This document shows, in pieces, positions 1 to 64,000 of a stretch of DNA of 64,000 bases. The stretch spans positions 124,001-188,000 of the forward strand of contig NZ_JAJEWK010000011.1 in assembly GCF_020687745.1 (NCBI RefSeq), in the 5' to 3' direction. Under the pieces are notes generated by a model. That model did no database searches, was not told the DNA's origin, and saw nothing but the letters and a program-made list of their open reading frames with translations. Positions within the stretch are counted from its first letter, which is position 1. Every line of letters starts with the position of its first letter. The stretch is from Chryseobacterium sp. MFBS3-17 (GTDB lineage Bacteria; Bacteroidota; Bacteroidia; Flavobacteriales; Weeksellaceae). The translations under genes and the position numbers were made by a program.

Positions 1-929
1 ACAAGGAAATTTATTATTCTTTTACCAATTACATTACGCCGGGAACGATTTACAAATACAACCTGGCGAGTGGCGCCTCTGAAGTATATCAAAAACCAAA
101 AGTGAACTTTAATCCGGATGATTATGTGTCAGAGCAGGTGTTTTATACATCAAAGGATGGTACCCGCATCCCCATGATGATTAACTATAAAAAAGGAACG
201 AAACTGGATGGAAAAAATCCTACCATTCTGTATTCTTATGGTGGTTTCAACATCAGCCTGCAGCCCGGTTTCTCGGTAGTAAATGCCATCTGGATGGACA
301 ATGGCGGAATCTATGCAGTACCGAATATCCGCGGGGGCGGTGAGTATGGCAAAAAATGGCATGATGCAGGAACCAAGTTGCAGAAGAAGAATGTTTTTGA
401 AGACTTTATCGCAGCTGGAGAGTATCTGCAGAGCAAGGGCTATACATCACCGGAATATATGGCGCTCTCAGGCCGTTCAAACGGAGGTCTGCTGGTAGGT
501 GCTACCATGACCATGCGTCCGGATCTTGCCAAAGTGGCTTTCCCGGGTGTAGGCGTTCTGGATATGCTGCGTTACAACAAGTTTACAGCCGGTGCCGGCT
601 GGAGTTACGACTATGGAACCGCCGAGGATTCCAGAGAAATGTTTGATTACCTGAAGTCGTACTCACCGGTGCACAACGTGCGCAAGGGCGTGTGCTATCC
701 GTCTACCATGATTATTACCAGTGACCATGATGACCGCGTGGTGCCTGCCCACTCCTTTAAATTCGGGGCTGAACTGCAGGAAAAACAATCATGCAGCAAT
801 CCTGTGCTGGTCAGAATTGAAATGAATGCGGGTCATGGCGCGGGACGCAGCACCGATCAGGTGATTGGCGAAAATACAGACATGCTGAGTTTTGCCCTAT
901 ATGAAATGGGCGTCCGCAGTCTGAAGTAG
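1..929 (+). CDS. Prolyl oligopeptidase (peptidase S9A), 3' part
   Basis: C-terminal catalytic domain of a prolyl oligopeptidase, a serine peptidase that cuts short peptides after proline. The frame is open from base 3, so the N-terminal propeller lies left of the window; the GTG at 102 is an internal Val codon. All three catalytic residues are visible: Ser in SGRSNGG (about 468-488), Asp in the DHDDRVVP stretch (about 722-745) and His in NAGHGAG (about 826-846). The domain reads intact to its stop. A terminator hairpin follows. Cellular location cannot be told without the N-terminus. Confidence 0.93.
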
Positions 930-967
930 ATATAATCGGAGGCCGCACTACCGGCGTCTGAAAAACC

Positions 968-997
968 ATCCGGAGGTCATGCGATCTCCGGATTTTT
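968..997 (+). terminator. Terminator after prolyl oligopeptidase
   Basis: Inverted repeat ATCCGGAG / CTCCGGAT with a 10-nt loop, followed directly by TTTTATTT: a rho-independent terminator for the upstream peptidase gene. The rest of the gap to 1149 (about 150 bases) shows no convincing gene or signal. Confidence 0.8.
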
Positions 998-1149
998 ATT
1001 TAAATGTCTGATATTCAGCGATGTATTTTTGTGAAATTCCTGCAGTCGGATTTCTCAGGAGCAGATTCGTGTTGGTGTTCGGAAATCAAAGACCGGTTTG
1101 AGTCATTGCAAATATTCCTGACCCGAAAATTACTTCTGCCGTATGGTCA

Positions 1150-1386
1150 TTACATCTTCCTCAGCTGCTGCTTTACCGGAATCAGCAGGTCTGTAAGACC
1201 ATTCAGTTTGATTTCGTAAATGGTATGCAGTTGCATCCCGAGTTTACCTTTGGGCATCCCCTGGCGCATAAACCATTCCAGATAAGATACGGGTAAGTCC
1301 GCGATGAGGGTGCCTTTGTATTTGCCAAACGGCATCTTTTCGGTACATATTTCTACCAATATTTGAGGGTTCGCACCTTCATTCAT
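1150..1386 (-). CDS. DUF3820 family protein
   Basis: Small protein of about 78 residues carrying the DUF3820 signature: MPFGKYKG, then DLPVSYLEWF, then a KLG..LHTIYEIKLNGL stretch. No function is established for the family. An open frame extends upstream to 1458, but family members begin shortly before MPFGKYKG, so I chose the ATG at 1386 (MNEGANPQ...). It is the last gene of a minus-strand group after the cupin and the CstB-like enzyme and may share their transcript. Biochemical role unknown. Confidence 0.75.
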   Translation of the reverse strand: MNEGANPQILVEICTEKMPFGKYKGTLIADLPVSYLEWFMRQGMPKGKLGMQLHTIYEIKLNGLTDLLIPVKQQLRKM

Positions 1387-1522
1387 AATAAAGTTTTGAG
1401 TGTTCAGGAAATCCGGAATCGGCAAGCATCGTTTGAACTCATCAGATAAAAAAAGCACAAATCCCGGAACGTTCCGTAATCTTGGGGCAAAGGAACGACT
1501 CGTTCTGGAATCCGTGCAGATC

Positions 1523-1822
1523 TTAAATGACTTTTTTGGTAATCAGAAAAAGGTTTTCTGCATCCAGCCCTTCCACGTGATGCACTTCTTCCAGTGGAAT
1601 TTCAAAAAAATCCAGACTGTTCAGTGTCAGTTCGCGGTCCGGTAATACAAATCGGATGCTGCCTTTCAGGACAATAAGCGTAGCCGGAATACTGGTTTTA
1701 TGCTTCTCCAGCACGGCACCTTTGCCCAGAGCTATCGCTATTTGTTGAATCCGGTCGGTTATCTTAATCTGAAAAACAGAGGACCTGTCCGGCAGGAAAT
1801 CGGTGTATTTTAAGATGTTCAT
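1523..1822 (-). CDS. Small cupin-domain protein
   Basis: A 99-residue single-domain cupin. It shows the expected conserved beta-barrel pattern: a glycine-rich turn (ALGKGAVLEKHKT), a central strand pair (ATLIVLKGSIRFVL) and a C-terminal H-H stretch (PLEEVHHVEGL). The usual HxH...E metal ligands are incomplete, so it may be a binding or sensor barrel and not an enzyme. It starts 7 bases after the CstB-like gene ends, so the two are almost certainly co-transcribed, which suggests a link to sulfide/persulfide metabolism. That link rests on position only. Confidence 0.75.
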   Translation of the reverse strand: MNILKYTDFLPDRSSVFQIKITDRIQQIAIALGKGAVLEKHKTSIPATLIVLKGSIRFVLPDRELTLNSLDFFEIPLEEVHHVEGLDAENLFLITKKVI

Positions 1823-1829
1823 ATCAGTT

Positions 1830-3239
1830 TCAGGCTTTTTTGGAAGAACAGATAAACTGGGAAGTCGGAATTTTTTCGGTTTTCTTAATCCCGTTGAATC
1901 CGCCTCCTATTTCGGTGAAATTACGTACTCCTCTGGAATTCAGGATGCTGGCGGCTATCATACTGCGGTATCCGCCTGCACAGTGCAGGAAAAAATGTTC
2001 GGTATCATCTATTGTTCCGGCCCACTCAGCAATCTGATCAAGCGGCAGGCTATGGGCATTTTCTATATGTTCCGATTCAAATTCAGTGTCTTTACGTACA
2101 TCGATAATTTTGGTTCCCGGCTCAAATTTCCCGACAAACTCTTCGGGTGTAATGCGTTGAATTTCATCGGTTTCACCGCCAAAGTCGTTCCAGCTTTCAT
2201 ATCCGCCTTCCAGATAACCCAGCACCTGATCAAAACCTACACGGGATAACCGGGTGATGGCTTCTTCTTCCGTTCCAGGATCAGAAACAAGCAAAATGGG
2301 TTGTTGTACGTCCACAATCATGGCCCCTACCCATGGGGCAAAATCACCCTTCAATCCTATATTTACCGAGTTGGGCACAAATCCTTTATGAAAATCTGCT
2401 GCGCTCCGGGTGTCCAGAATCAGGGCGTTGGTATCTTCTGCAGTCTGTTCGAAATCAGATGCTGGAACCGGATTGAGGCCTTTCTGAAGTACCTGGTCAA
2501 AACTGTCATAACCGCCTTTGTTCATGGCCACATTCATTCCGAAGTATTTCGGCGGTGCAGAAAGTCCGTCCAGTACAGCTTCTATAAATGCTTCACGGTT
2601 AGGCTGATTGAGGGCATAATTGGTGCGCTTCTGATTTCCGAGGGTGTCCACAGTTTCCTTCTGCATATTCTTTCCGCAGGCAGATCCGGCACCATGAGCG
2701 GGATATACGGTAATGTCATCTGCCAGCGGCATAATCTTCGCCTGGAGGCTGTCATACAGCATTCCTGCCAGGTCTTCCTGAGTCATGCTGGCAGCTTTCT
2801 GAGCAAGATCCGGACGGCCTACATCTCCCAGAAACAGAGTGTCTCCTGAGAAAATGGCGGTTTCTTTTCCGTTTTCGTCAATCAGCAGGTAGGTAGAACT
2901 TTCCAGCGTGTGACCCGGTGTATGCAGTACTTTAATTTTTATTTTTCCAATTTCGAAAATCTGATTATCAGTAGCCGTGATGGCCTCAAAAGCAGGCTCG
3001 GCAGTGGGTCCGTACACAATGGGTGCACCGGTTTTCTTGCTGAGGTCCAGATGTCCCGAAACAAAATCTGCATGGAAATGCGTTTCGAAGATATATTTCA
3101 GGGTTACACCATCCTGTTCCAAACGGTTCAGGTAGGGCTGGACTTCGCGCAGCGGATCTATAATGGCAGCTTCACCATCAGAGACTATATAGTATGCACC
3201 CTGTGCCAGACATCCGGTATATATTTGTTCTACTTTCAT
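1830..3239 (-). CDS. CstB-like persulfide dioxygenase-rhodanese fusion
   Basis: About 469 residues in three domains, the layout of Staphylococcus CstB: an N-terminal metallo-beta-lactamase-fold persulfide dioxygenase (THFHADFVSGH at about 53-63, then HTPGHT and FSGDTLFLGDVGR), a middle rhodanese without catalytic Cys (LLVSDPG where the Cys would be), and a C-terminal rhodanese with Cys about 420 (HCAGGYRS). Such enzymes oxidise low-molecular-weight persulfides to thiosulfate or sulfite and protect from sulfide stress. The open frame extends 8 codons upstream, but homologues begin MKVEQIYTG, giving the start at 3239. The adjacent TauE/SafE permease fits export of the sulfite or thiosulfate produced. 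Acts in the cytoplasm. Confidence 0.88.
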   Translation of the reverse strand: MKVEQIYTGCLAQGAYYIVSDGEAAIIDPLREVQPYLNRLEQDGVTLKYIFETHFHADFVSGHLDLSKKTGAPIVYGPTAEPAFEAITATDNQIFEIGKIKIKVLHTPGHTLESSTYLLIDENGKETAIFSGDTLFLGDVGRPDLAQKAASMTQEDLAGMLYDSLQAKIMPLADDITVYPAHGAGSACGKNMQKETVDTLGNQKRTNYALNQPNREAFIEAVLDGLSAPPKYFGMNVAMNKGGYDSFDQVLQKGLNPVPASDFEQTAEDTNALILDTRSAADFHKGFVPNSVNIGLKGDFAPWVGAMIVDVQQPILLVSDPGTEEEAITRLSRVGFDQVLGYLEGGYESWNDFGGETDEIQRITPEEFVGKFEPGTKIIDVRKDTEFESEHIENAHSLPLDQIAEWAGTIDDTEHFFLHCAGGYRSMIAASILNSRGVRNFTEIGGGFNGIKKTEKIPTSQFICSSKKA

Positions 3240-3317
3240 ATCATGTTCGTTTTTTTGGTTCAATGCAAATTTCGGTTTATTTATTGGATTGCGATGTGAT
3301 GAATGTCAGTTTTAACG

Positions 3318-3348
3318 ATTGATAACATCAATGATTATGATGATTGAT
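3318..3348. promoter_or_regulatory. Clustered ATTGAT/ATCAAT half-sites upstream of cstB-like gene
   Basis: Three six-base half-sites in alternating orientation: ATTGAT (3318-3323), ATCAAT (3327-3332) and ATTGAT (3343-3348). The first pair forms a 6-3-6 palindrome resembling a Crp/FNR-type box (TTGAT-N3-ATCAA; FNR itself has N4). They lie in the 143-base gap between the permease and the persulfide dioxygenase genes, about 80-110 bases before the latter's start. No clear TAnnTTTG promoter is visible here. The regulator is unknown. Confidence 0.4.
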
Positions 3349-3382
3349 TTTTGCTTTTGTCTGATTGTCAAATGTTTGTTTG

Positions 3383-4183
3383 TTACATCACCTGCTTCAC
3401 CAGCAGCTCATTCAGGATGATGAAGATGGCCATGCTGAGTACAAACCATCCGAATACAGGCCTCAGTTTCCGGCCGGCAATCTTGCGGGAAATGCGTACG
3501 CCAATGAGAATTCCGATGACGGAAAGTGCCGTAAAAGACAGCAGAAAAACCCAGTTGACATCTACCTTGTCCAGTGAGGAAATAAATCCGATGAGTGAAT
3601 TGACTGAAATAATCACCAGTGACGTGGCCACCGCCTGTTTCATAGACACCCGGAGCAGCATCACGAGAGCCGGCACAATCAGGAATCCGCCGCCGGCACC
3701 TATGAACCCGGTTACAATGCCTACCAGCAATCCCTGGGATACCAAAAGAGTGTAGTTCACTTCCTCTGATTTCGGAATCCGCTGCCGGTCTATTTTTTTA
3801 ATCATTTTGAAAGATGAAACCAGCATCAGAATGGCAAACAGTACCAGGATGAACATATCCTTGGTAAGGGTGATGCCCCAGCGGTTAATGATGTATTCCG
3901 GCAAATGCGGCAGTACCACACGCCTGGAAAACAAAATCCCGGCCACCGAAGGGAGTCCGAAGAGGAAAGCGTTTTTAAAGTGAACAATCCCCTGGCGAAT
4001 GTACCCCACGGAACCCACCGAGCTGGTGACTCCCACTACAAAAAGTGACAGCGTGGTCGCCGTCATGGCATCAATCCCGAAGATATAAGCGAATACCGGA
4101 ACGCTCAGGATGCTTCCGCCCCCACCAATGAGTCCCATGACGAACCCGATGATGATGGCAAAAAAATATCCGAGAAATTCCAT
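3383..4183 (-). CDS. TauE/SafE family anion permease
   Basis: A 266-residue polytopic inner-membrane protein with the two-repeat TauE/SafE pattern: GLIGGGGSILSVPVFAY near residue 17 and its second-half counterpart GFIGAGGGFLIVPALVML. About eight hydrophobic segments are visible. Family members export sulfite, sulfoacetate or related sulfur anions. Located directly upstream of the CstB-like gene on the same strand, as in staphylococcal cst operons, so sulfite or thiosulfate efflux is the likely job. The substrate is inferred. Confidence 0.87.
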   Translation of the reverse strand: MEFLGYFFAIIIGFVMGLIGGGGSILSVPVFAYIFGIDAMTATTLSLFVVGVTSSVGSVGYIRQGIVHFKNAFLFGLPSVAGILFSRRVVLPHLPEYIINRWGITLTKDMFILVLFAILMLVSSFKMIKKIDRQRIPKSEEVNYTLLVSQGLLVGIVTGFIGAGGGFLIVPALVMLLRVSMKQAVATSLVIISVNSLIGFISSLDKVDVNWVFLLSFTALSVIGILIGVRISRKIAGRKLRPVFGWFVLSMAIFIILNELLVKQVM

Positions 4184-4208
4184 ACCGGTGCTCTACTTGG
4201 TTTAGTGA

Positions 4209-4652
4209 TTAATGAATAGCGGTGATGTTGATGGTTTTGTTGCCCATTTCTAAAGCATCGCCCTCTTTTTTGCCTTTTATTTTACCGTAAATAGGTGCCT
4301 CCGGTGAAATACAGAACACATCTTTTCCCTGAAATTTAAAAGCTGGCAATGCTACCCCCAGAAAGAAATAATTCTGGTCGGTTTCTATCAGTGCGCCCTG
4401 TTCTGCTTCGGTGTGGCTTTTATCTTTTTCTGCCAGCACAAAAAGAAGGTCGTTTTTTTCCTTACTCAGCATTTTTTCAAACCGCAACTGCATGTCTTTG
4501 GCCTCAGTTTGCCGGGCATAATCATCCGGGTCAGAGGTGTCGTCCTCATCCATATCAGACTCTTTTTTATACAATTCCACAGAGTGTTGCAGGTTGTCAA
4601 TGACTTTATATTGTTCTTCTAAAATTTTACTTAAAATTTCGGTTCTTATCAT
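4209..4652 (-). CDS. GreA/GreB-like transcription factor
   Basis: About 147 residues: an N-terminal coiled coil broken by a strongly acidic turn (DMDEDDTSDPDDYARQTE, about residues 34-51), then a compact C-terminal domain with the GreA/GreB FKBP-like pattern (FFLGVALP...ISPEAPIYGKIKGKKEGD). Such proteins enter the RNA polymerase secondary channel; an acidic coiled-coil tip is what rescues backtracked polymerase in GreA. It is shorter and more divergent than true GreA, so it is probably an accessory Gre-like factor. I chose the ATG at 4652 (MIRTEILSKIL) because a -7 element overlaps the longer frame. Confidence 0.7.
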   Translation of the reverse strand: MIRTEILSKILEEQYKVIDNLQHSVELYKKESDMDEDDTSDPDDYARQTEAKDMQLRFEKMLSKEKNDLLFVLAEKDKSHTEAEQGALIETDQNYFFLGVALPAFKFQGKDVFCISPEAPIYGKIKGKKEGDALEMGNKTINITAIH

Positions 4653-4673
4653 GATTGTAAGTTTATCGGGTAT

Positions 4674-4681
4674 CAAATTTA
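4674..4681 (-). promoter_or_regulatory. -7 element of Gre-like gene
   Basis: TAAATTTG on the minus strand, an exact match to the Bacteroidetes -7 consensus TAnnTTTG, 21 bases before the chosen start at 4652. No good TTTG -33 box is seen at the right distance, so this is half a promoter. Confidence 0.5.
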
Positions 4682-4832
4682 ATAAAAATAAACCATTGAA
4701 CAGTCAGACTTTCACTGATAAGAATCAATTTTTACGGTGATTTATGTGGAGTACCTCCGACAACTTATGGTGATTATTTCATTCTGATTCTTTGGTGGGT
4801 TTTTACTTGAAATGCTGATAACCGAACTCAGG

Positions 4833-6821
4833 TTAATAGTCAAACTGAAGGTGAATAAAGAAATTTCGCCCGGGTCTTGGGATATGGTTCCAGTCTGCAT
4901 AAGTGGTATAGTGCCGGTCCAAAAGGTTTTCCACGCCGGTTTTTAACTGCCATTTTCCATTTCCGCTGCCGAACGTATATCCTGCGGCAGCATTCAGCAG
5001 AAAATACCCGGAATTCGGAAGTTCTCCCTGTTCGGCACTGTAGTTTCGGTGTTTACTGTTTCCTGATGCAGAAACCTCAGCAGTCATTTTTTTTAAGGTG
5101 TATCTGAGTTTCGAAGTATATGCAAACGGACTGATGTACGGCAGGTTCTTTTGGGCAACATCCTTACCCCGGGCATAAACAAGCCCGACATGCCACTGCA
5201 GAGCCGGCCACAGTTTCCATTCTGATTCATAACTGACATTCAGAATCCTGGCATGAGGAAGCGCACTGTAAATCTTCACGCCATGTGCTCCTATGGTCAT
5301 GGGTGATAAATCCGGATTGATTTTGCCGGTGATAAAATTTGAAATATGAAAGAACGTACCGTTTATTCTGGCTGAAAACTCATCAGTTTTGTATTGCAGG
5401 AATGCATTGAGTTCGGCAGAAGTTTCGTTTTTGAGGTCCGGATTTCCAATATAATCATAATTCTCCGCACTGTTAAACAAATAAAATCCATAACCTTCGG
5501 ATACAGAGGGGGCGCGGTCTCCGTATCCGGCTCCAATGCCATAGGAAAACCGGCGGATACGGTTGCTGTACTGCGCTGATGCGCTTTTTACAAACCTGTT
5601 CTGGCCGTCGGTCATCTCGGGATAAAAAATCTGGAGACTGTTCAGGCCTTCCTCCCGGGCTATGCTGTTGCGGTGAAATCCGATGGCTACCGAAAGTTTT
5701 AGTTGATTGTCCGGTCTCAGCGAGATGCGGTCTTCCAGATACAGGCCCTGGTACAGGGTGCGGACATCCGGCCAGGTGTACATGAACATCAGATGCTCTT
5801 CCGGATTCTCCGGATACATGGTCATTTCTGCCAGCGACTGGTTATAGTATCCGTTCAGGTTAACTGAGATTTGATGTGAATGCCGGATTGCAGATGCTTT
5901 GGAGTAATAACCGTACGTTTTACTCCAGCCGGGCATATCCATGTGTATGGGAACATTCGGCCTTTTGGTATCGTCCATGCGGTGGGTAATCGTGTTGTAA
6001 TACAATTTGGTTTCCCACTCCTTTAGGGAAGCTTGCTCTGGTTGATAAAGATATTTCAGAGAAGCAATGGTGGCTTCTGCCAGAGAAACATCCATGGGAA
6101 GGGCAGGGTAGCCCACGTCATGAGCCTTGTCATAGATGACAGAGGTTTCCAGGGTGTAGTGTTCTTTCACGAGGAGGCCGGCAGTACCGGAGACATTCAA
6201 TTTGCTGAACTGAGAAAAGTCCACTTCTTGACCGCCACCGGATTTGTAATTTTCTGCGTCGCGGTTCATAAAATCAATCGAAGTGTACAGTTTCGGATTT
6301 CTATAATGTACTGATGCGCCGAATATTTTCTGCTGGTTCACACTTTCATATCCGGAGTGAATGCCATATTTCCAACGCTTCTCACCGAAGTTTCCGGTTT
6401 TGCGCTTCAGGTCTATCGCTCCACCGATGGTCGAGCCGTGGCAGGAACCTGATTGCCCGGAAGAAATTTCAGCAGCAGCGAGGTTAGAAACTTCCACGTA
6501 GGAGGTTATGGGATCCATTTTATCTGTGCACGCCCCGAAAATTCGCATGCCATCAATGGTGAGGACGGTTCTTTCGGTACTCATATTGTTGATGAGCGGT
6601 TCCCATGCATAAGCACCGCGTTTCAGCATTTGTACCTGTGCAGATTGCTGCAGGTATTCGTCTATGGAACTCAGAGGCTTTGCCTGGCGGGATCCGGGAT
6701 CTCCGTGACCTATAATGATCACTTCCTGAATCATTGCATGTCCCGTACTGTCCCCAGGGTGATGTTGTGCAGGCGATGTGCCCGTGGCCAGCAGCATTAC
6801 GGGAATTATTATTTTTTTCAT
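4833..6821 (-). CDS. TonB-dependent receptor, OprC-like (probable copper uptake)
   Basis: A 662-residue outer-membrane receptor: signal peptide (1-19), TonB-box region and plug (about 30-150), then a beta-barrel ending in aromatic FDY. The plug carries GACTDKMDPITSY with Cys98 and Met102, matching the CxxxM motif that binds copper in OprC/NosA receptors; another Cys sits in SGSCHGST near 127. It lacks the long N-terminal carboxypeptidase-like domain of SusC proteins. It is last in a minus-strand group after a Met/His-rich lipoprotein and a Cys-rich small protein, consistent with copper import or sensing. Substrate inferred from the motif. Confidence 0.8.
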   Translation of the reverse strand: MKKIIIPVMLLATGTSPAQHHPGDSTGHAMIQEVIIIGHGDPGSRQAKPLSSIDEYLQQSAQVQMLKRGAYAWEPLINNMSTERTVLTIDGMRIFGACTDKMDPITSYVEVSNLAAAEISSGQSGSCHGSTIGGAIDLKRKTGNFGEKRWKYGIHSGYESVNQQKIFGASVHYRNPKLYTSIDFMNRDAENYKSGGGQEVDFSQFSKLNVSGTAGLLVKEHYTLETSVIYDKAHDVGYPALPMDVSLAEATIASLKYLYQPEQASLKEWETKLYYNTITHRMDDTKRPNVPIHMDMPGWSKTYGYYSKASAIRHSHQISVNLNGYYNQSLAEMTMYPENPEEHLMFMYTWPDVRTLYQGLYLEDRISLRPDNQLKLSVAIGFHRNSIAREEGLNSLQIFYPEMTDGQNRFVKSASAQYSNRIRRFSYGIGAGYGDRAPSVSEGYGFYLFNSAENYDYIGNPDLKNETSAELNAFLQYKTDEFSARINGTFFHISNFITGKINPDLSPMTIGAHGVKIYSALPHARILNVSYESEWKLWPALQWHVGLVYARGKDVAQKNLPYISPFAYTSKLRYTLKKMTAEVSASGNSKHRNYSAEQGELPNSGYFLLNAAAGYTFGSGNGKWQLKTGVENLLDRHYTTYADWNHIPRPGRNFFIHLQFDY

Positions 6822-6877
6822 GTAAAGGGAGGTTTAAATGAACCGGGCGTGATCTGTAGATGCCACCCGGTCGGTAA

Positions 6878-7726
6878 TTAAAATTCCAGTTCAAAAAATA
6901 AACTGCTTTCCGGGTGGATGTCAGTCACGGCTTCTCCTTTCAGAATGCTGCCGTCTGCTGCCAGTAATTGCAGGTTCAGTTTCCAGTAACCGGTCATGGT
7001 AAGTGACACTTTACCCTGATAAAAACCATTGGTCTGGCTTTGTATGGCATCTTCATTATTTGGCGAACTGTGATTGCCCATTCCCGGCATGCGCGGATCC
7101 AGTTTTAGTTTCAATCCGTTGGCCACAGGAAATGTCATCATATCCTGCATTTTCCAGATGCCTACAGTCCAGTTGTTGATGGCTACTTTTGGCGATGATG
7201 GCTCTATGTGGGCAATGACATAGCGCTGTCCATCTGCACCAAGTACCGCATTTACATTTTTGCGCTGTACAGGCTGTACGGTAATGGGTGCTGTGGCCGT
7301 ATAAGCTACACCATTAAGGACATAATCAAGCGTCAGATCCCAGTATTCTGTATTGTTTTGGGGCATCTGAAACACGATATATCCGTGGTATAGCGAGGTG
7401 GCAGAAGGAGTAATGGCAGACCGCGGGCAGGAATGTGTCATGGAGGTCATGTGCATGCGGGGGGTCCACGTGATGTTTGCATTGGCCTCATATTGATTAT
7501 TGCTGAGGTTCCTGATGCGCAGCGTAATGTCATTATATCCGGTCTGGAAAGTGCCGCGTACGGTATACAGTTCTATGGCATGTGTACTGTTGGTGATTTC
7601 CTGGACTTTTAGCAGATTCTGTAAGCCGTTGGTCTCGGGAATTTTGGGGTCTTCGGTGCTGCGACAGGACAGCATGATGGCGGACATGACGATGAGCGCC
7701 ATGAATATTTTAAAAGAAAATTTCAT
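6878..7726 (-). CDS. Met/His-rich lipoprotein, tandem FixH/YtkA-like domains
   Basis: A 282-residue lipoprotein with lipobox MLSC (Cys21), so anchored on the periplasmic side or at the outer membrane. Two Ig-like halves follow, about 40-160 and 165-282. Each contains a metal-type patch: TPRMHMTSMTHSCP in the first and DPRMPGMGNHSSPN in the second. The repeated pattern resembles FixH/YtkA-like domains, which often accompany copper proteins. It lies between the Cys-rich protein gene and the OprC-like receptor gene with short gaps. A copper-binding or copper-handing role is my inference. Confidence 0.65.
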   Translation of the reverse strand: MKFSFKIFMALIVMSAIMLSCRSTEDPKIPETNGLQNLLKVQEITNSTHAIELYTVRGTFQTGYNDITLRIRNLSNNQYEANANITWTPRMHMTSMTHSCPRSAITPSATSLYHGYIVFQMPQNNTEYWDLTLDYVLNGVAYTATAPITVQPVQRKNVNAVLGADGQRYVIAHIEPSSPKVAINNWTVGIWKMQDMMTFPVANGLKLKLDPRMPGMGNHSSPNNEDAIQSQTNGFYQGKVSLTMTGYWKLNLQLLAADGSILKGEAVTDIHPESSLFFELEF

Positions 7727-7805
7727 TTTGAATAAAATTTAAGGGGTAAAATTGGGTTCTGAACAGATGAATGTCCGGAACCTTTGAAATAAATCCGAAA
7801 AGAGT

Positions 7806-8174
7806 TTACTTTTCAATCTTTGGCGGGTGCGGCAATATACGGTGATAGCCTTTGAGGGTATCAGCGGTTTTGTGGAGGACAAGATCTTCACTTTTTCGGT
7901 AAACAACCGCATTCTTTAGTGGAAATTCAACTGCAGCGAGTGGAAAAATGTGAAACTCAAAATGCTTTTTGATGACCTGTACCGGTGCTGAACTGTTTTC
8001 ATTGACTTTTTTTACCTCACACTTGCCGTGGCATTCCAGTTCGGGATTTGCAGTATTGATGCAGTGTTTTTCGTAAAAATTCCGGTTCAGATAATAGTCT
8101 GCCAGTATCAGCGTGTTCTGGAAACTTACCAGAAAAACAAGCGTGGACAGTATACTGAGCAGAATGGTTTTCAT
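7806..8174 (-). CDS. Small secreted Cys-rich protein
   Basis: About 122 residues. It opens with a hydrophobic segment (MKTILLSILSTLVFLVSF) that is a signal peptide or anchor, followed by a conserved-looking motif with three cysteines, CINTANPELECHGKC (about residues 38-52), and ends in a His/Pro-rich tail (YHRILPHPP). The Cys/His content and position ahead of the lipoprotein and OprC-like receptor suggest metal handling, perhaps copper. I recognise no named family. The frame extends upstream from a TTG, but the ATG at 8174 puts the signal peptide at the N-terminus. Confidence 0.65.
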   Translation of the reverse strand: MKTILLSILSTLVFLVSFQNTLILADYYLNRNFYEKHCINTANPELECHGKCEVKKVNENSSAPVQVIKKHFEFHIFPLAAVEFPLKNAVVYRKSEDLVLHKTADTLKGYHRILPHPPKIEK

Positions 8175-8183
8175 TTTATGAAT

Positions 8184-8191
8184 CAAATTTA
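8184..8191 (-). promoter_or_regulatory. -7 element of copper-module operon
   Basis: TAAATTTG on the minus strand, 9 bases before the ATG at 8174. Transcription would begin almost at the start codon, so the mRNA would be nearly leaderless. No clear -33 box. Confidence 0.45.
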
Positions 8192-8305
8192 AGACTTTTT
8201 AGTTTTAAATAAAAATGATTATAATCAGTAGATTCATCTGTTTTCCTGTTCCACACAGATTCTCGTGATTTTTTTTATCTTTAGCTCGTAAAACAGAAAA
8301 CACTC

Positions 8306-9829
8306 ATGGCAGACCAAGCAAAATTTATAGAGCAACTCTCCGCAAGATATACACCGAAAGGTGAGTTTATTACCCTGGGAAAAGGAATGCTGGATGGTGA
8401 AGTGGTCACAGAAGTAGATGTAACCATTCCGCTGAAGACCATAAACCGCCACGGACTCATTGCAGGAGCTACCGGAACAGGGAAAACCAAAACGCTGCAG
8501 GTCTTTGCCGAGCAACTTTCGCATCAGGGAATTCCGTCACTGGTCCTGGATATCAAAGGAGATTTCTCCGGAATTGCAGCGGCAGGAGATCAGAATGCAG
8601 TGATTACCGAACGCTATGCAAAAACGCAACTGCCCTACAATCCGCAGTCATTTCCGGTGGAGCTGATGACCATTTCCGGTGAACAGGGAGTGAAGTTACG
8701 GGCCACGGTAACCGAGTTCGGACCGTTACTCTTATCTAAAATTTTAGATTTGAATGAAACCCAGACCAGTATTATTTCCATTGTATTTAAATATTGTGAT
8801 GACAAGGGTCTGCCGCTTATTGACCTGGAGGATCTGAAGAAAGTACTGCAGTATGTGACAGATAATCCTAACGGGAAAGCCGAACTCATCAGCCATTATG
8901 GTTCTATTTCTCCTGCTTCACTCGGTGCCATTCTCCGGTCTATCGTAGCACTGGAGCAGCAGGGTGCAGCACTTTTTTTTGGAGAACCGAGTTTTGATGT
9001 GGAAGATTTGCTGCAACACCGAAACGGAAAGGGGGTGGTCAATATTCTACGGGTAGGCAACATCCAGAGCAAGCCCCAGCTGTTTTCTACTTTTATGCTG
9101 TCACTTTTTGCCGAAATTTATATGACGTTTCCGGAGGAAGGTGACTCGGGAAAGCCAAAGCTGGTTCTTTTTATAGATGAAGCGCATCTGATTTTTAAAG
9201 AAGCCTCCAAAGCATTGCTGAGCCAGATTGAAACCATGGTGAAACTGATCCGCTCCAAAGGGGTGGGTATCTATTTCATTACACAGATTCCGGGAGATGT
9301 GCCCGAAAATGTGCTGAGCCAGCTGGGGTTGAAAATTCAGCATGCGCTGAGAGGATTTACTGCCAAAGACCGAAAAGAAATTCAAAAAGCCGTAGAAAAT
9401 TATCCGATTACTGAATTTTATAAAGCAGAAGACCTGATTCAGAATCTGGGAATTGGTGAGGCCTTTATCACTGCACTGGATGAAAAAGGAATTCCCACGC
9501 CGCTGGTACACACCTACCTTATTTCTCCGGAATCGCGGATGGATATTCTGAGCGATGCCGAAGTCTACGAACTGACCAACCGGTCTGCGCTTGTGGCAAA
9601 ATATGAAGAAGCGGTCAATAAAGACTCGGCCTATGAGATGTTGGTGACACGCATGGAGCAGGCCGCTGAGCAGGCACCGCCCCAAAGAAGCAAGAAGGTG
9701 AAAGAGGAACCCGGCATGTTCGAATCGGTCATGAAATCCCGCGCTGGCAGAACCTTTACCAATACTCTGGCTCGGGAAGGCGCAAAATTTGTGCTGGGAA
9801 TGCTTGGATTGGGCGGCAGAAGAAAGTAA
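8306..9829 (+). CDS. HerA-like helicase/ATPase, DUF853 (YjgR family)
   Basis: 507 residues. Walker A GATGTGKT (about 54-61) and Walker B LVLFIDEAH (about 288-296) belong to the FtsK/HerA P-loop superfamily; the order of motifs and the C-terminal tail match YjgR/DUF853 proteins. The middle runs GVVNILRVG and KLIRSKGVGIYFITQIPGD are typical. Cytoplasmic; the in vivo role of YjgR is not known. The Lys/Arg-rich C-terminus (KKVKEE, GLGGRRK) could contact nucleic acid. It is followed 40 bases later by an exonuclease gene on the same strand, which hints at a joint DNA function. Confidence 0.87.
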   Translation: MADQAKFIEQLSARYTPKGEFITLGKGMLDGEVVTEVDVTIPLKTINRHGLIAGATGTGKTKTLQVFAEQLSHQGIPSLVLDIKGDFSGIAAAGDQNAVITERYAKTQLPYNPQSFPVELMTISGEQGVKLRATVTEFGPLLLSKILDLNETQTSIISIVFKYCDDKGLPLIDLEDLKKVLQYVTDNPNGKAELISHYGSISPASLGAILRSIVALEQQGAALFFGEPSFDVEDLLQHRNGKGVVNILRVGNIQSKPQLFSTFMLSLFAEIYMTFPEEGDSGKPKLVLFIDEAHLIFKEASKALLSQIETMVKLIRSKGVGIYFITQIPGDVPENVLSQLGLKIQHALRGFTAKDRKEIQKAVENYPITEFYKAEDLIQNLGIGEAFITALDEKGIPTPLVHTYLISPESRMDILSDAEVYELTNRSALVAKYEEAVNKDSAYEMLVTRMEQAAEQAPPQRSKKVKEEPGMFESVMKSRAGRTFTNTLAREGAKFVLGMLGLGGRRK

Positions 9830-9869
9830 ATTGCGCTCTGCTTTAAAATAACAAGCCCGAACCACAAAA

Positions 9870-11093
9870 ATGTATGCTGTAATAGACATAGAAAGCAATG
9901 GAGCCGGTTTCCGGCAGGAGTCCATTATCGAGATCGCCATTTACCGGTATGACGGGCATGAGATTGTGGATCAGTTCATCTCTCTGGTCAATCCGGAGAG
10001 TGATATCACTCCTTTTGTGCAAAAACTCACCAAAATTACCCCAAAAATGGTGAAAACTGCACCAAAATTTCACGAAATAGCCAGAAGAGTGATTGAGATT
10101 ACAGAAAAATGTACACTGGTGGGACACAATATTGAATTTGATTACCGTATGCTGCGCCAGTCCTTCAAGCGATTGGGTTATGAATTCAAAATCAATACTT
10201 TAGACACCATACCTTTGGCCAAGAAACTGATTCCGGAAGCCGAGAGTTATTCCCTGGGCAAACTGGTGAAAAGTCTGGGAATTCCGCTGGTAGATCATCA
10301 CCGGGCATCCGGAGATGCACGGGCTACGCTGGAACTGTTTAAACTGCTCATGACAAAAGATCAAAACTCTGAAATCATTCAGCAGCACCATGAAGAAGTA
10401 AATGCGAAAACGTACGTGAATAAAGTGCGGGATCTTACCCGGGATTTACCTGCAGAACGGGGTATTATTTACTTTCAGAACGGCGAAGGCAAAATTATTT
10501 TCTTTGATTTTGTGGAAGACCTGAGCCGCTTTTCCAAAATGATATTCAACTCAAAATCCAAACGCTGGCAGGCGGTGCAGCAAGATACAGAGCAGATTCA
10601 CTATGAGCTGACCGGCAGTGATATACTGGCCAGATTGATGATGAAAACCAAAGGGCTGCGCAAGCGCGAAAAGCTTCCTTTCGGAATGTATTACCAGAAA
10701 GGCCGATACTATGCCGAGAAAATCAGCAATGAAAAGGAAAAAAAACCTTTGCTGAAATTTAAATCCTTCACCCAGGGGCTGAAAGCAGTAACGTATCTCC
10801 AGTCTCAGGAAAAATTCGCCGATGTCAATGCTCTGGCAGCTGCCATCAGCATGAAAGGCCGCAGCGAGATGTGGCTCATCCCCGGCCGTACGCTGGGAGA
10901 AAAAGCTTTTCTGATTTTTGCCAATGGAAAACTGACCGGTTATGGTTTTTACGATTTGCATACCCGCATCAGTTCCCGCAAAAAACTGGATGCAATCACT
11001 ATTGAAGTTGCTGGCAATGCGGCAGATATGACCAATGATTTGCAACTGGCACTCCTGCGGGGAGAACCGGAAATTGTGAAGCTTCCGCGGTAA
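9870..11093 (+). CDS. DEDDh 3'-5' exonuclease, DnaQ-like
   Basis: 407 residues. The N-terminal 170 residues are a DnaQ-type exonuclease: Exo I DIESNG (Asp6, Glu8), Exo II GHNIEFDYRML, Exo III HRASGDARATL. The remaining 240 residues contain no second domain I can name; the segment resembles the C-terminal part common in Bacteroidetes epsilon-like exonucleases. It is not the replicative epsilon alone (that is about 240 residues). Substrate, DNA or RNA, cannot be told. Same direction as the DUF853 ATPase, 40 bases apart. Confidence 0.87.
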   Translation: MYAVIDIESNGAGFRQESIIEIAIYRYDGHEIVDQFISLVNPESDITPFVQKLTKITPKMVKTAPKFHEIARRVIEITEKCTLVGHNIEFDYRMLRQSFKRLGYEFKINTLDTIPLAKKLIPEAESYSLGKLVKSLGIPLVDHHRASGDARATLELFKLLMTKDQNSEIIQQHHEEVNAKTYVNKVRDLTRDLPAERGIIYFQNGEGKIIFFDFVEDLSRFSKMIFNSKSKRWQAVQQDTEQIHYELTGSDILARLMMKTKGLRKREKLPFGMYYQKGRYYAEKISNEKEKKPLLKFKSFTQGLKAVTYLQSQEKFADVNALAAAISMKGRSEMWLIPGRTLGEKAFLIFANGKLTGYGFYDLHTRISSRKKLDAITIEVAGNAADMTNDLQLALLRGEPEIVKLPR

Positions 11094-11111
11094 TTATATT
11101 CTGATTTTTTT

Positions 11112-11218
11112 TACTTTTGCAAGCGCTTTTGCTTTTCACCGATTTGCGGTGGCGGCAATGCTGCAAATAACGCTCTGAGTCTGCACAGCCTTGCAGACAG
11201 CTAAATAATTCATTAACA
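11112..11218 (+). promoter_or_regulatory. -7 element and leader of lysA
   Basis: TACTTTTG at 11112-11119 is a good -7 element; no -33 box is seen. The resulting leader of about 95 bases contains a small hairpin (CTGCA/TGCAG near 11180-11195). It does not look like the lysine riboswitch, which is far longer. Confidence 0.45.
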
Positions 11219-12418
11219 ATGACCAATAAAGATCTTTTACACATTGCCGGCGAATTCGGAACCCCGACCTATGTTTATGATGCAGAATCCATTAAAATTC
11301 AGTACGAAAAGCTGACTTCGTCTTTTCATAAAAGCACCCGGTTTTTCTATGCGTGTAAAGCTTTGTCCAATATCAATATTTTAAAATACATCAACAGCCT
11401 CGGCGGTAACCTGGACTGTGTATCCATCAATGAGGTAAAACTGGGACTGAGAGCAGGCTTCAAGCCGGAAAACATCCTTTTTACACCCAATTGCGTGGAT
11501 CTGGCAGAGATAGAAGAAGCCATGGCATTGCAGGTGCACATCAACATAGACAATATCTCCATCCTGGAACAGTTCGGAAATAAATACGGCGGTTCTTATC
11601 CTATCTTTGTAAGAATCAATCCGCATATTTTTGCCGGAGGTAACTATAAAATTTCAACGGGACATATTGATTCTAAATTTGGAATTTCCATCCATCAGTT
11701 GCGCCATATAGAACGGGTGATGAAAACTACAGGGATTAATGTGGAAGGTCTGCACATGCATACCGGCAGTGAAATTAAAGATCCCAATGTGTTTCTGGAA
11801 GGCTTGGAAATCATGTTTGAACTGGCAGAGCATTTCCCGAATCTGAAATATCTGGATATGGGAAGCGGTTTCAAAGTGCCGTATCAGGAGGGAGACCTGG
11901 AAACCGATGTGAAAACTCTGGGGAAGAAAGTGGAAAAAGCCGTAGCCGATTTCTCGAAAATCTCAGGTAAGAAATTCCAGCTCTGGTTTGAACCGGGAAA
12001 ATTTCTGGTGAGTGGCAGCGGACATTTACTCGTGAAGACCAATGTCATTAAGCAGACTACCGCTACGGTATTTGCAGGCATCAATTCCGGGTTTAATCAT
12101 CTGATCCGGCCTATGTTCTACGATTCTTATCACATTATCGAAAATCTGTCTAATCCGAAAGGAAAAGAACGAATCTATACCGTGGTAGGAAATATCTGTG
12201 AAACCGATACTTTTGCGTGGGACCGCAAACTCCATGAAGTGCGGGAAGGCGATATCCTGGTGTTCCGCAATGCCGGTGCCTACGGTTTTGAAATGAGCTC
12301 TAACTTTAACTCCCGGCTGAAGCCTGCAGAGGTGCTGTTTCTGGATGGTAAGGCGCACCTGATCCGTAAGCGCGATGAATTTGAAGATTTGCTGAAAAAT
12401 CAGATCGAAGTATTGTAA
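11219..12418 (+). CDS. lysA: Diaminopimelate decarboxylase
   Basis: 399 residues, a fold-type III PLP enzyme that converts meso-diaminopimelate to lysine, the last step of lysine synthesis. The PLP lysine is Lys47 in FFYACKALS. HMHTGSEI, the glycine-rich MGSGFKVPY and WFEPGKFLV follow in order, and the C-terminal active-site cysteine is in GNICETDTF. Length and motif order are normal for lysA. Cytoplasmic. ATG start preceded by a leader with a TAnnTTTG promoter. Confidence 0.95.
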   Translation: MTNKDLLHIAGEFGTPTYVYDAESIKIQYEKLTSSFHKSTRFFYACKALSNINILKYINSLGGNLDCVSINEVKLGLRAGFKPENILFTPNCVDLAEIEEAMALQVHINIDNISILEQFGNKYGGSYPIFVRINPHIFAGGNYKISTGHIDSKFGISIHQLRHIERVMKTTGINVEGLHMHTGSEIKDPNVFLEGLEIMFELAEHFPNLKYLDMGSGFKVPYQEGDLETDVKTLGKKVEKAVADFSKISGKKFQLWFEPGKFLVSGSGHLLVKTNVIKQTTATVFAGINSGFNHLIRPMFYDSYHIIENLSNPKGKERIYTVVGNICETDTFAWDRKLHEVREGDILVFRNAGAYGFEMSSNFNSRLKPAEVLFLDGKAHLIRKRDEFEDLLKNQIEVL

Positions 12419-12460
12419 TCGTAACCTTCAGTTTTCGTACTTTTACGTTAAATTTAGAGA

Positions 12461-12943
12461 ATGAAAAAGCTATTGTTACTGCTTTTGTGCTCCTGCTCGT
12501 TCCTGCAGGCACAGTATCTCATTGAGGATAATGATATTACAGAAAACATCAAGGAAACCGGGCGGCAGATTATTTCATATGACATGAATAATCCTATGGA
12601 GTTCTACCGCCTGAAGTGCGATAATGCCACCTATGCGCAGTTTCCGGGTGGCGAAAATGCTTTTAAGAAAGTGCTGTCTGAGCACATGAAAAGCTATCTG
12701 GATTCTGGTGTGTATTCGGTAAATGGCACCTTTGAAATCATTTTATTCGTGACTAAAGATGGCCGCCTGCAGCGGATTCAGTTGAAGCCGGAAGTTCCGA
12801 ACAGTAATTTTCTGTACCGCGATCTGGAGCTGTCCGTACGCAGTGTAAAATCCAACTGGACTCCCGCTGAATGCAACGGTATTCCCGTAGATTCCAAAAT
12901 CAGGCAGAAGATAAATTTCCGCACAGACGGATTTGATTTTTAG
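12461..12943 (+). CDS. Secreted TonB_C-domain protein
   Basis: 160 residues with a clear signal peptide (MKKLLLLLLCSCSFLQAQ) and a C-terminal TonB_C-like domain (FEIILFVTKDGRLQRIQL...SVRSVKSNWTPAECNGIPVDSKIRQKINF). It has no membrane anchor or proline-rich spacer, so it is not a working energy transducer. Stand-alone periplasmic TonB_C proteins of this kind are common in flavobacteria and have no known role. A terminator follows, then a second protein of the same type, so the two probably arose by duplication. Confidence 0.75.
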   Translation: MKKLLLLLLCSCSFLQAQYLIEDNDITENIKETGRQIISYDMNNPMEFYRLKCDNATYAQFPGGENAFKKVLSEHMKSYLDSGVYSVNGTFEIILFVTKDGRLQRIQLKPEVPNSNFLYRDLELSVRSVKSNWTPAECNGIPVDSKIRQKINFRTDGFDF

Positions 12944-12957
12944 AGATAACGCTTAGG

Positions 12958-12979
12958 CCTTGCACTATTTGCAAGGTTT
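12958..12979 (+). terminator. Terminator after first TonB_C gene
   Basis: CCTTGC / GCAAGG hairpin with a 7-nt loop, followed by a run of seven T. Its right arm overlaps the -33 box of the next promoter. Confidence 0.8.
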
Positions 12980-12997
12980 TTTTATTGATTAAATTTG
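12968..12997 (+). promoter_or_regulatory. Promoter of second TonB_C gene
   Basis: TTTG (12968-12971), N18, TAAATTTG (12990-12997): a full Bacteroidetes housekeeping promoter, 20 bases before the ATG at 13018. Confidence 0.75.
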
Positions 12998-13017
12998 CCG
13001 CAAACCCAAAAAATCCA

Positions 13018-13740
13018 ATGATGAGAAATCAGTTCATTTTTTTTATGGCACTTCTGGGATGGTGTACCGCCACTCAGGCACAGATTCTGGAAACCTACCC
13101 GGAGGGTCAGGAGAGCTATAAGGGAGGTAACATTCAGTTCTACAAAGATTTTAACCGGATTTTAAAGGAACAGAACGCCCAACCCTGTAGCGATACAAAA
13201 GAATATCATGTTTTTAAGGTAGTGGTCTACCCGGACAGCACCATAAAGTATCTGAAAGTTGATGAGGATATTGCAAATAAGCAAAAATGCGCCATAGAAC
13301 TCAGCAGGCAGACTGCAAAATATATGAAGGGCTGGAAACCGGCCGAAGTAAATGGAGAGAAAGTGGCTGCTGTTGCACGTTTTTGGATTATTCCACACGA
13401 ACTTTTTGGTGATTTGCCGAAAAATTACGATCCCGAAGCCCATCTGAAAATAGCCTCCTTTGATGGCGGAATGAATAATTTCAGAGCGCTGGTAGTCCGC
13501 AATATAGACCTTACCCGTTTTAAATTTGATTCCACAGTCAGATTAGAAGTGGTCTTTGTGATAGACCGCGAAGGCAATATAACTGAGTTGGAACTCGCTC
13601 AGTCGTCGGGGCTGAAGGAGTTTGATGATATGGTATTGGCCGGTATTTCCCGCATCCGCAAAAAATGGAAGCCTGCCCATATAAGCAATATACCGGTACC
13701 TTTCAAATTCAGGCTGCCGCTTGTATTTGCAACCCGATAA
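13018..13740 (+). CDS. Secreted protein with two TonB_C-like domains
   Basis: About 240 residues: signal peptide (FFMALLGWCTATQAQ), then two TonB_C-like repeats, the first ending in TAKYMKGWKPAEVNGEKV and the second in ISRIRKKWKPAHISNIPVPFKFRLPLVF. Like its neighbour it lacks the transmembrane anchor of real TonB proteins. The start is the ATG at 13018 (an in-frame ATG also lies at 13021); the longer open frame runs into the promoter. Periplasmic; role unknown. Confidence 0.73.
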   Translation: MMRNQFIFFMALLGWCTATQAQILETYPEGQESYKGGNIQFYKDFNRILKEQNAQPCSDTKEYHVFKVVVYPDSTIKYLKVDEDIANKQKCAIELSRQTAKYMKGWKPAEVNGEKVAAVARFWIIPHELFGDLPKNYDPEAHLKIASFDGGMNNFRALVVRNIDLTRFKFDSTVRLEVVFVIDREGNITELELAQSSGLKEFDDMVLAGISRIRKKWKPAHISNIPVPFKFRLPLVFATR

Positions 13741-13769
13741 TTCCTCTGCCATTCTGGCAGAAAAATGCT

Positions 13770-13777
13770 TATCTTTG
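13770..13777 (+). promoter_or_regulatory. -7 element of miaB
   Basis: TATCTTTG, an exact TAnnTTTG match, 86 bases before miaB. A perfect 7-bp hairpin (TCTGCCA/TGGCAGA, 13745-13761) lies just upstream where the -33 box should be; it has no T-run, so it is not a terminator. Confidence 0.5.
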
Positions 13778-13863
13778 CACACTAACTTTTAGTTTGAGGT
13801 TTAATGTTTTAGGTCGTCGTGCCTTCATGTGGATTAGCCTGAAACCGCATCAAATTTAGAATT

Positions 13864-15297
13864 GTGCAAGAAAAATACATAGACGAAACCAAACAGGGCG
13901 AAGCTTTCGCCATTGCAGAAAAACCACAGAATACCAAGAAGTTATTCCTGGAAAGCTACGGCTGCCAGATGAATTTCTCGGATTCTGAAATCGTGGCTTC
14001 CATCCTGAATGAACAGGGGTACAATACCACCCTGAAGCAGGAAGAAGCAGACCTGATTCTGCTCAATACCTGCTCTATACGGGAAAAGGCTGAACAAACC
14101 GTACGCATGCGCTTGTCCCAGTTCAAAAATCTTAAAAAAGAAAAACCCAACCTTACCGTGGGTGTACTGGGCTGCATGGCCGAACGGCTGAAAACCAAAT
14201 TCCTGGAAGAAGAACATCTGGTAGACCTGGTGGTGGGCCCCGACGCTTATCGTGATCTTCCAAACCTACTGAAGGAAACCGACGGCGGCCGGGATGCCAT
14301 CAATGTGATCCTGTCCAAAGAAGAAACCTATGCAGACATCAATCCCGTACGTTTGGGAGGCAACGGGGTAACCGCTTTTGTCACCATCACCCGCGGTTGC
14401 GATAATATGTGTACCTTCTGCGTAGTGCCGTTTACCCGTGGCCGGGAGCGCAGCAGGGATCCTCATTCCATCATAGAAGAATGCAAAGATCTCTGGAATC
14501 AAGGCTATAAAGAGGTGACTCTGCTGGGTCAGAATGTGGATTCCTACCTGTGGTATGGCGGTGGTCCCAAAAAAGACTTTGCAAAAGCCTCAGAAATGCA
14601 GAAACTGACCGCTGTCAGATTCTCGCAGTTGCTGGATATGGTGGCGGTGGCAGTGCCCCACATGAGAATCCGTTTTTCTACGTCCAATCCGCATGATATG
14701 ACCACAGACGTGTTCGAAATTATGGCAAAGCACAGTAATATCTGTAAATATGTGCACCTTCCGGTACAGAGCGGCAGCGACAGGATGTTGGAAAAAATGA
14801 ACCGCCAGCATACACGGGCAGAGTATCTGAACCTTATTCACAGCGCCAGAAAAATCGTTCCGGATATCGCATTTTCACAAGATATGATCATAGGATTCTG
14901 TGGCGAAACCGAAGAAGATCACCGGCTTACCCTCTCCCTGATGAAGGAAGTGGAGTATGATTATGGCTATATGTTTGCCTACTCCGAGAGACCGGGCACG
15001 CCGGCGCACAAGAAAATGGAAGACGATGTGCCGGAAGACGTGAAAAAACGCAGACTTGCAGAGGTCATTGCGTTGCAGGGCGAGTTGTCACGCCACCGGA
15101 TGGCATCTTACGTGGGCAAAACCCATGAAATCCTGATTGAAGGCATCTCCAAAAAGAACGAAAATCAGTGGAAAGGAAGAAATTCCCAGAACGCTGTGTG
15201 TGTGTTTGATAAAAAAGAAGGCCAGAAACCGGGTGATTTTGTGAACGTATACGTGCACGGAAACACTCAGGGAACATTGCTGGGAGAAGTTATTTAA
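13864..15297 (+). CDS. miaB: tRNA-2-methylthio-N6-dimethylallyladenosine synthase
   Basis: 477 residues. MiaB adds the methylthio group to i6A37 of tRNAs reading UNN codons. The N-terminal UPF0004 domain supplies three cluster-binding cysteines (Cys34 in YGCQMN, Cys70 in NTCSIRE, Cys104 in GCMAERL). The radical-SAM triad is Cys179, Cys183 and Cys186 in [12 protein letters not shown]-terminal TRAM domain follows (about 410-477). The start is GTG; no in-frame ATG exists nearby upstream. In flavobacteria miaB often precedes a sigma-54-type activator and lptE, as here. Confidence 0.96.
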
Positions 15298-15328
15298 GAG
15301 GCGTAGTGTTATGCTGCTTCTTTTTTTA

Positions 15329-15410
15329 GGGCAGCAATTCCGTCCTCCGCTCCCGCTTTTTTGCTCGTCGTGCCTCCTCACAAAAAGAGCTCCGCTCAGG
15401 CCGGGCTGCA
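15329..15410. repeat. Flavobacterial intergenic hairpin element
   Basis: A structured stretch in the 262-base gap between miaB and the activator gene. Outer arms GCAGC (15331-15335) and GCTGC (15405-15409) enclose pyrimidine-rich TTCCGTCCTCCGCTCCCGC, an inner T-rich/A-rich stem (GCTTTTTTG, 15355-15363, with CAAAAAGAGC, 15381-15390) and TCCGCTC. From memory it resembles a dispersed intergenic element common in Flavobacterium and Chryseobacterium genomes (GGCAGC...TTCC...CCGCT...GGGCTG). Only one copy is present here, so its repeat nature cannot be shown from the window. The rest of the gap holds nothing else I recognise. Confidence 0.55.
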
Positions 15411-15559
15411 GTGTGGCCGCTGACGCAACAGTCCGGGAAAAATAAATACAGTGTGGGAATCCGCACACAAGAAAAAGAACTTGCAGCACAAATCATTGAT
15501 TTTCAGATGATGGCCTGCATAAATATGTAACAGAACGGTAATATTCGAATCATTTAAAA

Positions 15560-16843
15560 ATGACAGACTTACAATCCATAAAAACCCGCTTCGGCATCAT
15601 CGGTAACTTCCCGGCGCTGAACCGCGCGCTGGAAAAAGCCATACAGGTGGCTCCTACAGATATTTCAGTGCTGGTCATTGGCGAAAGTGGGGTGGGAAAG
15701 GAATTTATCCCCAAAATCATTCACGGAGAATCCCGCCGCAAACATCAGCCCTATATTGTGGTAAACTGTGGCGCCATACCGGAGGGAACCATAGATTCTG
15801 AACTATTCGGGCACGAGAAAGGAGCCTTCACGGGCGCTACGGCTACCAGAAAGGGTTATTTTGAAGTGGCAGATGGCGGAACCATCTTCCTGGATGAAGT
15901 AGGAGAACTGCCTCTGCAAACCCAGGTACGCTTGCTGCGCGTGCTGGAAAGCGGCGAATTTATGAAAGTGGGTTCTTCGCAGATTCAGAAAACGAATGTC
16001 CGGATCGTGGCTGCTACCAATGTGAATATGATGAAAGCCATTGCAGACGGCCGTTTCCGGGAGGATCTGTATTACCGCCTGAATACCGTGCAGATTGATA
16101 TGCCGCCGCTGCGCGAGCGCAAAGGAGACATCCACCTGCTGTTTCGTAAATTTGCCATAGACTTTGCCGAAAAATACCGCATGCCGGAACTGCAGCTCAC
16201 AGAGGATGCCATCAATTATCTGGAAAATTATGCGTTTCCCGGAAATGTTCGGCAGCTGCGAAATTTGGTGGAGCAGATGACCGTGGTAGAACAAAACCGT
16301 AGCGTAAATTCTGTGAAACTGGCAGAATATATCCCGATGAATGCGCATCTGCCCGCCGTTGTGAAAAAGGAATCACAGGGCGGTGTGTCCAGCAGTGAGT
16401 TTCACTCTGAGCGCGAAATCATGTACAAAATTCTCTTTGACATGCGCAATGACCTGAACGATTTAAAATCCTTAACTTCGGAACTGATTAAAAACCGGGA
16501 CAGAAGTGACCTGAGTTCTCAAGAGCAGAATCTCATCAACAGGGTGTTTACTCCGGATGCTTCTGCACAGAACCAGAACTCCTTACTGTATTTTGAAAAC
16601 AATCCGCAGACTTCTTCCCAGTCAGTAATGTACTCCGGAACGGGAGATAATTATGATGATGTGGAAGATGTAGAGATTGAAGAAACAAAAGAAGATTCCC
16701 TGTCCCTGCAAAATAACGAAAGGGAACTGATTGTGAAAGCCCTGGAAAAACACAAGGGCAGAAGAAACAAGGCTGCAGAAGAACTGGGAATTTCACAGAG
16801 AACCCTGTACCGAAAAATCAAACAGTATAATTTAGAAGATTAA
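15560..16843 (+). CDS. Sigma-54-type AAA+ transcriptional activator
   Basis: 427 residues. It has an AAA+ domain with Walker A GESGVGKE (41-48), GAFTGA loop (88-93), Walker B FLDEVGE (about 110-116) and the FREDLYYRLN region; a poorly conserved linker (about 265-385); and a Fis-type HTH at the end (NKAAEELGISQRTLYRKIKQ). There is no receiver or GAF domain in front, so activity is not controlled by a standard N-terminal sensor. The intact GAFTGA loop implies it remodels sigma-54 polymerase. First gene of an overlapping operon with lptE. Confidence 0.92.
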   Translation: MTDLQSIKTRFGIIGNFPALNRALEKAIQVAPTDISVLVIGESGVGKEFIPKIIHGESRRKHQPYIVVNCGAIPEGTIDSELFGHEKGAFTGATATRKGYFEVADGGTIFLDEVGELPLQTQVRLLRVLESGEFMKVGSSQIQKTNVRIVAATNVNMMKAIADGRFREDLYYRLNTVQIDMPPLRERKGDIHLLFRKFAIDFAEKYRMPELQLTEDAINYLENYAFPGNVRQLRNLVEQMTVVEQNRSVNSVKLAEYIPMNAHLPAVVKKESQGGVSSSEFHSEREIMYKILFDMRNDLNDLKSLTSELIKNRDRSDLSSQEQNLINRVFTPDASAQNQNSLLYFENNPQTSSQSVMYSGTGDNYDDVEDVEIEETKEDSLSLQNNERELIVKALEKHKGRRNKAAEELGISQRTLYRKIKQYNLED

Positions 16844-17400
16844 TGGTTTTATTTTCATCTACAAAAACATCCGCCTGCCGCAAAAGCCGCACAATCGCTG
16901 CAGCGTTTTTTATGGCATTGCTGGTCCTGCAAAGTTGCTATTCATTCACAGGATCATCACTCAGTCCGGAGATTAAGACGGTGCAGATCAATGAATTTGT
17001 CAATAATGCGCCGCTGGTGAACCCTACGCTGGCACAGCAGTTTTCCACAGATATCCAGAACCGTTTTCTGCAAAGAACTACGCTGAAGGGAACCAAAGAA
17101 AATCCGGATATGCTCATCGAAGGTGAAATTATTGATTACAGCATTTCGCCTACTACCATCTCATCCGGGGTCAATGCAGCCGGCGGAAGCATTCAGGCTG
17201 CTCAGAACAAACTGACCATCACCGTGCGGGTGCACTATGAGAATAAAATAGAGCCGGACAAAAGTTTTGACCGGACATTTTCTGACGAAGCGGTTTTCAA
17301 CAGTGATCTGGACATTAACGCCATAGAAACTTCGCAGGTCAAGATTGTGAATGAAAGAATCATCAATAAAATTTTTAATGATATTGTAGCCAACTGGTAA
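16843..17400 (+). CDS. lptE: LPS assembly lipoprotein LptE
   Basis: 185 residues, lipobox VLQSC (Cys32) followed by YSFTGSSLSPEIKTVQI, the recognisable start of Bacteroidetes LptE. LptE plugs the LptD barrel and helps insert LPS into the outer membrane. Start and previous stop overlap as TAATG, showing translational coupling to the activator gene. The hydrophobic segment begins late (about residue 17); an initiator closer to it is possible but no better ATG exists. Confidence 0.85.
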   Translation: MVLFSSTKTSACRKSRTIAAAFFMALLVLQSCYSFTGSSLSPEIKTVQINEFVNNAPLVNPTLAQQFSTDIQNRFLQRTTLKGTKENPDMLIEGEIIDYSISPTTISSGVNAAGGSIQAAQNKLTITVRVHYENKIEPDKSFDRTFSDEAVFNSDLDINAIETSQVKIVNERIINKIFNDIVANW

Positions 17401-17401
17401 T

Positions 17402-19246
17402 ATGAACGCAAGAGCTTTAGAACTTATTAAAAATCCGCAATTGCTGCAGGCAGAAGATCTGGGCCTTCTTTCTAAGGAGATTCAGAAAACCCCCTATGCA
17501 CAGAGTCTCCGGGCCTTGTATCTTTTGGGAGTTTCCAGATTTGATTCAGAAAATTATCAGCAAACACTGGCTACAACCGCAGCATATACCACAGATAAAA
17601 AAATACTCTATCACCTCATCAATGGTGAATCTTATGCGGTGCAGACTGCAAAAGACACGGAGAACCGGGAATCAGAAGAAACGAGTCATTCTTCCGGCAC
17701 ACAACCGGAAAACGTTGGCCACCAACACATTCCTGAGCAGACTGACAGCGGTTTCGTACAGCACATTATTACCGAAACACCGCTTCCCAAACCCGTTTAT
17801 GTAAACGGTGAACTGAACCGGATTCTTTTTGAGGGTGAAGAAGAATTTATGAATCAGGATGCCGGTACAATAGATCTGGAAGCCTCCCAGGAATCCGGAA
17901 CTCTGGTGGTGGAATCTGCCGGCAAACGCGGAGAACAGACGAAAGAATCATTGCCTGTTGCAACAGAAACACAGAAATCTGAAACAGTGGAACCTGTAGA
18001 AATTGCACCGATGCACGTACAGCCTGAGGAACTCACGGCTGATGATCTTAGTACAGAAATAGTGATTGCTGCCGGTGAAGACACTCCCGTTTCGGAAACG
18101 ATTACCTCAGATTTGCAAGAAACTCCTGCAGAGCCGGAAGTTCAAAAAGAAATAGCAGGGGAAGACCAGCCCGCAGATCGCTCCAATTCCCCGGAAACAC
18201 CAACGGAACATCCAGACCAGCCAATTGGTGAATCTGAGGCATTAAATTTACATGATACGGCATCCTTCCTCCCCGAAGTGAAATTGCAGCCTGCCGCTAC
18301 TGCACCACTGAAAGCAGCGCCTCAGAGTGCCAAGGCCAATAAACATGAAGAGGAAATGAAGCGACTGCTGGAAGAAGTGGAACGAAAAATTCAGGAGAAC
18401 AAGAAAAACAGGCAACCCAAAGCGCCCGAGACAGATGCAGAACCGCACACAGATGCCGGAATCAGTTTTGCAGAAACTCAGAAATTTTTAGCTGCAGAGC
18501 CGGTTACAAAAGTAGCTGAAGAAAAACGTGAGGAGCAGATTCAGGAGGAGAAAACAGCCGCCTCAGAAGAAATAAAGGAGCATTCAGCGGTTCAGACGCC
18601 GGTTGTAATTCAGCAGACCGCAGAAACCGGAACAGAAATGCCATCTGCGTCATCTTCCTGGAAGCCCATGAATTTTAACGCCGGTACGCCGGATGCACTC
18701 ATCGGCAAAGTGCCCGATGCACCTGTGACAAAAACTCCGGAAAGTGAACCGGCAGAAATCACCACGCACCTGGAAGCAGTTGAGTTGCCGGAAGCAGCAG
18801 TGAGCCTGTCTGCGGATCCGGAAATTCCGGCCAAAGAAGATGTGGATCCGGAAATTTCCACCGCAAATAAAGCAAACATCGAACAGGACAGCAACGTTCC
18901 GCAGTTCATCAATACCTGGCAAAACTGGCTGAAAATAGACCGTTCAGCAAAACAAAAAACGGAGGAGCAGCCAAAGGAGAAAGCAAAAGCCGAAATCATA
19001 GAAAAATTCATTGAAACGGCCCCTAAAATTTCTCAGCTGAAGGAAGAAACATCTTATGTGGTGAAGGAGAAAAAAGATGATATTTCCCATTTAATGACCG
19101 AAACACTGGCCAATATTTATCTGGAACAGAAGCTCTACGCCAAGGCGGTGGAAGCATTTCAGATTCTGGCCAAAAAGCACCCGGAAAAGAAAGCCTATTT
19201 CAGAGACCGCATCAAAGAGGTCAATCAGCTCCGGAGTAAAATTTAA
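17402..19246 (+). CDS. Long acidic protein with short C-terminal TPR-like segment
   Basis: 614 residues, no signal peptide. Residues 1-75 look helical (ALELIKNPQLLQAEDLGLLSKEI...LRALYLLGVSRF). The central 420 residues are low-complexity and rich in Glu, Pro, Thr and Ala with few hydrophobics, so probably disordered. The last 70 hold a TPR-like pair (TETLANIYLEQKLYAKAVEAFQILAKKHPEKKAYF). It sits 2 bases after lptE and overlaps the next gene, so it is part of the operon. A protein of this plan follows lptE in many flavobacteria. Function unknown; a scaffold tethering two helical ends is one reading. Confidence 0.7.
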   Translation: MNARALELIKNPQLLQAEDLGLLSKEIQKTPYAQSLRALYLLGVSRFDSENYQQTLATTAAYTTDKKILYHLINGESYAVQTAKDTENRESEETSHSSGTQPENVGHQHIPEQTDSGFVQHIITETPLPKPVYVNGELNRILFEGEEEFMNQDAGTIDLEASQESGTLVVESAGKRGEQTKESLPVATETQKSETVEPVEIAPMHVQPEELTADDLSTEIVIAAGEDTPVSETITSDLQETPAEPEVQKEIAGEDQPADRSNSPETPTEHPDQPIGESEALNLHDTASFLPEVKLQPAATAPLKAAPQSAKANKHEEEMKRLLEEVERKIQENKKNRQPKAPETDAEPHTDAGISFAETQKFLAAEPVTKVAEEKREEQIQEEKTAASEEIKEHSAVQTPVVIQQTAETGTEMPSASSSWKPMNFNAGTPDALIGKVPDAPVTKTPESEPAEITTHLEAVELPEAAVSLSADPEIPAKEDVDPEISTANKANIEQDSNVPQFINTWQNWLKIDRSAKQKTEEQPKEKAKAEIIEKFIETAPKISQLKEETSYVVKEKKDDISHLMTETLANIYLEQKLYAKAVEAFQILAKKHPEKKAYFRDRIKEVNQLRSKI

Positions 19247-19635
19247 TGATAAACCGAATGAAAATGGATGGCATCACATTAATTATAGGATTGGTTATTC
19301 TCGGGCTGATAGCCGGCTACCTCAGCGGGTTAGTAGGCATTGGCGGCGGCATTGTGATGGTGCCGGTGCTGGTATTGCTATTCGGTTTTACACAGTATAA
19401 AGCGCAGGGAACAACCCTGGCGCTCCTGATGGTGCCGGTAGGATTTTTCGGAGTGATGAATTATTACAAAACGGGTAATGTGGATGTGAAAACGGCGTTG
19501 CTCCTTTGCTGTGGTTTCATGCTCGGGTCGTATCTGGGCAGTAAAACAGCGATTTCACTGTCTCAGGAAACCCTCCGAAAGGTGTTTGCCGTGCTGATGT
19601 TTGTGGTGGCCGTCAAAATGTTTTTTCAGAAGTAA
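19246..19635 (+). CDS. Half-size TauE/SafE permease
   Basis: 129 residues, about four membrane segments, with one copy of the TauE/SafE repeat motif (GYLSGLVGIGGGIVMVPVLVLLFG). Full-length family members, including the one at 3.4 kb, have two repeats and about 250-270 residues, so this would act as a dimer of halves. Start overlaps the previous stop (TAATG); Met5 or Met7 could also be the start. In related genomes secG is often found near here; this is not SecG. Substrate unknown. Confidence 0.75.
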   Translation: MINRMKMDGITLIIGLVILGLIAGYLSGLVGIGGGIVMVPVLVLLFGFTQYKAQGTTLALLMVPVGFFGVMNYYKTGNVDVKTALLLCCGFMLGSYLGSKTAISLSQETLRKVFAVLMFVVAVKMFFQK

Positions 19636-19643
19636 CGCTCCGG

Positions 19644-20291
19644 CTATTCAATGTTTTTTCGGTCTACAGCTTCCACATCAATGGTGTGCGAAGGTTTATC
19701 TGACTGATAGTTCCGGAATTTTTTCCAAATTTTTTTGCCCAGAACCCAAACGGTAATCACCAGAATCAGCGCTACTATGGCTGCAATTACGGGGGCTGCA
19801 AGCGCCAGAACAGACATCAGACCTGCGCCTGCGGTTTCGGTGGTGGCAACTACAGAATTTCCCAGGCCACCGGTGGTGGCAGTAGAGGCAGCCCTGGTTC
19901 CCGCAAATCCGGAACTGATGGTTGCTGCTGTTCCTCCACCGGCAATCAGAGCAAGTGCCCAGAGCGGCAGCGTCCCGATATCTGTAAACTGAGTGGCAAA
20001 AATTACGGAACCGGCAATGGTAGCCAGCGGTACCGAGAGTGTGTCCAGCAGGTGATCTACAAAGGGAATATAATACGCCAGAATTTCTACCGCAGTGGCA
20101 ATTCCTGTGGTAATGAGTGCCGGAAGTCCAGAGAGCCATTCAAAATTTTCATTCATGGGAATCCAGCCCAGATAAGAAGCCAGACTTACGGCAAACATGG
20201 GCAGAAAAACTCTGAAACCGGTAGCCGCAGCCAGACCAATTCCAATGAAGGCACTCAGAATATAAGGGAGATATGGGATGTGATCCAGCAT
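19644..20291 (-). CDS. DUF4126 membrane protein
   Basis: 215 residues, multi-span. An N-terminal segment (YILSAFIGIGLAAATGFRVFLPMF) and the glycine/alanine/threonine-rich core (IAGGGTAATISSGFAGTRAASTATTGGLGN) are typical of DUF4126. A long C-terminal membrane helix (VIAAIVALILVITVWVLG) is followed by a charged cytoplasmic tail. Family function unknown. It converges with the permease gene, leaving only 8 bases between stops and no visible terminator. Confidence 0.8.
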   Translation of the reverse strand: MLDHIPYLPYILSAFIGIGLAAATGFRVFLPMFAVSLASYLGWIPMNENFEWLSGLPALITTGIATAVEILAYYIPFVDHLLDTLSVPLATIAGSVIFATQFTDIGTLPLWALALIAGGGTAATISSGFAGTRAASTATTGGLGNSVVATTETAGAGLMSVLALAAPVIAAIVALILVITVWVLGKKIWKKFRNYQSDKPSHTIDVEAVDRKNIE

Positions 20292-20319
20292 TTTGTAATT
20301 TTTTTGAATGATTTTAACT

Positions 20320-20327
20320 CAAATTTA
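20320..20327 (-). promoter_or_regulatory. -7 element of DUF4126 gene
   Basis: TAAATTTG on the minus strand, 28 bases before the start at 20291. No TTTG at the usual -33 distance. Confidence 0.45.
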
Positions 20328-20354
20328 CAAAAAGTATGCAAATGAAGCCCAGAT

Positions 20355-20726
20355 TTATTTTTGATTCCGGCACAGCTTAAGGAATTGTGCTTCTACTTCC
20401 TGATAGTGTTCTGGTTTTTTTGATGAAGCCCAGAACAGCATGGATATGCCTGAACTTCCGAATGCCTGGACGAATTCAGATTTGTTCAGTCGGTAAGCCT
20501 CGCGCAGCAGTCTTTTCACACGGTTACGATCCGTGGCTTTCTTGAAATTTCTTTTGGATACAGAAACGGCCAGTTTTGGAACCTGCAGGTCGGCTTGTGG
20601 CAGTGTGATGATTCGCAGATGGCCGCAGGTGAACCACTTACCCTTTTCAAACAATAAGGTAATTTCTTTTTTGGATTTCAGTTTTTCCTGTCCGGGATAG
20701 CGGAAGTTAGGGCTGGTATCACTCAT
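20355..20726 (-). CDS. rnpA: Ribonuclease P protein component
   Basis: 123 residues. RnpA is the protein cofactor of RNase P, which trims tRNA 5' leaders. The family hallmark KKATDRNRVKRLLREAYR (RNR motif) lies at about 68-85, after the FEKGKWF and LAVSVSKRNFKKA strands. Here it is not beside rpmH but is the last gene of a minus-strand operon after tcdA, with which it overlaps by 8 bases; a location away from rpmH is usual in Bacteroidetes. Confidence 0.93.
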   Translation of the reverse strand: MSDTSPNFRYPGQEKLKSKKEITLLFEKGKWFTCGHLRIITLPQADLQVPKLAVSVSKRNFKKATDRNRVKRLLREAYRLNKSEFVQAFGSSGISMLFWASSKKPEHYQEVEAQFLKLCRNQK

Positions 20727-21444
20727 TTTTCAGCAGATAATTGATGACTTCTGCAGCGGCATATAATCCAAATTGAGCCGGTATGAAGCTGATGGTTCCA
20801 TAAAAGGACTTTTTGAAATTGCTGCCGTCTGTCATTTTCAGGCTCTCCTCTTTCTGGATTTCTGTGGAAAAAACACAGCGGAATCCTTTATTGATGTGCT
20901 CTTTCTTCAGTCGTTTTCTCACCTGCTTGGCCAGGAAACAGTTGTGGGTTTTACTGATGTCCCGCACCATCACCTTGGCCGGATCGGTCTTTCCGCCGGC
21001 TCCCATACAACTTACGATTTTAATCTTACGTTTCCGCGCTGCTTTGATCAGGGTGATTTTCGGCGTCACGCTGTCTATACAATCCAGCACATAATCAAAA
21101 CGATTCTGGTCCAGGATTTCTTCCATGCGTTCGGGTTCCAGAAATTCATTAATGGTGGTGAGTTCCAACATCGGGTTAATGTCCAGTAGACGGGTAGTCA
21201 TCAGTGCGGCTTTGGATTGTCCTGCGGTGGAGTGCAGTGCGGGCAATTGCCGGTTGATGTTAGTGAGATCTACCACATCACCGTCTGCTATGGTCATTTT
21301 TCCTACCCCCGCTCTGGCCAGAAATTCTGCAGCAAAAGAACCTACACCGCCCAGTCCTATGACCAGCAGATTGGCGTTTTTGAGTTTTTGAATGCCCTCC
21401 GGGGTAATTAACAGTTCTGTGCGTTCCAGCCAGTCTTTATCCAT
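20719..21444 (-). CDS. tcdA: tRNA threonylcarbamoyladenosine dehydratase
   Basis: 241 residues of the E1-like/ThiF fold. It has the nucleotide-binding loop VIGLGGVGSFAAEFLARAG (about 28-46), the adenylation motif NRQLPALHST and the conserved DSVTPKITLIKAA and GAGGKTDP stretches of TcdA (formerly YgdL/CsdL). TcdA cyclises t6A37 in tRNA to ct6A. Cytoplasmic. It follows the TatD-like gene without a gap and overlaps rnpA, so tRNA modification and tRNA processing genes are co-transcribed. Confidence 0.92.
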   Translation of the reverse strand: MDKDWLERTELLITPEGIQKLKNANLLVIGLGGVGSFAAEFLARAGVGKMTIADGDVVDLTNINRQLPALHSTAGQSKAALMTTRLLDINPMLELTTINEFLEPERMEEILDQNRFDYVLDCIDSVTPKITLIKAARKRKIKIVSCMGAGGKTDPAKVMVRDISKTHNCFLAKQVRKRLKKEHINKGFRCVFSTEIQKEESLKMTDGSNFKKSFYGTISFIPAQFGLYAAAEVINYLLKNE

Positions 21445-22092
21445 TTAATCTGTCAGCTTTAATAAGGTTTGTACATTATTTGTGATGATTCCGGACAGGG
21501 TTTCAATGCTGATGCCCTTTAGCGAACTGACTGTTTCGTATAATTCTGCCAGATTAAAATCTGCCGAATCGGTTTCCAGAAACAGACGGTCTGCAGGGAA
21601 TACTTTCACAAACTGCTGCAAATTTACATGATGAAGGACAGATTTTCCAAAACTGAGATAAAAATTATGTTTCATCATTTCCTCGCCTATGGTGCTGCGG
21701 TTGTTAAAGCCATGAATCACCATCGGCACTTTCGCTGTCTTTTTATAATGCAGCAATGCGGAATGCCGTTTTACACAGTGAATAATCAGCGGCTTACGCA
21801 CCTCATTAGCAATTTCAATCTGTTTCATGAATATTTCTGCCTGAATTTTTTCATCGGTCGCAATCAGTCCGTCCAGTCCGCATTCGCCTATTGCCACACA
21901 TCTTGGGTGCAGTACGGCTTCCTTTAACCATTGAAAATGCGGCGCAGTATCCGCGGGAATATCATGCGGATGAATGCCAGCCGAAAAGTAAGACGGTGGC
22001 CATGGCTCGCCGTATCTCAAATTGTAAATCCCACCGGTTTTTCCGTCAGTATGATGGTGGAAGTCAAAGAAATCTGTGGTGGGAATCTTCAT
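21445..22092 (-). CDS. TatD family metal-dependent hydrolase
   Basis: 215 residues, TIM-barrel hydrolase. Metal ligands appear as FHHHTD (about 9-14), GECGLDGL, IIHCVK, VIHGFNN and LETDSADFN. The frame is open much further upstream (to 22500), but that part lies antisense to the TetR gene and reads as noise; the ATG at 22092 (MKIPTTDFFDFHHH) fits the family. It is shorter than typical TatD (about 255), as in many Bacteroidetes versions. First gene of the operon with tcdA and rnpA; likely a DNA or nucleotide hydrolase. Confidence 0.87.
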   Translation of the reverse strand: MKIPTTDFFDFHHHTDGKTGGIYNLRYGEPWPPSYFSAGIHPHDIPADTAPHFQWLKEAVLHPRCVAIGECGLDGLIATDEKIQAEIFMKQIEIANEVRKPLIIHCVKRHSALLHYKKTAKVPMVIHGFNNRSTIGEEMMKHNFYLSFGKSVLHHVNLQQFVKVFPADRLFLETDSADFNLAELYETVSSLKGISIETLSGIITNNVQTLLKLTD

Positions 22093-22152
22093 TTTTCGGA
22101 CTAAACGTTTGTTTGTATCTAGATTTTTGATAAATTTACTCAAAATCACTGT

Positions 22153-22782
22153 ATGGCGAAAAAATTTACGGAAAAACAAATTCATATTCTGAATACCGCA
22201 GAGGAGCTGATTGCAAAAAAAGGATTTGACGGAACCTCGGTTCGTGATATTTCTGCGGGAGCGGGGGTCAATGTGGCCATGATTTCCTATTACTTTGGCT
22301 CTAAGGAGAAAATGATGTACTATCTGTATCATTTTCGGGTGCAGCGTACAAGGGAGCATTTTTCTGAATTTGCGGAAACCATCAAGGATGGTAAACCGGA
22401 AATGCAGTTGCGTGAGATTGTGAAATATATTGTGAGTCATTTGTATAAATACGCCTATTTCCACGGATTTGTATCTCAGGAATTGCGGCAAAATGATCAT
22501 CTGAAACAGGAATTGATGACCTTTTACCAGTATTGTGTATTAAAATTTGATGAGATTCTGAAGAAGGGTATCGCTTCGGGGGTATTCACTTTTGCGCCGA
22601 AGCCGGAGGATATCCTGTCTATTTTGCTGGGCACAACGTTATTTAACATCCGCAACCGGAGTTTTCTGGATCTATATGTGCGCTATGATTCTGAAGAAGA
22701 GTACCTGCGTGAGGCAGAAAAAAAGACCAAATCCAGCGTGATGCTCACTGTATTTGCGCTTTTGGGTTATGTGCATGAATAA
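22153..22782 (+). CDS. TetR/AcrR family regulator
   Basis: 209 residues. The N-terminal TetR helix-turn-helix is clear (ILNTAEELIAKKGFDGTSVRDISAGAGVNVAMISYYFGSKEKMMYYL, about 11-57). The ligand-binding domain is divergent. It is divergent from the tatD-like operon, with 60 bases between the start codons, so it may control that operon and itself. No obvious palindrome is visible in the shared gap. Ligand unknown. Confidence 0.9.
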   Translation: MAKKFTEKQIHILNTAEELIAKKGFDGTSVRDISAGAGVNVAMISYYFGSKEKMMYYLYHFRVQRTREHFSEFAETIKDGKPEMQLREIVKYIVSHLYKYAYFHGFVSQELRQNDHLKQELMTFYQYCVLKFDEILKKGIASGVFTFAPKPEDILSILLGTTLFNIRNRSFLDLYVRYDSEEEYLREAEKKTKSSVMLTVFALLGYVHE

Positions 22783-22829
22783 AACAGCGTTAAATACTCT
22801 TAAAATCAAAACTATTGGCAAAAAAATTA

Positions 22830-22870
22830 TATTTTTGCAATCGCATGGGCCGGAAAAATATTTCGGGCCT
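22830..22870 (+). promoter_or_regulatory. -7 element and leader hairpin of bamD
   Basis: TATTTTTG (22830-22837) is a -7 element. The leader then forms a hairpin at 22848-22869: GGCC/GGCC and GAAA/TTTC stems separated by one G-G mismatch, loop AATA. An ATG at 22845 opens a 30-codon frame that overlaps the bamD start. Whether the hairpin or small frame controls bamD is unknown. Confidence 0.45.
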
Positions 22871-22884
22871 CTCTACAATATCTT

Positions 22885-23823
22885 ATGAAAAAAATATTTT
22901 TAATTCTTATTGCCGCTGTTCTTGTTACGGCTTGTAAAACAGCTCATGATGAAGCACTGAAAAGTGCAGATAAGGATTTTATTCTGAAAGTGGCCAATGA
23001 ACATTTTGCCAATAGAAAATGGCATAAAGCCGTAGCCCTGTACGAGAGACTCTCGAATCTGGTAGCCGGGACAGATGATGCACCCAATGTGGTCTTTAAT
23101 TCTGCCTATGCCAATTACTATGACAAAAATTACAAGCTGGCCGGGCATCAGTTCAAGAATTTTGCAGTAACCTTCCCGCAGGATCCGCGCAAGGAGGAAG
23201 CGGCCTATATGTCTGCACTGTGCTACTATGAAGGGTCTATGGACTATAACCTGGATCAGACCTCTACGGAACTGGCGATCACCGAACTCCAGAATTTCCT
23301 CAATGATTATCCGGAGTCCGAAAGATCCAAAAACATCAGTGAACTGGTAGATGAACTGTCATATAAACTGGAGTTTAAAGCATACGAAAACGCAAAACAG
23401 TATTACAGAATGGCAGAATATAAAGCTGCCGATGTTGCCTTTGAAAATGTGCTGGATGATTACCCTTCCACGAAATTACGCCCAAGCATATATGACTATA
23501 TCATGAAATCCCGCTACGAACTGGCCGTGAACTCCGTGTACAGTCTGAAAGAAGAAAGAATAGAAAATGCACTGGCATTTTCCAGACAGGTAGAAAAGGA
23601 TCTCCCGGATTCAGACGTGGCCAAAACTGCTGTTTCATTAAGAGAAAAACTGGTGAAAGAGCAACAGGATTTCAGCAAATTGAAAAAACAGATAGAAGAA
23701 CAGAAAGAGGCTTATGAAGCAAAACAACTGCGTGAAGCAGAGAAGCAAACCGCCCAGGCACTGCGTGACAGCGTGATAGCAACCACGCCGCCACCTTCTG
23801 TAACTATTCCAATTCAAAAATAA
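22885..23823 (+). CDS. bamD: Outer membrane assembly lipoprotein BamD
   Basis: 312 residues. Lipobox LVTAC (Cys17), then five TPR-like helical repeats: KVANEHFANRKWHKAVALYERL, FNSAYANYYDKNYKLAGHQFKNF, the loop YNLDQTST, then NAKQYYRMAEYKAADVAFENVL. BamD is the essential lipoprotein partner of BamA in folding outer-membrane beta-barrels. A coiled coil with many Gln/Lys/Glu (about 255-300) extends the C-terminus. It is followed by rpoZ, coaBC, DUF4835 and recN, an order typical for flavobacteria. Confidence 0.93.
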   Translation: MKKIFLILIAAVLVTACKTAHDEALKSADKDFILKVANEHFANRKWHKAVALYERLSNLVAGTDDAPNVVFNSAYANYYDKNYKLAGHQFKNFAVTFPQDPRKEEAAYMSALCYYEGSMDYNLDQTSTELAITELQNFLNDYPESERSKNISELVDELSYKLEFKAYENAKQYYRMAEYKAADVAFENVLDDYPSTKLRPSIYDYIMKSRYELAVNSVYSLKEERIENALAFSRQVEKDLPDSDVAKTAVSLREKLVKEQQDFSKLKKQIEEQKEAYEAKQLREAEKQTAQALRDSVIATTPPPSVTIPIQK

Positions 23824-23827
23824 TCAC

Positions 23828-23835
23828 TACATTTG
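23828..23835 (+). promoter_or_regulatory. -7 element of rpoZ
   Basis: TACATTTG in the 41-base gap between bamD and rpoZ, 29 bases before the rpoZ ATG. Suggests rpoZ can be transcribed on its own. No TTTG -33 box is visible. Confidence 0.5.
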
Positions 23836-23864
23836 CAGTCTAAATTTTTAACAACCCTCTCAAA

Positions 23865-24191
23865 ATGAGCGCAAAAGATATTAAAGCAGAATTAAACACC
23901 ATTACCTACGACAGAGATAAAATTGAAGAAAAAGTGGATTCAATTTACGAGGCGATCGTGATTATGGGTAAAAGAGCAGAGCAGATTAACGCAGAAATCC
24001 GCACCGAACTGCATTCTAAACTGGATGAATTTGCAGTGCATAATGCTACGCTGGAAGAGGTTTTTGAAAACCGTGAGCAGATTGAGATTTCCAAGTATTA
24101 CGAAAAACTGCCGAAGCCTACTTCCATAGCAGTGGCAGAATGGCTGCAGGACGAAATTTATTTCAGAAAAACAGAAGACAGAAACGCTTAA
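23865..24191 (+). CDS. rpoZ: RNA polymerase omega subunit (Bacteroidetes type)
   Basis: 108 residues matching the Rpb6/omega family in its Bacteroidetes form: NTITYDRDKIEEKVDSIYEAIVIMGKRAEQIN, where the MGKRAEQI helix corresponds to the conserved omega helix of other bacteria. Omega clamps the beta-prime subunit in RNA polymerase assembly. Position after bamD supports the call. A strong terminator follows. Confidence 0.85.
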   Translation: MSAKDIKAELNTITYDRDKIEEKVDSIYEAIVIMGKRAEQINAEIRTELHSKLDEFAVHNATLEEVFENREQIEISKYYEKLPKPTSIAVAEWLQDEIYFRKTEDRNA

Positions 24192-24211
24192 TATTTGTTT
24201 CTTATGCTTAT

Positions 24212-24247
24212 AAAGTCACCACAGTTTTGCTGTTGTGACTTTTTTTA
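24212..24247 (+). terminator. Terminator after rpoZ
   Basis: AAAGTCACCACAG / CTGTTGTGACTTT hairpin (one mismatch, short TTTTG loop), with the right arm running into a T-tract. Ends the bamD-rpoZ unit before coaBC. Confidence 0.85.
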
Positions 24248-24296
24248 TTTCGGTATTTATGGTAAAAATGGGTAAATTAGTCCCCAAAATGACAAG

Positions 24297-25496
24297 ATGA
24301 GTCTTCAGGATAAAAAAATACTGATCGGAATCACCGGCGGTATTGCTGCATATAAAATTAGTTTTCTGATCCGCGATTTTGTGAAGCAGGGTGCAGAAGT
24401 ACAGGTCATCATGACGCCGTCTGCCAGAACGTTTGTATCAGAACTTACCCTCGCTACCCTCAGTAAAAATCCCGTGTATTCTGATTTCTATGGTGAAAAC
24501 GGCACCTGGAACAATCATGTGGAACTGGGCATGTGGGCAGATGCCATGATTATAGCACCCTGTACGGCCAATACGCTGTCCAAAATGGTGCATGGACAAT
24601 GTGACCATTTGTTACTCGCTACCTATCTCTCTGCGAGGTGCCCGGTGTTTATTGCGCCGGCTATGGATCTGGATATGTACGCTCATCCGTCCACCAGACA
24701 AAATCTGGAAATGGCCGAAGATTTTGGTCATATCGTCATTCCGGCCGAGGAAGGGGAGCTGGCCAGTGGTCTTGTGGGACCGGGACGTATGGCCGAGCCG
24801 GAAACCATTTTGTATGCTGTAAAGAATTATTTTCTGCCGCAGCATAAAAGCCTGCAGGGCAAAACCGTGCTGATTACAGCCGGACCTACGTATGAAGCCA
24901 TAGACCCGGTGCGTTTCATCGGCAATCATTCTTCGGGAAAAATGGGATTTGAATTAGCCAAAGAAGCCGCTGCCAGAGGTGCAAAAGTAATCCTGGTAAG
25001 CGGGCCCACAGCACTTGTGCCGGAAAACCGGGAGATAGACCTGCACCGGGTAACTTCGGCGGCAGAGATGCTGGATGAGGTTTTCAAGCATTATCACCAT
25101 GCTGATATTGCCATCGCCAGTGCGGCTGTAGCAGACTATGCACCAAAGGAAATCGCACCAGAAAAAATTAAGAAAAATGACGACCATCTTACCATAGAAC
25201 TGGTGAAAAACCCGGATATTCTGAAAACCATGGGCGCACAGAAAAAGCAACAGTTTCTGGTAGGGTTTGCGCTGGAGACTCAGAATGAAGAAGCCAACGC
25301 CCTGGCGAAACTCGAAAAGAAAAATCTGGATATGATTGTCCTGAATTCCCTTCGGGACGAAGGCGCCGGATTTAAAAATGACACCAACCGCATTACAATT
25401 TTCACAAAACAAGAGCAGATCGGATTTGACCTGAAATCCAAGAAGGAAGTTGCAGCAGATATTCTGGATGCGGTAGAAATGAGATTATTAAAATAA
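24297..25496 (+). CDS. coaBC: Phosphopantothenoylcysteine decarboxylase/synthetase
   Basis: 399 residues, the bifunctional CoA-synthesis enzyme. The CoaC half has GITGGIAAYK (FMN site, about 11-20), the catalytic His in NNHVELGMWAD, and the PAMDLDMY clamp. The CoaB half starts near 187 with VLITAGPTYEAIDPVRFIGNHSSGKMG and contains AAVADYAP and KIKKNDDHLTIELVKNPDI. Makes 4'-phosphopantetheine from phosphopantothenate and cysteine in the cytoplasm. Normal length. Confidence 0.96.
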   Translation: MSLQDKKILIGITGGIAAYKISFLIRDFVKQGAEVQVIMTPSARTFVSELTLATLSKNPVYSDFYGENGTWNNHVELGMWADAMIIAPCTANTLSKMVHGQCDHLLLATYLSARCPVFIAPAMDLDMYAHPSTRQNLEMAEDFGHIVIPAEEGELASGLVGPGRMAEPETILYAVKNYFLPQHKSLQGKTVLITAGPTYEAIDPVRFIGNHSSGKMGFELAKEAAARGAKVILVSGPTALVPENREIDLHRVTSAAEMLDEVFKHYHHADIAIASAAVADYAPKEIAPEKIKKNDDHLTIELVKNPDILKTMGAQKKQQFLVGFALETQNEEANALAKLEKKNLDMIVLNSLRDEGAGFKNDTNRITIFTKQEQIGFDLKSKKEVAADILDAVEMRLLK

Positions 25497-25534
25497 ATTA
25501 AGTAAATTTCCGTTTTGAAATTCAGATGTTTACC

Positions 25535-26437
25535 ATGAAAAAATTCTTTACCTTATTTATATTCTTATGTTTGGCAAGCCTGATTCCTGCACAGGAAATT
25601 ATGGCAAACGTCACCGTAAACTCCCAGCAGCTGGGTGGCAGTAACCAGCAGGTGTATCGCACACTGGAGAAAAACATCCGGGATTTCATCAATAAAACCA
25701 GCTGGACGGGAAAACGTCTGGAAAATTTTGAGAAAGTAAAATGTAACTTCGCCTTCATTATTTCTGGAAAAGACGGGAATAAGTATAACGGATCGCTGGT
25801 AGTGCAGGCGGTAAGACCGGTTTTTAACTCTACTTATGAATCCCCGTTGGTGAATGTAAACGATACCAAAATTATTTTTGAGTACGTGGAAAATGAAAAT
25901 CTGATCTTTAACGAAAGACAGTTTTCCGGGAAAAATTTAACAGATATCATCAGCTTTTACGTATATCTGGTTCTGGGATACGATGCAGACAGCTTTCAGG
26001 CCATGGGCGGGCAATCTCACTTTCAGAAAGCACAGCAAATTTCCCGCAATTCTATGAATAAAGGATTTGAAGGATGGTCTGTGGTAGAAGGACCCCGTAC
26101 ACGAGGAGGTCTGATAGACGGCATCATCAATCCTTCTTACAACGGAATCCGTGCCTTGTCCTATAAATACCACCGCTCCGGACTGGACAATTTGTATAAT
26201 CAGGATCAGTCTTCTGCCAAAAAAGTGATTGCTGACGCAGTGATGGGCCTTAAACAGTATGAAAATACCTTTCAGCAGAATTATGCCATCAATCTGTTTC
26301 TGGATACCAAGGTGAATGAGATTTATAATATTTTTGATTCCCGGAATAACGGACCGGTAAACATCAACGAACTGAAGCAACTCATGATTGTGATGTCGCC
26401 CAAAAACACTGAATCCAAGTGGAATAACTGGAAATAA
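25535..26437 (+). CDS. DUF4835 family secreted protein
   Basis: 300 residues with signal peptide (KKFFTLFIFLCLASLIPAQ) and the features of DUF4835: MANVTVNSQQLGGSNQQVYRTLE, the central FYVYLVLGYDADSF and the C-terminal NINELKQLMIVMSPKNTE. The family is confined to Bacteroidetes and lies between coaBC and recN; its function is unknown. The ATG at 25526 gives three more residues (MFT); Met4 at 25535 places the signal peptide correctly. Predicted periplasmic. Confidence 0.85.
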   Translation: MKKFFTLFIFLCLASLIPAQEIMANVTVNSQQLGGSNQQVYRTLEKNIRDFINKTSWTGKRLENFEKVKCNFAFIISGKDGNKYNGSLVVQAVRPVFNSTYESPLVNVNDTKIIFEYVENENLIFNERQFSGKNLTDIISFYVYLVLGYDADSFQAMGGQSHFQKAQQISRNSMNKGFEGWSVVEGPRTRGGLIDGIINPSYNGIRALSYKYHRSGLDNLYNQDQSSAKKVIADAVMGLKQYENTFQQNYAINLFLDTKVNEIYNIFDSRNNGPVNINELKQLMIVMSPKNTESKWNNWK

Positions 26438-26469
26438 TTTGCAGCGTTAACAATTTACCAATATTTTTG
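26438..26469 (+). promoter_or_regulatory. Promoter of recN
   Basis: TTTG (26438-26441), N20, TATTTTTG (26462-26469): consensus flavobacterial promoter, 39 bases before the recN ATG. It begins directly after the DUF4835 stop codon. Confidence 0.75.
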
Positions 26470-26508
26470 CAGAGCTTTAGGTTTTTCTTAAAGCTCATCT
26501 TATTATCT

Positions 26509-28158
26509 ATGCTGAACCGAATTTTCATCACGAATTTTGCTTTGATCGACTCCCTGGAGATTTCTCTGAATAAGGGTTTACAGGTGATTACCGGTGAAAC
26601 CGGAGCGGGTAAGTCAATTATTCTGGGGGCTCTGCGTCTGATTCTGGGAGAGCGGGCAGATGTGAAAAGCATACAGAATGCCTCTGCCAAAAGTATTGTG
26701 GAAGCAGAATTTACCGTCAACGAAAGTCTGAAGCCTTTTTTTGACGATCATAATCTGGATTTTGAGTTACAAACCATCGTGCGCAGGGAGATCATGCCCT
26801 CAGGAAAATCGCGGGCTTTTGTCAATGATGTACCGGTCACGCTGGATGTTCTGAAATCCCTTACTGCCAGATTGATAGACATTCATTCCCAGTTTGAAAC
26901 TTCCAATCTTTTTAATGAAGATTATCAGTTCCGGATTATCGACGGACTTTCCGGGAATGCAAGTTTGATTACGGCATACCGGTCAGATTTTCAGGAATAT
27001 AAACGGTTAAAACAAGTGCTGAGCCGTAGCATTACAGAACTGGAAGAACAAAACCGGGAGACCGATTATAAGCAGTTCTTACTTCAGGAACTGGCAGATA
27101 TGAATCTGGATGAATTTGATCTGGAGGAGGTGCAGAATCAACTCAGAAAACATGAAAATGCAGAGTTGATTACCGATACGCTGCACGATATTTTTGCCCG
27201 ACTGGATGCCGAGGAGATTGGAATTCTGGATACCCTGAATGACCTTAAAAGTAAAGTGGGGAAGGTGTCTGAGCTCTCTCATGAGTTTTCTGAACTGAAT
27301 ACGCGGCTGAACGAAACTCTGGTAGAATTCAAGGACATTATCTTTGAACTTCATAACGAGTCCGAGAAAATTGAAATAGATCCCGAATCCCTGCAACAAC
27401 TGCAGGAAAAAGTAAATGCCGTACAGTCCCTGTTCCTGAAACATCATGTGAATAGTGTAGAAGAGCTGATTGTAATCCGTGATACGCTGCAGGCAGAGCA
27501 AGCCGGTTTTGACGGACTGAAGGAGCTTATTGCTCATACAGAAAAAGAAATTGAAGCCAAAGCGCAATCCCTTACTGAACAGGCCGCTTTACTTTCTGAG
27601 AATCGCCGGAAAGCAGTTCCCGTATTCAAAGATAAGATGGAATCACTTCTCCGGAAACTGGGGCTGCCGAAAGCAAAAATCGAGGTAGAGCTGAAGGATA
27701 CAGAAGATTTTAATCACCTCGGCAAAGAAGGTATACAATTTTTATTTCAGGCCAATGCCGGTTTCCCGCTGAAGCCGGTTCAGGAAGCGATCTCCGGCGG
27801 TGAACGCTCCCGGGTGATGCTTTCTGTGAAGAAAATTATGGCAGAAAATGCCGAACTTCCCACCCTGATTCTGGACGAAATAGACACCGGTGTATCCGGC
27901 AAAGTGGCAGAGGAAATCGGAAATCTGATGCGGGAAATGTCTGCAGATACACAATTGATCGTCATTACCCATCTGGCACAGGTCGCCGCCAAAGGAGATG
28001 ACCATTTCAAAGTGCAGAAAGACGAAACAGCCGGAAAAACCCAAACCCGGATTGTACACCTGAATGAGGAGCAGAAATTACTGGAAGTAGCACAATTGCT
28101 TTCCGGATCACAGATTACTGATGCTGCCATTTTGCAAGCCAGAGAATTGATGAAATAA
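26509..28158 (+). CDS. recN: DNA repair protein RecN
   Basis: 549 residues, an SMC-like ATPase acting in double-strand-break repair. N-terminal MLNRIFITNFALIDSL and Walker A GETGAGKS (about 33-40); long coiled coil (about 155-380); ABC signature AISGGERSRVML and Walker B LPTLILDEIDTGVSGKVAE near the C-terminus; H-loop LIVITHLAQVAA. The open frame extends 14 codons upstream but overlaps the promoter, so I chose the ATG at 26509. Confidence 0.95.
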   Translation: MLNRIFITNFALIDSLEISLNKGLQVITGETGAGKSIILGALRLILGERADVKSIQNASAKSIVEAEFTVNESLKPFFDDHNLDFELQTIVRREIMPSGKSRAFVNDVPVTLDVLKSLTARLIDIHSQFETSNLFNEDYQFRIIDGLSGNASLITAYRSDFQEYKRLKQVLSRSITELEEQNRETDYKQFLLQELADMNLDEFDLEEVQNQLRKHENAELITDTLHDIFARLDAEEIGILDTLNDLKSKVGKVSELSHEFSELNTRLNETLVEFKDIIFELHNESEKIEIDPESLQQLQEKVNAVQSLFLKHHVNSVEELIVIRDTLQAEQAGFDGLKELIAHTEKEIEAKAQSLTEQAALLSENRRKAVPVFKDKMESLLRKLGLPKAKIEVELKDTEDFNHLGKEGIQFLFQANAGFPLKPVQEAISGGERSRVMLSVKKIMAENAELPTLILDEIDTGVSGKVAEEIGNLMREMSADTQLIVITHLAQVAAKGDDHFKVQKDETAGKTQTRIVHLNEEQKLLEVAQLLSGSQITDAAILQARELMK

Positions 28159-28266
28159 TACCACTTTTCTGCTCATTTTGACCGAAATTCTATTTTTTGT
28201 TGCTGTTTTTTGCCGTTTTATGTAACATTCTGTGAAATTTCTCTACTTATTTCTATAAAATAAATC

Positions 28267-29739
28267 ATGGTATATCTGAAACTCTTAAGGCTGGAGCTTA
28301 AAAACTTTTTGCGCAATCCACAGTTTGGAACCCAACTGGCCATGAGAATATTGATGGCTTTTTCCTTTGCCAGCATTGCAATGATGTTTTTGGTCATGGC
28401 GGTGGCATTGTATTTCATCTCTGTAGAGGAACTGAACGAGGATCCACTGCTGATTTTTTCCAGATATTTTCTTTATTATGCTGCTTTTGACCTGGTCGTG
28501 CGGTATCTGTTGCAACAAATGCCTACTCAGAATATCAAGCCATTTCTCACGCAGAATATTGCCAAAAGTAAACTGGTAAACTATACCATTCTGAAAATTA
28601 TTTTTAATTTCTTCAACTGGGGTTATCTGATTTTCATGCTGCCGTTTTGCATCCTGCTCATCTTCCATGGTGGTTATTCATTTGTGGGCGTGCTGATGTT
28701 TCTTATCGGGGTTATTGCCGTGTTTTATTTCATTAACTTCCTGAATATTATTCTCAATAAGAAAAATGCCGTGGTATGGGCCGTGGGCATTCTTATGGCT
28801 GCTTTTGGTTTTCTGGAATACGCAGGCCATCTGAAGCTGTCGGTTTTTTCAGAGCAGATTATTTCTGCCTTATACCATGTTCCGGGTGCATTTCTGGTGC
28901 CGCTGCTCATGGCTGCAGGAATGGGCTATTGGGCGTACCGCAATATCCGGGCAAATTTTTACCTGGACCGCGGACTGCAACTAGAACAGGCAGTGGGAAA
29001 GACTGAAAATATAGAATTCCTGAACAGATTCGGCTACCTGGGAACCTTTATTAATAATGATATCCGGCTTCTGAAGCGGAGTAAGGCGGCAAAAACAGCA
29101 GTGGTTTCGGGCGTGATGTTCTTGTTTTACGGATTGCTTTATTTTGCGGGCGACGCGTACAGTACAGATTTTATGAGGGTGTTTCTGGGTATTTTTGTAA
29201 CCGGTGGCTTTATGATGATGTTCGGACAGCGGGTACCGGCATGGGACAGTTCATATTATCCTTTGATGATGACCCAGAAAGTGCCCTATAAAGAATACCT
29301 GAAAGCCAAATGGTATGTAGTGGTTCTGGCTACGGGAATTTCAATTATTGCGGCGTCTGCGTACCTGCTCATCAGCTGGGAGTTTTATCTCACGGTGCTG
29401 GCAGCCGGATTATACAATCTGGGGGTCAATTCTTACCTCACGCTATTGGCCGGAGCCTTTAACAAACAACCTATTGATCTGAACGCTACTTCCAAATCAT
29501 ATGGAGGTGGCGGGAATAATTTTAACATGAAAGTGCTGCTGATGATGATTCCACAAATGGTGGTGCCCATGTCTGTTTTTGCAATCGTGAAATATTTTTT
29601 CGGCATAGAACTGGCGGTGGCAAGCCTGGGGATCTTGGGACTCATCGGTTTTCTGTTGCGCAATAAAATATTCAATCATATTGTAAAACTGTACAAATCT
29701 CATAAGTACAATACTCTGGAAGCCTTCAAAAAAGGATAA
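28267..29739 (+). CDS. DUF5687 ABC transporter permease
   Basis: 490 residues, about ten to twelve hydrophobic segments, with the family opening LKLLRLELKNFLRNPQFG and the second-half counterpart FINNDIRLLKRSKAAKTA. DUF5687 proteins are the membrane halves of Bacteroidetes ABC exporters of unknown substrate. The partner ATPase follows 31 bases later on the same strand. Confidence 0.83.
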   Translation: MVYLKLLRLELKNFLRNPQFGTQLAMRILMAFSFASIAMMFLVMAVALYFISVEELNEDPLLIFSRYFLYYAAFDLVVRYLLQQMPTQNIKPFLTQNIAKSKLVNYTILKIIFNFFNWGYLIFMLPFCILLIFHGGYSFVGVLMFLIGVIAVFYFINFLNIILNKKNAVVWAVGILMAAFGFLEYAGHLKLSVFSEQIISALYHVPGAFLVPLLMAAGMGYWAYRNIRANFYLDRGLQLEQAVGKTENIEFLNRFGYLGTFINNDIRLLKRSKAAKTAVVSGVMFLFYGLLYFAGDAYSTDFMRVFLGIFVTGGFMMMFGQRVPAWDSSYYPLMMTQKVPYKEYLKAKWYVVVLATGISIIAASAYLLISWEFYLTVLAAGLYNLGVNSYLTLLAGAFNKQPIDLNATSKSYGGGGNNFNMKVLLMMIPQMVVPMSVFAIVKYFFGIELAVASLGILGLIGFLLRNKIFNHIVKLYKSHKYNTLEAFKKG

Positions 29740-29770
29740 ACAGCAATTTTTAATTATTAATAACATCATC

Positions 29771-30475
29771 ATGATAAAAATTCAGAATATTTCTAAAATT
29801 TACGGTTCCACAAAAGTGCTGGGCATAGACCACCTCGAGATTCCCAAAGGTGAAAGTTTCGGACTGGTAGGAAATAACGGTGCCGGAAAAACAACCTTGT
29901 TCTCGCTATTGCTGGATCTGATAGAAGCCAGCAGCGGAGAGATTCTGATTGATGATGAAAACGTGGCTGCCTCAGAACAATGGAAACAGAAAGTATCGGC
30001 ATTCATAGATGATACCTTTCTGATAGGCTATCTCACGCCGGAAGAGTACTTTTATTTTCTGGGTGAATTGCGCGGGCAGGACAAAAAAGCGGTGGATGCT
30101 TTCCTGGTGCAGTTCAGTGATTTCTTTAACGGGGAAATTCTCAATGCCAAAAAATATATCCGGGATTTGTCTAAAGGGAATCAGAAAAAAGTAGGAATTG
30201 TAGGAGCGCTTATTGGTACCCCGGAGATCATTGTTCTGGATGAACCCTTCGCCAATCTGGATCCTACTACGCAATTTAAGTTGAAAAAACTCATCAAAGA
30301 CTGGTCTCAAAAAGAGCAGGTGACCTTCCTGATTTCCAGTCACGATTTGGCACACACCACAGAAGTGAGCAACAGGATTGTGGTACTGAACAAAGGAGCA
30401 GTGGTTCGGGATATCATCACCAATCCGGAAACGCTGAAAGAGCTGGAGTCTTTCTTTGCTGGCTCTGCAGAATAA
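29771..30475 (+). CDS. ABC transporter ATP-binding protein
   Basis: 234 residues. Walker A VGNNGAGKTTL (about 35-45), signature RDLSKGNQKKVGI, Walker B IIVLDEPFANLDP, switch His in ISSHDLAHT. Belongs to the export-type group that pairs with single-gene permeases; it energises the DUF5687 protein encoded just upstream. Its stop abuts the stop of the convergent NUDIX gene with no spacing and no visible terminator. Confidence 0.92.
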   Translation: MIKIQNISKIYGSTKVLGIDHLEIPKGESFGLVGNNGAGKTTLFSLLLDLIEASSGEILIDDENVAASEQWKQKVSAFIDDTFLIGYLTPEEYFYFLGELRGQDKKAVDAFLVQFSDFFNGEILNAKKYIRDLSKGNQKKVGIVGALIGTPEIIVLDEPFANLDPTTQFKLKKLIKDWSQKEQVTFLISSHDLAHTTEVSNRIVVLNKGAVVRDIITNPETLKELESFFAGSAE

Positions 30476-30985
30476 TCAGGAACAATATTCCTTCAGGAAC
30501 TTTTTCTGAGAGTCAAAGGCCAGATCATCTGGCTGAATGCGGCTTTTCGGAATCCAGACGGTTTCGGAAATTTCTGAAATCTCGGGATCCGGCTCAAACC
30601 TGGCATCCACAGTATATTCGTAAAAAAGATCCAGTGTCTGGTAATCTATTCCTTTATAATGATAAATATTGGGCAGGCTGCCCATATATTTTAACCGGGA
30701 CAGATCTACCTCCAGTTTGAGTTCCTCGTAGAGTTCGCGCCGGCAGGTTTCTTCTCCCGTTTCACCGGGGTCGGTGAATCCTCCTGCCAGATCCAGTTTC
30801 CCTTTTTGCGGATTTTGGTTTCTGCGGGTGAGGAAAATCTCATCCCCATGCCTGATGATGACAGCCACCGCCGCAGCCACGTTGTTAAACAGTACAAAAC
30901 CACAATTGCAGCTCCATTTTTTCTCCAAGTCCCAGCTCAGGGTGTCACCACCACATGCAGGGCAGTATTTCAGTTCATTGTTCAT
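30476..30985 (-). CDS. NUDIX hydrolase with zinc ribbon
   Basis: 169 residues. An N-terminal zinc ribbon (CPACGG...CNCG, about 8-29) precedes a NUDIX domain whose box is GGFTDPGETGEETCRRELYEELKL, matching Gx5Ex7REUxEExGU. The ribbon-plus-NUDIX plan recalls NudC-like NADH pyrophosphatases, but the protein is shorter and lacks the NudC SQPWPFPQS motif, so the substrate is uncertain. Overlaps the end of xerD by 4 bases (ATGA), so it is translationally coupled. Confidence 0.85.
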   Translation of the reverse strand: MNNELKYCPACGGDTLSWDLEKKWSCNCGFVLFNNVAAAVAVIIRHGDEIFLTRRNQNPQKGKLDLAGGFTDPGETGEETCRRELYEELKLEVDLSRLKYMGSLPNIYHYKGIDYQTLDLFYEYTVDARFEPDPEISEISETVWIPKSRIQPDDLAFDSQKKFLKEYCS

Positions 30986-31890
30986 GCTTTGTTGCGTGGA
31001 TGGTAGTTCAGGATTACTTCCCGTAATTCCTCAGTTTTCAGATGGGTGTACACGGAGGTAGTGGTGATGCTGGAGTGTCCCAGCATTTCCTGTATATAGC
31101 GAAGGTCAGCCCCATTTTGCAGCAAATGGGTGGCAAATGAATGCCGGAAAGTATGCGGCGAAATTCTCTTGCTGATGCCGGCTTTTTGAGTAAGCTCTTT
31201 AATGATGATGAAAACAATCACCCGGGACATGGCAGATCCGCGGCTGTTCAGAAAAAGCACGTCTTCGTGTTTTTTGTTGATTTTGTACTGCGACCGCACC
31301 TCCTGTATATAATCCCGGATCAGGCGCGCGGTGTAGTCTGCAATGGGTACAAATCTGGTCTTGTCTCCTTTTCCATCAATTTTAAGGTAGTTTTCCCTGA
31401 AGTTAATGTTGGAAATTTTAATGTCAATAAGTTCCGAAACCCGCAGTCCGCAACCGTACAAAACCTCAATCATGCAGTGGTTTCTTCTGCCCAGATCTGT
31501 CGTTTTGTCTATAGCGGTGATAATGCGCTCTATGTCTTCAAAAGAAAGCGTGTCCGGCAGATAGAGACCCAGCTTGGGGCCTTCCAGCAAGGTGGCGGGA
31601 TTATCTTCGCGGATTTCCTCTTCCAGAAGAAAATTAAAGAACGCCTTTATAGAAGATACCCAGCGGGCCTGTGAGCGCTCACTGAATTTTTGTTTGCTGA
31701 GCTGGTACAGGTATTCCTGCAGCTGATCAAACGAAATAACAGCCGGGCTTATGCCTCCCAGGTCTGTTTCTGCATACGCTTGTAGTTTTCTGATATCTCT
31801 GGAATAGGCGTCTAGAGTGTTGTCGGAAAAGTTTCTTTCGAATTTTAAAAAATTTTCGAAGTCTTTTAATTTTTCTTGCCAGCTCATCAT
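30982..31890 (-). CDS. xerD: Site-specific tyrosine recombinase XerD
   Basis: 302 residues, chromosome dimer resolution recombinase. N-terminal SAM-like domain (about 8-95), then the catalytic domain with Arg in GCGLRVSELI, Lys in GKGDKTRF, HTFRHSFATHLL (His, Arg), LGHSSITTTSVYTH (His and nucleophilic Tyr). Normal XerD length. Start Met1 or Met2. It sits between a dCMP deaminase and a NUDIX gene, with no flanking mobile element, so it is the housekeeping enzyme. Confidence 0.92.
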   Translation of the reverse strand: MMSWQEKLKDFENFLKFERNFSDNTLDAYSRDIRKLQAYAETDLGGISPAVISFDQLQEYLYQLSKQKFSERSQARWVSSIKAFFNFLLEEEIREDNPATLLEGPKLGLYLPDTLSFEDIERIITAIDKTTDLGRRNHCMIEVLYGCGLRVSELIDIKISNINFRENYLKIDGKGDKTRFVPIADYTARLIRDYIQEVRSQYKINKKHEDVLFLNSRGSAMSRVIVFIIIKELTQKAGISKRISPHTFRHSFATHLLQNGADLRYIQEMLGHSSITTTSVYTHLKTEELREVILNYHPRNKA

Positions 31891-31913
31891 TTGTGTGTTT
31901 TTATTGGGGATTA

Positions 31914-32345
31914 TCAGGGATGGTGTAACTCATTTTCCGGAATTTGAAGTACTTCTATGCCGTGGTTTTTAAGGAAGGTGATGCCTTCTTCATCTTTATA
32001 TCCGTGCAGGTACACCACACGGCTTATGCCGGCCTGCAGGACCAGTTTGCTGCAATCACGGCAGGGAGAAAGCGTGAGGTACAGGGTGGATCCCTTGGCA
32101 GATTGTGTGCTTGCAGCCAGTTTCAGTATGGCGTTGGCTTCTGCGTGCAGTACATACCAGTGGGTGTCTCCTTCATCGTCTTCACATTGGTTTTCAGATC
32201 CGGACGGGGTACCGTTATACCCGTCAGAGATAATCATACGGTCTTTTACAATCAGGGCGCCTACCTGTTTTCGCTTGCAGTAGGATAAAGTAGCCCATTC
32301 CCTTGCCATGCGCAGGTATGCCAGATCAAATTTATTATAAGTCAA
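31914..32345 (-). CDS. dCMP deaminase family protein
   Basis: 143 residues, zinc-dependent deaminase: HAEANAIL (His and Glu) and LSPCRDCSKL (two Cys) form the active site. NGTPSG is the substrate loop of the dCMP deaminase/ComEB group. Probably supplies dUMP for thymidylate synthesis. The frame opens with TTG; the nearest ATG (MAREWATLS) would cut the first helix FDLAYLR, so I keep the TTG start. Co-directional with the enoyl-CoA hydratase gene 33 bases upstream. Confidence 0.88.
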   Translation of the reverse strand: MTYNKFDLAYLRMAREWATLSYCKRKQVGALIVKDRMIISDGYNGTPSGSENQCEDDEGDTHWYVLHAEANAILKLAASTQSAKGSTLYLTLSPCRDCSKLVLQAGISRVVYLHGYKDEEGITFLKNHGIEVLQIPENELHHP

Positions 32346-32378
32346 CGTTTCCAGTTGTTGTTTTTTAAAGGTTAAAGA

Positions 32379-33146
32379 TCAGAAATTAGGTTTTCTTTTT
32401 TCCAGAAATGCATTCACACCTTCTTGCTTGTCGGCCATTTCAAAAAGCTTTGCAAAGGACATGATCTCCGCTTCGTAGCCCGCGTCTGTGTCCGAAAGGT
32501 TTACAGCACGGATGGCTTCAGAGATTCCCATCGGGGAATTGGCTGCAATTACGGAGGCCAGTTCTTTAGCTTTCGGCAGTAATTCTTCCTGGCTGAAAAC
32601 TTCATTTACCAGACCCGTTTCTCTGGCCCGGTCTGCAGAAATCATTTTAGCAGAAAATATCATTTCATTGGCAATGCCTTTCCCAACCAGTTTCGCCAGC
32701 CTTTGTGTACCGCCATATCCAGGGATAAGTCCCAGAGTGACTTCCGGTAATCCCAGTTTTGCGTTAGACGATGCATACCGGATGTGACAGGCCATGGCCA
32801 GTTCCAGACCGCCACCCAGTGCAAATCCGTTGACGGCAGCAATGACCGGTTTATTCATATCTTCAATTTTATTGAACAGCGTATTTTGGCCGTTCCGTGC
32901 CAGTTGTTCTGCTTCTTTTGCATTGAAATTACTGAATTCCTTGATGTCTGCACCGGCAACAAAAGATTTTTCACCGCTGCCCGTAAGCAAAATCACGCGT
33001 ATGCCATCATCTTCGTTCATGGCATCCAGCGCAGTGCTGAGTTCAGCGATGGTTTGTCCGTTCAGAGCATTCAGTGCCTGTGGCCGGTTAATGGTGATGG
33101 TGGCCATTTTTTCTTCGCGCAGGACGGTAATATTCTCGTAGTTCAT
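32379..33146 (-). CDS. Enoyl-CoA hydratase/isomerase family protein
   Basis: 255 residues of the crotonase fold: oxyanion-hole segments FVAGADIKEF and AAVNGFALGGGLELAMACH, catalytic Glu in LGLPEVTLGLIPGYGGTQRL. Both glutamates expected of hydratases are present (GGGLELA and LPEVTLG). Likely hydrates short-chain enoyl-CoA in fatty-acid or amino-acid breakdown. First gene of a minus-strand operon with the dCMP deaminase, xerD and NUDIX genes. Confidence 0.9.
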   Translation of the reverse strand: MNYENITVLREEKMATITINRPQALNALNGQTIAELSTALDAMNEDDGIRVILLTGSGEKSFVAGADIKEFSNFNAKEAEQLARNGQNTLFNKIEDMNKPVIAAVNGFALGGGLELAMACHIRYASSNAKLGLPEVTLGLIPGYGGTQRLAKLVGKGIANEMIFSAKMISADRARETGLVNEVFSQEELLPKAKELASVIAANSPMGISEAIRAVNLSDTDAGYEAEIMSFAKLFEMADKQEGVNAFLEKRKPNF

Positions 33147-33220
33147 GTAGTGGATTAATTATAGATAAAGGTTTGCAAATTACTAATTTTTTTAATGGGA
33201 AAGAAAAGTGTTTCTTTCTC

Positions 33221-34711
33221 TTATATTTTGCTGTGATTCAGCATGCTGGAGTCAATGGTGACCTGGAGTCCCTTGGCGATTTTCATTCCCATTTCCAGGT
33301 TCGCACGGAAAAAATGACACAACTGTCGGTTCACAATTTCGTCCCGCTTTTCACCACTGATTTTACTCATGCTGGTGATGATGTTTTGCACAAGGTTTTC
33401 CCGGTCTGTAGGGTTCATCGCTCTGGAATAGAGCAGTCCCGGCTGCGTATAGTGGTCATCATCATTAAGGTTCCGGTTAAAATGACTGATGTAATTGCTT
33501 TCTGTTTCATATTCAAAACTCCGGTATGCGGCATCCGGTTTTATGGTGTCAAAACTGTTCGGGTGATAATTGGGTAGGTCAGCATATGCGGCAGAATCTG
33601 CCATGGCACCGTCCCGCTGGTAGTTCCGGAATCCGAATGGACATCTGTTTACCTCCAGCAGGTGATAATTGGCTCCCAGTCTGTATCTTTGCGCATCTGC
33701 GTATGACAATAATCTTCCCTGCAACATTTTATCCGGCGAAAAACTGATTCCGTTAATCAAATTGGCAGGCGAAAAAGCAGCTTGTTCCACGTGCGCAAAA
33801 TAATTGACCGGAATTTCATTGAGTTCCAGTTCTCCCACTTCTATCAAAGGGAAATCATCATGAAACCACACTTTTGTGACATCAAAGGGGTTCCAGCGGT
33901 AATGTTTGGCCTGTTCTTCGGTCATCACCTGGATGTACAGGGTCCACTTCGGGAAATTTCCTCCGGCAATAGCTTCGCATAAATCCTGCTGAGCAAAATC
34001 CGGATTCTCACCGCACATCATGACGGCTTCCTGATGGGTGAAGTTCCGGATGCCCTGCCGGGTTCTGAAATGAAATTTGACCCATAACCGCTCGTTTTCT
34101 GCATTGATCATGGAAAAAGTATGAGATCCGAATCCGTGCATGTGGCGGTATCCCACAGGCGTGCCGCGGTCTGACATCAATATGAGAACCTGGTGCAGGC
34201 TTTCGGGGTTCAGGCTCCAGAAATCCCACATCATGGTGGCGCTTTTCAGGTGGTCTTTTGGTGTTCTTTTCTGACTGTGTATAAAGTCCGGAAACTTCTT
34301 GGCATCTTTAATGAAAAAGACCGGTGTATTATTGCCTACCAGATCCCAGTTGCCGTCTTCGGTATAGAATTTCAGGGCAAAACCGCGTGGATCTCTGGCT
34401 GAATCGGCACTTCCTTTTTCGCCGCCTACCGTAGAGAACCTGGCAAAAACCCTGCAGGTATTGCCTGTTTTCGCAAACAACTTTGCTTTGGTATATTTTG
34501 TAATGTCATGGGTCACGGTGAACTTGCCGTAGGCACCGGTGCCATGTGCATTTACTACCCGCTCCGGTATGCGTTCCCGAACAAAATGTGCAAGGTTCTC
34601 CTGCAGTATGAAATCCTGCAATAAAACCGGTCCGCGCGGCCCAGCCGTCTGCGAGTCCTGATGTTCGTAATAAGGTGCACCTGATGAGGATGTTAATGGT
34701 TCGGTTTTCAT
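33221..34711 (-). CDS. Clade 3-type heme catalase
   Basis: 496 residues, removes hydrogen peroxide. Distal His in RVVNAHGTGAYG, Asn in DLVGNNTPVFFI, proximal heme-ligand Tyr in LLSYADAQRYRLG. Small-subunit size (about 500) matches clade 3 catalases. The frame runs open upstream to 35026 but there overlaps the divergent oxyR gene; the ATG at 34711 (MKTEPLTSSSG) fits, 22 bases after a -7 element. The adjacent oxyR points to peroxide induction. Cytoplasmic, no signal peptide. Confidence 0.95.
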   Translation of the reverse strand: MKTEPLTSSSGAPYYEHQDSQTAGPRGPVLLQDFILQENLAHFVRERIPERVVNAHGTGAYGKFTVTHDITKYTKAKLFAKTGNTCRVFARFSTVGGEKGSADSARDPRGFALKFYTEDGNWDLVGNNTPVFFIKDAKKFPDFIHSQKRTPKDHLKSATMMWDFWSLNPESLHQVLILMSDRGTPVGYRHMHGFGSHTFSMINAENERLWVKFHFRTRQGIRNFTHQEAVMMCGENPDFAQQDLCEAIAGGNFPKWTLYIQVMTEEQAKHYRWNPFDVTKVWFHDDFPLIEVGELELNEIPVNYFAHVEQAAFSPANLINGISFSPDKMLQGRLLSYADAQRYRLGANYHLLEVNRCPFGFRNYQRDGAMADSAAYADLPNYHPNSFDTIKPDAAYRSFEYETESNYISHFNRNLNDDDHYTQPGLLYSRAMNPTDRENLVQNIITSMSKISGEKRDEIVNRQLCHFFRANLEMGMKIAKGLQVTIDSSMLNHSKI

Positions 34712-34732
34712 CTGAAAATGATTTGCGTACAG

Positions 34733-34763
34733 CAAATTTAATGAATTAAATGAGGGAAACAAA
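34733..34763 (-). promoter_or_regulatory. Promoter of catalase gene
   Basis: On the minus strand: TTTG (34763-34760), N19, TAAATTTG (34740-34733), a full consensus promoter. An 8-bp palindrome lies just upstream of its -33 box. Confidence 0.75.
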
Positions 34764-34770
34764 TGAGATG

Positions 34771-34791
34771 TTTTGATACATATTATCAAAA
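34771..34791. promoter_or_regulatory. Candidate OxyR operator
   Basis: Perfect 8-bp inverted repeat TTTTGATA-CATAT-TATCAAAA between the catalase and oxyR genes. It contains the LysR-type T-N11-A layout and resembles GATAG..CTATC OxyR half-sites. It covers the oxyR -33 box and lies 8 bases upstream of the catalase -33 box: the expected layout for self-repression of oxyR and activation of the catalase gene. Confidence 0.6.
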
Positions 34792-34805
34792 ACAATGTAT
34801 ATTTG
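34772..34805 (+). promoter_or_regulatory. Promoter of oxyR
   Basis: TTTG (34772-34775), N22, TATATTTG (34798-34805). Its -33 box lies in the left arm of the palindrome. 21 bases from the -7 end to the chosen ATG at 34826. Confidence 0.6.
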
Positions 34806-34825
34806 TAATAGATAAAATTGATTTT

Positions 34826-35773
34826 ATGAACATTCAGCAATTGGAGTATCTTATCGCTGTAGATAAGTATAAGCATTTCGGAAAGGCCGCACAGGCCTGT
34901 TTTATAACCCAGCCTACGCTCAGTGCAATGATTCAGAAACTGGAAGATGAATTGGATGTTAAGATCTTTGACCGTACCACGCACCCTATACGTACCACAG
35001 ATGTGGGCGTACAGATCATAGAGCATGCCACGCGTGTGATAGATGCAGTGAATGAGTTGCGCAATAAAGCAGATTTACTGAATAATGTACTGGGCGGCAA
35101 GATCAATCTGGGCATTATCCCTACGGTTTCTTCCTATATCATTCCCACAGAGATTTTCGGGTTTTTAAAAGAACACCCGAAAGTAGAAATGACCGTGAAG
35201 GAAATGACCACGGATAATATCATAAAAGCCCTGAAATCCGGTGAGCTAGATGCGGGGATTATCTCTACGCCCTATGAGGGTGCCAATGAGTTTTCTCAGG
35301 ATTTCCTCTTTAACGAGGAGCTGATGCTCTATACCACAGACCAGACCATGAACGAAGACAGCTTTGTCATGCCAAAGGACATCAATGTAGAGCGGGTATG
35401 GTTGCTGGAAGAGGGCAATTGCCTGCGCACCCAGTTTGAGAATATCTGTCATTTGAAGGAGAACGAAATGAAACCCAAAAACCTGGAGTTTCTGGCCTCC
35501 AGTGTGAGCACTATGGTGCAGATGGTAGATAAAATGGGAGGTATTTCCATACTGCCGGAACTGGCTGCAGAGGAATTTACAGAAGCACAAAGAAAGAATG
35601 TCCTGCGTTTCCGCAAGCCATTTCCTTACCGCGAAATCAGCATTATTTATTATAAACCTACCTACAAGCAAAAAATCATTGATGAACTGGTGCAGGCCAT
35701 ACAGCAGTCTATGGAAACCAAGCTGAATTTTAATAAAAATCCGGAAGATTACAAGAGTGTTTCTCCGCAATAA
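34826..35773 (+). CDS. oxyR: Hydrogen peroxide sensor OxyR
   Basis: 315 residues, LysR family. N-terminal HTH (MNIQQLEYLIAVDKYKHFGKAAQACFITQPTLSAMIQKLE) and an effector domain with CLRTQFENIC, two cysteines nine apart, matching the redox pair Cys199/Cys208 of E. coli OxyR (CLRDQAMGFC). This pair separates OxyR from other LysR proteins. The frame begins at 34763, inside the catalase promoter; the ATG at 34826 gives the standard LysR N-terminus. Divergent from the catalase gene. Confidence 0.93.
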   Translation: MNIQQLEYLIAVDKYKHFGKAAQACFITQPTLSAMIQKLEDELDVKIFDRTTHPIRTTDVGVQIIEHATRVIDAVNELRNKADLLNNVLGGKINLGIIPTVSSYIIPTEIFGFLKEHPKVEMTVKEMTTDNIIKALKSGELDAGIISTPYEGANEFSQDFLFNEELMLYTTDQTMNEDSFVMPKDINVERVWLLEEGNCLRTQFENICHLKENEMKPKNLEFLASSVSTMVQMVDKMGGISILPELAAEEFTEAQRKNVLRFRKPFPYREISIIYYKPTYKQKIIDELVQAIQQSMETKLNFNKNPEDYKSVSPQ

Positions 35774-35794
35774 ATTTTTTGGAAGAAAAGGTTT

Positions 35795-35825
35795 TTTGCC
35801 GTGTGAAAAATAGTCTGTAAATTTG
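35795..35825 (+). promoter_or_regulatory. Promoter of metK
   Basis: TTTG (35795-35798), N19, TAAATTTG (35818-35825): consensus. Transcription should begin near 35831, exactly where the riboswitch core starts. Confidence 0.75.
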
Positions 35826-35830
35826 CACCG

Positions 35831-35890
35831 ATTTATCAGAGGAAAAATTTGACTGATTGCAACCTCAGAAAAAAAATGCTAAAACAGAAT
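35831..35890 (+). ncRNA. SAM-II-like riboswitch in the metK leader
   Basis: Core reads ATCAGAGG, then ATTTGACTGATTGCAACCTC, then an A-rich linker and ATGCTAAAACAG. Stem P1 is TCaGAGG (35836-35842) with CCTCaGA (35863-35869), one A-A mismatch. CTG (35853-35855) can pair with CAG (35885-35887) to give an H-type pseudoknot. The order stem, UUUGA loop, AUUGCAA, A-rich linker, UGCUAAAA matches the SAM-II class. It should bind S-adenosylmethionine and turn metK down. The 67 bases from 35891 to the ATG are U-rich. Confidence 0.72.
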
Positions 35891-35957
35891 TTCTATTTCT
35901 TTCTGGCTGTTTTCTTTTCAGATTTTCCTGGTTTTTTAACTTTTTTAAAACATAATT

Positions 35958-37241
35958 ATGTCATATTTATTTACGTCTGAATCCGTTTCAGAAGGACATC
36001 CGGATAAAATATCCGACCAGATTTCAGATGCGCTTATTGATAATTTTTTGGCTTACGACCGTAACTCAAAGGTGGCCTGCGAAACTCTGGTAACCACCGG
36101 ACAGGTAGTTTTGGCGGGAGAAGTAAAGTCTGAAGCGTATCTGGATGTTCAGGAAATTGCCCGCAAGGTCATCAACCGGATCGGTTATACCAAAAGTGAA
36201 TATATGTTTAATGGGGATTCCTGCGGCATCATCTCTGCCATACATGAGCAGTCTCCGGATATCAATCAGGGTGTAGACCGCGTGGCAGATGATGCTGATC
36301 CCGAAGCGAAAGCCAATAGCCAGGGTGCAGGTGACCAGGGAATGATGTTCGGGTATGCCACCAGCGAAACCGACAATTATATGCCTCTTGCACTGGATCT
36401 GGCACACACCATTCTGAAAGAACTTGCTGTACTGAGAAGAGAAAATGATGCCGTAAAATACCTTCGTCCGGATGCAAAATCCCAGGTGACCATCGAATAT
36501 TCAGATGACCACAAACCGGTGAGAATTGATACTATTGTGATTTCTACCCAACATGATGATTTCGATAATGAAGAGGTGATGCTGGCGAAGATTAAAAAAG
36601 ACATGATAGAAATCCTGATGCCGAAAGTCATTGCAGCACAGAAGCCGGAGATTCAGAAATTGTTTAATGACCAGATTCAATACCACATCAATCCTACCGG
36701 TAAATTCGTAATCGGCGGCCCTCATGGGGATACCGGACTTACCGGAAGAAAAATCATTGTAGATACGTACGGCGGTAAAGGCGCACATGGAGGTGGAGCC
36801 TTCTCCGGGAAAGATCCGTCTAAAGTAGACAGAAGTGCCGCTTATGCCACCCGTCATATTGCCAAAAATCTGGTGGCAGCAGGTGTTGCAGATGAAGTGC
36901 TGGTGCAGGTTTCATACGCCATTGGTGTGGCACAACCTTGCGGTCTCTACATCAATACCTATGGTACATCAAAAATCAATATGACAGATGGCGAAATTTC
37001 AGATGCTGTTCTGAAATTATTTGACCTTCGTCCGTATGCCATAGAACAGAATTTGAAACTGAGAAACCCTATTTACGAAGAAACCGCTTCTTACGGACAT
37101 ATGGGCAGAGATTATTACGTAGGTAAAAAAATCTTTAACGAAGGAAAAAAGAACGAAAAAATCATCGAAAACCTGGAGTTTTTCACCTGGGAAAAACTGG
37201 ACCGGGTAGATGATATTAAAGCCGCATTCGGATTGGCTTAA
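35958..37241 (+). CDS. metK: S-adenosylmethionine synthetase
   Basis: 427 residues, makes SAM from methionine and ATP. Signature motifs: [21 protein letters not shown] at the N-terminus, [12 protein letters not shown] (about 114-125) and [16 protein letters not shown] (about 276-291). It is longer than E. coli MetK (384), the usual size in Bacteroidetes because of inserts near 160-200. A SAM-binding leader RNA precedes it and a strong terminator follows, so it is a single-gene unit. Confidence 0.96.
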
Positions 37242-37253
37242 TGCAAACGCTGA

Positions 37254-37286
37254 CTGCTTTATCTTCCGGATAAAGCAGTTTTTTTT
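37254..37286 (+). terminator. Terminator after metK
   Basis: Perfect 10-bp stem CTGCTTTATC / GATAAAGCAG, 5-nt loop, then eight T. Confidence 0.93.
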
Positions 37287-37316
37287 AACTTTACACCCGA
37301 TCACTAATCCAATTTC

Positions 37317-37805
37317 ATGAAAAAGTTTCCGGTCGTTTTACTTTTTTTGCTTGCATGGGGCACACAATTCAGCCAGGCACAACTGACCATGCACCCATTA
37401 ATCCATGCAGGGTATGTGTATCAGAATCAGAGTTTTGGTGAAATTGGCGGCCGACTGCTTTTTTTGGAAAATGATGATGTCATCTACCGCATTGGTGCTT
37501 CGGCATTGCTGGGTTCTGTAAACCATGAATTTGCAGCCATGCCCAAAGTCCAGGCAGATGTTCTGCTTAATTTTGAGCGGAATGTAGATTTTTATCACTC
37601 GTATTATTTTCTGGCGGGAGCAGAAGCAACCAGCAAGTATGTAGCACCCAAAGTTGGTGTCACGCTTTTTGGTTTACTGGACCTCACCGGGGGTTATGCG
37701 TTCCCGGTAAGTAAAACCGGACTGAATGGCAAGGAATTGAAAGGTCTTAATATTAACTTTACCCTCAATATCCCCGTAGTCATGATCCGGGAAGTGTTAT
37801 TTTGA
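37317..37805 (+). CDS. Small secreted protein, possible outer-membrane barrel
   Basis: 162 residues: signal peptide (MKKFPVVLLFLLAWGTQFSQAQ), then alternating hydrophobic/polar stretches rich in aromatics and glycine (IGGRLLFLENDDVIYRIGASALLG, LNFERNVDFYHSYYFLAGAEAT, YVAPKVGVTLFGLLDLTGGYAFP) that suggest an eight-strand beta-barrel or lipocalin-like fold. I do not recognise the family. Stands alone between the metK terminator and the sigma-factor gene. Confidence 0.65.
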   Translation: MKKFPVVLLFLLAWGTQFSQAQLTMHPLIHAGYVYQNQSFGEIGGRLLFLENDDVIYRIGASALLGSVNHEFAAMPKVQADVLLNFERNVDFYHSYYFLAGAEATSKYVAPKVGVTLFGLLDLTGGYAFPVSKTGLNGKELKGLNINFTLNIPVVMIREVLF

Positions 37806-37917
37806 TTATAAATTCAAAGAAATATTGAATTTTATGTTAAAGTGGCACCATATTAAAATTATGTTTATATTTACACCATAATATCTGAGCGTATAGAATA
37901 AAATTTACTTCTTTTTT

Positions 37918-37940
37918 AACCCCTTGCAATCTTTTGTCTC
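37918..37940 (+). promoter_or_regulatory. ECF-type promoter before sigma factor gene
   Basis: AAC (37918-37920) after a T-run, N15, GTCTC (37936-37940). This resembles the AAC...GTCT layout of ECF sigma promoters and lacks the housekeeping TAnnTTTG. It lies 47 bases before the sigma-factor ATG and suggests self-activation. A GC-rich patch (CCGGCCCGCCCGGGG) follows in the leader. Confidence 0.4.
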
Positions 37941-37987
37941 CGGCCCGCCCGGGGTGGATGACAGAGTAATTATATGAAGTAAATGTT

Positions 37988-38578
37988 ATGAAAAATAAGT
38001 CTGACAGCTCACTTATTTCCCAATACCAGTCCGGTGACGAAAAAGCCCTTGCCATTCTTATAGAAAGATACCAGAAGGAACTCTATTCCTTTATTTTTTA
38101 TAAGGTGATGGATGAAGATCTGGCCAATGATATTTTTCAGGATGCCTTCATGAAAATTATCGTAACCCTGAAGGATGGAAAATACAACGAAGAAGGAAAA
38201 TTCATTCTCTGGGCCAAACGGATTTCCCACAACCTGATTATTGACCATTACCGGCTGAAAGCAAAACATATCAAAGTTTCTGAAACCTCTTATGAAAATG
38301 AAGAATTTTCAATTTTTGACCTCATCCGTGAGCAGGACGAGAACGTGGAAGACCGCCTGGTGACAGAGCAGATCAACAGTGATTTGTTCCGGATGCTGAC
38401 CTATCTGCCGGAAAACCAGCAGGAAGTCATCAAACTTCGCTTTTTTGATGGACTGAGTTTCAGAGAAATAGCAGAGCAAACGGACTCCAGCATCAATACC
38501 ACGCTGGGCCGGGTGCGCTACGCGTTGATTAACCTGAGAAAAATCATGCAGGAAAACCACATAATTTTAACGCGGTAA
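37988..38578 (+). CDS. ECF-type RNA polymerase sigma factor
   Basis: 196 residues with region 2 (ALAILIERYQKELYSFIFYKVMDEDLANDIFQDAFMKII, then WAKRISHNLIIDHYR) and region 4 (LPENQQEVIKLRFFDGLSFREIAEQTDSSINTTLGRVRYAL), no region 3: an ECF sigma factor. No anti-sigma gene with membrane span is nearby; the next gene is a 44-residue basic protein. Homologues in this arrangement are common in flavobacteria and of unknown stimulus. Confidence 0.9.
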   Translation: MKNKSDSSLISQYQSGDEKALAILIERYQKELYSFIFYKVMDEDLANDIFQDAFMKIIVTLKDGKYNEEGKFILWAKRISHNLIIDHYRLKAKHIKVSETSYENEEFSIFDLIREQDENVEDRLVTEQINSDLFRMLTYLPENQQEVIKLRFFDGLSFREIAEQTDSSINTTLGRVRYALINLRKIMQENHIILTR

Positions 38579-38626
38579 CAATATTTTGAAATATGTGTCG
38601 TTTCAAAGTAAAACAAGCATTCGCCT

Positions 38627-38761
38627 ATGAAAAAAAATGACACTTTAAGCAAGAAATTGTTGAAACCCAGAAAACAAACCATCGATTTTTTATTGCAATA
38701 CTCCAAAAGTATTGAAACAGTGAAAACCAAAACTAAGATGGTGATTGTTAGTAAAAACTGA
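38627..38761 (+). CDS. 44-residue basic protein downstream of sigma factor
   Basis: A short frame: MKKNDTLSKKLLKPRKQT, then IDFLLQYSKSIETVKTKTKMVIVSKN, 44 residues. It is strongly basic, with a predicted helix around IDFLLQYSKSIE. Start context ATGAAAAAAAAT is A-rich as at other starts here. The sequence resembles, from memory, small proteins found directly after this sigma factor in many Chryseobacterium-group genomes, so I think it is a real gene. A role such as sigma-factor modulation is speculation. Confidence 0.65.
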   Translation: MKKNDTLSKKLLKPRKQTIDFLLQYSKSIETVKTKTKMVIVSKN

Positions 38762-38772
38762 TCTTTAATCCT

Positions 38773-38780
38773 TAATTTTG
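38773..38780 (+). promoter_or_regulatory. -7 element of YjjG-type gene
   Basis: TAATTTTG, exact TAnnTTTG match, 6 bases before the ATG at 38787. Transcription would start at or next to the start codon, giving a leaderless or nearly leaderless mRNA. Confidence 0.5.
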
Positions 38781-38786
38781 TGCTGT

Positions 38787-39482
38787 ATGAATATTCAGCA
38801 CATTTTTTTTGACCTGGACAATACCCTCTGGGATCACCGCCGCAATGCCTACCTTACCCTGAAAGAAATTTTTGCAAGAGAACGGGTACACGAAAAATAC
38901 AATATCGGTTTCGAAGATTTTCATAAAGAATACTTTACCATCAACGAACGCCTCTGGGAGCAGATCCGCGATGGCGAAATAGACAAGGAATACCTCAGAA
39001 AGCACCGGTTTTACGATTCATTTCTTTTTTTTGGTATCGATGATGCCGAACTGGCTGATGTCTTTGAGAATAATTTTCTGGATCAGATTCTGAACTATAA
39101 TGATTTGGTGGAGGGAGCTTTTGAGTTGCTGGAGCACCTTTCCGGTCAGGGCTATCAGTTGCATGTCCTCTCTAATGGTTTCCAGGAAGTAACAGCCCGG
39201 AAATGTGAATTGTCAGGAATTAAAAACTACTTCAAAACCATTACCAGTGCTGATGAAATAAATATCCGCAAACCGCATCCTGAAATCTATGAGTACGCCC
39301 TGAATAAAGCCGGTGCAGAAAAAGGGAACAGCGTGATGATTGGTGATGACTGGATTGCCGATGTGGAGGGCGGGAAGGCCTTCGGTATGCAGGTGATTTT
39401 CTTTGATGTATTTGATGATCATTATAAAGCAGACGGCGTACGGGTCATCCGGAAACTGAGTGAATTGATGGATGTTTTTTAA
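38787..39482 (+). CDS. HAD hydrolase, YjjG-type nucleotidase
   Basis: 231 residues of the HAD superfamily: motif I FFDLDNTLWDH (nucleophile Asp10, acid Asp12), motif II HVLSNG, motif III Lys in RKPHPEIYEYAL, motif IV GDDWIADVEGG. The N-terminal helical cap and FFDLDNTLWDH opening match YjgG/YjjG-like pyrimidine 5'-nucleotidases that clear abnormal nucleotides. The frame also opens at a TTG three codons upstream; the ATG at 38787 is preferred. Confidence 0.87.
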   Translation: MNIQHIFFDLDNTLWDHRRNAYLTLKEIFARERVHEKYNIGFEDFHKEYFTINERLWEQIRDGEIDKEYLRKHRFYDSFLFFGIDDAELADVFENNFLDQILNYNDLVEGAFELLEHLSGQGYQLHVLSNGFQEVTARKCELSGIKNYFKTITSADEINIRKPHPEIYEYALNKAGAEKGNSVMIGDDWIADVEGGKAFGMQVIFFDVFDDHYKADGVRVIRKLSELMDVF

Positions 39483-39565
39483 CCGGATAACATCTATAGG
39501 GGGTTTTCACTGCAGATGTCATTTGCAAAACATCTGAAGTAAAAGCAATATGCCGTTCACTTCAC

Positions 39566-39591
39566 AAAAAACCTTGCCGGCGGCAAGGTTT
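39566..39591 (-). terminator. Terminator of trpS
   Basis: Perfect 10-bp stem AAACCTTGCC / GGCAAGGTTT with 3-nt loop; on the minus strand it ends in TTTTTT. It lies just beyond the trpS stop. Confidence 0.88.
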
Positions 39592-39595
39592 ATCA

Positions 39596-40564
39596 TTACA
39601 TTCCTAAGCTTTCGCGAACCCTCTGCAGTGTTCCGGCCGCTATTTTTCTTGTTTTCTCAGCGCCTTCCTGCAGTTTGGCTTCCAGTTCGTCCCGGTGCTC
39701 CATATAGTAGGCAAACAGTTCGCGCTCCCGGCCAAAGCGTTCCAGAACCAGATTCAGGAGCTCGGTTTTGGCGTGGCCGTACCCGAAGTTGCCGGCCAGA
39801 TATTTTTGTCTTAAAATTTCGGTTTGCTCTGCGGTACCGATGAGTTCGTAAATGGCGAAAACCTTGTCGGTTTCCGGATCTTTCGGTTCCTCCAGAGATC
39901 TGGAATCGGTTTCAATGCTCATTACCTGCTTCTTGAGTTGCTTTTCCGGTAAGAAAATATTGATAATGTTGCCTCTGGATTTAGACATCTTCTGGCCGTC
40001 TGTGCCGGGCACATACATGGTGTTTTCCTGAAGCTCGGCTTGTGGCAGCACGAAAACATCACCCATTTGATTGTTAAAGCGGGCGCCCATGTCACGGGCC
40101 ATCTCCAGATGCTGAAGCTGGTCTTTGCCCACGGGGACAATTTCGGCATCATACAGCAAAATGTCTGCAGCCATGAGTACGGGATAGGTGAAAAGGCCGG
40201 TGTTTACATCCTGAAGCCGGTCTGCCTTGTCCTTGAAAGAGTGTGCCAGCGTAAGGCGCTGGTAGGGAAAAAAGCAGGAAAGATACCAGGACAGTTCGCA
40301 CACCTCGGGGATGTCACTTTGCCGGTAAAAGTAGGTTTTATCTGTATCCAGTCCGCATGCCAGCCAGGCTGCCGCTATTTCGGCAGTGTTCTGCTTCAGT
40401 TCTTCCGCATTTTTGATCTGCGTAAGCGAGTGCATGTTGGCAATAAACAGAAAAGATTCGTTTTCTGCTTTTTGGGAAAGTTCAATGGCCGGGATGATGG
40501 CACCCAGCAGATTGCCGAGATGCGGAGTTCCGGTAGCCTGGATTCCGGTGAGAATGCGTGACAT
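39596..40564 (-). CDS. trpS: Tryptophanyl-tRNA synthetase
   Basis: 322 residues, charges tRNA-Trp. Class I motifs: HIGH-type TGTPHLGNLLG (about 11-21) and KMSKS in GQKMSKSRGN (about 195-204). GKDQLQHLEMARD is the tryptophan/tRNA segment. The frame extends to 40627 but homologues begin MSRILTGIQATG, giving the start at 40564. Last of the minus-strand series ileS, dksA-like, lspA, trpS, but with its own terminator and one ahead of it, so probably separately transcribed. Confidence 0.95.
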   Translation of the reverse strand: MSRILTGIQATGTPHLGNLLGAIIPAIELSQKAENESFLFIANMHSLTQIKNAEELKQNTAEIAAAWLACGLDTDKTYFYRQSDIPEVCELSWYLSCFFPYQRLTLAHSFKDKADRLQDVNTGLFTYPVLMAADILLYDAEIVPVGKDQLQHLEMARDMGARFNNQMGDVFVLPQAELQENTMYVPGTDGQKMSKSRGNIINIFLPEKQLKKQVMSIETDSRSLEEPKDPETDKVFAIYELIGTAEQTEILRQKYLAGNFGYGHAKTELLNLVLERFGRERELFAYYMEHRDELEAKLQEGAEKTRKIAAGTLQRVRESLGM

Positions 40565-40610
40565 AATCGTAAATTTGTAGTTGCAATATTGTTCTGCGAA
40601 AATAAGCAAA

Positions 40611-40641
40611 AGAAAAACTTCAGGCAACGCACTGAAGTTTT
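40611..40641 (-). terminator. Terminator of lspA
   Basis: Perfect 10-bp stem AAAACTTCAG / CTGAAGTTTT, 8-nt loop, followed on the minus strand by TTTCTTTT. Lies between the lspA stop and the trpS start. Confidence 0.85.
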
Positions 40642-40666
40642 GATATCCATATAAGATGATATATTT

Positions 40667-41308
40667 TTAAAAATCCAACCCGTTTGGAAATGCTTTTTTC
40701 CTGAAAATAAAAAGTAACGCGGCTCCTACCGTAATGGCAGAATCGGCAATATTAAAGATGTATTTGAAGAATTCAATGTGTTTTCCGCCAATCACCGGCC
40801 AGCTTTCCGGTACGTACCAGTCTACCAGAGGGAAGTGCAGCATATCTACCACACACCCTTTCATGAAGGAGGAATAGCCGTTCCCGAAGGCAGTTACCTG
40901 GGAAATTCCACCATAATCAATCCATCTGCCGATGCTTTCATCATATACGGTTCCGCTGTCGAAGATCATTCCGTAGAACATGCCGTCTATGAGATTTCCA
41001 ATGGCTCCGGCAAAAATCATGGACATGGGCAGCAGCAGGTAGTTGCTGTTACGGCCTTCTTTTATCCATTTACTGAAGAGGTACACCATCCCGCCAATCA
41101 GAAAAATGCGGATGATGACCAGAAGATATTTGCCCAGCAGTCCTCCAAAATGAAACCCGTATGCCATGCCAGGATTTTCCACAAAGGTGAGTTTGAAACC
41201 GGGAAAAACATCTACACTTTCCCCCAGGTGAAAAGTGGTTTTAATGTAAAATTTGGAAATCTGATCGATTAATAAGATGATGATCGTGACAAGGGCGATT
41301 TTCTTCAT
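40667..41308 (-). CDS. lspA: Lipoprotein signal peptidase
   Basis: 213 residues, inner-membrane aspartyl peptidase that removes signal peptides from diacylglyceryl prolipoproteins. Four membrane helices; catalytic aspartates in AGAIGNLIDGM and FNIADSAITVG, with NPGMAYG as the first conserved box. It is longer than E. coli LspA (164) because of a periplasmic insertion between the two Asp boxes (about 115-170), common in Bacteroidetes. It serves the many lipoproteins encoded in this window (BamD, LptE, copper-module and pigment-locus proteins). Confidence 0.94.
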   Translation of the reverse strand: MKKIALVTIIILLIDQISKFYIKTTFHLGESVDVFPGFKLTFVENPGMAYGFHFGGLLGKYLLVIIRIFLIGGMVYLFSKWIKEGRNSNYLLLPMSMIFAGAIGNLIDGMFYGMIFDSGTVYDESIGRWIDYGGISQVTAFGNGYSSFMKGCVVDMLHFPLVDWYVPESWPVIGGKHIEFFKYIFNIADSAITVGAALLFIFRKKAFPNGLDF

Positions 41309-41339
41309 TGGGAAATTCTGAAATGGTGAACACAGAGAG

Positions 41340-41364
41340 GAGAGACCGTTTTTGGCGGTCTCTC
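41340..41364. other. Hairpin between dksA-like gene and lspA
   Basis: Perfect stem GAGAGACCG / CGGTCTCTC with 7-nt loop TTTTTGG in the 76-base gap. No T-run follows on either strand, so it is not a standard terminator; it could stabilise the mRNA end or dampen lspA expression. Confidence 0.5.
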
Positions 41365-41384
41365 AGGTGTGCTCAGGTCGTATA

Positions 41385-41765
41385 TTATCGTTGCATATTT
41401 TTGGCTTCAATGCTCAGCGTGGCGTGTGGTACCGCTCTCAGCCTTTCTTTGCCGATGAGTTTTCCGGTGACCCTGCAGATGCCGTAGGTTTTGTTTTCAA
41501 TACGGATCAGAGCGTTCTTCAGGTCCCGCACAAACTTTTCCTGTCTGCCGGCCAGAATGGCGTTCTGTTCCTTACTCAGGGTTTCCGCTCCCTCTTCAAA
41601 TGCCTTGAAGGTGGGCGAGGTATCATCGGTGCCGTTATTCTGGTCATTGATGAAACTTTCGCGGATGAGTGCCAGATCTTTTTCTGCTTTTTCTATTTTT
41701 TGTTGAATGAGTTCTTTAAATTCCTGCAAATCTGCATCGCTATAGCGTTGTCTTTCTTCTGCCAT
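41385..41765 (-). CDS. DksA/TraR family protein with degenerate zinc finger
   Basis: 126 residues: N-terminal coiled coil (LQEFKELIQQKIEKAEKDLALIRESF), acidic turn (NDQNNGTDDTSP, where DksA has its tip aspartates), then a C-terminal domain in place of the zinc finger. Only one of the four zinc cysteines remains (YGICRVTGKLIGKERL). The family binds the RNA polymerase secondary channel. The position between ileS and lspA is conserved in Bacteroidetes, so it is a core gene. Confidence 0.87.
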   Translation of the reverse strand: MAEERQRYSDADLQEFKELIQQKIEKAEKDLALIRESFINDQNNGTDDTSPTFKAFEEGAETLSKEQNAILAGRQEKFVRDLKNALIRIENKTYGICRVTGKLIGKERLRAVPHATLSIEAKNMQR

Positions 41766-41771
41766 GTCTGT

Positions 41772-41800
41772 TAAATTTATTGGTTCCGAAGAGCATCAAA
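41772..41800 (-). promoter_or_regulatory. Promoter of dksA-like gene
   Basis: Minus strand: TTTG (41800-41797), N17, TAAATTTA (41779-41772). The -7 box has A in place of the final G. Lies 7 bases before the ATG. Confidence 0.4.
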
Positions 41801-41824
41801 GCAAATTATGCTGCTTTAATGATT

Positions 41825-44800
41825 TCAGATTTTGTTAATACTTACATTAAATTCACGTTCATCAATTTCTATTGTGTCAGAAATTGTGAGTGAAGATACT
41901 ATTTCTATTTTATCTGACAATACTTCTGCGGAGATATATTGTTCGTTGTGTATAAGTTCTTTTTCAAAAGGTGAATTTTCCTCCAGGCGGATGCTGATCC
42001 GGTCTGTGAGTTCAAAATCCTTGTCTTTGCGCAGATTTTGAATCCGGTTGATGAACTCGCGGGCGATTCCTTCTGATTTCAGTTCGTCTGTAAGCGTCAA
42101 ATCCAGTGCCACAGTCAGTTTTCCTTCGCTGGCAACCACCCATCCCGGGATATCTTTGGTAAAGATTTCTACATCTGCAGTGGTGATTTCGTGTCCGGAA
42201 ATCTGCATTTTTCCTTCCTTTTCCAGTGCGGCAATTTCTTCTGTACTCATGTTGCTGATGGCAGAACCTACCGTTTTCATATCCTTGCCCAGACGGGATC
42301 CGAGTGCTTTGAAATTCGGTTTGATTTGTTTTACAATCAGATGCGCGGCCTCATCTGCGTTGATGAGTTGTAATTCCTTTACATTCACTTCCTGTTTGAT
42401 GAGGTCTGAAACGGCGGTAATCTGAGCGGCTGTTTTGTCGTCCAGTACCGGAATCATGACCTTCTGAAGGGGTTGTCTTACCTTGATGTTTTCCTTTTTT
42501 CTCAATGAAAATACCATGGAGGTAATTTGCTGCGCCAGGTGGGTTTTTTGAACCAGTTCAGTATCAATCAGATTTTCGGCCGCCACAGGGAAATCGGTAA
42601 GGTGTACAGACTGTGCGGCGTCTTTTCCGGTCATCTCATTCAGATCCCGGTAGAGTTGATCCATGAAAAACGGTGCAATGGGCGCCGAGATTTTGGCTAC
42701 CGTCTCCAGACAGGTGTAGAGGGTCTGATATGCCGAAATTTTGTCTTCGGTATAATCACCTTTCCAGAAGCGTCTGCGGCAAAGTCTCACGTACCAGTTC
42801 GACAAGTTGTCATTGACAAAAGTATTAATGGCACGGGCTACCTTGGTAGGTTCATAGTCTTCGTAGAATGCTTTTACATCTTTGACCAGTATATTGAGCT
42901 CAGACAGAATCCAGCGGTCTATTTCCGGGCGGTTCTGAACTTCTGTTTCTGCATATCTGAAGCCGTCTACATTGGCATACAGTGCAAAGAACGAATACGT
43001 GTTGTACAGGGTTCCGAAGAATTTTCTGCGGACTTCATCAATTCCGTCTGCATCAAATTTCAGGTTCTCCCATGGGTTGGCATTGGCAATCATATACCAG
43101 CGCGTGGCATCGGGGCCGTATTTTTTCAGCGTTTCAAAAGGATCTACGGCATTCCCGAGGCGCTTGCTCATTTTTTGCCCGTTTTTGTCCAGTACCAGCC
43201 CGTTGCTCACTACATTTTTGTAGGCAACGGAATCAAAAACAGCAGTGGCAATGGCATGAAGCGTGTAAAACCAACCGCGGGTCTGGTCTACGCCTTCTGC
43301 AATGAAATCTGCAGGAAATGCTTTGCCTTCATCTATCAATTCTTTATTTTCAAAAGGATAGTGGAGCTGCGCATACGGCATGGAACCCGAGTCAAACCAA
43401 ACATCAATAAGGTCGCTTTCGCGTTTCATGGGTTTTCCCTGGTCTGAAACCAGCGTGATGGCATCTACAATATTTTTGTGAAGGTCAATTTTTGCGTAAT
43501 TTTCTTCTGACATATTGCCGGCCTCAAATCCGCTGAAGGGATTTTCAGTCATGAGTCCTGCGGCTATAGATTTTTCAATCTCCTGATACAGTTCTTCTAC
43601 CGAGCCCATGATTTTTTCTTCTTTCAGATCTTCGGTACGCCAGATGGGAAGCGGGATGCCCCAATATCTGGACCGGGACAGATTCCAGTCGTTCACATTT
43701 TCCAGCCAGTTGGCAAAACGTCCCTCACCGGTAGATTTTGGCTTCCAGTTGATGGTTTCGTTCAGTTCTACCAAACGGTTTTTCACGGCAGTCATCTGTA
43801 CAAACCATGAATCCAGCGGGTAGTAGAGTACCGGCTTGTCGGTACGCCAGCAATGCGGATAACTGTGAACGTATTTTTCTACTTTAAACGCTTTATTTTC
43901 GGTTTTCAGAAGGATGGCGAGTTCCACGTCCCAGGATCTTTCCGGTGCAGTTCCTTCGTCATAATATTCGTTTTTAATGTATTGGCCGGCAAAAACCTCC
44001 GGTGTATTGCCCCCGGTAATGAATCTTCCCTGCAAATCTACCAGCGGAACCAGATTGTCATTCTCATCTTTTACCAACATCGGCGGTACGCCGGCTTCTT
44101 TGGCCACGCGGGCATCGTCTGCACCAAAAGTAGGTGCGGTATGCACAATTCCGGTACCGTCTTCTGTGGTTACAAAATCTCCCGGAATCACCCGGAATGC
44201 CTGTTCAGGATTTTCTGCCGGTAAAAACCACGGAATCAGCTGTTCATAAGTGGTTCCTGTAAGGTCTCTGCCTTTAAATTCAGCCAGTATCTGGTAAGGA
44301 ATTACTTTACTTTCTGAAGTATATTGTGCAAGGTCTTCAGCGCTTCCTTCGCTGTATTTTTTGCCGAACTGTTTGTTAATCAGTGCTTTTGCCAGAATAA
44401 CATTAATGGGTTCAAATGTATATTGGTTGTAGGTTTTGATTAAGACGTAGTCTATGTCATTGCCTACCGTAAGAGCAGTGTTGGAGGGCAGCGTCCACGG
44501 TGTGGTGGTCCATGCCAGGATGTGTGCCGGCAAATACTCAATCAGATGAGATAAGCTGGCAGATAATTCTTTTATCTTAAACTGCGCCACAACGGTGGTA
44601 TCGGTCACGTCACGATAGGTTCCGGGTTGGTTCAGTTCGTGAGATGAGAGTCCGGTTCCTGCTTTCGGGGAATACGGCTGAATGGTATAGCCTTTATAAA
44701 TCAGTTTTTTATCATACAATTGCTTCAGCAGCCACCATACGGTTTCCATGTATTTCGGCTCGTAAGTGATGTAAGGGTTTTCCAGATCTACCCAGTAGCC

Positions 44801-45217
44801 GATTTTTTCGGTAAGGTCGTTCCAGACATCGGTATAGCGCATTACAGCTTCGCGGCAGGCTTTGTTGTAATCTTCTACCGAGATTTTTTTTCCGATATCT
44901 TCCTTGGTGATGCCCAGTTCTTTCTCAACACCCAATTCTATGGGCAGTCCGTGGGTGTCCCAGCCGGCTTTTCTGAAAACTTTTTTTCCGTTCTGAGTCT
45001 GGAAGCGGCAGAAAATATCCTTGATCGCACGTGCCATTACGTGGTGAATTCCCGGCATACCGTTGGCCGAAGGCGGTCCTTCATAAAAAACATATTCAGG
45101 CTGTCCTTCACGGATTTCTACTGATTTTTTAAACGTGTGTTGCTCTTTCCAGAAATTTGAAACCTGTTCCGCCACTTCGGTCAGATTCAAATTTTTATAT
45201 TCCTTAAACTTCTTCAT
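41825..45217 (-). CDS. ileS: Isoleucyl-tRNA synthetase
   Basis: 1130 residues, charges tRNA-Ile. HIGH-type motif in PPSANGMPGIHHV (about 48-60), large CP1 editing domain (about 200-420, with WTTTPWTLPSNTAL), KMSKR in GQKMSKRLGN, anticodon-binding domain after about 720. Length above 1100 and the absence of a C-terminal zinc finger fit the eukaryote-like type 2 enzymes. First of the series with dksA-like and lspA. Confidence 0.96.
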   Translation of the reverse strand: MKKFKEYKNLNLTEVAEQVSNFWKEQHTFKKSVEIREGQPEYVFYEGPPSANGMPGIHHVMARAIKDIFCRFQTQNGKKVFRKAGWDTHGLPIELGVEKELGITKEDIGKKISVEDYNKACREAVMRYTDVWNDLTEKIGYWVDLENPYITYEPKYMETVWWLLKQLYDKKLIYKGYTIQPYSPKAGTGLSSHELNQPGTYRDVTDTTVVAQFKIKELSASLSHLIEYLPAHILAWTTTPWTLPSNTALTVGNDIDYVLIKTYNQYTFEPINVILAKALINKQFGKKYSEGSAEDLAQYTSESKVIPYQILAEFKGRDLTGTTYEQLIPWFLPAENPEQAFRVIPGDFVTTEDGTGIVHTAPTFGADDARVAKEAGVPPMLVKDENDNLVPLVDLQGRFITGGNTPEVFAGQYIKNEYYDEGTAPERSWDVELAILLKTENKAFKVEKYVHSYPHCWRTDKPVLYYPLDSWFVQMTAVKNRLVELNETINWKPKSTGEGRFANWLENVNDWNLSRSRYWGIPLPIWRTEDLKEEKIMGSVEELYQEIEKSIAAGLMTENPFSGFEAGNMSEENYAKIDLHKNIVDAITLVSDQGKPMKRESDLIDVWFDSGSMPYAQLHYPFENKELIDEGKAFPADFIAEGVDQTRGWFYTLHAIATAVFDSVAYKNVVSNGLVLDKNGQKMSKRLGNAVDPFETLKKYGPDATRWYMIANANPWENLKFDADGIDEVRRKFFGTLYNTYSFFALYANVDGFRYAETEVQNRPEIDRWILSELNILVKDVKAFYEDYEPTKVARAINTFVNDNLSNWYVRLCRRRFWKGDYTEDKISAYQTLYTCLETVAKISAPIAPFFMDQLYRDLNEMTGKDAAQSVHLTDFPVAAENLIDTELVQKTHLAQQITSMVFSLRKKENIKVRQPLQKVMIPVLDDKTAAQITAVSDLIKQEVNVKELQLINADEAAHLIVKQIKPNFKALGSRLGKDMKTVGSAISNMSTEEIAALEKEGKMQISGHEITTADVEIFTKDIPGWVVASEGKLTVALDLTLTDELKSEGIAREFINRIQNLRKDKDFELTDRISIRLEENSPFEKELIHNEQYISAEVLSDKIEIVSSLTISDTIEIDEREFNVSINKI

Positions 45218-45370
45218 TTTCAGGTGTTTCTCTACGAAAAATTTAGTGTGCGAATATAGTGATTTCTGATGGATTAATCATGGAATTGCCACCGGTTTTT
45301 TGCTCCGTTTCAGCATGAAATGGCACTTTGATGGGTGGAAATTATATTTTTTAGCTTTTTTATCATGCAG

Positions 45371-45402
45371 TTTGCCATCTTTTCTGAGAATGATTACTTT
45401 TG
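45371..45402 (+). promoter_or_regulatory. Promoter of pigment-locus AMP ligase
   Basis: TTTG (45371-45374), N20, TACTTTTG (45395-45402): full consensus, 24 bases before the TTG start at 45427. It fixes the 5' end of the transcript and supports the TTG start. It drives the left end of the pigment locus. Confidence 0.75.
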
Positions 45403-45426
45403 AACAAAATCCATTAAGCATCAATT

Positions 45427-46731
45427 TTGAACCTCTATCCACCTATAGAATTTGCTTCCGCCGAAGAAATAACAGCGTTGCAGGAGCAGAAACTCCGCAC
45501 ATTGCTGCAGTATCTGCAGGAACATTCACCGTATTACCGCCGGCTGTTTTCCGAACATCAGATTCGCATTGATGAAATCCGGACGGTCGCTGATCTGGTG
45601 AAAATTCCGGTTACTTCCAAAACCGATCTCCAACAGTATAATATGGATTTTTTCTGTGTTCCCCAAAACAGGATTGTAGATTACAGTACCACATCCGGCA
45701 CTCTGGGCGATCCGGTAACCTTCGGACTTTCAGATGCGGATTTGGAACGGCTTTCCTATAACGAAGCGGTTTCCTTTGCGTGCGCAGGCATTAAACCAGG
45801 TGATCTGGTGCAAGCGATGACCACCATCGATAAACGCTTTATGGCCGGACTGGCATATTTTCTGGGACTGAGGAAAATGGGAGCCGGTATCATCCGGATG
45901 GGACCCGGTATTCCCGAACTGCAATGGGATTCTATTCTCCGGTACCAGCCGAAATATCTGATAACGGTGCCGTCTTTTTTACTGAAGATGATTGAATATG
46001 CGGAAAGGCAGGGCATTGATTATCGCAATTCATCTGTAAGAGCAGCCGTGTGTATTGGTGAAAGTTTGCGAAACCAGGATTTTACTCCGAGTCCGCTGGC
46101 CAGAAAAATAGGTGAAAAATGGAATCTGAAACTGTATTCCACCTATGCTTCCACAGAGATGAGTACAGCATTTACGGAATGTGAACATCAGCAGGGAGGG
46201 CACTTGCATCCCGAACTCATCATTACCGAAATTCTGGATGATAATCTGAATCCCGTGGCGCCCGGCGAAAGCGGGGAACTGGTCATCACCACGCTGGGGG
46301 TAGAAGCGCTGCCGCTGTTGCGGTTCCGGACCGGCGATATAGTACGTGCCCACCATGCACCCTGTGCCTGCGGAAGAAATACCTTGCGTCTGGGACCGGT
46401 GCTGGGGAGAAAACAACAGATGATTAAGTACAAAGGAACCACTTTGTATCCGCCGGCTTTTAATGATTTACTGAGTATTTACCCCGGTATTTCGGTGCAT
46501 CAGATTGTGATTCAGAGTAATGAAATCGGGATGGATGAAATTATTGTGAAAATCAGCTGTGATGATGAGTCAGAACTGTTTACCAAAGAAGTACGGGATC
46601 ATTTCAGGGCCAAATTAAGGGTGACCCCGGAAATCCGGATCTGCCCGAAAGAACAGCTGATGAAAGATGTTTTTCGCGAGACCGGGCGCAAACCGGTGTA
46701 CTTTGTAGATTTGCGCAAACAAAACTATTAA
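45427..46731 (+). CDS. AMP-dependent acyl/aryl ligase (PaaK-like)
   Basis: 434 residues of the phenylacetate-CoA ligase type. ATP loop DYSTTSGTLGDPV (about 80-92), STYASTEMSTAF, FRTGDIV and the C-terminal lysine region GRKQQMIKYKGTTLYP. In flexirubin and aryl-polyene loci such a ligase activates the aryl acid (here p-coumarate from the ammonia-lyase) and loads it on the carrier protein. No ATG is available: a stop codon lies four codons upstream and the next Met is far inside, so TTG at 45427 is the start. First gene of the locus. Confidence 0.85.
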   Translation: MNLYPPIEFASAEEITALQEQKLRTLLQYLQEHSPYYRRLFSEHQIRIDEIRTVADLVKIPVTSKTDLQQYNMDFFCVPQNRIVDYSTTSGTLGDPVTFGLSDADLERLSYNEAVSFACAGIKPGDLVQAMTTIDKRFMAGLAYFLGLRKMGAGIIRMGPGIPELQWDSILRYQPKYLITVPSFLLKMIEYAERQGIDYRNSSVRAAVCIGESLRNQDFTPSPLARKIGEKWNLKLYSTYASTEMSTAFTECEHQQGGHLHPELIITEILDDNLNPVAPGESGELVITTLGVEALPLLRFRTGDIVRAHHAPCACGRNTLRLGPVLGRKQQMIKYKGTTLYPPAFNDLLSIYPGISVHQIVIQSNEIGMDEIIVKISCDDESELFTKEVRDHFRAKLRVTPEIRICPKEQLMKDVFRETGRKPVYFVDLRKQNY

Positions 46732-46748
46732 CCCTAAAAATTATATTT

Positions 46749-47336
46749 ATGAAAAAATTATGTGTACTGATGGTGTTGTTGACTGGTTTTGTAGTCAATG
46801 CCCAGAAATTAAAGCTTATTTCCGGTGACTTGTCTTTCCTGAAAGGTCAGACCTCTGTTGTGGTAGATTTTAATTATGACCACGTACTGTTTTACAAAGA
46901 AAACATGAATGAGAAAGAGTATGTGAGCAAACGGAGAACGGAGATTGCAGCAGATAAAGGTGCAGCAGAAGCTGACAAGTGGGAAAAAGACTGGAACCAT
47001 TCAAAAAACAACACATTCCCAGAGAAATATAAGGCCTCCTGGAATAAAAACAGTAAATTGAAAATCGCTGATACCGCTCCATATAGAATGGTGGTGGAAA
47101 CGGTTTGGATTTATCCGGGCTGGTTTGCAGGAGTGATGACTCAACCGGCAAAGGTGTCCACCAAAATTCATTTTGTGGAAAGTTCTAAACCCAAAACTAT
47201 TCTGGCTACAATTGACAGTAAAGACGCGCCAGGTAATGGTAATTTTGTGGGGGTGGCCAATAATAATGACCGTATAGCAGAAGGATACGCCAAAACAGCA
47301 AAATCTGTTGCAGGTTTGGTGAATAAAAAACTGTAA
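46749..47336 (+). CDS. Secreted protein of unknown function
   Basis: 195 residues: signal peptide (MKKLCVLMVLLTGFVVNAQ), then SGDLSFLKGQTSVVVDFNYDHVLFYKENMNEKEYVSKR, a charged helical middle, and IYPGWFAGVMTQPAKVSTKIHFVE near residues 118-141. The C-terminus (NDRIAEGYAKTAKSVAGLVNKKL) looks helical. Proteins of this plan occur in Bacteroidetes, but I cannot name a family. It follows the ligase by 17 bases and precedes a terminator. Whether it belongs to pigment synthesis is unclear. Confidence 0.7.
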   Translation: MKKLCVLMVLLTGFVVNAQKLKLISGDLSFLKGQTSVVVDFNYDHVLFYKENMNEKEYVSKRRTEIAADKGAAEADKWEKDWNHSKNNTFPEKYKASWNKNSKLKIADTAPYRMVVETVWIYPGWFAGVMTQPAKVSTKIHFVESSKPKTILATIDSKDAPGNGNFVGVANNNDRIAEGYAKTAKSVAGLVNKKL

Positions 47337-47347
47337 AACCAATAATG

Positions 47348-47383
47348 AAAAAGAGCTGCTTCCCGAAAAGCAGCTCTTGTTTT
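47348..47383. terminator. Bidirectional terminator between convergent genes
   Basis: Perfect 11-bp stem AAGAGCTGCTT / AAGCAGCTCTT with a 6-nt loop. It is followed by GTTTT on the plus strand and TTTC on the minus strand. It ends both the secreted-protein gene and the convergent halogenase-family gene. Confidence 0.85.
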
Positions 47384-47401
47384 ACAGCAGGTCAAGTCAA
47401 A

Positions 47402-48649
47402 CTAAACTTTCAGCTCAGTATTATTGTCGATAAGCATCGCCAGGTTGCGAATCACGTGTTCATGTTTTTTTACGAAAGGATTTTCCTTGTCCCACACGTA
47501 ACCGGCCAGAACCGCACATATTTTTCTCTTGATGTCCGGATTTTCCGGCTGATGAAAGAATAACTTCTGCAGATTTCCCGTGTACCATTCCTTCACATAA
47601 GTATGGAATACCCGAACCCCCGAAAGGATGTATTCCGAGTATTCTTTTTCCCAGTCTATTTTTTCGCCTTCCAGTTGCCGTTTGGCCAGTTTGGCAGCCA
47701 GCATACCGGATTCTGTGGCAAAAGCCATCCCCGATGAGAAGACCGGATCCAGAAATTCGGCCGCATTTCCCGTAAGCGCATAACCTTCCCCGTACAATTG
47801 TTTTACCGCACAGGAATAATTGGTCATCCGTCTTGGCTCAAAAAGAAATTCCAGGTCACCATAGCGGTCACGGTAATAATCTGAACGTTTAATGGCAGTG
47901 CGCAGTGCTTCTGCCGTGTCACCACTCTCAGAAAGTGCATCTATATATTCTGTAGGACCTACAATGCCTACGCTGGTATTTCCGTTAGAAAAAGGAATGA
48001 CCCAAAGCCATACCGTAGTTTCCAGAATGTCAAAGGAAATCAGTGTTCCTTCTTCACCCGGGACCCGTGTGGTGTCTTTTACATGGGTAAAAATGGCAGA
48101 ATGAGGATCCAGAGATGATGGTTTCTCCAGATTCAGCAGTCGGGGCAGTACACGTCCGTAACCGCTGCTGTCTATCACAAATTTTGCATGGATTTCCCGG
48201 GATTCACCCTCTTTATTTTTTACCGTCACTACAGAATTGCTTCCGTCAAAACGGATGGCGGTTACTTCGGTTTCATATTCCAGATCTACACCTTTTCGCA
48301 CCACTTCATCGGCCATTACTTTGTCAAAATCTGCCCGGGGTACTTGCCAGGTCCAGTCCCAGCCTTCGCCATACTTATTACTAAAATCAAAGATGCAGAC
48401 CTCTTCTCCCCGGATAAAACGGGCTCCTGGTTTTTTCTCAAATCCCTGACTGTTCAGCGCGTCGAAAAGTCCGGCTTCGTCAAAGTGATCCATCACTCTG
48501 GGAATCAGGCTTTCGCCGATGACAAATCTGGGAAACCTGGCTTTTTCCACCACTTTCACCCGGATACCATTCTGGTGAAGGTACGATGAAGAAACACATC
48601 CGGAAGGGCCGGCTCCAATCACCAGTACGTCTGTAACTTCTTTAATCAT
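47402..48649 (-). CDS. Flavin-dependent halogenase family protein
   Basis: 415 residues. FAD loop GAGPSG (12-17), GESLIPR typical of phenol/pyrrole halogenases, a Lys at about 72-73 in GFEKKPGARF where the catalytic lysine sits, and the halogenase motif WxWxIP as WLWVIP (214-219). LDPVFSSGM matches the DPxxSSG segment. Such enzymes chlorinate aromatic rings; chlorinated flexirubins are known in the group, so ring chlorination of the pigment is the likely job. The related non-halogenating oxidoreductases remain possible. It lies inside the locus but on the opposite strand, divergent from the ammonia-lyase. Confidence 0.75.
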   Translation of the reverse strand: MIKEVTDVLVIGAGPSGCVSSSYLHQNGIRVKVVEKARFPRFVIGESLIPRVMDHFDEAGLFDALNSQGFEKKPGARFIRGEEVCIFDFSNKYGEGWDWTWQVPRADFDKVMADEVVRKGVDLEYETEVTAIRFDGSNSVVTVKNKEGESREIHAKFVIDSSGYGRVLPRLLNLEKPSSLDPHSAIFTHVKDTTRVPGEEGTLISFDILETTVWLWVIPFSNGNTSVGIVGPTEYIDALSESGDTAEALRTAIKRSDYYRDRYGDLEFLFEPRRMTNYSCAVKQLYGEGYALTGNAAEFLDPVFSSGMAFATESGMLAAKLAKRQLEGEKIDWEKEYSEYILSGVRVFHTYVKEWYTGNLQKLFFHQPENPDIKRKICAVLAGYVWDKENPFVKKHEHVIRNLAMLIDNNTELKV

Positions 48650-48666
48650 TTTCTGTAGAGTTTTAA

Positions 48667-48685
48667 TATCTTTGCCACAAATTTA
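48667..48685. promoter_or_regulatory. Divergent -7 elements, halogenase and ammonia-lyase
   Basis: Plus strand TATCTTTG (48667-48674), 50 bases before the ammonia-lyase ATG; minus strand TAAATTTG (48685-48678), 28 bases before the halogenase ATG. The two elements lie only 3 bases apart within the 75-base gap, so a single regulator could control both. No clean -33 boxes. Confidence 0.5.
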
Positions 48686-48724
48686 GTCATTTTGAGCTAT
48701 CTTTTTTATATAATGTTAAGTTGA

Positions 48725-50242
48725 ATGAAATTAGTCAATAATTTGAAAATTGAAGACTTTCAGCGGGTTATTTTCCAGAATGAAAGCGTGGAACTGGATG
48801 AAAGCCTCCTGGCCAAAGTAGAAAACAGTTTTCAGTTTTTAAGGAAATTTTCTGAAAAGAAAGTGATATACGGGGTGAATACCGGTTTCGGGCCTATGGC
48901 ACAATACCGCATCCCGGAGGAAGATAAACATCAGTTGCAATACAACCTCATCCGCAGTCATTCTTCCGGTGTAGGGGTTCCTCTGAAGCCGCAAGCAGCC
49001 AAAGCAGCCATGCTGGCACGTCTGAACACACTGGCTCAGGCCAGGTCGGGTGTGCATCCTTCGGTCATTATTTTGCTGAAGGAACTGATTAACCGCGAAG
49101 TTACACCGCTGATATTTGAACATGGTGGCGTGGGCGCCAGCGGCGATTTGGTTCAGCTGGCACACCTGGCACTGGTGCTGATTGGTGAGGGCGAAGTTTT
49201 TTATAAAGGAGAAAGAAGACCTGCCGCAGAAGTTTTTGAAGAGCTGAACCTGAAGCCCATTCAGATTGAATTGCGCGAAGGTCTGGGACTGATGAACGGA
49301 ACCTCTGTCATGTCCGGCATCGGCATTCTGAATTCATACAATACCAGAAAGCTGGTTGATATTTCCGTAAGGCTCAGTTGTGCTATAAACGAAATTGTAC
49401 AAGCGTATGACGATCATTTTTCGGAATCGCTCAATGCCACAAAAAGACATGGCGGGCAGCAGAAAATCGCAGAGAAAATGCGTGAACTGCTGAAGGACAG
49501 TAAACTGATCAGAAAACGCGAAGATCATTTGTATAATAAAGAAACCAGTGAAGATATTTTCAAGGACAAGGTTCAGGAATATTATTCACTGCGCTGTGTG
49601 CCTCAGATTCTGGGCCCTGTACTGGATACGCTGGATTTTGCAGAGAAAGTGCTGGAAGATGAGATTAATTCTGCTAATGATAATCCCATCATCATCCCGG
49701 AAGAAGCACATGTGTACCACGGCGGAAATTTCCATGGAGATTATGTCTCATTGGAGATGGACAAGCTGAAACTGGTGGTTACCAGACTGACCATGCTTGC
49801 AGAGCGGCAGTTGAACTACCTGCTGAACGCCAAAATCAACGAAATCCTGCCGCCTTTTGTAAATTTGGGCAGACTGGGCTTCAACTTTGGAATGCAGGGC
49901 GTGCAGTTTACAGCGGTTTCCACTACCGCAGAAAATCAGACCTTGTCTGCATCCATGTATGTACACAGTATCCCGAATAATAATGATAATCAGGATATTG
50001 TAAGTATGGGAACCAATGCAGCGGTGATCTGTAGTAAAGTCATTGAGAATGCCTTCGAAGTGCTTGCGATCGAGCTGATTACCATAGTGCAGGCCATAGA
50101 ATATCTTGGATATCAGAACGAAGTGTCTGAATCTACGGCGAAATTATACCGGGAAATCCGCGAACGGGTACCACCTTTCCGCGATGATTTGATTATGTAT
50201 CCCTATGTGGAGAAAGTAAAAAACTATCTTATCAATTTTTAA
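48725..50242 (+). CDS. Tyrosine ammonia-lyase (HAL/PAL/TAL family)
   Basis: 505 residues. MIO cofactor from Ala-Ser-Gly 138-140 in GGVGASGDLVQLAHLAL; catalytic Tyr in VIYGVNTGFGPMAQYR; substrate pocket NLIRSHSSGVG; conserved NGTSVM, SANDNPI and QDIVSMG segments. The sequence is close to the F. johnsoniae tyrosine ammonia-lyase as I remember it, including GVNTGFGPMAQYRI, YNLIRSHSSG and VHSIPNNNDNQDIVSMGTN. It makes p-coumarate from tyrosine, the starter for flexirubin. It is not hutH: no hut genes lie near and it is followed by ketoreductase, ketosynthase and ACP genes. Confidence 0.88.
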   Translation: MKLVNNLKIEDFQRVIFQNESVELDESLLAKVENSFQFLRKFSEKKVIYGVNTGFGPMAQYRIPEEDKHQLQYNLIRSHSSGVGVPLKPQAAKAAMLARLNTLAQARSGVHPSVIILLKELINREVTPLIFEHGGVGASGDLVQLAHLALVLIGEGEVFYKGERRPAAEVFEELNLKPIQIELREGLGLMNGTSVMSGIGILNSYNTRKLVDISVRLSCAINEIVQAYDDHFSESLNATKRHGGQQKIAEKMRELLKDSKLIRKREDHLYNKETSEDIFKDKVQEYYSLRCVPQILGPVLDTLDFAEKVLEDEINSANDNPIIIPEEAHVYHGGNFHGDYVSLEMDKLKLVVTRLTMLAERQLNYLLNAKINEILPPFVNLGRLGFNFGMQGVQFTAVSTTAENQTLSASMYVHSIPNNNDNQDIVSMGTNAAVICSKVIENAFEVLAIELITIVQAIEYLGYQNEVSESTAKLYREIRERVPPFRDDLIMYPYVEKVKNYLINF

Positions 50243-50251
50243 GATTTGACT

Positions 50252-50983
50252 ATGAAATGTGCTTTAGTAACCGGCGGATCTAGAGGGATTGGCAGAGCAG
50301 TCTGCCTGAAACTTGCCGAAGACAAAAAATACCATCTGCTCATTAACTATACCTCTAATGAAGCTGCTGCAGTTGAGACTCTGGAAAAGGTTCAGGCGCT
50401 GGGAGCTACCGGTGAGATTCTGAAATTTGATGTATCAGACGGGGCAGAAACGCAGGGAGTGCTGGAAAAATGGCAGGAAACTCATGAGGAGGCCGTAGTG
50501 GAGGTTATTGTTAATAATGCCGGAATTACCCGTGACGGACTCTTCATGTGGATGAAGCCCGAAGACTGGTCTGCCGTCATCAATACCAGCCTGAACGGTT
50601 TTTATAATGTAACCAGTTTCTTCATTCAAAAAATGCTGCGGAACAAATATGGCCGCATTATCAATATGGTATCGGTTTCCGGAGTGAAGGGTACTGCCGG
50701 GCAAACCAACTATTCTGCCGCAAAAGCTGCTCTGGTGGGTGCTACCAAAGCCTTGGCCCAGGAAGTGGCGAAGAGAAAAATTACCGTAAATGCCGTGGCT
50801 CCGGGGTTCATCAGAACAGATATGACGCATGAGTTTGATGAAAACGAACTGAAACAAATGATTCCGGCCAACCGTTTCGGTGAGGCAGAAGAAGTGGCTG
50901 ATCTGGTGGCATTTTTGGCCTCAGACAAGGCCTCGTACATTACCGGCGAAGTGATTAACATCAATGGTGGTATATATTCCTAA
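50252..50983 (+). CDS. 3-oxoacyl-ACP reductase (FabG-like)
   Basis: 243 residues, short-chain dehydrogenase: cofactor loop TGGSRGIG (about 7-14), NNAGITRDGLF, catalytic Ser-Tyr-Lys in SVSGVKGTAGQTNYSAAKAA, and C-terminal GGIYS. Reduces the beta-keto group in each polyene extension round. Starts 10 bases after the ammonia-lyase stop (a TTG two codons earlier is also in frame). Corresponds to ApeQ of aryl-polyene clusters. Confidence 0.9.
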   Translation: MKCALVTGGSRGIGRAVCLKLAEDKKYHLLINYTSNEAAAVETLEKVQALGATGEILKFDVSDGAETQGVLEKWQETHEEAVVEVIVNNAGITRDGLFMWMKPEDWSAVINTSLNGFYNVTSFFIQKMLRNKYGRIINMVSVSGVKGTAGQTNYSAAKAALVGATKALAQEVAKRKITVNAVAPGFIRTDMTHEFDENELKQMIPANRFGEAEEVADLVAFLASDKASYITGEVININGGIYS

Positions 50984-51031
50984 AAATCCGTAACTTAGAA
51001 TTCAGATTATTCAGCAAAACTATTTTTTCAG

Positions 51032-52255
51032 ATGGAGAACAGAGTTGTAATCACCGGAATGGGGATCTATTCCTGTCTCGGAATTACGTTAGATGAGGTA
51101 AAGGAATCTCTTTACCATGGAAAATCCGGCATCATTTTCAATCCGGAACGCAAGGATTTTGGCTACCGCTCCGGGCTTACCGGCTACGTGCCAAAACCAG
51201 ACCTTAAAGCATATCTGAACCGCCGCCAGCGCATCAGCATGGGCGAGGAGAGTGAATATGCCTATATGGCTACTATTCAGGCATTTGAAAATGCCGGTAT
51301 TACTCAGGAATTTCTGGATGAGCATGAAGTCGGGATTCTCTATGGAAACGACAGTGTATCTCAGGCAGTAATTGAAGCTACCGATATTGTACGCGAGAAA
51401 AAAGACACCACGCTCATGGGTTCCGGCGCTATTTTCAAGTCTATGAACTCTACCGTCACCATGAATCTTTCCACCATTTTTAAACTCCGCGGCATCAATA
51501 TGACCGTGAGTGCAGCGTGCGCCAGCGGCTCCCACTCGCTGGGTTTGGCATACATGATGATTAAAAATAAAATGCAGGATATTGTGGTCTGCGGCGGTGC
51601 ACAGGAAACCAATCAATACGGGATGGCAAGTTTTGACGGGCTGGGTGTTTTCTCGGTTCGTGAAGAAGATCCTGCCGGAGCCTCCCGTCCTTTTGACAGC
51701 GGCAGAGACGGCCTTATTCCCAGCGGCGGTGCGGCTACACTCATTGTAGAAAGTCTGGAAAGTGCACGGAAAAGAGGTGCCCCCGTGATTGCAGAAATTC
51801 TGGGTTATGGATTCTCATCAAATGGCGGACATATCTCTACGCCCAATGTGACAGGACCTTCCACCGCGATGAGACGCTCGCTGGAAAATGCAGGTCTCCG
51901 GGCTTCAGATATAGACTATATCAACGCACACGCCACTTCTACGCCCATTGGCGATGCCAATGAAGCAAAAGCGATTTATGAAATCTTCGGTGGCGATGTG
52001 CCAGTAAGTTCTACCAAATCCATGACCGGCCATGAATGCTGGATGGCCGGTGCCAGTGAAATTGTGTACTCACTGCTGATGATGCAGCATAGTTTTATTG
52101 CACCGAACATCAATCTGGAAAATCCGGACGAGGATGCAAAAAATATTAATTTAATTGTGGAGACAAAAAATCAAAATATTGACGTATTTTTGTCGAATTC
52201 TTTTGGCTTCGGCGGAACCAATTCTGCACTGATAGTCAGCAAGTTTAAAAACTAA
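51032..52255 (+). CDS. Beta-ketoacyl-ACP synthase (KAS II-like)
   Basis: 407 residues with an intact Cys-His-His triad: Cys163 in AACASGSH, His in NAHATSTPIGD, His in KSMTGHECW. Condensing enzyme with FabF fold. It is separate from the ketosynthase pair at the right edge; aryl-polyene clusters also have a third stand-alone ketosynthase (ApeR-like), and this gene occupies that place. Followed after 1 base by an ACP gene. Confidence 0.9.
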   Translation: MENRVVITGMGIYSCLGITLDEVKESLYHGKSGIIFNPERKDFGYRSGLTGYVPKPDLKAYLNRRQRISMGEESEYAYMATIQAFENAGITQEFLDEHEVGILYGNDSVSQAVIEATDIVREKKDTTLMGSGAIFKSMNSTVTMNLSTIFKLRGINMTVSAACASGSHSLGLAYMMIKNKMQDIVVCGGAQETNQYGMASFDGLGVFSVREEDPAGASRPFDSGRDGLIPSGGAATLIVESLESARKRGAPVIAEILGYGFSSNGGHISTPNVTGPSTAMRRSLENAGLRASDIDYINAHATSTPIGDANEAKAIYEIFGGDVPVSSTKSMTGHECWMAGASEIVYSLLMMQHSFIAPNINLENPDEDAKNINLIVETKNQNIDVFLSNSFGFGGTNSALIVSKFKN

Positions 52256-52256
52256 A

Positions 52257-52529
52257 ATGTATAGAGAGATGGAAAAAGAAAGAATTATTACCATAGTCAA
52301 TGAATTTCTGATCAATGAGTTTGAAATTGATGCAGGAGATATTCAGAATAATGCACCGCTGAAGGAAACATTAGGACTGGACAGTCTGGATTATATAGAT
52401 CTGGTGGTGATCATTGAAAGTAATTTCGGGGTAAAACTGGGCGAAGCAGATTTTAAAAAGATGATTACGTTTGATGATTTTTATACCGCAATTCAGGATA
52501 GAATAGAAGCCAAACCTATGGTTTCTTAA
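52257..52529 (+). CDS. Acyl carrier protein
   Basis: 90 residues, carrier protein with the phosphopantetheine serine in LGLDSLDYIDLVVIIE (about residues 42-57). It starts one base after the ketosynthase stop, with in-frame ATGs at 52257 and 52269 (MEKERI). Acidic, as expected. A dedicated carrier for polyene intermediates in this locus. Confidence 0.92.
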   Translation: MYREMEKERIITIVNEFLINEFEIDAGDIQNNAPLKETLGLDSLDYIDLVVIIESNFGVKLGEADFKKMITFDDFYTAIQDRIEAKPMVS

Positions 52530-52571
52530 TGAAGTAGTTTCACACAAAATCAGTTTCAGAGCAGCACAGAC

Positions 52572-53453
52572 ATGGCAAAATGGACCGGGAAATCGCGCGG
52601 TACCCTGCTGGGATATAAAATTTTTGTTTTTTGTATCCGCTATCTGGGAGTCCGGGCGGCCTATACCGTGCTGTATTTCGTGGCCGCATACTATGTTCTG
52701 TTTCTGAAGAAAAGCAATCAGTATATTTTCTATTATTTCCGGAAGAGACTGGGATGGACTGCCGCCAAAGCACGCAGAGCTGTCTATCGGAATTATTTTA
52801 TTTTCGGGCAGACCATCATAGACCGTACCGCTATCAGTGCCGGTTTGCGTAACCGGTTTACCTATGAATTTGACGGGATAGAAAACCTGAAGAAAATGAT
52901 GTCGGACCGCAAAGGTGGCGTACTGATCAGTGCGCATATCGGCAACTTTGAAATTGCAGAGCGTTTTTTTGCCGAAATCGATTTTGATTATCAGATTAAT
53001 CTGGTCACCACAGATCTGGAGCACAGTGTCATCAAGGAATATCTGGAAAGTGTATCAGTGCAAAAGAGTTCGGTAAAATTTATTTTTATCAGAGAAGATA
53101 TGTCGCATATTTTCGAGATCAATCGTGCACTGGCAAATAATGAACTCATTTGTTTCACCGGAGACCGCTATTTCGAAGGGTCTAAATATTTTGAGGGTGA
53201 TTTGCTGGGCAAAACAGCTAAGTTTCCCCCCGGGCCTTTCCTCATTGCTTCCCGCCTGCAGGTTCCCGTAGCTTATGTGTATGTGATGAAGGAGCCGGAT
53301 CTGCATTACCATCTGTATGCACGCGTGGCACAGGTAAAACACCGGGACGCCCAGGGACTGCTGAATTCCTATGTGGAAAACCTGGAAACCATGCTGAACA
53401 AATACCCTACCCAATGGTTCAATTATTTCGACTTCTGGGAGGAGGTGGATTAA
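52572..53453 (+). CDS. LpxL/HtrB-like acyltransferase
   Basis: 293 residues. N-terminal membrane segment (YKIFVFCIRYLGVRAAYTVLYFVAAYYVLF), then the lysophospholipid acyltransferase box SAHIGNFE (HxxxxE, about 117-124) and the GDRYF...FPPGPFLIA substrate region. Sequence style matches lipid A late acyltransferases; aryl-polyene and flexirubin loci carry such an enzyme to join the polyene acid to a lipid or resorcinol. Inner-membrane, cytoplasmic face. Confidence 0.85.
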   Translation: MAKWTGKSRGTLLGYKIFVFCIRYLGVRAAYTVLYFVAAYYVLFLKKSNQYIFYYFRKRLGWTAAKARRAVYRNYFIFGQTIIDRTAISAGLRNRFTYEFDGIENLKKMMSDRKGGVLISAHIGNFEIAERFFAEIDFDYQINLVTTDLEHSVIKEYLESVSVQKSSVKFIFIREDMSHIFEINRALANNELICFTGDRYFEGSKYFEGDLLGKTAKFPPGPFLIASRLQVPVAYVYVMKEPDLHYHLYARVAQVKHRDAQGLLNSYVENLETMLNKYPTQWFNYFDFWEEVD

Positions 53454-53603
53454 TTGCTGGTCAGATTTTAGCAATTCGCGTAAAAAAAGTTCCGGATTTG
53501 CTCGATAGAAGGAATAAACCACCGCAGGATGTGATGACAAGCCTGTCCGAATCATTGAAAAACGGAAAGCAGATAAAATACATACTGATAAAAGATTAAA
53601 TGA

Positions 53604-53638
53604 TACCTTTGTAACGCTGAAATTTTCAGCGTTTTTTA
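53604..53638 (+). terminator. Terminator with adjacent -7 element
   Basis: Perfect stem AACGCTGA / TCAGCGTT (53613-53633) followed by TTTTTTATT: terminator after the acyltransferase. A -7-like TACCTTTG (53604-53611) lies immediately upstream, so any transcript starting there would be terminated at once. The gap 53454-53673 holds nothing else I can support. Confidence 0.8.
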
Positions 53639-53673
53639 TTTAATCAGCAGATTTTAAAACGTTTCAGATTGTT

Positions 53674-55191
53674 TTGACAAAAGAATTCGACATCGTCATC
53701 ATCGGCAGCGGGCTCGGCGGTCTGGTATCTGCTCTGGTATTGGCCAAAGAAGGCCTCAGCGTCTGTGTGCTGGAGAAAAACAACCAGTTCGGTGGCAATC
53801 TTCAGACCTTCTCGCGCCGCAAATTGATTTTTGATACCGGGGTTCATTACCTCGGCGGACTTTCTGAAGGTCAGAATTTGTATCAGTACTTTTCGTACCT
53901 CGGCATTATGGATCAGCTGAAACTGAAAAAATTGTCAGAAGACGGGTTCGACAGGATTACATTTGATAATGATGAAACCGAATATCCGCACGCCCAGGGA
54001 TATGATAATTTTGTAGAGCAACTGGCGCGTATTTTCCCTGATGAACGGCAGAATCTGCAGCGGTATGCTGGAGAAATACAGCATGTCTGCAACCAGTTTC
54101 CGCGCTACAATCTGGTGGGCGAAAATAAATACGATGACGACCTGCTCTACGTCAATGCGGTGGATTTTATAAAATCCATTACCCAAAATGAAAAATTGCA
54201 GGCAGTGCTTTCGGGATCAAGCTTTTTGTATGCCGGGGTGGCACAGCGCACACCGCTCTACGTGCACGCGCTTACCATAAATTCCTATATTCAGAGTGCC
54301 TATAAGTGTCTGAACGGCGGAAGTCAGATTTCGAAGCTCATCATCCGGGAGTTGCGGAAATACGGTGCCGAAATTCATAAACATGCAGAGGTTACTGCAT
54401 TTTGCTATGATGAAAATGGTATTCTGAATGCCGTGAGAACTAAAAATAAGCACAAATATTACGGTAAAAATTTCATTTCTAATATTGAAATCCGGGAAAC
54501 TTTGAAACTTGCCGGCGAGGGAAAATTCAAAAAATCCTTTATTCACCGGGTAGAAGATCTGGAGCCTACCTCTTCGTGCTTCAGCATTTATCTGGCGTTG
54601 AAACGGGGTGAAGTGCCTTATTTTAACCACAATTATTACCATTACCGCGATACAGAAGCCCTCTGGAAAACCACCACTTATGATGCTGAATCCTGGCCGG
54701 AATCTTATATGCTTTCCTGCTCTCCAGACCGCAAAAATCCGGGCTTTGCCGAAAGTTTTACCGCCATTGCCTATATGAATTTTGACGAAGTACGGGAGTG
54801 GGCAGATACACAGAATACGGTGGCAGACCCCGAAGACAGAGGTGCTGGCTATGCTGAATTTAAAAGAAAAAAAGCCGAGAAATTCCTGGATTTTCTGGAG
54901 CAAAAGTATCCAGGACTCAGAAATTCAGTGGCAGAAATCCATACCTCCTCGCCCTTGTCGTACCGGGATTATATTGGCAGTTACCGGGGCAATATGTACG
55001 GCTATGTAAAAGATGCCGGCAACCCGCTGAAAAGTATTATTTCGCCTAAAACAAAAATCAGCAATCTGTTTCTCACCGGGCAAAGCGTGAATATGCACGG
55101 CATTTTGGGCGTCACCATCGGGGCTTTTGTCACCTGCTCCGAAATTCTGGGTAAAGAAGTGATTGATGAACGGCTGAAAACAGTTTTGTAA
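53674..55191 (+). CDS. CrtI-like NAD(P)/FAD oxidoreductase
   Basis: 505 residues, phytoene-desaturase/CrtISO type flavoprotein: FAD loop GSGLGG (about 11-16), EKNNQFGGNLQTFSR, ISNIEIRETLKL, and C-terminal LFLTGQSVNMHGILGVTIGA. In flexirubin loci it may isomerise or desaturate the polyene, or oxidise the ring. No in-frame ATG before the FAD loop; a stop lies 11 codons upstream, so TTG at 53674 is taken as the start. The stop overlaps the next gene as TAATG. No promoter is evident after the terminator, so how it is transcribed is unclear. Confidence 0.87.
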   Translation: MTKEFDIVIIGSGLGGLVSALVLAKEGLSVCVLEKNNQFGGNLQTFSRRKLIFDTGVHYLGGLSEGQNLYQYFSYLGIMDQLKLKKLSEDGFDRITFDNDETEYPHAQGYDNFVEQLARIFPDERQNLQRYAGEIQHVCNQFPRYNLVGENKYDDDLLYVNAVDFIKSITQNEKLQAVLSGSSFLYAGVAQRTPLYVHALTINSYIQSAYKCLNGGSQISKLIIRELRKYGAEIHKHAEVTAFCYDENGILNAVRTKNKHKYYGKNFISNIEIRETLKLAGEGKFKKSFIHRVEDLEPTSSCFSIYLALKRGEVPYFNHNYYHYRDTEALWKTTTYDAESWPESYMLSCSPDRKNPGFAESFTAIAYMNFDEVREWADTQNTVADPEDRGAGYAEFKRKKAEKFLDFLEQKYPGLRNSVAEIHTSSPLSYRDYIGSYRGNMYGYVKDAGNPLKSIISPKTKISNLFLTGQSVNMHGILGVTIGAFVTCSEILGKEVIDERLKTVL

Positions 55192-56870
55192 TGAAGGATA
55201 CTCAGAAAGTAATGAGGTTTTGTACGGCCATCTTCATGGTGCTGTTCTTGTGCATATCCTGCGGTACTGCAAAACTGGACTCGTACTTGCCGGATCTCAC
55301 CTCATATACCGTGGAAGTTCCGCAGGTAAAGAAGAAAAACGACAGTACCTTCGTGTACGGAGATAATTTTCTCACCAAAAACAAACAGTCACTCTGGGAA
55401 ATGTACCTCAGCGGAAATGCACTGCAACTTGGGTATAATAACGGCGCACTGAGTCAGAAACTGCTGCAGAATCAGGAGCGTATTTTCTTTTCCAAAGTAG
55501 AGGAACTGGTGCCCTCACCCCGTAAACAGCGCCTGCTGCGCACGGTACTGAAATTTTATAACAGAAAGATGCCGGATTTTATCCGAAATGATTTTCAGGC
55601 AGAAATCTATGGATTGTCCCGCTATTCCTCAGACCGGTATGATGATATTGCTCCCAAATTTCTTCGCAATCTTTATTTGCATGGTGCCCATGATATAGGT
55701 CATGCCATGCAGGATTTGATGCTGGTGGGGTGCTCCTCTCTGGCCGTGTGGAACAAGCAATCTGAAAACGGAAAATTGCTCATCGGCAGAAATTTTGACT
55801 TTTATGCAGGCGATGATTTTGCAGCCGAAAAAATGGTGGTTTTTGTAAAACCTGAGCGTGGAATTCCTTATTTGTCCGTCGGCTGGCCCGGAATGACCGG
55901 CGTGGTCTCCGGAATGAACAAAAACGGCCTTACCGTGACCATCAATGCCGGAAAATCCCGGATCCCCTGGTCTGCCAAAACACCGGTGTCACTGGTGACC
56001 AAAGAGATTTTACAGTTTGCCTCTACCATAGACGAAGCCATCGCCATCGCCCGCCATCGTCAGGTTTTCGTCTCCGAAAGTATCATGGTAGGGAGTGCAC
56101 AGGATGGTAAAGCTGTATTAATTGAAGTTTCACCTAAAAATTTCGGTGTACATGAAGTGGCCAACACCGGCAGGCTGATCTGCTCCAACCATTTTCAGTC
56201 AGAGTCGTACCAGACCGACCGCAGAAATGCCCGGCATCAGGCAGAGAGTCATTCGCAGTACCGCTGGGACCGCATGCAGGAACTGCTGGCGGCAGAACCA
56301 AAACTCAACCCCGAATCTATGGCGGCTGTTTTGCGGAACCGCCAGGGACTTCAGGATGAGTCGCTGGGTTATGGTAATGAAAAAGCATTGAACCAGTTAC
56401 TGGCACATCATGCGGTTATTTTTTCACCTGATGAGCGCCTGGTTTGGGTTTCTTCCAGTCCTTACCAACTGGGCGAAATGGTGGCGTATGACCTCAACGA
56501 GATTTTTTCGGAAGACCCTGTAAACGGCCTGCTTGCCGCAGAGGATCTGAATATTGCACGGGATTCTTTCGCTTCTTCTCAGGCATTTCTCAATTATGAA
56601 GAATACCGCGCTGAAGACCGGCGCATTGCAGGCATGATTCAGGAAGGTAAGCCGGTGAGTGATGAAAGATGGCAGGCATGGCAGCAGCTCAACCCGGATT
56701 TGTGGTCGGTATATTATAAGGCCGGCATCTACTATTATCACCGTGGTGCATATGCCAAAGCAATCTCGCAGCTGGAAACTGCGCTGACTAAGGTCATTAC
56801 CACAGTGCCCGAGGAACAGCGGGTTCAGAAATACCTCCGGAAAGCACGCCGTAAAGCCTCAGGGAATTAA
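55191..56870 (+). CDS. C45-type acyltransferase lipoprotein with TPR-like tail
   Basis: 559 residues. Lipobox CISC (Cys24) makes it a lipoprotein. A central Ntn-hydrolase domain of the C45 (acyl-CoA:6-aminopenicillanate acyltransferase) family follows, with the predicted self-cleavage nucleophile Cys181 in LVGCSSLAVW, then GRNFDFY and GMNKNGLTVTINAG. The last 60 residues form a TPR-like repeat (YYKAGIYYYHRGAYAKAISQLETAL). If it self-processes at Cys181 it would leave a lipidated pro-segment and a periplasmic catalytic chain. It could form or cut the ester between polyene and resorcinol outside the cytoplasm; this is inference. Translationally coupled to the oxidoreductase. Confidence 0.8.
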   Translation: MKDTQKVMRFCTAIFMVLFLCISCGTAKLDSYLPDLTSYTVEVPQVKKKNDSTFVYGDNFLTKNKQSLWEMYLSGNALQLGYNNGALSQKLLQNQERIFFSKVEELVPSPRKQRLLRTVLKFYNRKMPDFIRNDFQAEIYGLSRYSSDRYDDIAPKFLRNLYLHGAHDIGHAMQDLMLVGCSSLAVWNKQSENGKLLIGRNFDFYAGDDFAAEKMVVFVKPERGIPYLSVGWPGMTGVVSGMNKNGLTVTINAGKSRIPWSAKTPVSLVTKEILQFASTIDEAIAIARHRQVFVSESIMVGSAQDGKAVLIEVSPKNFGVHEVANTGRLICSNHFQSESYQTDRRNARHQAESHSQYRWDRMQELLAAEPKLNPESMAAVLRNRQGLQDESLGYGNEKALNQLLAHHAVIFSPDERLVWVSSSPYQLGEMVAYDLNEIFSEDPVNGLLAAEDLNIARDSFASSQAFLNYEEYRAEDRRIAGMIQEGKPVSDERWQAWQQLNPDLWSVYYKAGIYYYHRGAYAKAISQLETALTKVITTVPEEQRVQKYLRKARRKASGN

Positions 56871-56873
56871 GCC

Positions 56874-57470
56874 TTAGTTCAGCATCTGCCCGATATCCTG
56901 CAGTACCTTGTTCAGTTGGTCAGCCGTTTTATGACTGGTCATTTTAATGACCATTTTATCAATGGCGGGCTTGTTGTTTTTCAGCCTGGTGCAGACCACA
57001 TTCAGGTAGGCAATATCATCATCCCGTTTGGATACTTTGTGGAATTTAATAATCTTTTCCAAATCCCAGTATTCTGCTATTCCGGCAGGGTTTCCTCTCT
57101 TTGAAACCGGGGAGAGTTCCAGAATATGTCCGTTAAACACCGCAGATATGCGAACCGTTTTGCTGCTTTTGGAAATGGCATAAGTGTTAATCAGTCGCTG
57201 TGCCTCTTCTTTAGCTTCCTCCACATTGCTGTATTTGCCGTAGATTTCCTCGGTTCCGTTCTGATAGCGGATTTTATACACATCACCTTTGGCGATTTTA
57301 ACCCGGGGACCTTCGGGTGTGTTTTCAGACACGTATTCAATCTCATGATGGAAGATGGTCATTACTTTTGCATTAATTTCGGTTCCGTTTTTAAGGATGA
57401 TGTGGTCTTGTGCAGTAAGATTGGTAGAGGCCATAATCATTGCAGCCAGCATTAAAATTTTAATTCTCAT
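56874..57470 (-). CDS. Secreted protein of unknown function
   Basis: 198 residues: signal peptide (IKILMLAAMIMASTNLTAQ), then a small beta domain ending in YGKYSNVEEA (IILKNGTEINAKVMTIFHHEIEY...VYKIRYQNGTEEIYGK) of the kind seen in many Bacteroidetes secreted proteins, then a helical C-terminal half. The frame extends upstream, but the ATG at 57470 places the signal peptide at the N-terminus and lies 18 bases after a -7 element. Converges with the C45 gene with 3 bases between stops. Role in the locus uncertain. Confidence 0.7.
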   Translation of the reverse strand: MRIKILMLAAMIMASTNLTAQDHIILKNGTEINAKVMTIFHHEIEYVSENTPEGPRVKIAKGDVYKIRYQNGTEEIYGKYSNVEEAKEEAQRLINTYAISKSSKTVRISAVFNGHILELSPVSKRGNPAGIAEYWDLEKIIKFHKVSKRDDDIAYLNVVCTRLKNNKPAIDKMVIKMTSHKTADQLNKVLQDIGQMLN

Positions 57471-57488
57471 GAGTGTATTTTTCGGAGC

Positions 57489-57496
57489 CAAAATTA
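57489..57496 (-). promoter_or_regulatory. -7 element of secreted-protein gene
   Basis: TAATTTTG on the minus strand, 18 bases before the ATG at 57470. No clear -33 box. Confidence 0.45.
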
Positions 57497-57609
57497 CAAA
57501 ATTTCCTGCAGAATTGCAGTATCCGACGGAGTAGTGCACATGAAATCAGGGGGTATGAGGACTTCGGCTGATTGGTTTCTAATTGCCGCAATAGCAGGTT
57601 GTACCTGAG

Positions 57610-58791
57610 TCAGTTCTGTTTTTTTCGTTCGGGATTCACCTGTTCGAGAAACAGATAAAAACCCGTTCCCAACACAATAGAAGTGGTGGTGGCCAGAACG
57701 AAACTGCCGATGGCATACTGCAGAAAATGCTGTTTCACCAGATCCCAGTTCAGCTCGGTATCCGTAAGTGAAACAGAATGACCGGTGATAAAGCCGCCAA
57801 TGCTGAGTGAAATAAAGATGATAAACGGAATAAACGGCGGAATACTGAGGTTGGAAAACGCAAACGCCAGTAACTTATTAAGTTTCAGTAATACGGCAAG
57901 TGAAATGGTAAGCAGGGTGTGTAGTCCAAACAAAGGCGTGAGGCCTATGAAGGTGCCCAGGGCAATGGATAGTGCCTTGCTGCGGTTGCTTCCGCTGCTC
58001 TCCAGTACATCTTCCTTTACAAACTGACGAAAGCTTTTTTTGCGGAAATTGCGGATGAAATTTCGCGGGGCTATGTAAAATATGGTGATGAAAACCAACA
58101 CAATATTCAGTACGCTGATCCTCGCAAAATCTTTTACAGGCCGGAAGTGCGAAACCCTTTCGGCCGGATCGTACAGCACCCGTACAGGAATGTTTTTCAG
58201 GGGAACGCCTTTCCATGCGGTGCGCACCATGATTTCGATTTCAAATTCAAATTTGGGCGTATAAAATTTCTGCGGAATTTTGTGCAAAGGGTAAAGACGA
58301 TAGCCCGACTGGGTGTCCTGAAGGCGGATGCCGGTTTCAAACCAGAGCCAGAAACTGGAAATACGGTTACCAAAACTGCTTTTTTTGGGAATGCCGCCAG
58401 CAGCCATATTCCGGTCGCCAACCAGCAGCACATCTCCCTTTTCTTCTTGCAGTGCCTCTACAAACACCGGTATATCGTCCGGATAATGCTGTCCGTCAGA
58501 ATCCAGGGTAATGGCATGATGAAATCCGAGTTTCCGCGCCTCCCGGAAGCCGACACGGAGTGCATTGCCCTTACCTTTATTCTGCAGAAGATGGATCGTG
58601 TGCAAGGCCGGATAACGGCTCAGAATTTCATGTGTATCATCGGTAGAGCCATCATTAATGACCAGAATATCATCGGTATAAGCCAGTACGCCGTTCAGCA
58701 CCCGTTCCAGGGTTTTACAGTTGTTGTACGTGGGAATCAGAATACAGATCCGGTGATGTTTCAGTGTAATTCTGGTCTCGTCTGGGGTCAT
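57610..58791 (-). CDS. GT2 glycosyltransferase fused to DUF2062
   Basis: 393 residues. The N-terminal 235 are a GT2 (DPM1-like) glycosyltransferase with CILIPTYNN, LVINDGSTDDT and TLDSDGQH (DxD). Then LNIVLVFITIFYIAPRNF, and a C-terminal DUF2062 membrane domain (about 265-385; ALSIALGTFIGLTPLFGLHTLL, LSIPPFIPFIIF). This fusion recurs in flavobacterial flexirubin loci. Acts at the inner membrane; sugar and acceptor unknown. Co-directional with the genes read in from the right edge. Confidence 0.88.
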   Translation of the reverse strand: MTPDETRITLKHHRICILIPTYNNCKTLERVLNGVLAYTDDILVINDGSTDDTHEILSRYPALHTIHLLQNKGKGNALRVGFREARKLGFHHAITLDSDGQHYPDDIPVFVEALQEEKGDVLLVGDRNMAAGGIPKKSSFGNRISSFWLWFETGIRLQDTQSGYRLYPLHKIPQKFYTPKFEFEIEIMVRTAWKGVPLKNIPVRVLYDPAERVSHFRPVKDFARISVLNIVLVFITIFYIAPRNFIRNFRKKSFRQFVKEDVLESSGSNRSKALSIALGTFIGLTPLFGLHTLLTISLAVLLKLNKLLAFAFSNLSIPPFIPFIIFISLSIGGFITGHSVSLTDTELNWDLVKQHFLQYAIGSFVLATTTSIVLGTGFYLFLEQVNPERKKQN

Positions 58792-58798
58792 GGTGTCA

Positions 58799-59275
58799 CT
58801 ATTTCAGGCGCTCGCGGTCGGCTGCAGTAAAGCTTTTGGAGTTGGCGGCAAACTTGCGGATATAAGATTTCAGGGCGCTGTTTTGTGCAGCGTAGCTGCG
58901 CAAAAGATATGCTTTGTCCTTTTCTATGGAAGAACGGTAATTGATGATTTTCGGCAGGCTTTCCTGTATGCTGAGGCGGATGAGTCGTAACTCGGCATTG
59001 TCCGGATCTTTTTTGATGATTTGCTCCAGCGCGGCGGCACCTTCTTTAATGAGCTTCGTACGCCCCTCACCCTTTGCATATTTAGCTTGAATGATGCGTG
59101 CGGCAGCCTTGTATCCTTCCATGGTGTTGCCTTTGCCACCGGCTACCAGCTTCGCAAAACGGTCTGCGTTCAGGCTGGAGGAGTGTGCGGCAGGATATTG
59201 TTCGCGCACGGTTTCCAGATCGGTTGCGGCAATCATCCATAAAAAACTGCTGAGGAGCAACAAGATTGTTTTCAT
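58799..59275 (-). CDS. Small secreted protein of the pigment locus
   Basis: 158 residues: signal peptide (MKTILLLLSSFLWMIAA), then an all-helical body (LETVREQYPAAH, ADRFAKLVAGG, TMEGYKAAARIIQAKYAKGEGRTKLIKEGAAALEQIIKKDPDNAELRLIRLSIQESLP) that looks TPR-like. I do not know a named family, but a protein like this is found beside the dehydratase and GT2-DUF2062 genes in flexirubin loci. Gaps are 7 bases downstream and 1 base upstream, so it is part of the operon. Periplasmic. Confidence 0.7.
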   Translation of the reverse strand: MKTILLLLSSFLWMIAATDLETVREQYPAAHSSSLNADRFAKLVAGGKGNTMEGYKAAARIIQAKYAKGEGRTKLIKEGAAALEQIIKKDPDNAELRLIRLSIQESLPKIINYRSSIEKDKAYLLRSYAAQNSALKSYIRKFAANSKSFTAADRERLK

Positions 59276-59276
59276 A

Positions 59277-59642
59277 TCAGTTATTTTTAAATTGAACTGA
59301 CATCTTTAAAGCAATAGTCTCGCCAAAACGGGTTACATTTTTTACCCGTACACCATCCTCTTCTTCCTTCAGATCCAGTTCCAAAGACAGGTCCGGGGTT
59401 TCTTCCGGATTAATGATGGCCATAAATTTCACATTGGAGGCTGAGCTCAGAAACAACGGGCGTTTCAGGATGTTTTCTGTAAGTTCTTTAATCATCTGAA
59501 TCATGCACACGCCCGGCGCAACCGGATTTCCGGGAAAATGCCCTCGGAATATTTCATGCTCCGGATTCAGGGTGATTTCGGCGGTGTACAGCCCGTTGCC
59601 TGTACAGGATTTTACGGTATAAAAGTCTTTTAATAGGCTCAT
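59277..59642 (-). CDS. 3-hydroxyacyl-ACP dehydratase (hotdog, FabZ-like)
   Basis: 121 residues, single hotdog fold with the FabZ-type HFPGNPVAPGV motif (about 35-45; catalytic His in FRGHFPG) and SSASNVKFMAIINPEE. Dehydrates the 3-hydroxyacyl intermediate to build the conjugated polyene. It lacks the usual EAMAQ glutamate helix: MIQMIKELTE takes that place, as in ApeI/ApeP-type enzymes. Tightly packed in the operon. Confidence 0.85.
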   Translation of the reverse strand: MSLLKDFYTVKSCTGNGLYTAEITLNPEHEIFRGHFPGNPVAPGVCMIQMIKELTENILKRPLFLSSASNVKFMAIINPEETPDLSLELDLKEEEDGVRVKNVTRFGETIALKMSVQFKNN

Positions 59643-59652
59643 TGGCTTGGTT

Positions 59653-60285
59653 TTACTGTGAGTCTCCGGTAATATGAGTCAGCTCTATTTGCAGGGAAAT
59701 ATCTTTGTGAATCAGCTGTACCGCATCGGCGAAGATAGGAGATTTTCCTTCAAAACTGAAAACTAATTGCTCTTTTCCACGGCGCAATTGCTGCAGGTTT
59801 GTCAGTAAACCCTCACTATTGTAGTACAAATTTACGGTTCGCCCGTTCTGAGCAGCGGTATAGATGCTTTGTTCCGTATCATCCACCGAGGTCTGTATGT
59901 AAAATTTCGGGGTGAGCAGCAGCCGGAAGTCTTGTTCCAGGATTTTGCGAACCACTTTGCGGTCCATTGCCGGAGCAGCATAGTGCATTTGAAATTCCGA
60001 TTGGGAGATTTCAAAATCCAGCATTTTATTGCCAAAATCCGTGGTGAGAACAACACGGTGTTTTTCCGGACTTATTTTTTTGATGATGAGTAGCCCGCTG
60101 AGATTGTGGCCGTAAATCTCCATCCGCATTTTGTACAGATAATCGGTTTTGAGGTCGGAAAAATACAGGTTTTCGGCCGTCGTCAGATGGTCAGGGATTA
60201 CGTTTGTGCCTGCCGGTCGGTTTGTCGTGCAGGCGCTCAGCGTGAGGAGGTTAATGAGCAAAAACAGATGCAGGAACAGGCGCAT
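59653..60285 (-). CDS. Lipoprotein of the pigment locus
   Basis: 210 residues with lipobox TLSAC (Cys19), then a LolB-like pattern of alternating strands (YLYKMRMEIYGHNLSGLLIIKKISPEKHRVVLTTDFGNKMLDFEIS). Aryl-polyene clusters pair a LolA-like carrier with a lipoprotein in this position; it may receive the pigment or lipoprotein at the outer membrane. The first 35 bases overlap the end of the LolA-like gene in another frame. Confidence 0.72.
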   Translation of the reverse strand: MRLFLHLFLLINLLTLSACTTNRPAGTNVIPDHLTTAENLYFSDLKTDYLYKMRMEIYGHNLSGLLIIKKISPEKHRVVLTTDFGNKMLDFEISQSEFQMHYAAPAMDRKVVRKILEQDFRLLLTPKFYIQTSVDDTEQSIYTAAQNGRTVNLYYNSEGLLTNLQQLRRGKEQLVFSFEGKSPIFADAVQLIHKDISLQIELTHITGDSQ

Positions 60286-60871
60286 TGACTTTGGTGTTTT
60301 TAAAATCTATGGTAGTGGTATCGCCGGAGGCTTCCAGCATGGTCACACGGGATGCCGTGGTTTTGCCTATAGGGAACTGTATTTCAACCTGTCTGATGTA
60401 TTTCAGCAGTTGGGCAGATTTTGGTGTGAACCGGGCAATGTTATGGCTGCCGGTTTTCAGATAGGCAATGCTGAACTCCCGGTCGGTAAAGAGTGTGCCG
60501 CTGGCACTGCCCATCATCAGCTTGTTAATCTTTTCAAACATTTTACTGCGGGCATCGGCAGTTGATTTTTTGCCCTGATCGTTGATGTATATTTTGTTGT
60601 TTTTAAATTTAATGCTGTATTGATAAGGATGGGTGTAACTCCAGCTGAGCAGATCCGGTGCCTGAAAGGCCATTTTCCCGGAAGTCACAATATCCTTATT
60701 TAGAAAATCCATTTTTTTGGTTTGTACGAAATCGTTCTGAAGGGTTTTGAACTGTTTGCCGTCGTAGGTAACTTTATAGACAAAATCTCGAATCTCTGCC
60801 TTGGTCATGGCGGTTTGTGAGTGAAGAAAACTGCTGAATAAAACAGTGAATATCAATAAATAAACTCTCAT
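60251..60871 (-). CDS. LolA-like outer-membrane carrier protein
   Basis: 206 residues: signal peptide (MRVYLLIFTVLFSSFLHSQ), then the LolA half-barrel features: KTLQNDFVQTKKMDFLNKDIVTSGKMAFQAPDLLSWSYTHPYQYSIKFKNNKIYIND. LolA ferries lipoproteins through the periplasm; copies inside polyene loci are thought to carry the hydrophobic pigment or help insert it. The housekeeping LolA is expected elsewhere. Starts 3 bases after the deacetylase gene ends. Confidence 0.85.
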   Translation of the reverse strand: MRVYLLIFTVLFSSFLHSQTAMTKAEIRDFVYKVTYDGKQFKTLQNDFVQTKKMDFLNKDIVTSGKMAFQAPDLLSWSYTHPYQYSIKFKNNKIYINDQGKKSTADARSKMFEKINKLMMGSASGTLFTDREFSIAYLKTGSHNIARFTPKSAQLLKYIRQVEIQFPIGKTTASRVTMLEASGDTTTIDFKNTKVNAPVPASVFAH

Positions 60872-60874
60872 TTT

Positions 60875-61624
60875 TTATTTAAAATCAAATAGTTGGGACA
60901 GCGTCACGCTGCGGTAATTTTCCTGCTCCAAAAATACTAATAATTCTTTCAGTACCCGGTATGTTTTCTCTGAGGTATCATGCAACAGAATCACACTGCC
61001 CGGTTTTACAGCCGGGATAATGCGGTTCAGAATCCGGGTTTCGCTGTCCCCGGTGGTATCCAGGGAGCGGATGGTCCACCCCATGCTTTTTTTACCGGTA
61101 CGTTGTATGGCACGGGCAATATGAGGATTGGTAATGCCAAATGGCGGCCGGTAGAGATCGGTTTTAATCCCGGCATGCTTTTCCATGATTACATCTGCCT
61201 TTTCAATTTCGGAAACCATGGCCCGGGTAGAGAGAAATCCTGTTTTTGTTTGGTGCGAAAAGGTATGGTTGCCGATTTCATGTCCGGCATTAATCGTCCT
61301 TTTAAAAACTTCCGGGTATTGCTCAATCTGCTTTCCGATGCAAAAAAAAGTGGCTTTCTGGCCATATTGATTGAGTAATTCCAGAAACTTCGGGGTAAGT
61401 GGCGTGGGACCGTCATCAAAAGTAAGGGCTACAAGGCGTTCTTCCTGTCCCGGCGGTTTCGTATAATTTTTCAGGAACCAGTTCAGGTCCATGCGGGCCA
61501 CACCCAGAGTGGTGAGTGCTAAAAAGATAATAACTACCGCTCCGGAAAACCACAAGTTTCTGGTCAGAAAGTAAATAAGTGCCACTGCAATGAGGCAAAT
61601 CAGTATGGCAAAGCGGTGTTTCAA
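60875..61624 (-). CDS. Polysaccharide deacetylase family protein
   Basis: 249 residues. Two N-terminal membrane segments (ILICLIAVALIYFLT and FSGAVVIIFLALTTLGVA), then a NodB domain with TFDDGPT (metal Asp pair), HEIGNHTFSHQ (metal His pair), RPPFGI and a C-terminal VILLHDTSE. All metal ligands are present, so it is probably active; the substrate is unknown, but the gene is common in flexirubin loci. The start is TTG: a stop lies four codons upstream and the first ATG is at residue 45, after both membrane segments. Confidence 0.85.
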   Translation of the reverse strand: MKHRFAILICLIAVALIYFLTRNLWFSGAVVIIFLALTTLGVARMDLNWFLKNYTKPPGQEERLVALTFDDGPTPLTPKFLELLNQYGQKATFFCIGKQIEQYPEVFKRTINAGHEIGNHTFSHQTKTGFLSTRAMVSEIEKADVIMEKHAGIKTDLYRPPFGITNPHIARAIQRTGKKSMGWTIRSLDTTGDSETRILNRIIPAVKPGSVILLHDTSEKTYRVLKELLVFLEQENYRSVTLSQLFDFK

Positions 61625-61644
61625 CGAATTTGGTTATAAACGTG

Positions 61645-61652
61645 CAAATTTA
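61645..61652 (-). promoter_or_regulatory. -7 element of deacetylase gene
   Basis: TAAATTTG on the minus strand, 20 bases before the TTG start. It suggests a promoter inside the minus arm of the locus, between the duplicate fragment and the deacetylase. Confidence 0.5.
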
Positions 61653-61678
61653 AATAAAAATTACTGCATGTTTCACCT

Positions 61679-61819
61679 TTTCAGCAAAATCAAATTGTGG
61701 TCTTCTCCCAAAAGGTGATTGTAAATCAATATATTGCGGATTTCGGAGGGGGTGTTGCTGTTCATGCGCATCACCTCCGGAATCTGCTGTTTTATTTCAG
61801 GATTGCACAAGCCATAAAC
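61679..61819 (-). pseudogene. Second copy of the chain-length-factor 3' end
   Basis: About 140 bases nearly identical to 61979-62117, the 3' end of the adjacent chain-length-factor gene, exactly 300 bases away for most of its length. I count four or five substitutions plus a 2-base insertion. The fragment still encodes the last 38 residues to an in-frame stop, with A-to-S, V-to-I and S-to-N changes and loss of the final Cys; the insertion breaks the frame before that. The 150 bases between the copies show no clear gene. Fits a duplication or gene-replacement scar. With its flanks it fills the 345-base gap 61625-61969. Confidence 0.9.
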
Positions 61820-61969
61820 CTATAATTAAAAGCTTGCCTAAAGGTTTGAGAAGTGAAGTTTACCGGGGTAGGTGCTTGAAATGTAATGCATTAAGTGTTT
61901 CTACATGACCTCTGAAAATGATTTGATTATGGAGAAGATGATTGGGAACACTATACGTGATTGATTTTT

Positions 61970-63031
61970 TTAGCATCTCTTCAGCAAAATCAAACTGTGG
62001 TCTTCTCCCAAAAGGTGATTGTAAATCAATACATTGCGGATTTCGGCGGGGGTGTTGCTGTTCATGCGCATCACCTCCGGAATCTGCTGTTCTTTCAGGA
62101 TTGCACAAGCCATGAACAGTGCAAATCCTGAAGCAGTATTGTATTCCCCGCACAGATGTTTGAAGTATAACTGTGCCGAGCCGCCAAATGCAGGAAGTGC
62201 TTCTTTGTAATAGGTATCGCTTGCTGCATCACCGCTGAACCCCGTCAATATTACGTCTATGTCTGAAGGTTGTAATTGGTTTTTAGCTAAAAAACTACGG
62301 ATGAATTCCGGAACTTCTTCCGGAGTCTGCCGGTTTGTAAAACAGGTGTCTGCCAGTTCTGCCCGGGTATTTTCGGCGCGCCGGGTGTCCAGCACAAAAA
62401 ATGCAGAACCTTCTCCCCAGATCACACCAGGTGTTTCGGCATTCAGATAATCTGCCGGCAGGTACGCTTCTTTTTTAATGGTACCGTTCAGCTGATACAA
62501 TTCCATGGTGCGCGCTGCTTTTTCATCGGTACCGCCCACCAGCACAGCGTTCGACTCGCCGTTCTGCAACTGCAGGCTGGCATCCAGCAGACTCATTTCC
62601 AGGGAAGAGCCGGTATTGACATAGGTGAAATTGTACGCATGGCAGGACTGCACCAGCGCAATTTGTCCGGCCACGGTATTGTGGGTAGATTGTATAAAAT
62701 GCGTGGGGGTCAGGAATTCCTCATTGTTTTCAATGACATTTTTCAGAAATTTTTCCGAATCTTCCTCACAACCCATTCCGGTGCCTACAATAATGGCATC
62801 GGGCTTTTCCACGCCTGCTTCCGTTAAGGCTTTCTGAGCGGCTACAGAGCTCATTTTTACGGTTTTAGACATCCTTCTGATTAGTGCCGGCGGAATGTAT
62901 TCTTTGTAATTGGGCGCTATGGCATTCAGGAAAAGGGTGGTGGTATGAGGCTGAAGTTGTTTAAAGTCAAAATCCTCTAAGGTGTCCTGTGCAGAGATGC
63001 ATTTTGCACTGTTGATGTAAACCGGCTTCAT
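61970..63031 (-). CDS. Chain-length-factor-like ketosynthase (no active Cys)
   Basis: 353 residues of the ketosynthase fold but shorter than a true KAS (about 410). The nucleophile is gone: where KAS has TACSS this reads NTGSS (Gly141). The His boxes are altered too (LTGFSGDA and FKHLCGEYNTASG). Such proteins pair with an active ketosynthase, as ApeC with ApeO, and set chain length. Its first codon overlaps the stop of the active ketosynthase gene (ATGA), which strongly supports a heterodimer. A partial second copy of its 3' end lies downstream. Confidence 0.87.
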   Translation of the reverse strand: MKPVYINSAKCISAQDTLEDFDFKQLQPHTTTLFLNAIAPNYKEYIPPALIRRMSKTVKMSSVAAQKALTEAGVEKPDAIIVGTGMGCEEDSEKFLKNVIENNEEFLTPTHFIQSTHNTVAGQIALVQSCHAYNFTYVNTGSSLEMSLLDASLQLQNGESNAVLVGGTDEKAARTMELYQLNGTIKKEAYLPADYLNAETPGVIWGEGSAFFVLDTRRAENTRAELADTCFTNRQTPEEVPEFIRSFLAKNQLQPSDIDVILTGFSGDAASDTYYKEALPAFGGSAQLYFKHLCGEYNTASGFALFMACAILKEQQIPEVMRMNSNTPAEIRNVLIYNHLLGEDHSLILLKRC

Positions 63032-64000
63032 GATTTTGAAAAGATTAAAGTGGAACAGTTGCCCCCGAATCCAAAGGAGTTAGAAAGTATATGGCGAATT
63101 TCCTTATGCTGAAGCTCCGTAACCGGTATCAGGTTGAATTCCTTCATTTTGGTCCTGAAGTTAAGGTTCGGGAAGATCACGCCGTGCTCTAAAGCCAGCA
63201 GTGAATATACGGCTTCTATGGCTGCCGCCGCCGCCAGGGTATGGCCGGTGAATGCTTTTGTAGAACTGAAATCCGGCACATTTTCTTCGCCGAAAATTCT
63301 GATCATGGCGCGCCCTTCAGACAAATCATTATTCGGGGTGGCCGTGCCGTGGACATTGATGTAGTCAATATCTTCCTTTGCCAATCCGGAGATTTTCAGT
63401 GCCTGTTCCATGGCCAGAAATGCACCCGTACCTTCTTCTGAGGAAGCGGTCTGGTGGTGTGCATCATTGGCATTGGCATAACCGGTAAGGTATCCCAATA
63501 CTTTTTTTCTACTTTTTTGAACTGCGGCATCGCTTTCCAGCACCAGGAAGGCCGCTGCTTCGCCCAGGTTCAGACCTTTCCGGTCATCATCAAAAGGGGT
63601 ATTGTAACGGTCTGTGACAATCATCAGAGTGCTGAAGCCGTTCAGGGTAAATTTGGAAAGTGCATCAGTACCACCCACAATCACACGATCCAGAATTCCG
63701 GCCTTAATGAGTTTTGCACCCATCATGATGGCATTGGCAGCAGAAGAGCAGGCTGTGGAAATGGTAGAAACCATACCCCTAAGCCCCAGTTCATTGGCAA
63801 TGGCATGGGAAGAATGTCCTGCATCATGTGCGGCAATATATTTTTGCTTGTCCGGATGGTCTTCGTAGGAGTAGAAATATTTTTCAGTCACATCCATACC
63901 GCCTACACTCGTAGAGGAAATGAGTCCGGTGCGAAGATCGTTGATGCCGGTAATGCCCGCGCTTTGCACGGCTTGTTTTGCAGCAATAATGCCCAATAAT
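63028..64000 (-). CDS. Beta-ketoacyl-ACP synthase II-like, N-terminus cut off
   Basis: The last 324 codons; the frame stays open to the window edge, so the TTG near 63996 is internal and about 80 N-terminal residues are missing. Triad complete: Cys in STACSSAAN, His in NVHGTATPNND, His in KAFTGHTLAAA. C-terminus SFGFGGNCSTLIFSKS is normal. Catalytic half of the presumed ApeO/ApeC-type condensing pair that extends the polyene. The minus arm of the locus continues to the right. Confidence 0.93.
   Translation of the reverse strand, partial: LLGIIAAKQAVQSAGITGINDLRTGLISSTSVGGMDVTEKYFYSYEDHPDKQKYIAAHDAGHSSHAIANELGLRGMVSTISTACSSAANAIMMGAKLIKAGILDRVIVGGTDALSKFTLNGFSTLMIVTDRYNTPFDDDRKGLNLGEAAAFLVLESDAAVQKSRKKVLGYLTGYANANDAHHQTASSEEGTGAFLAMEQALKISGLAKEDIDYINVHGTATPNNDLSEGRAMIRIFGEENVPDFSSTKAFTGHTLAAAAAIEAVYSLLALEHGVIFPNLNFRTKMKEFNLIPVTELQHKEIRHILSNSFGFGGNCSTLIFSKS

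Follow-up and report, generated by a model that had tools for sequence, protein, structure and literature searches.

A candidate outer-membrane copper-acquisition operon associated with nitrous oxide reductase genes in Bacteroidota

Nitrous oxide reductase (NosZ) is a copper enzyme that removes the greenhouse gas nitrous oxide and requires many copper ions. Bacteria with clade II NosZ, a good number of which are Bacteroidota, form an important biological sink for N2O, and to our knowledge little has been described of the acquisition of copper across the outer membrane in clade II NosZ bacteria. Three minus-strand genes in a stretch of 64,000 nucleotides from Chryseobacterium sp. MFBS3-17 (the window) bear on this subject. 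An initial annotation of these genes took them for an outer-membrane-to-periplasm copper relay, and the locus raises the question of what such a module would import, for which enzymes, and under whose control.

The three genes encode a small protein (SML), a lipoprotein (LP) and an OprC-like TonB-dependent receptor; all three reading frames are present on the same strand, as had been described, and they form one minus-strand operon with intergenic gaps of 79 and 56 bases. SML (7806..8174) is 122 amino acids long when read from an ATG, and contains an N-terminal helix, a C-x9-C-x3-C motif and a C-terminal PP; in the program-made list its open reading frame begins at TTG 8186, and ATG 8174 is most likely the start codon. 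LP (6878..7726) is a protein of 282 amino acids with the lipobox SC21 and two predicted beta-sandwich domains, and the receptor (4833..6821) comprises 662 amino acids. These coordinates, and all those that follow, refer to features of the minus strand.

The grouping of these genes recurs in other genomes. LP was found in 47 of 197 genomes of the family and 36 of 296 genomes of the phylum. Of 40 Weeksellaceae loci, 39 have the three genes side by side on the same strand, the remaining one (L038) being cut by a contig end, and the order of receptor and LP is swapped in two Weeksellaceae loci. The three genes are likewise close neighbors on one strand in 78 of 80 named GTDB loci, the other two of which are cut by contig ends. 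The linkage across genomes on which the initial annotation had staked its proposal therefore holds. Copper-related genes that neighbor the module include nos genes, nirK-SCO, a cupredoxin gene and MbnP/MbnH.

The receptor points to copper as the probable substrate. A profile of 12 relatives aligned with Pseudomonas aeruginosa OprC over nearly the whole length (E 4.5e-31), and the copper ligands of OprC are C143, M147, H323 and M325 (PMC8610252). The CxxxM motif that had been reported in the receptor was correctly positioned: C98-x3-M102 (6516..6530) aligns with C143/M147. Three further methionines align with track residues of OprC, M243 (6093..6095) with M286, and M294 and M296 (5934..5942) with M339/M341. 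A second motif, H280-x-M282 (5976..5984), had been overlooked; it aligns with H323/M325 and completes the OprC-type CxxxM-HxM copper site of the receptor. The four ligand residues (C98, M102, H280 and M282) and the three track methionines are invariant in 40–41 of 41 homologues. The receptor scored 98.9 bits against the NCBIfam TonB-copper model TIGR01778, far under its cut-off of 472 bits, and is therefore termed an OprC-like relative and not an equivalog member.

Homology to OprC (P. aeruginosa PA3790) and to NosA of P. stutzeri is thus full-length, and the CxxxM-HxM site and three track methionines are common to both sides, but the low TIGR01778 score and the genetic partners set the Bacteroidota receptor apart. 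The oprC gene shares an operon with the FoxB-like PA3789 (PMC8610252), while the receptor described here has a lipoprotein and a small Cys protein as partners. Expression of NosA is anaerobic, and the protein has been proposed to serve NosZ (PMC8610252), a role that is contested. Another OprC relative from the Bacteroidota, BZARG_1494 of Bizionia argentinensis, also has CxxxM-HxM and has been proposed to take up copper; the available part of its account (PMC11213822) mentions no lipoprotein partner, small Cys protein, link to a nos operon or regulatory box.

The lipoprotein had been described as carrying two Met/His patches in tandem FixH/YtkA-like domains. Both patches are present, the first, WTPRMHMTSMTHSCP (7424..7468; W87-TPRMHMTSMTHSCP101), in domain 1 and the second, DPRMPGMGNHSSPNN (7055..7099; D210-PRMPGMGNHSSPNN224), in domain 2. 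The assignment of the domains held in part. Domain 2 is YtkA-like: 18 of 20 LP family members matched PF13115 at E<=0.01, the best at 8.6e-12, and the LP of the window itself scored 22.7 bits, under the gathering cut-off of 25.9. Domain 1 resembles domain 2 (hhalign probability 82, E 1e-5). Kinship with FixH was rejected, there being no FixH Pfam match to LP at E<=1. An AlphaFold model of LP contains two domains (pLDDT 89.5), whose strand pattern we read as that of beta-sandwiches.

A possible functional parallel for LP is provided by CrdA of Helicobacter pylori, which domain 2 matches by profile (E 4e-4) and by fold (9ll2; probability 1.00, TM 0.66 to target). A fold search of the PDB with the whole of LP returned mostly generic Ig-like matches, with CrdA at rank 39; CrdA is the sole meaningful match of this search and is backed by the independent profile match. 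A MXXMPGM copper loop is common to CrdA, CopC and PcoC (PMC9182242). LP has MPGM at residues 213–216, within the DPRMPGMGNH of patch 2, so that domain 2 combines homology to a solved member with the loop of a CrdA/CopC-type copper domain. In a diverse set of LP sequences, D-P-R-M-P-x-M and N-H-x-S of patch 2 are invariant. Patch 1 (MHM-x2-M-x-HSCP) is kept in the nos-type LP group and mostly lost in the group that has MbnP/MbnH neighbors. CrdA is a single-domain periplasmic protein, whereas LP is a two-domain lipoprotein encoded beside an importer and has an additional conserved His in GNH.

The side of the outer membrane on which LP works determines how copper transfer is to be envisaged. Behind the lipidated Cys of 133 LP homologues, acidic residues are enriched at about +4 to +7, with 52–59% for positions +4 to +6, vs. 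20–41% in a control of neighboring lipoproteins that is small and unselected. The surface-export signal (LES) of Bacteroidetes consists of acidic residues close behind the Cys, following a polar or basic residue (PMC5080379). The acidic stretch of the LP family resembles this signal, and LP may capture copper outside the cell instead of accepting it on the periplasmic side. According to the initial annotation, LP faces the periplasm as a chaperone that takes copper from the receptor, a view to which we give somewhat less than even odds. It agrees with the nature of CrdA, the closest solved relative, as a periplasmic copper-binding protein (PMC9182242), and with the LP of the window, in which just two acidic residues follow the Cys (CRSTEDP, at +5/+6) and whose likeness to the LES signal, taken alone, is weak; it is opposed by the enrichment among the homologues.

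The small protein proved to be more broadly distributed than a dedicated relay component and is probably located differently than had been supposed. Its Cys motif, CINTANPELECHGKC (8019..8063), has the spacing C38-x9-C48-x3-C52 in place of the C-x10-C-x3-C originally read, and both Cx9Cx3C and the C-terminal PP are invariant in SML alignments. No convincing Pfam or NCBIfam family was found for any member of the SML alignment, and the structure model (pTM 0.29) contains one N-terminal helix with low confidence beyond it. A freely secreted protein had been envisaged; membrane anchoring is more likely. SML homologues occur in 174 of 197 family genomes vs. the 47 with LP, and the idea that SML is a private partner of LP was rejected on these counts. 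SML is a more general component and represents a widespread small Cys-protein family without a name. At several of ten distant loci inspected, the gene upstream of LP encodes instead another small protein, rich in Cys/His and with a hydrophobic stretch at its N-terminus, that is apparently not related to SML.

Which enzymes the copper might serve is suggested by the genes around the module. In distant Bacteroidota (L187, L190, L183 and L195), LP and the receptor gene are found within a nos operon or at its margin; the order at L187 is CytC-NosZ-u227-NosL-LP-TBDT-NosD-NosF-NosY, and its NosZ is Sec-dependent and of clade II. The module in Flavobacterium is often divergent from nosZ, or adjoins a Crp/Fnr gene and nos genes. 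Overall, nos genes are located within ~8 kb of 46 of 158 module loci, and of 35 of the 80 named loci. No nos genes were found within 8 kb of the module in any Weeksellaceae locus, and in the window genome nosZ/nos and nirK are on other contigs than the module.

The association extends to gene content. The nosZ gene is present in 37/47 family genomes with LP vs. 27/150 without (p=4e-14), in 22/36 vs. 78/260 genomes of the phylum (p=3e-4), and in 24/24 vs. 7/12 within Kaistella (p=0.002), these tests ignoring phylogeny and drawing on genomes that are not independent, a problem that the within-Kaistella test only lessens. Among genomes with nirK, nosZ accompanies LP in 30/30 cases and occurs in 10/32 of those lacking LP. 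As a candidate main correlate of LP, nirK itself was set aside for its weaker association than that of nosZ. Three genomes of the same genus (G004, G035 and G053) have nosZ without LP, SML or an OprC-like receptor; the module is thus accessory and not required for nosZ. It would seem to be the part of the nos system that acquires copper.

The upstream region offers a candidate basis for coordinate regulation. A −7 promoter box had been reported ahead of the group, and TAAATTTG (8184..8191) is indeed present just upstream of ATG 8174; scans for sigma-70 promoters and terminators yielded no clear excess over shuffles. Farther upstream is a palindrome, CTGATTATAATCAT (8215..8228), that agrees with ATGAYN4RTCAT, the shape of Crp/Fnr operators, at 9 of 10 positions and is centered 34 bp from the center of the −7 box. 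Across loci, the palindrome ATGAYN4RTCAT upstream of SML is centered 33–35 bp from the −7 box center, which would place it near −41.5, the position of a class II activator. A perfect palindrome occurs in 58 of 110 upstream regions vs. 0.4% in shuffles, and once redundancy is removed, 42 of 73 upstream regions have the palindrome at this spacing vs. none in shuffles. The nos operon of the window genome is preceded by the same type of box, ATGACTGTAGTCAT, at d=34, the spacing also found at the module. About six sites in this genome combine a stricter box with the spacing, and the module operon has one and the nos operon another. The module is apparently part of the nos/denitrification regulon, and its main control is accordingly predicted to be a Crp/Fnr-type regulator. 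A Crp/Fnr gene adjoins nos at L218, and we infer that the Crp/Fnr gene adjoining nos encodes the regulator of the module.

Our main reading, to which we assign a probability of nearly four in five, is that the three genes constitute an outer-membrane copper-acquisition operon of the nos regulon, activated by a Crp/Fnr-type regulator, in which copper passes from LP to the receptor and on to SML. Of the relay first proposed, the role in copper uptake stands and, as judged from the sequences, is well supported by the complete OprC ligand set, the CrdA-like LP domain and the neighboring copper genes; its control, the breadth and location of SML, and the side of the membrane faced by LP have been revised. 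Low oxygen or nitrogen oxides would probably be sensed by the Crp/Fnr-type regulator, which would activate the operon together with nos. LP, an outer-membrane lipoprotein that probably faces outward, would bind copper through the MPGM-GNH and MHM-H patches before passing it to the receptor, which would trap it at C98/M102/H280/M282 and import it by TonB-driven transport. Membrane-anchored SML may then take over or reduce the copper in the periplasm and hand it towards NosL/NosDFY or SCO, and thereby to NosZ and NirK.

A more specific form of this scheme draws on the SusC/SusD pairs of Bacteroidota, in which a TonB receptor is likewise combined with an adjacent outer-membrane lipoprotein (PMC7477175), although LP has no SusD family match and the ligand differs. 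The tandem CrdA-like LP might cap the receptor in a copper-specific SusCD-like surface complex, with membrane-anchored SML as the relay and the whole co-activated with clade II nosZ; we offer this picture tentatively, as one that falls distinctly short of even odds.

The module could instead supply copper to all cuproenzymes (cbb3 oxidase, NirK and SCO-dependent enzymes), the link to nos reflecting the higher copper need of denitrifiers. Such general uptake, which we consider unlikely, would account for the 10 of 47 family genomes and 14 of 36 phylum genomes that have LP without nosZ (several of the former belonging to a sub-group with MbnP/MbnH instead), for the MbnP/MbnH and nirK-SCO neighbors at some loci, and for the enrichment of LP with nirK among nosZ genomes (p=4e-4). 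It does not sit well with the fact that distant Bacteroidota have the module within the nos operon, the promoter box shared with nos, or the lack of nirK excess among nosZ-negative genomes (0/10).

The receptor might instead import another metal, or copper in chelated form (as a chalkophore), with LP binding the chelate. The model for this improbable alternative is CrtA of Bordetella, which imports chelated copper by TonB-dependent transport and, like the module, is tied to respiratory enzymes, in its case oxidases (PMC12914433), and MbnP/MbnH neighbors in the LP sub-group are in keeping with it. CrtA, however, falls in a receptor cluster of its own, one that lacks conserved Cys or Met, and is usually partnered by a PepSY_TM protein (PMC12914433), whereas the ionic-copper site of OprC is invariant in the module receptor. 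Copper resistance by sequestration is very improbable: CrdA, which the LP domain resembles, is a resistance determinant (PMC9182242), but TonB-dependent receptors import, the regulatory box is common to the operon and nos, and no efflux genes are among the recurrent neighbors.

OprC/NosA, the contested idea that NosA serves NosZ, and an OprC-like receptor in Bizionia are already known. A survey of the open-licence literature found no description of LP, the SML family, their link to nos in Bacteroidota or the common box, and no paper in which YtkA, copper and TonB-dependent occur together. The operon supplies genes, ligand residues, a predicted operator and convenient targets for gene deletion in studies of copper acquisition in Bacteroidota. 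It revives the old question of whether a NosA-type receptor serves NosZ, now for a phylum whose nos clusters often contain or adjoin the receptor gene. If the SusCD-like picture is true, N2O reducers of the Bacteroidota would have their own copper supply line.

A related arrangement is found in five Kaistella genomes that have nosZ and no LP. These carry the gene of an OprC-like receptor other than that of the module, which follows an SML homologue and points away from nosZ, and this second receptor also has CxxxM and HxM. The same palindrome is found at 33 bp on the SML-receptor side in three of the five loci. Kaistella with nos genes thus mostly pair SML with some OprC-like receptor.

Some loci carry, directly upstream of the gene for the two-domain lipoprotein LP, a Cys/His-rich small protein of ~150 amino acids in place of SML, the small Cx9Cx3C protein (L181, L182, L184–L186, L188, L189, L191, L192, and L194). 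This replacement protein is undescribed, and the one member scanned had no Pfam match. MbnP and MbnH are methanobactin-associated copper proteins, and genes of these two types come after the module in a sub-group of loci (L038–L043, L203, L216, and L217), the Weeksellaceae members of which (L038–L043) have largely lost Met/His patch 1 of LP. The genes downstream of the module in the window (1830–4676), which encode a rhodanese/beta-lactamase fold protein, TauE/SafE, and a 155-aa protein, constitute a syntenic block that moves together with the module in Kaistella-type genomes.

In Kaistella genomes that contain nosZ and lack LP (L244–L248), a further OprC-like receptor with a complete CxxxM-HxM copper site is found with an SML homologue, divergent from the nitrous oxide reductase (nos) operon, and the Crp/Fnr-type box lies on the SML-receptor side in three of these five loci. 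Close to nos or to the module, the Crp/Fnr gene has as its partner a ~400-aa protein that belongs to no Pfam family and by eye appears to be a membrane protein (L218:1863–3074 and L108:5533–6765). Elsewhere in the Chryseobacterium genome, a gene of the FGE-sulfatase type and one for an SCO1/SenC copper chaperone come after nirK (L221:6208–8672). The box, spaced as at the module, also precedes another gene (L234; G000:C4:198241), whose product of at least 489 aa (N-terminal sequence MTHNFHIPVMGLAFTIDSP) had no match in Pfam or NCBIfam; a protein of similar appearance occurs near the module in 16 loci.
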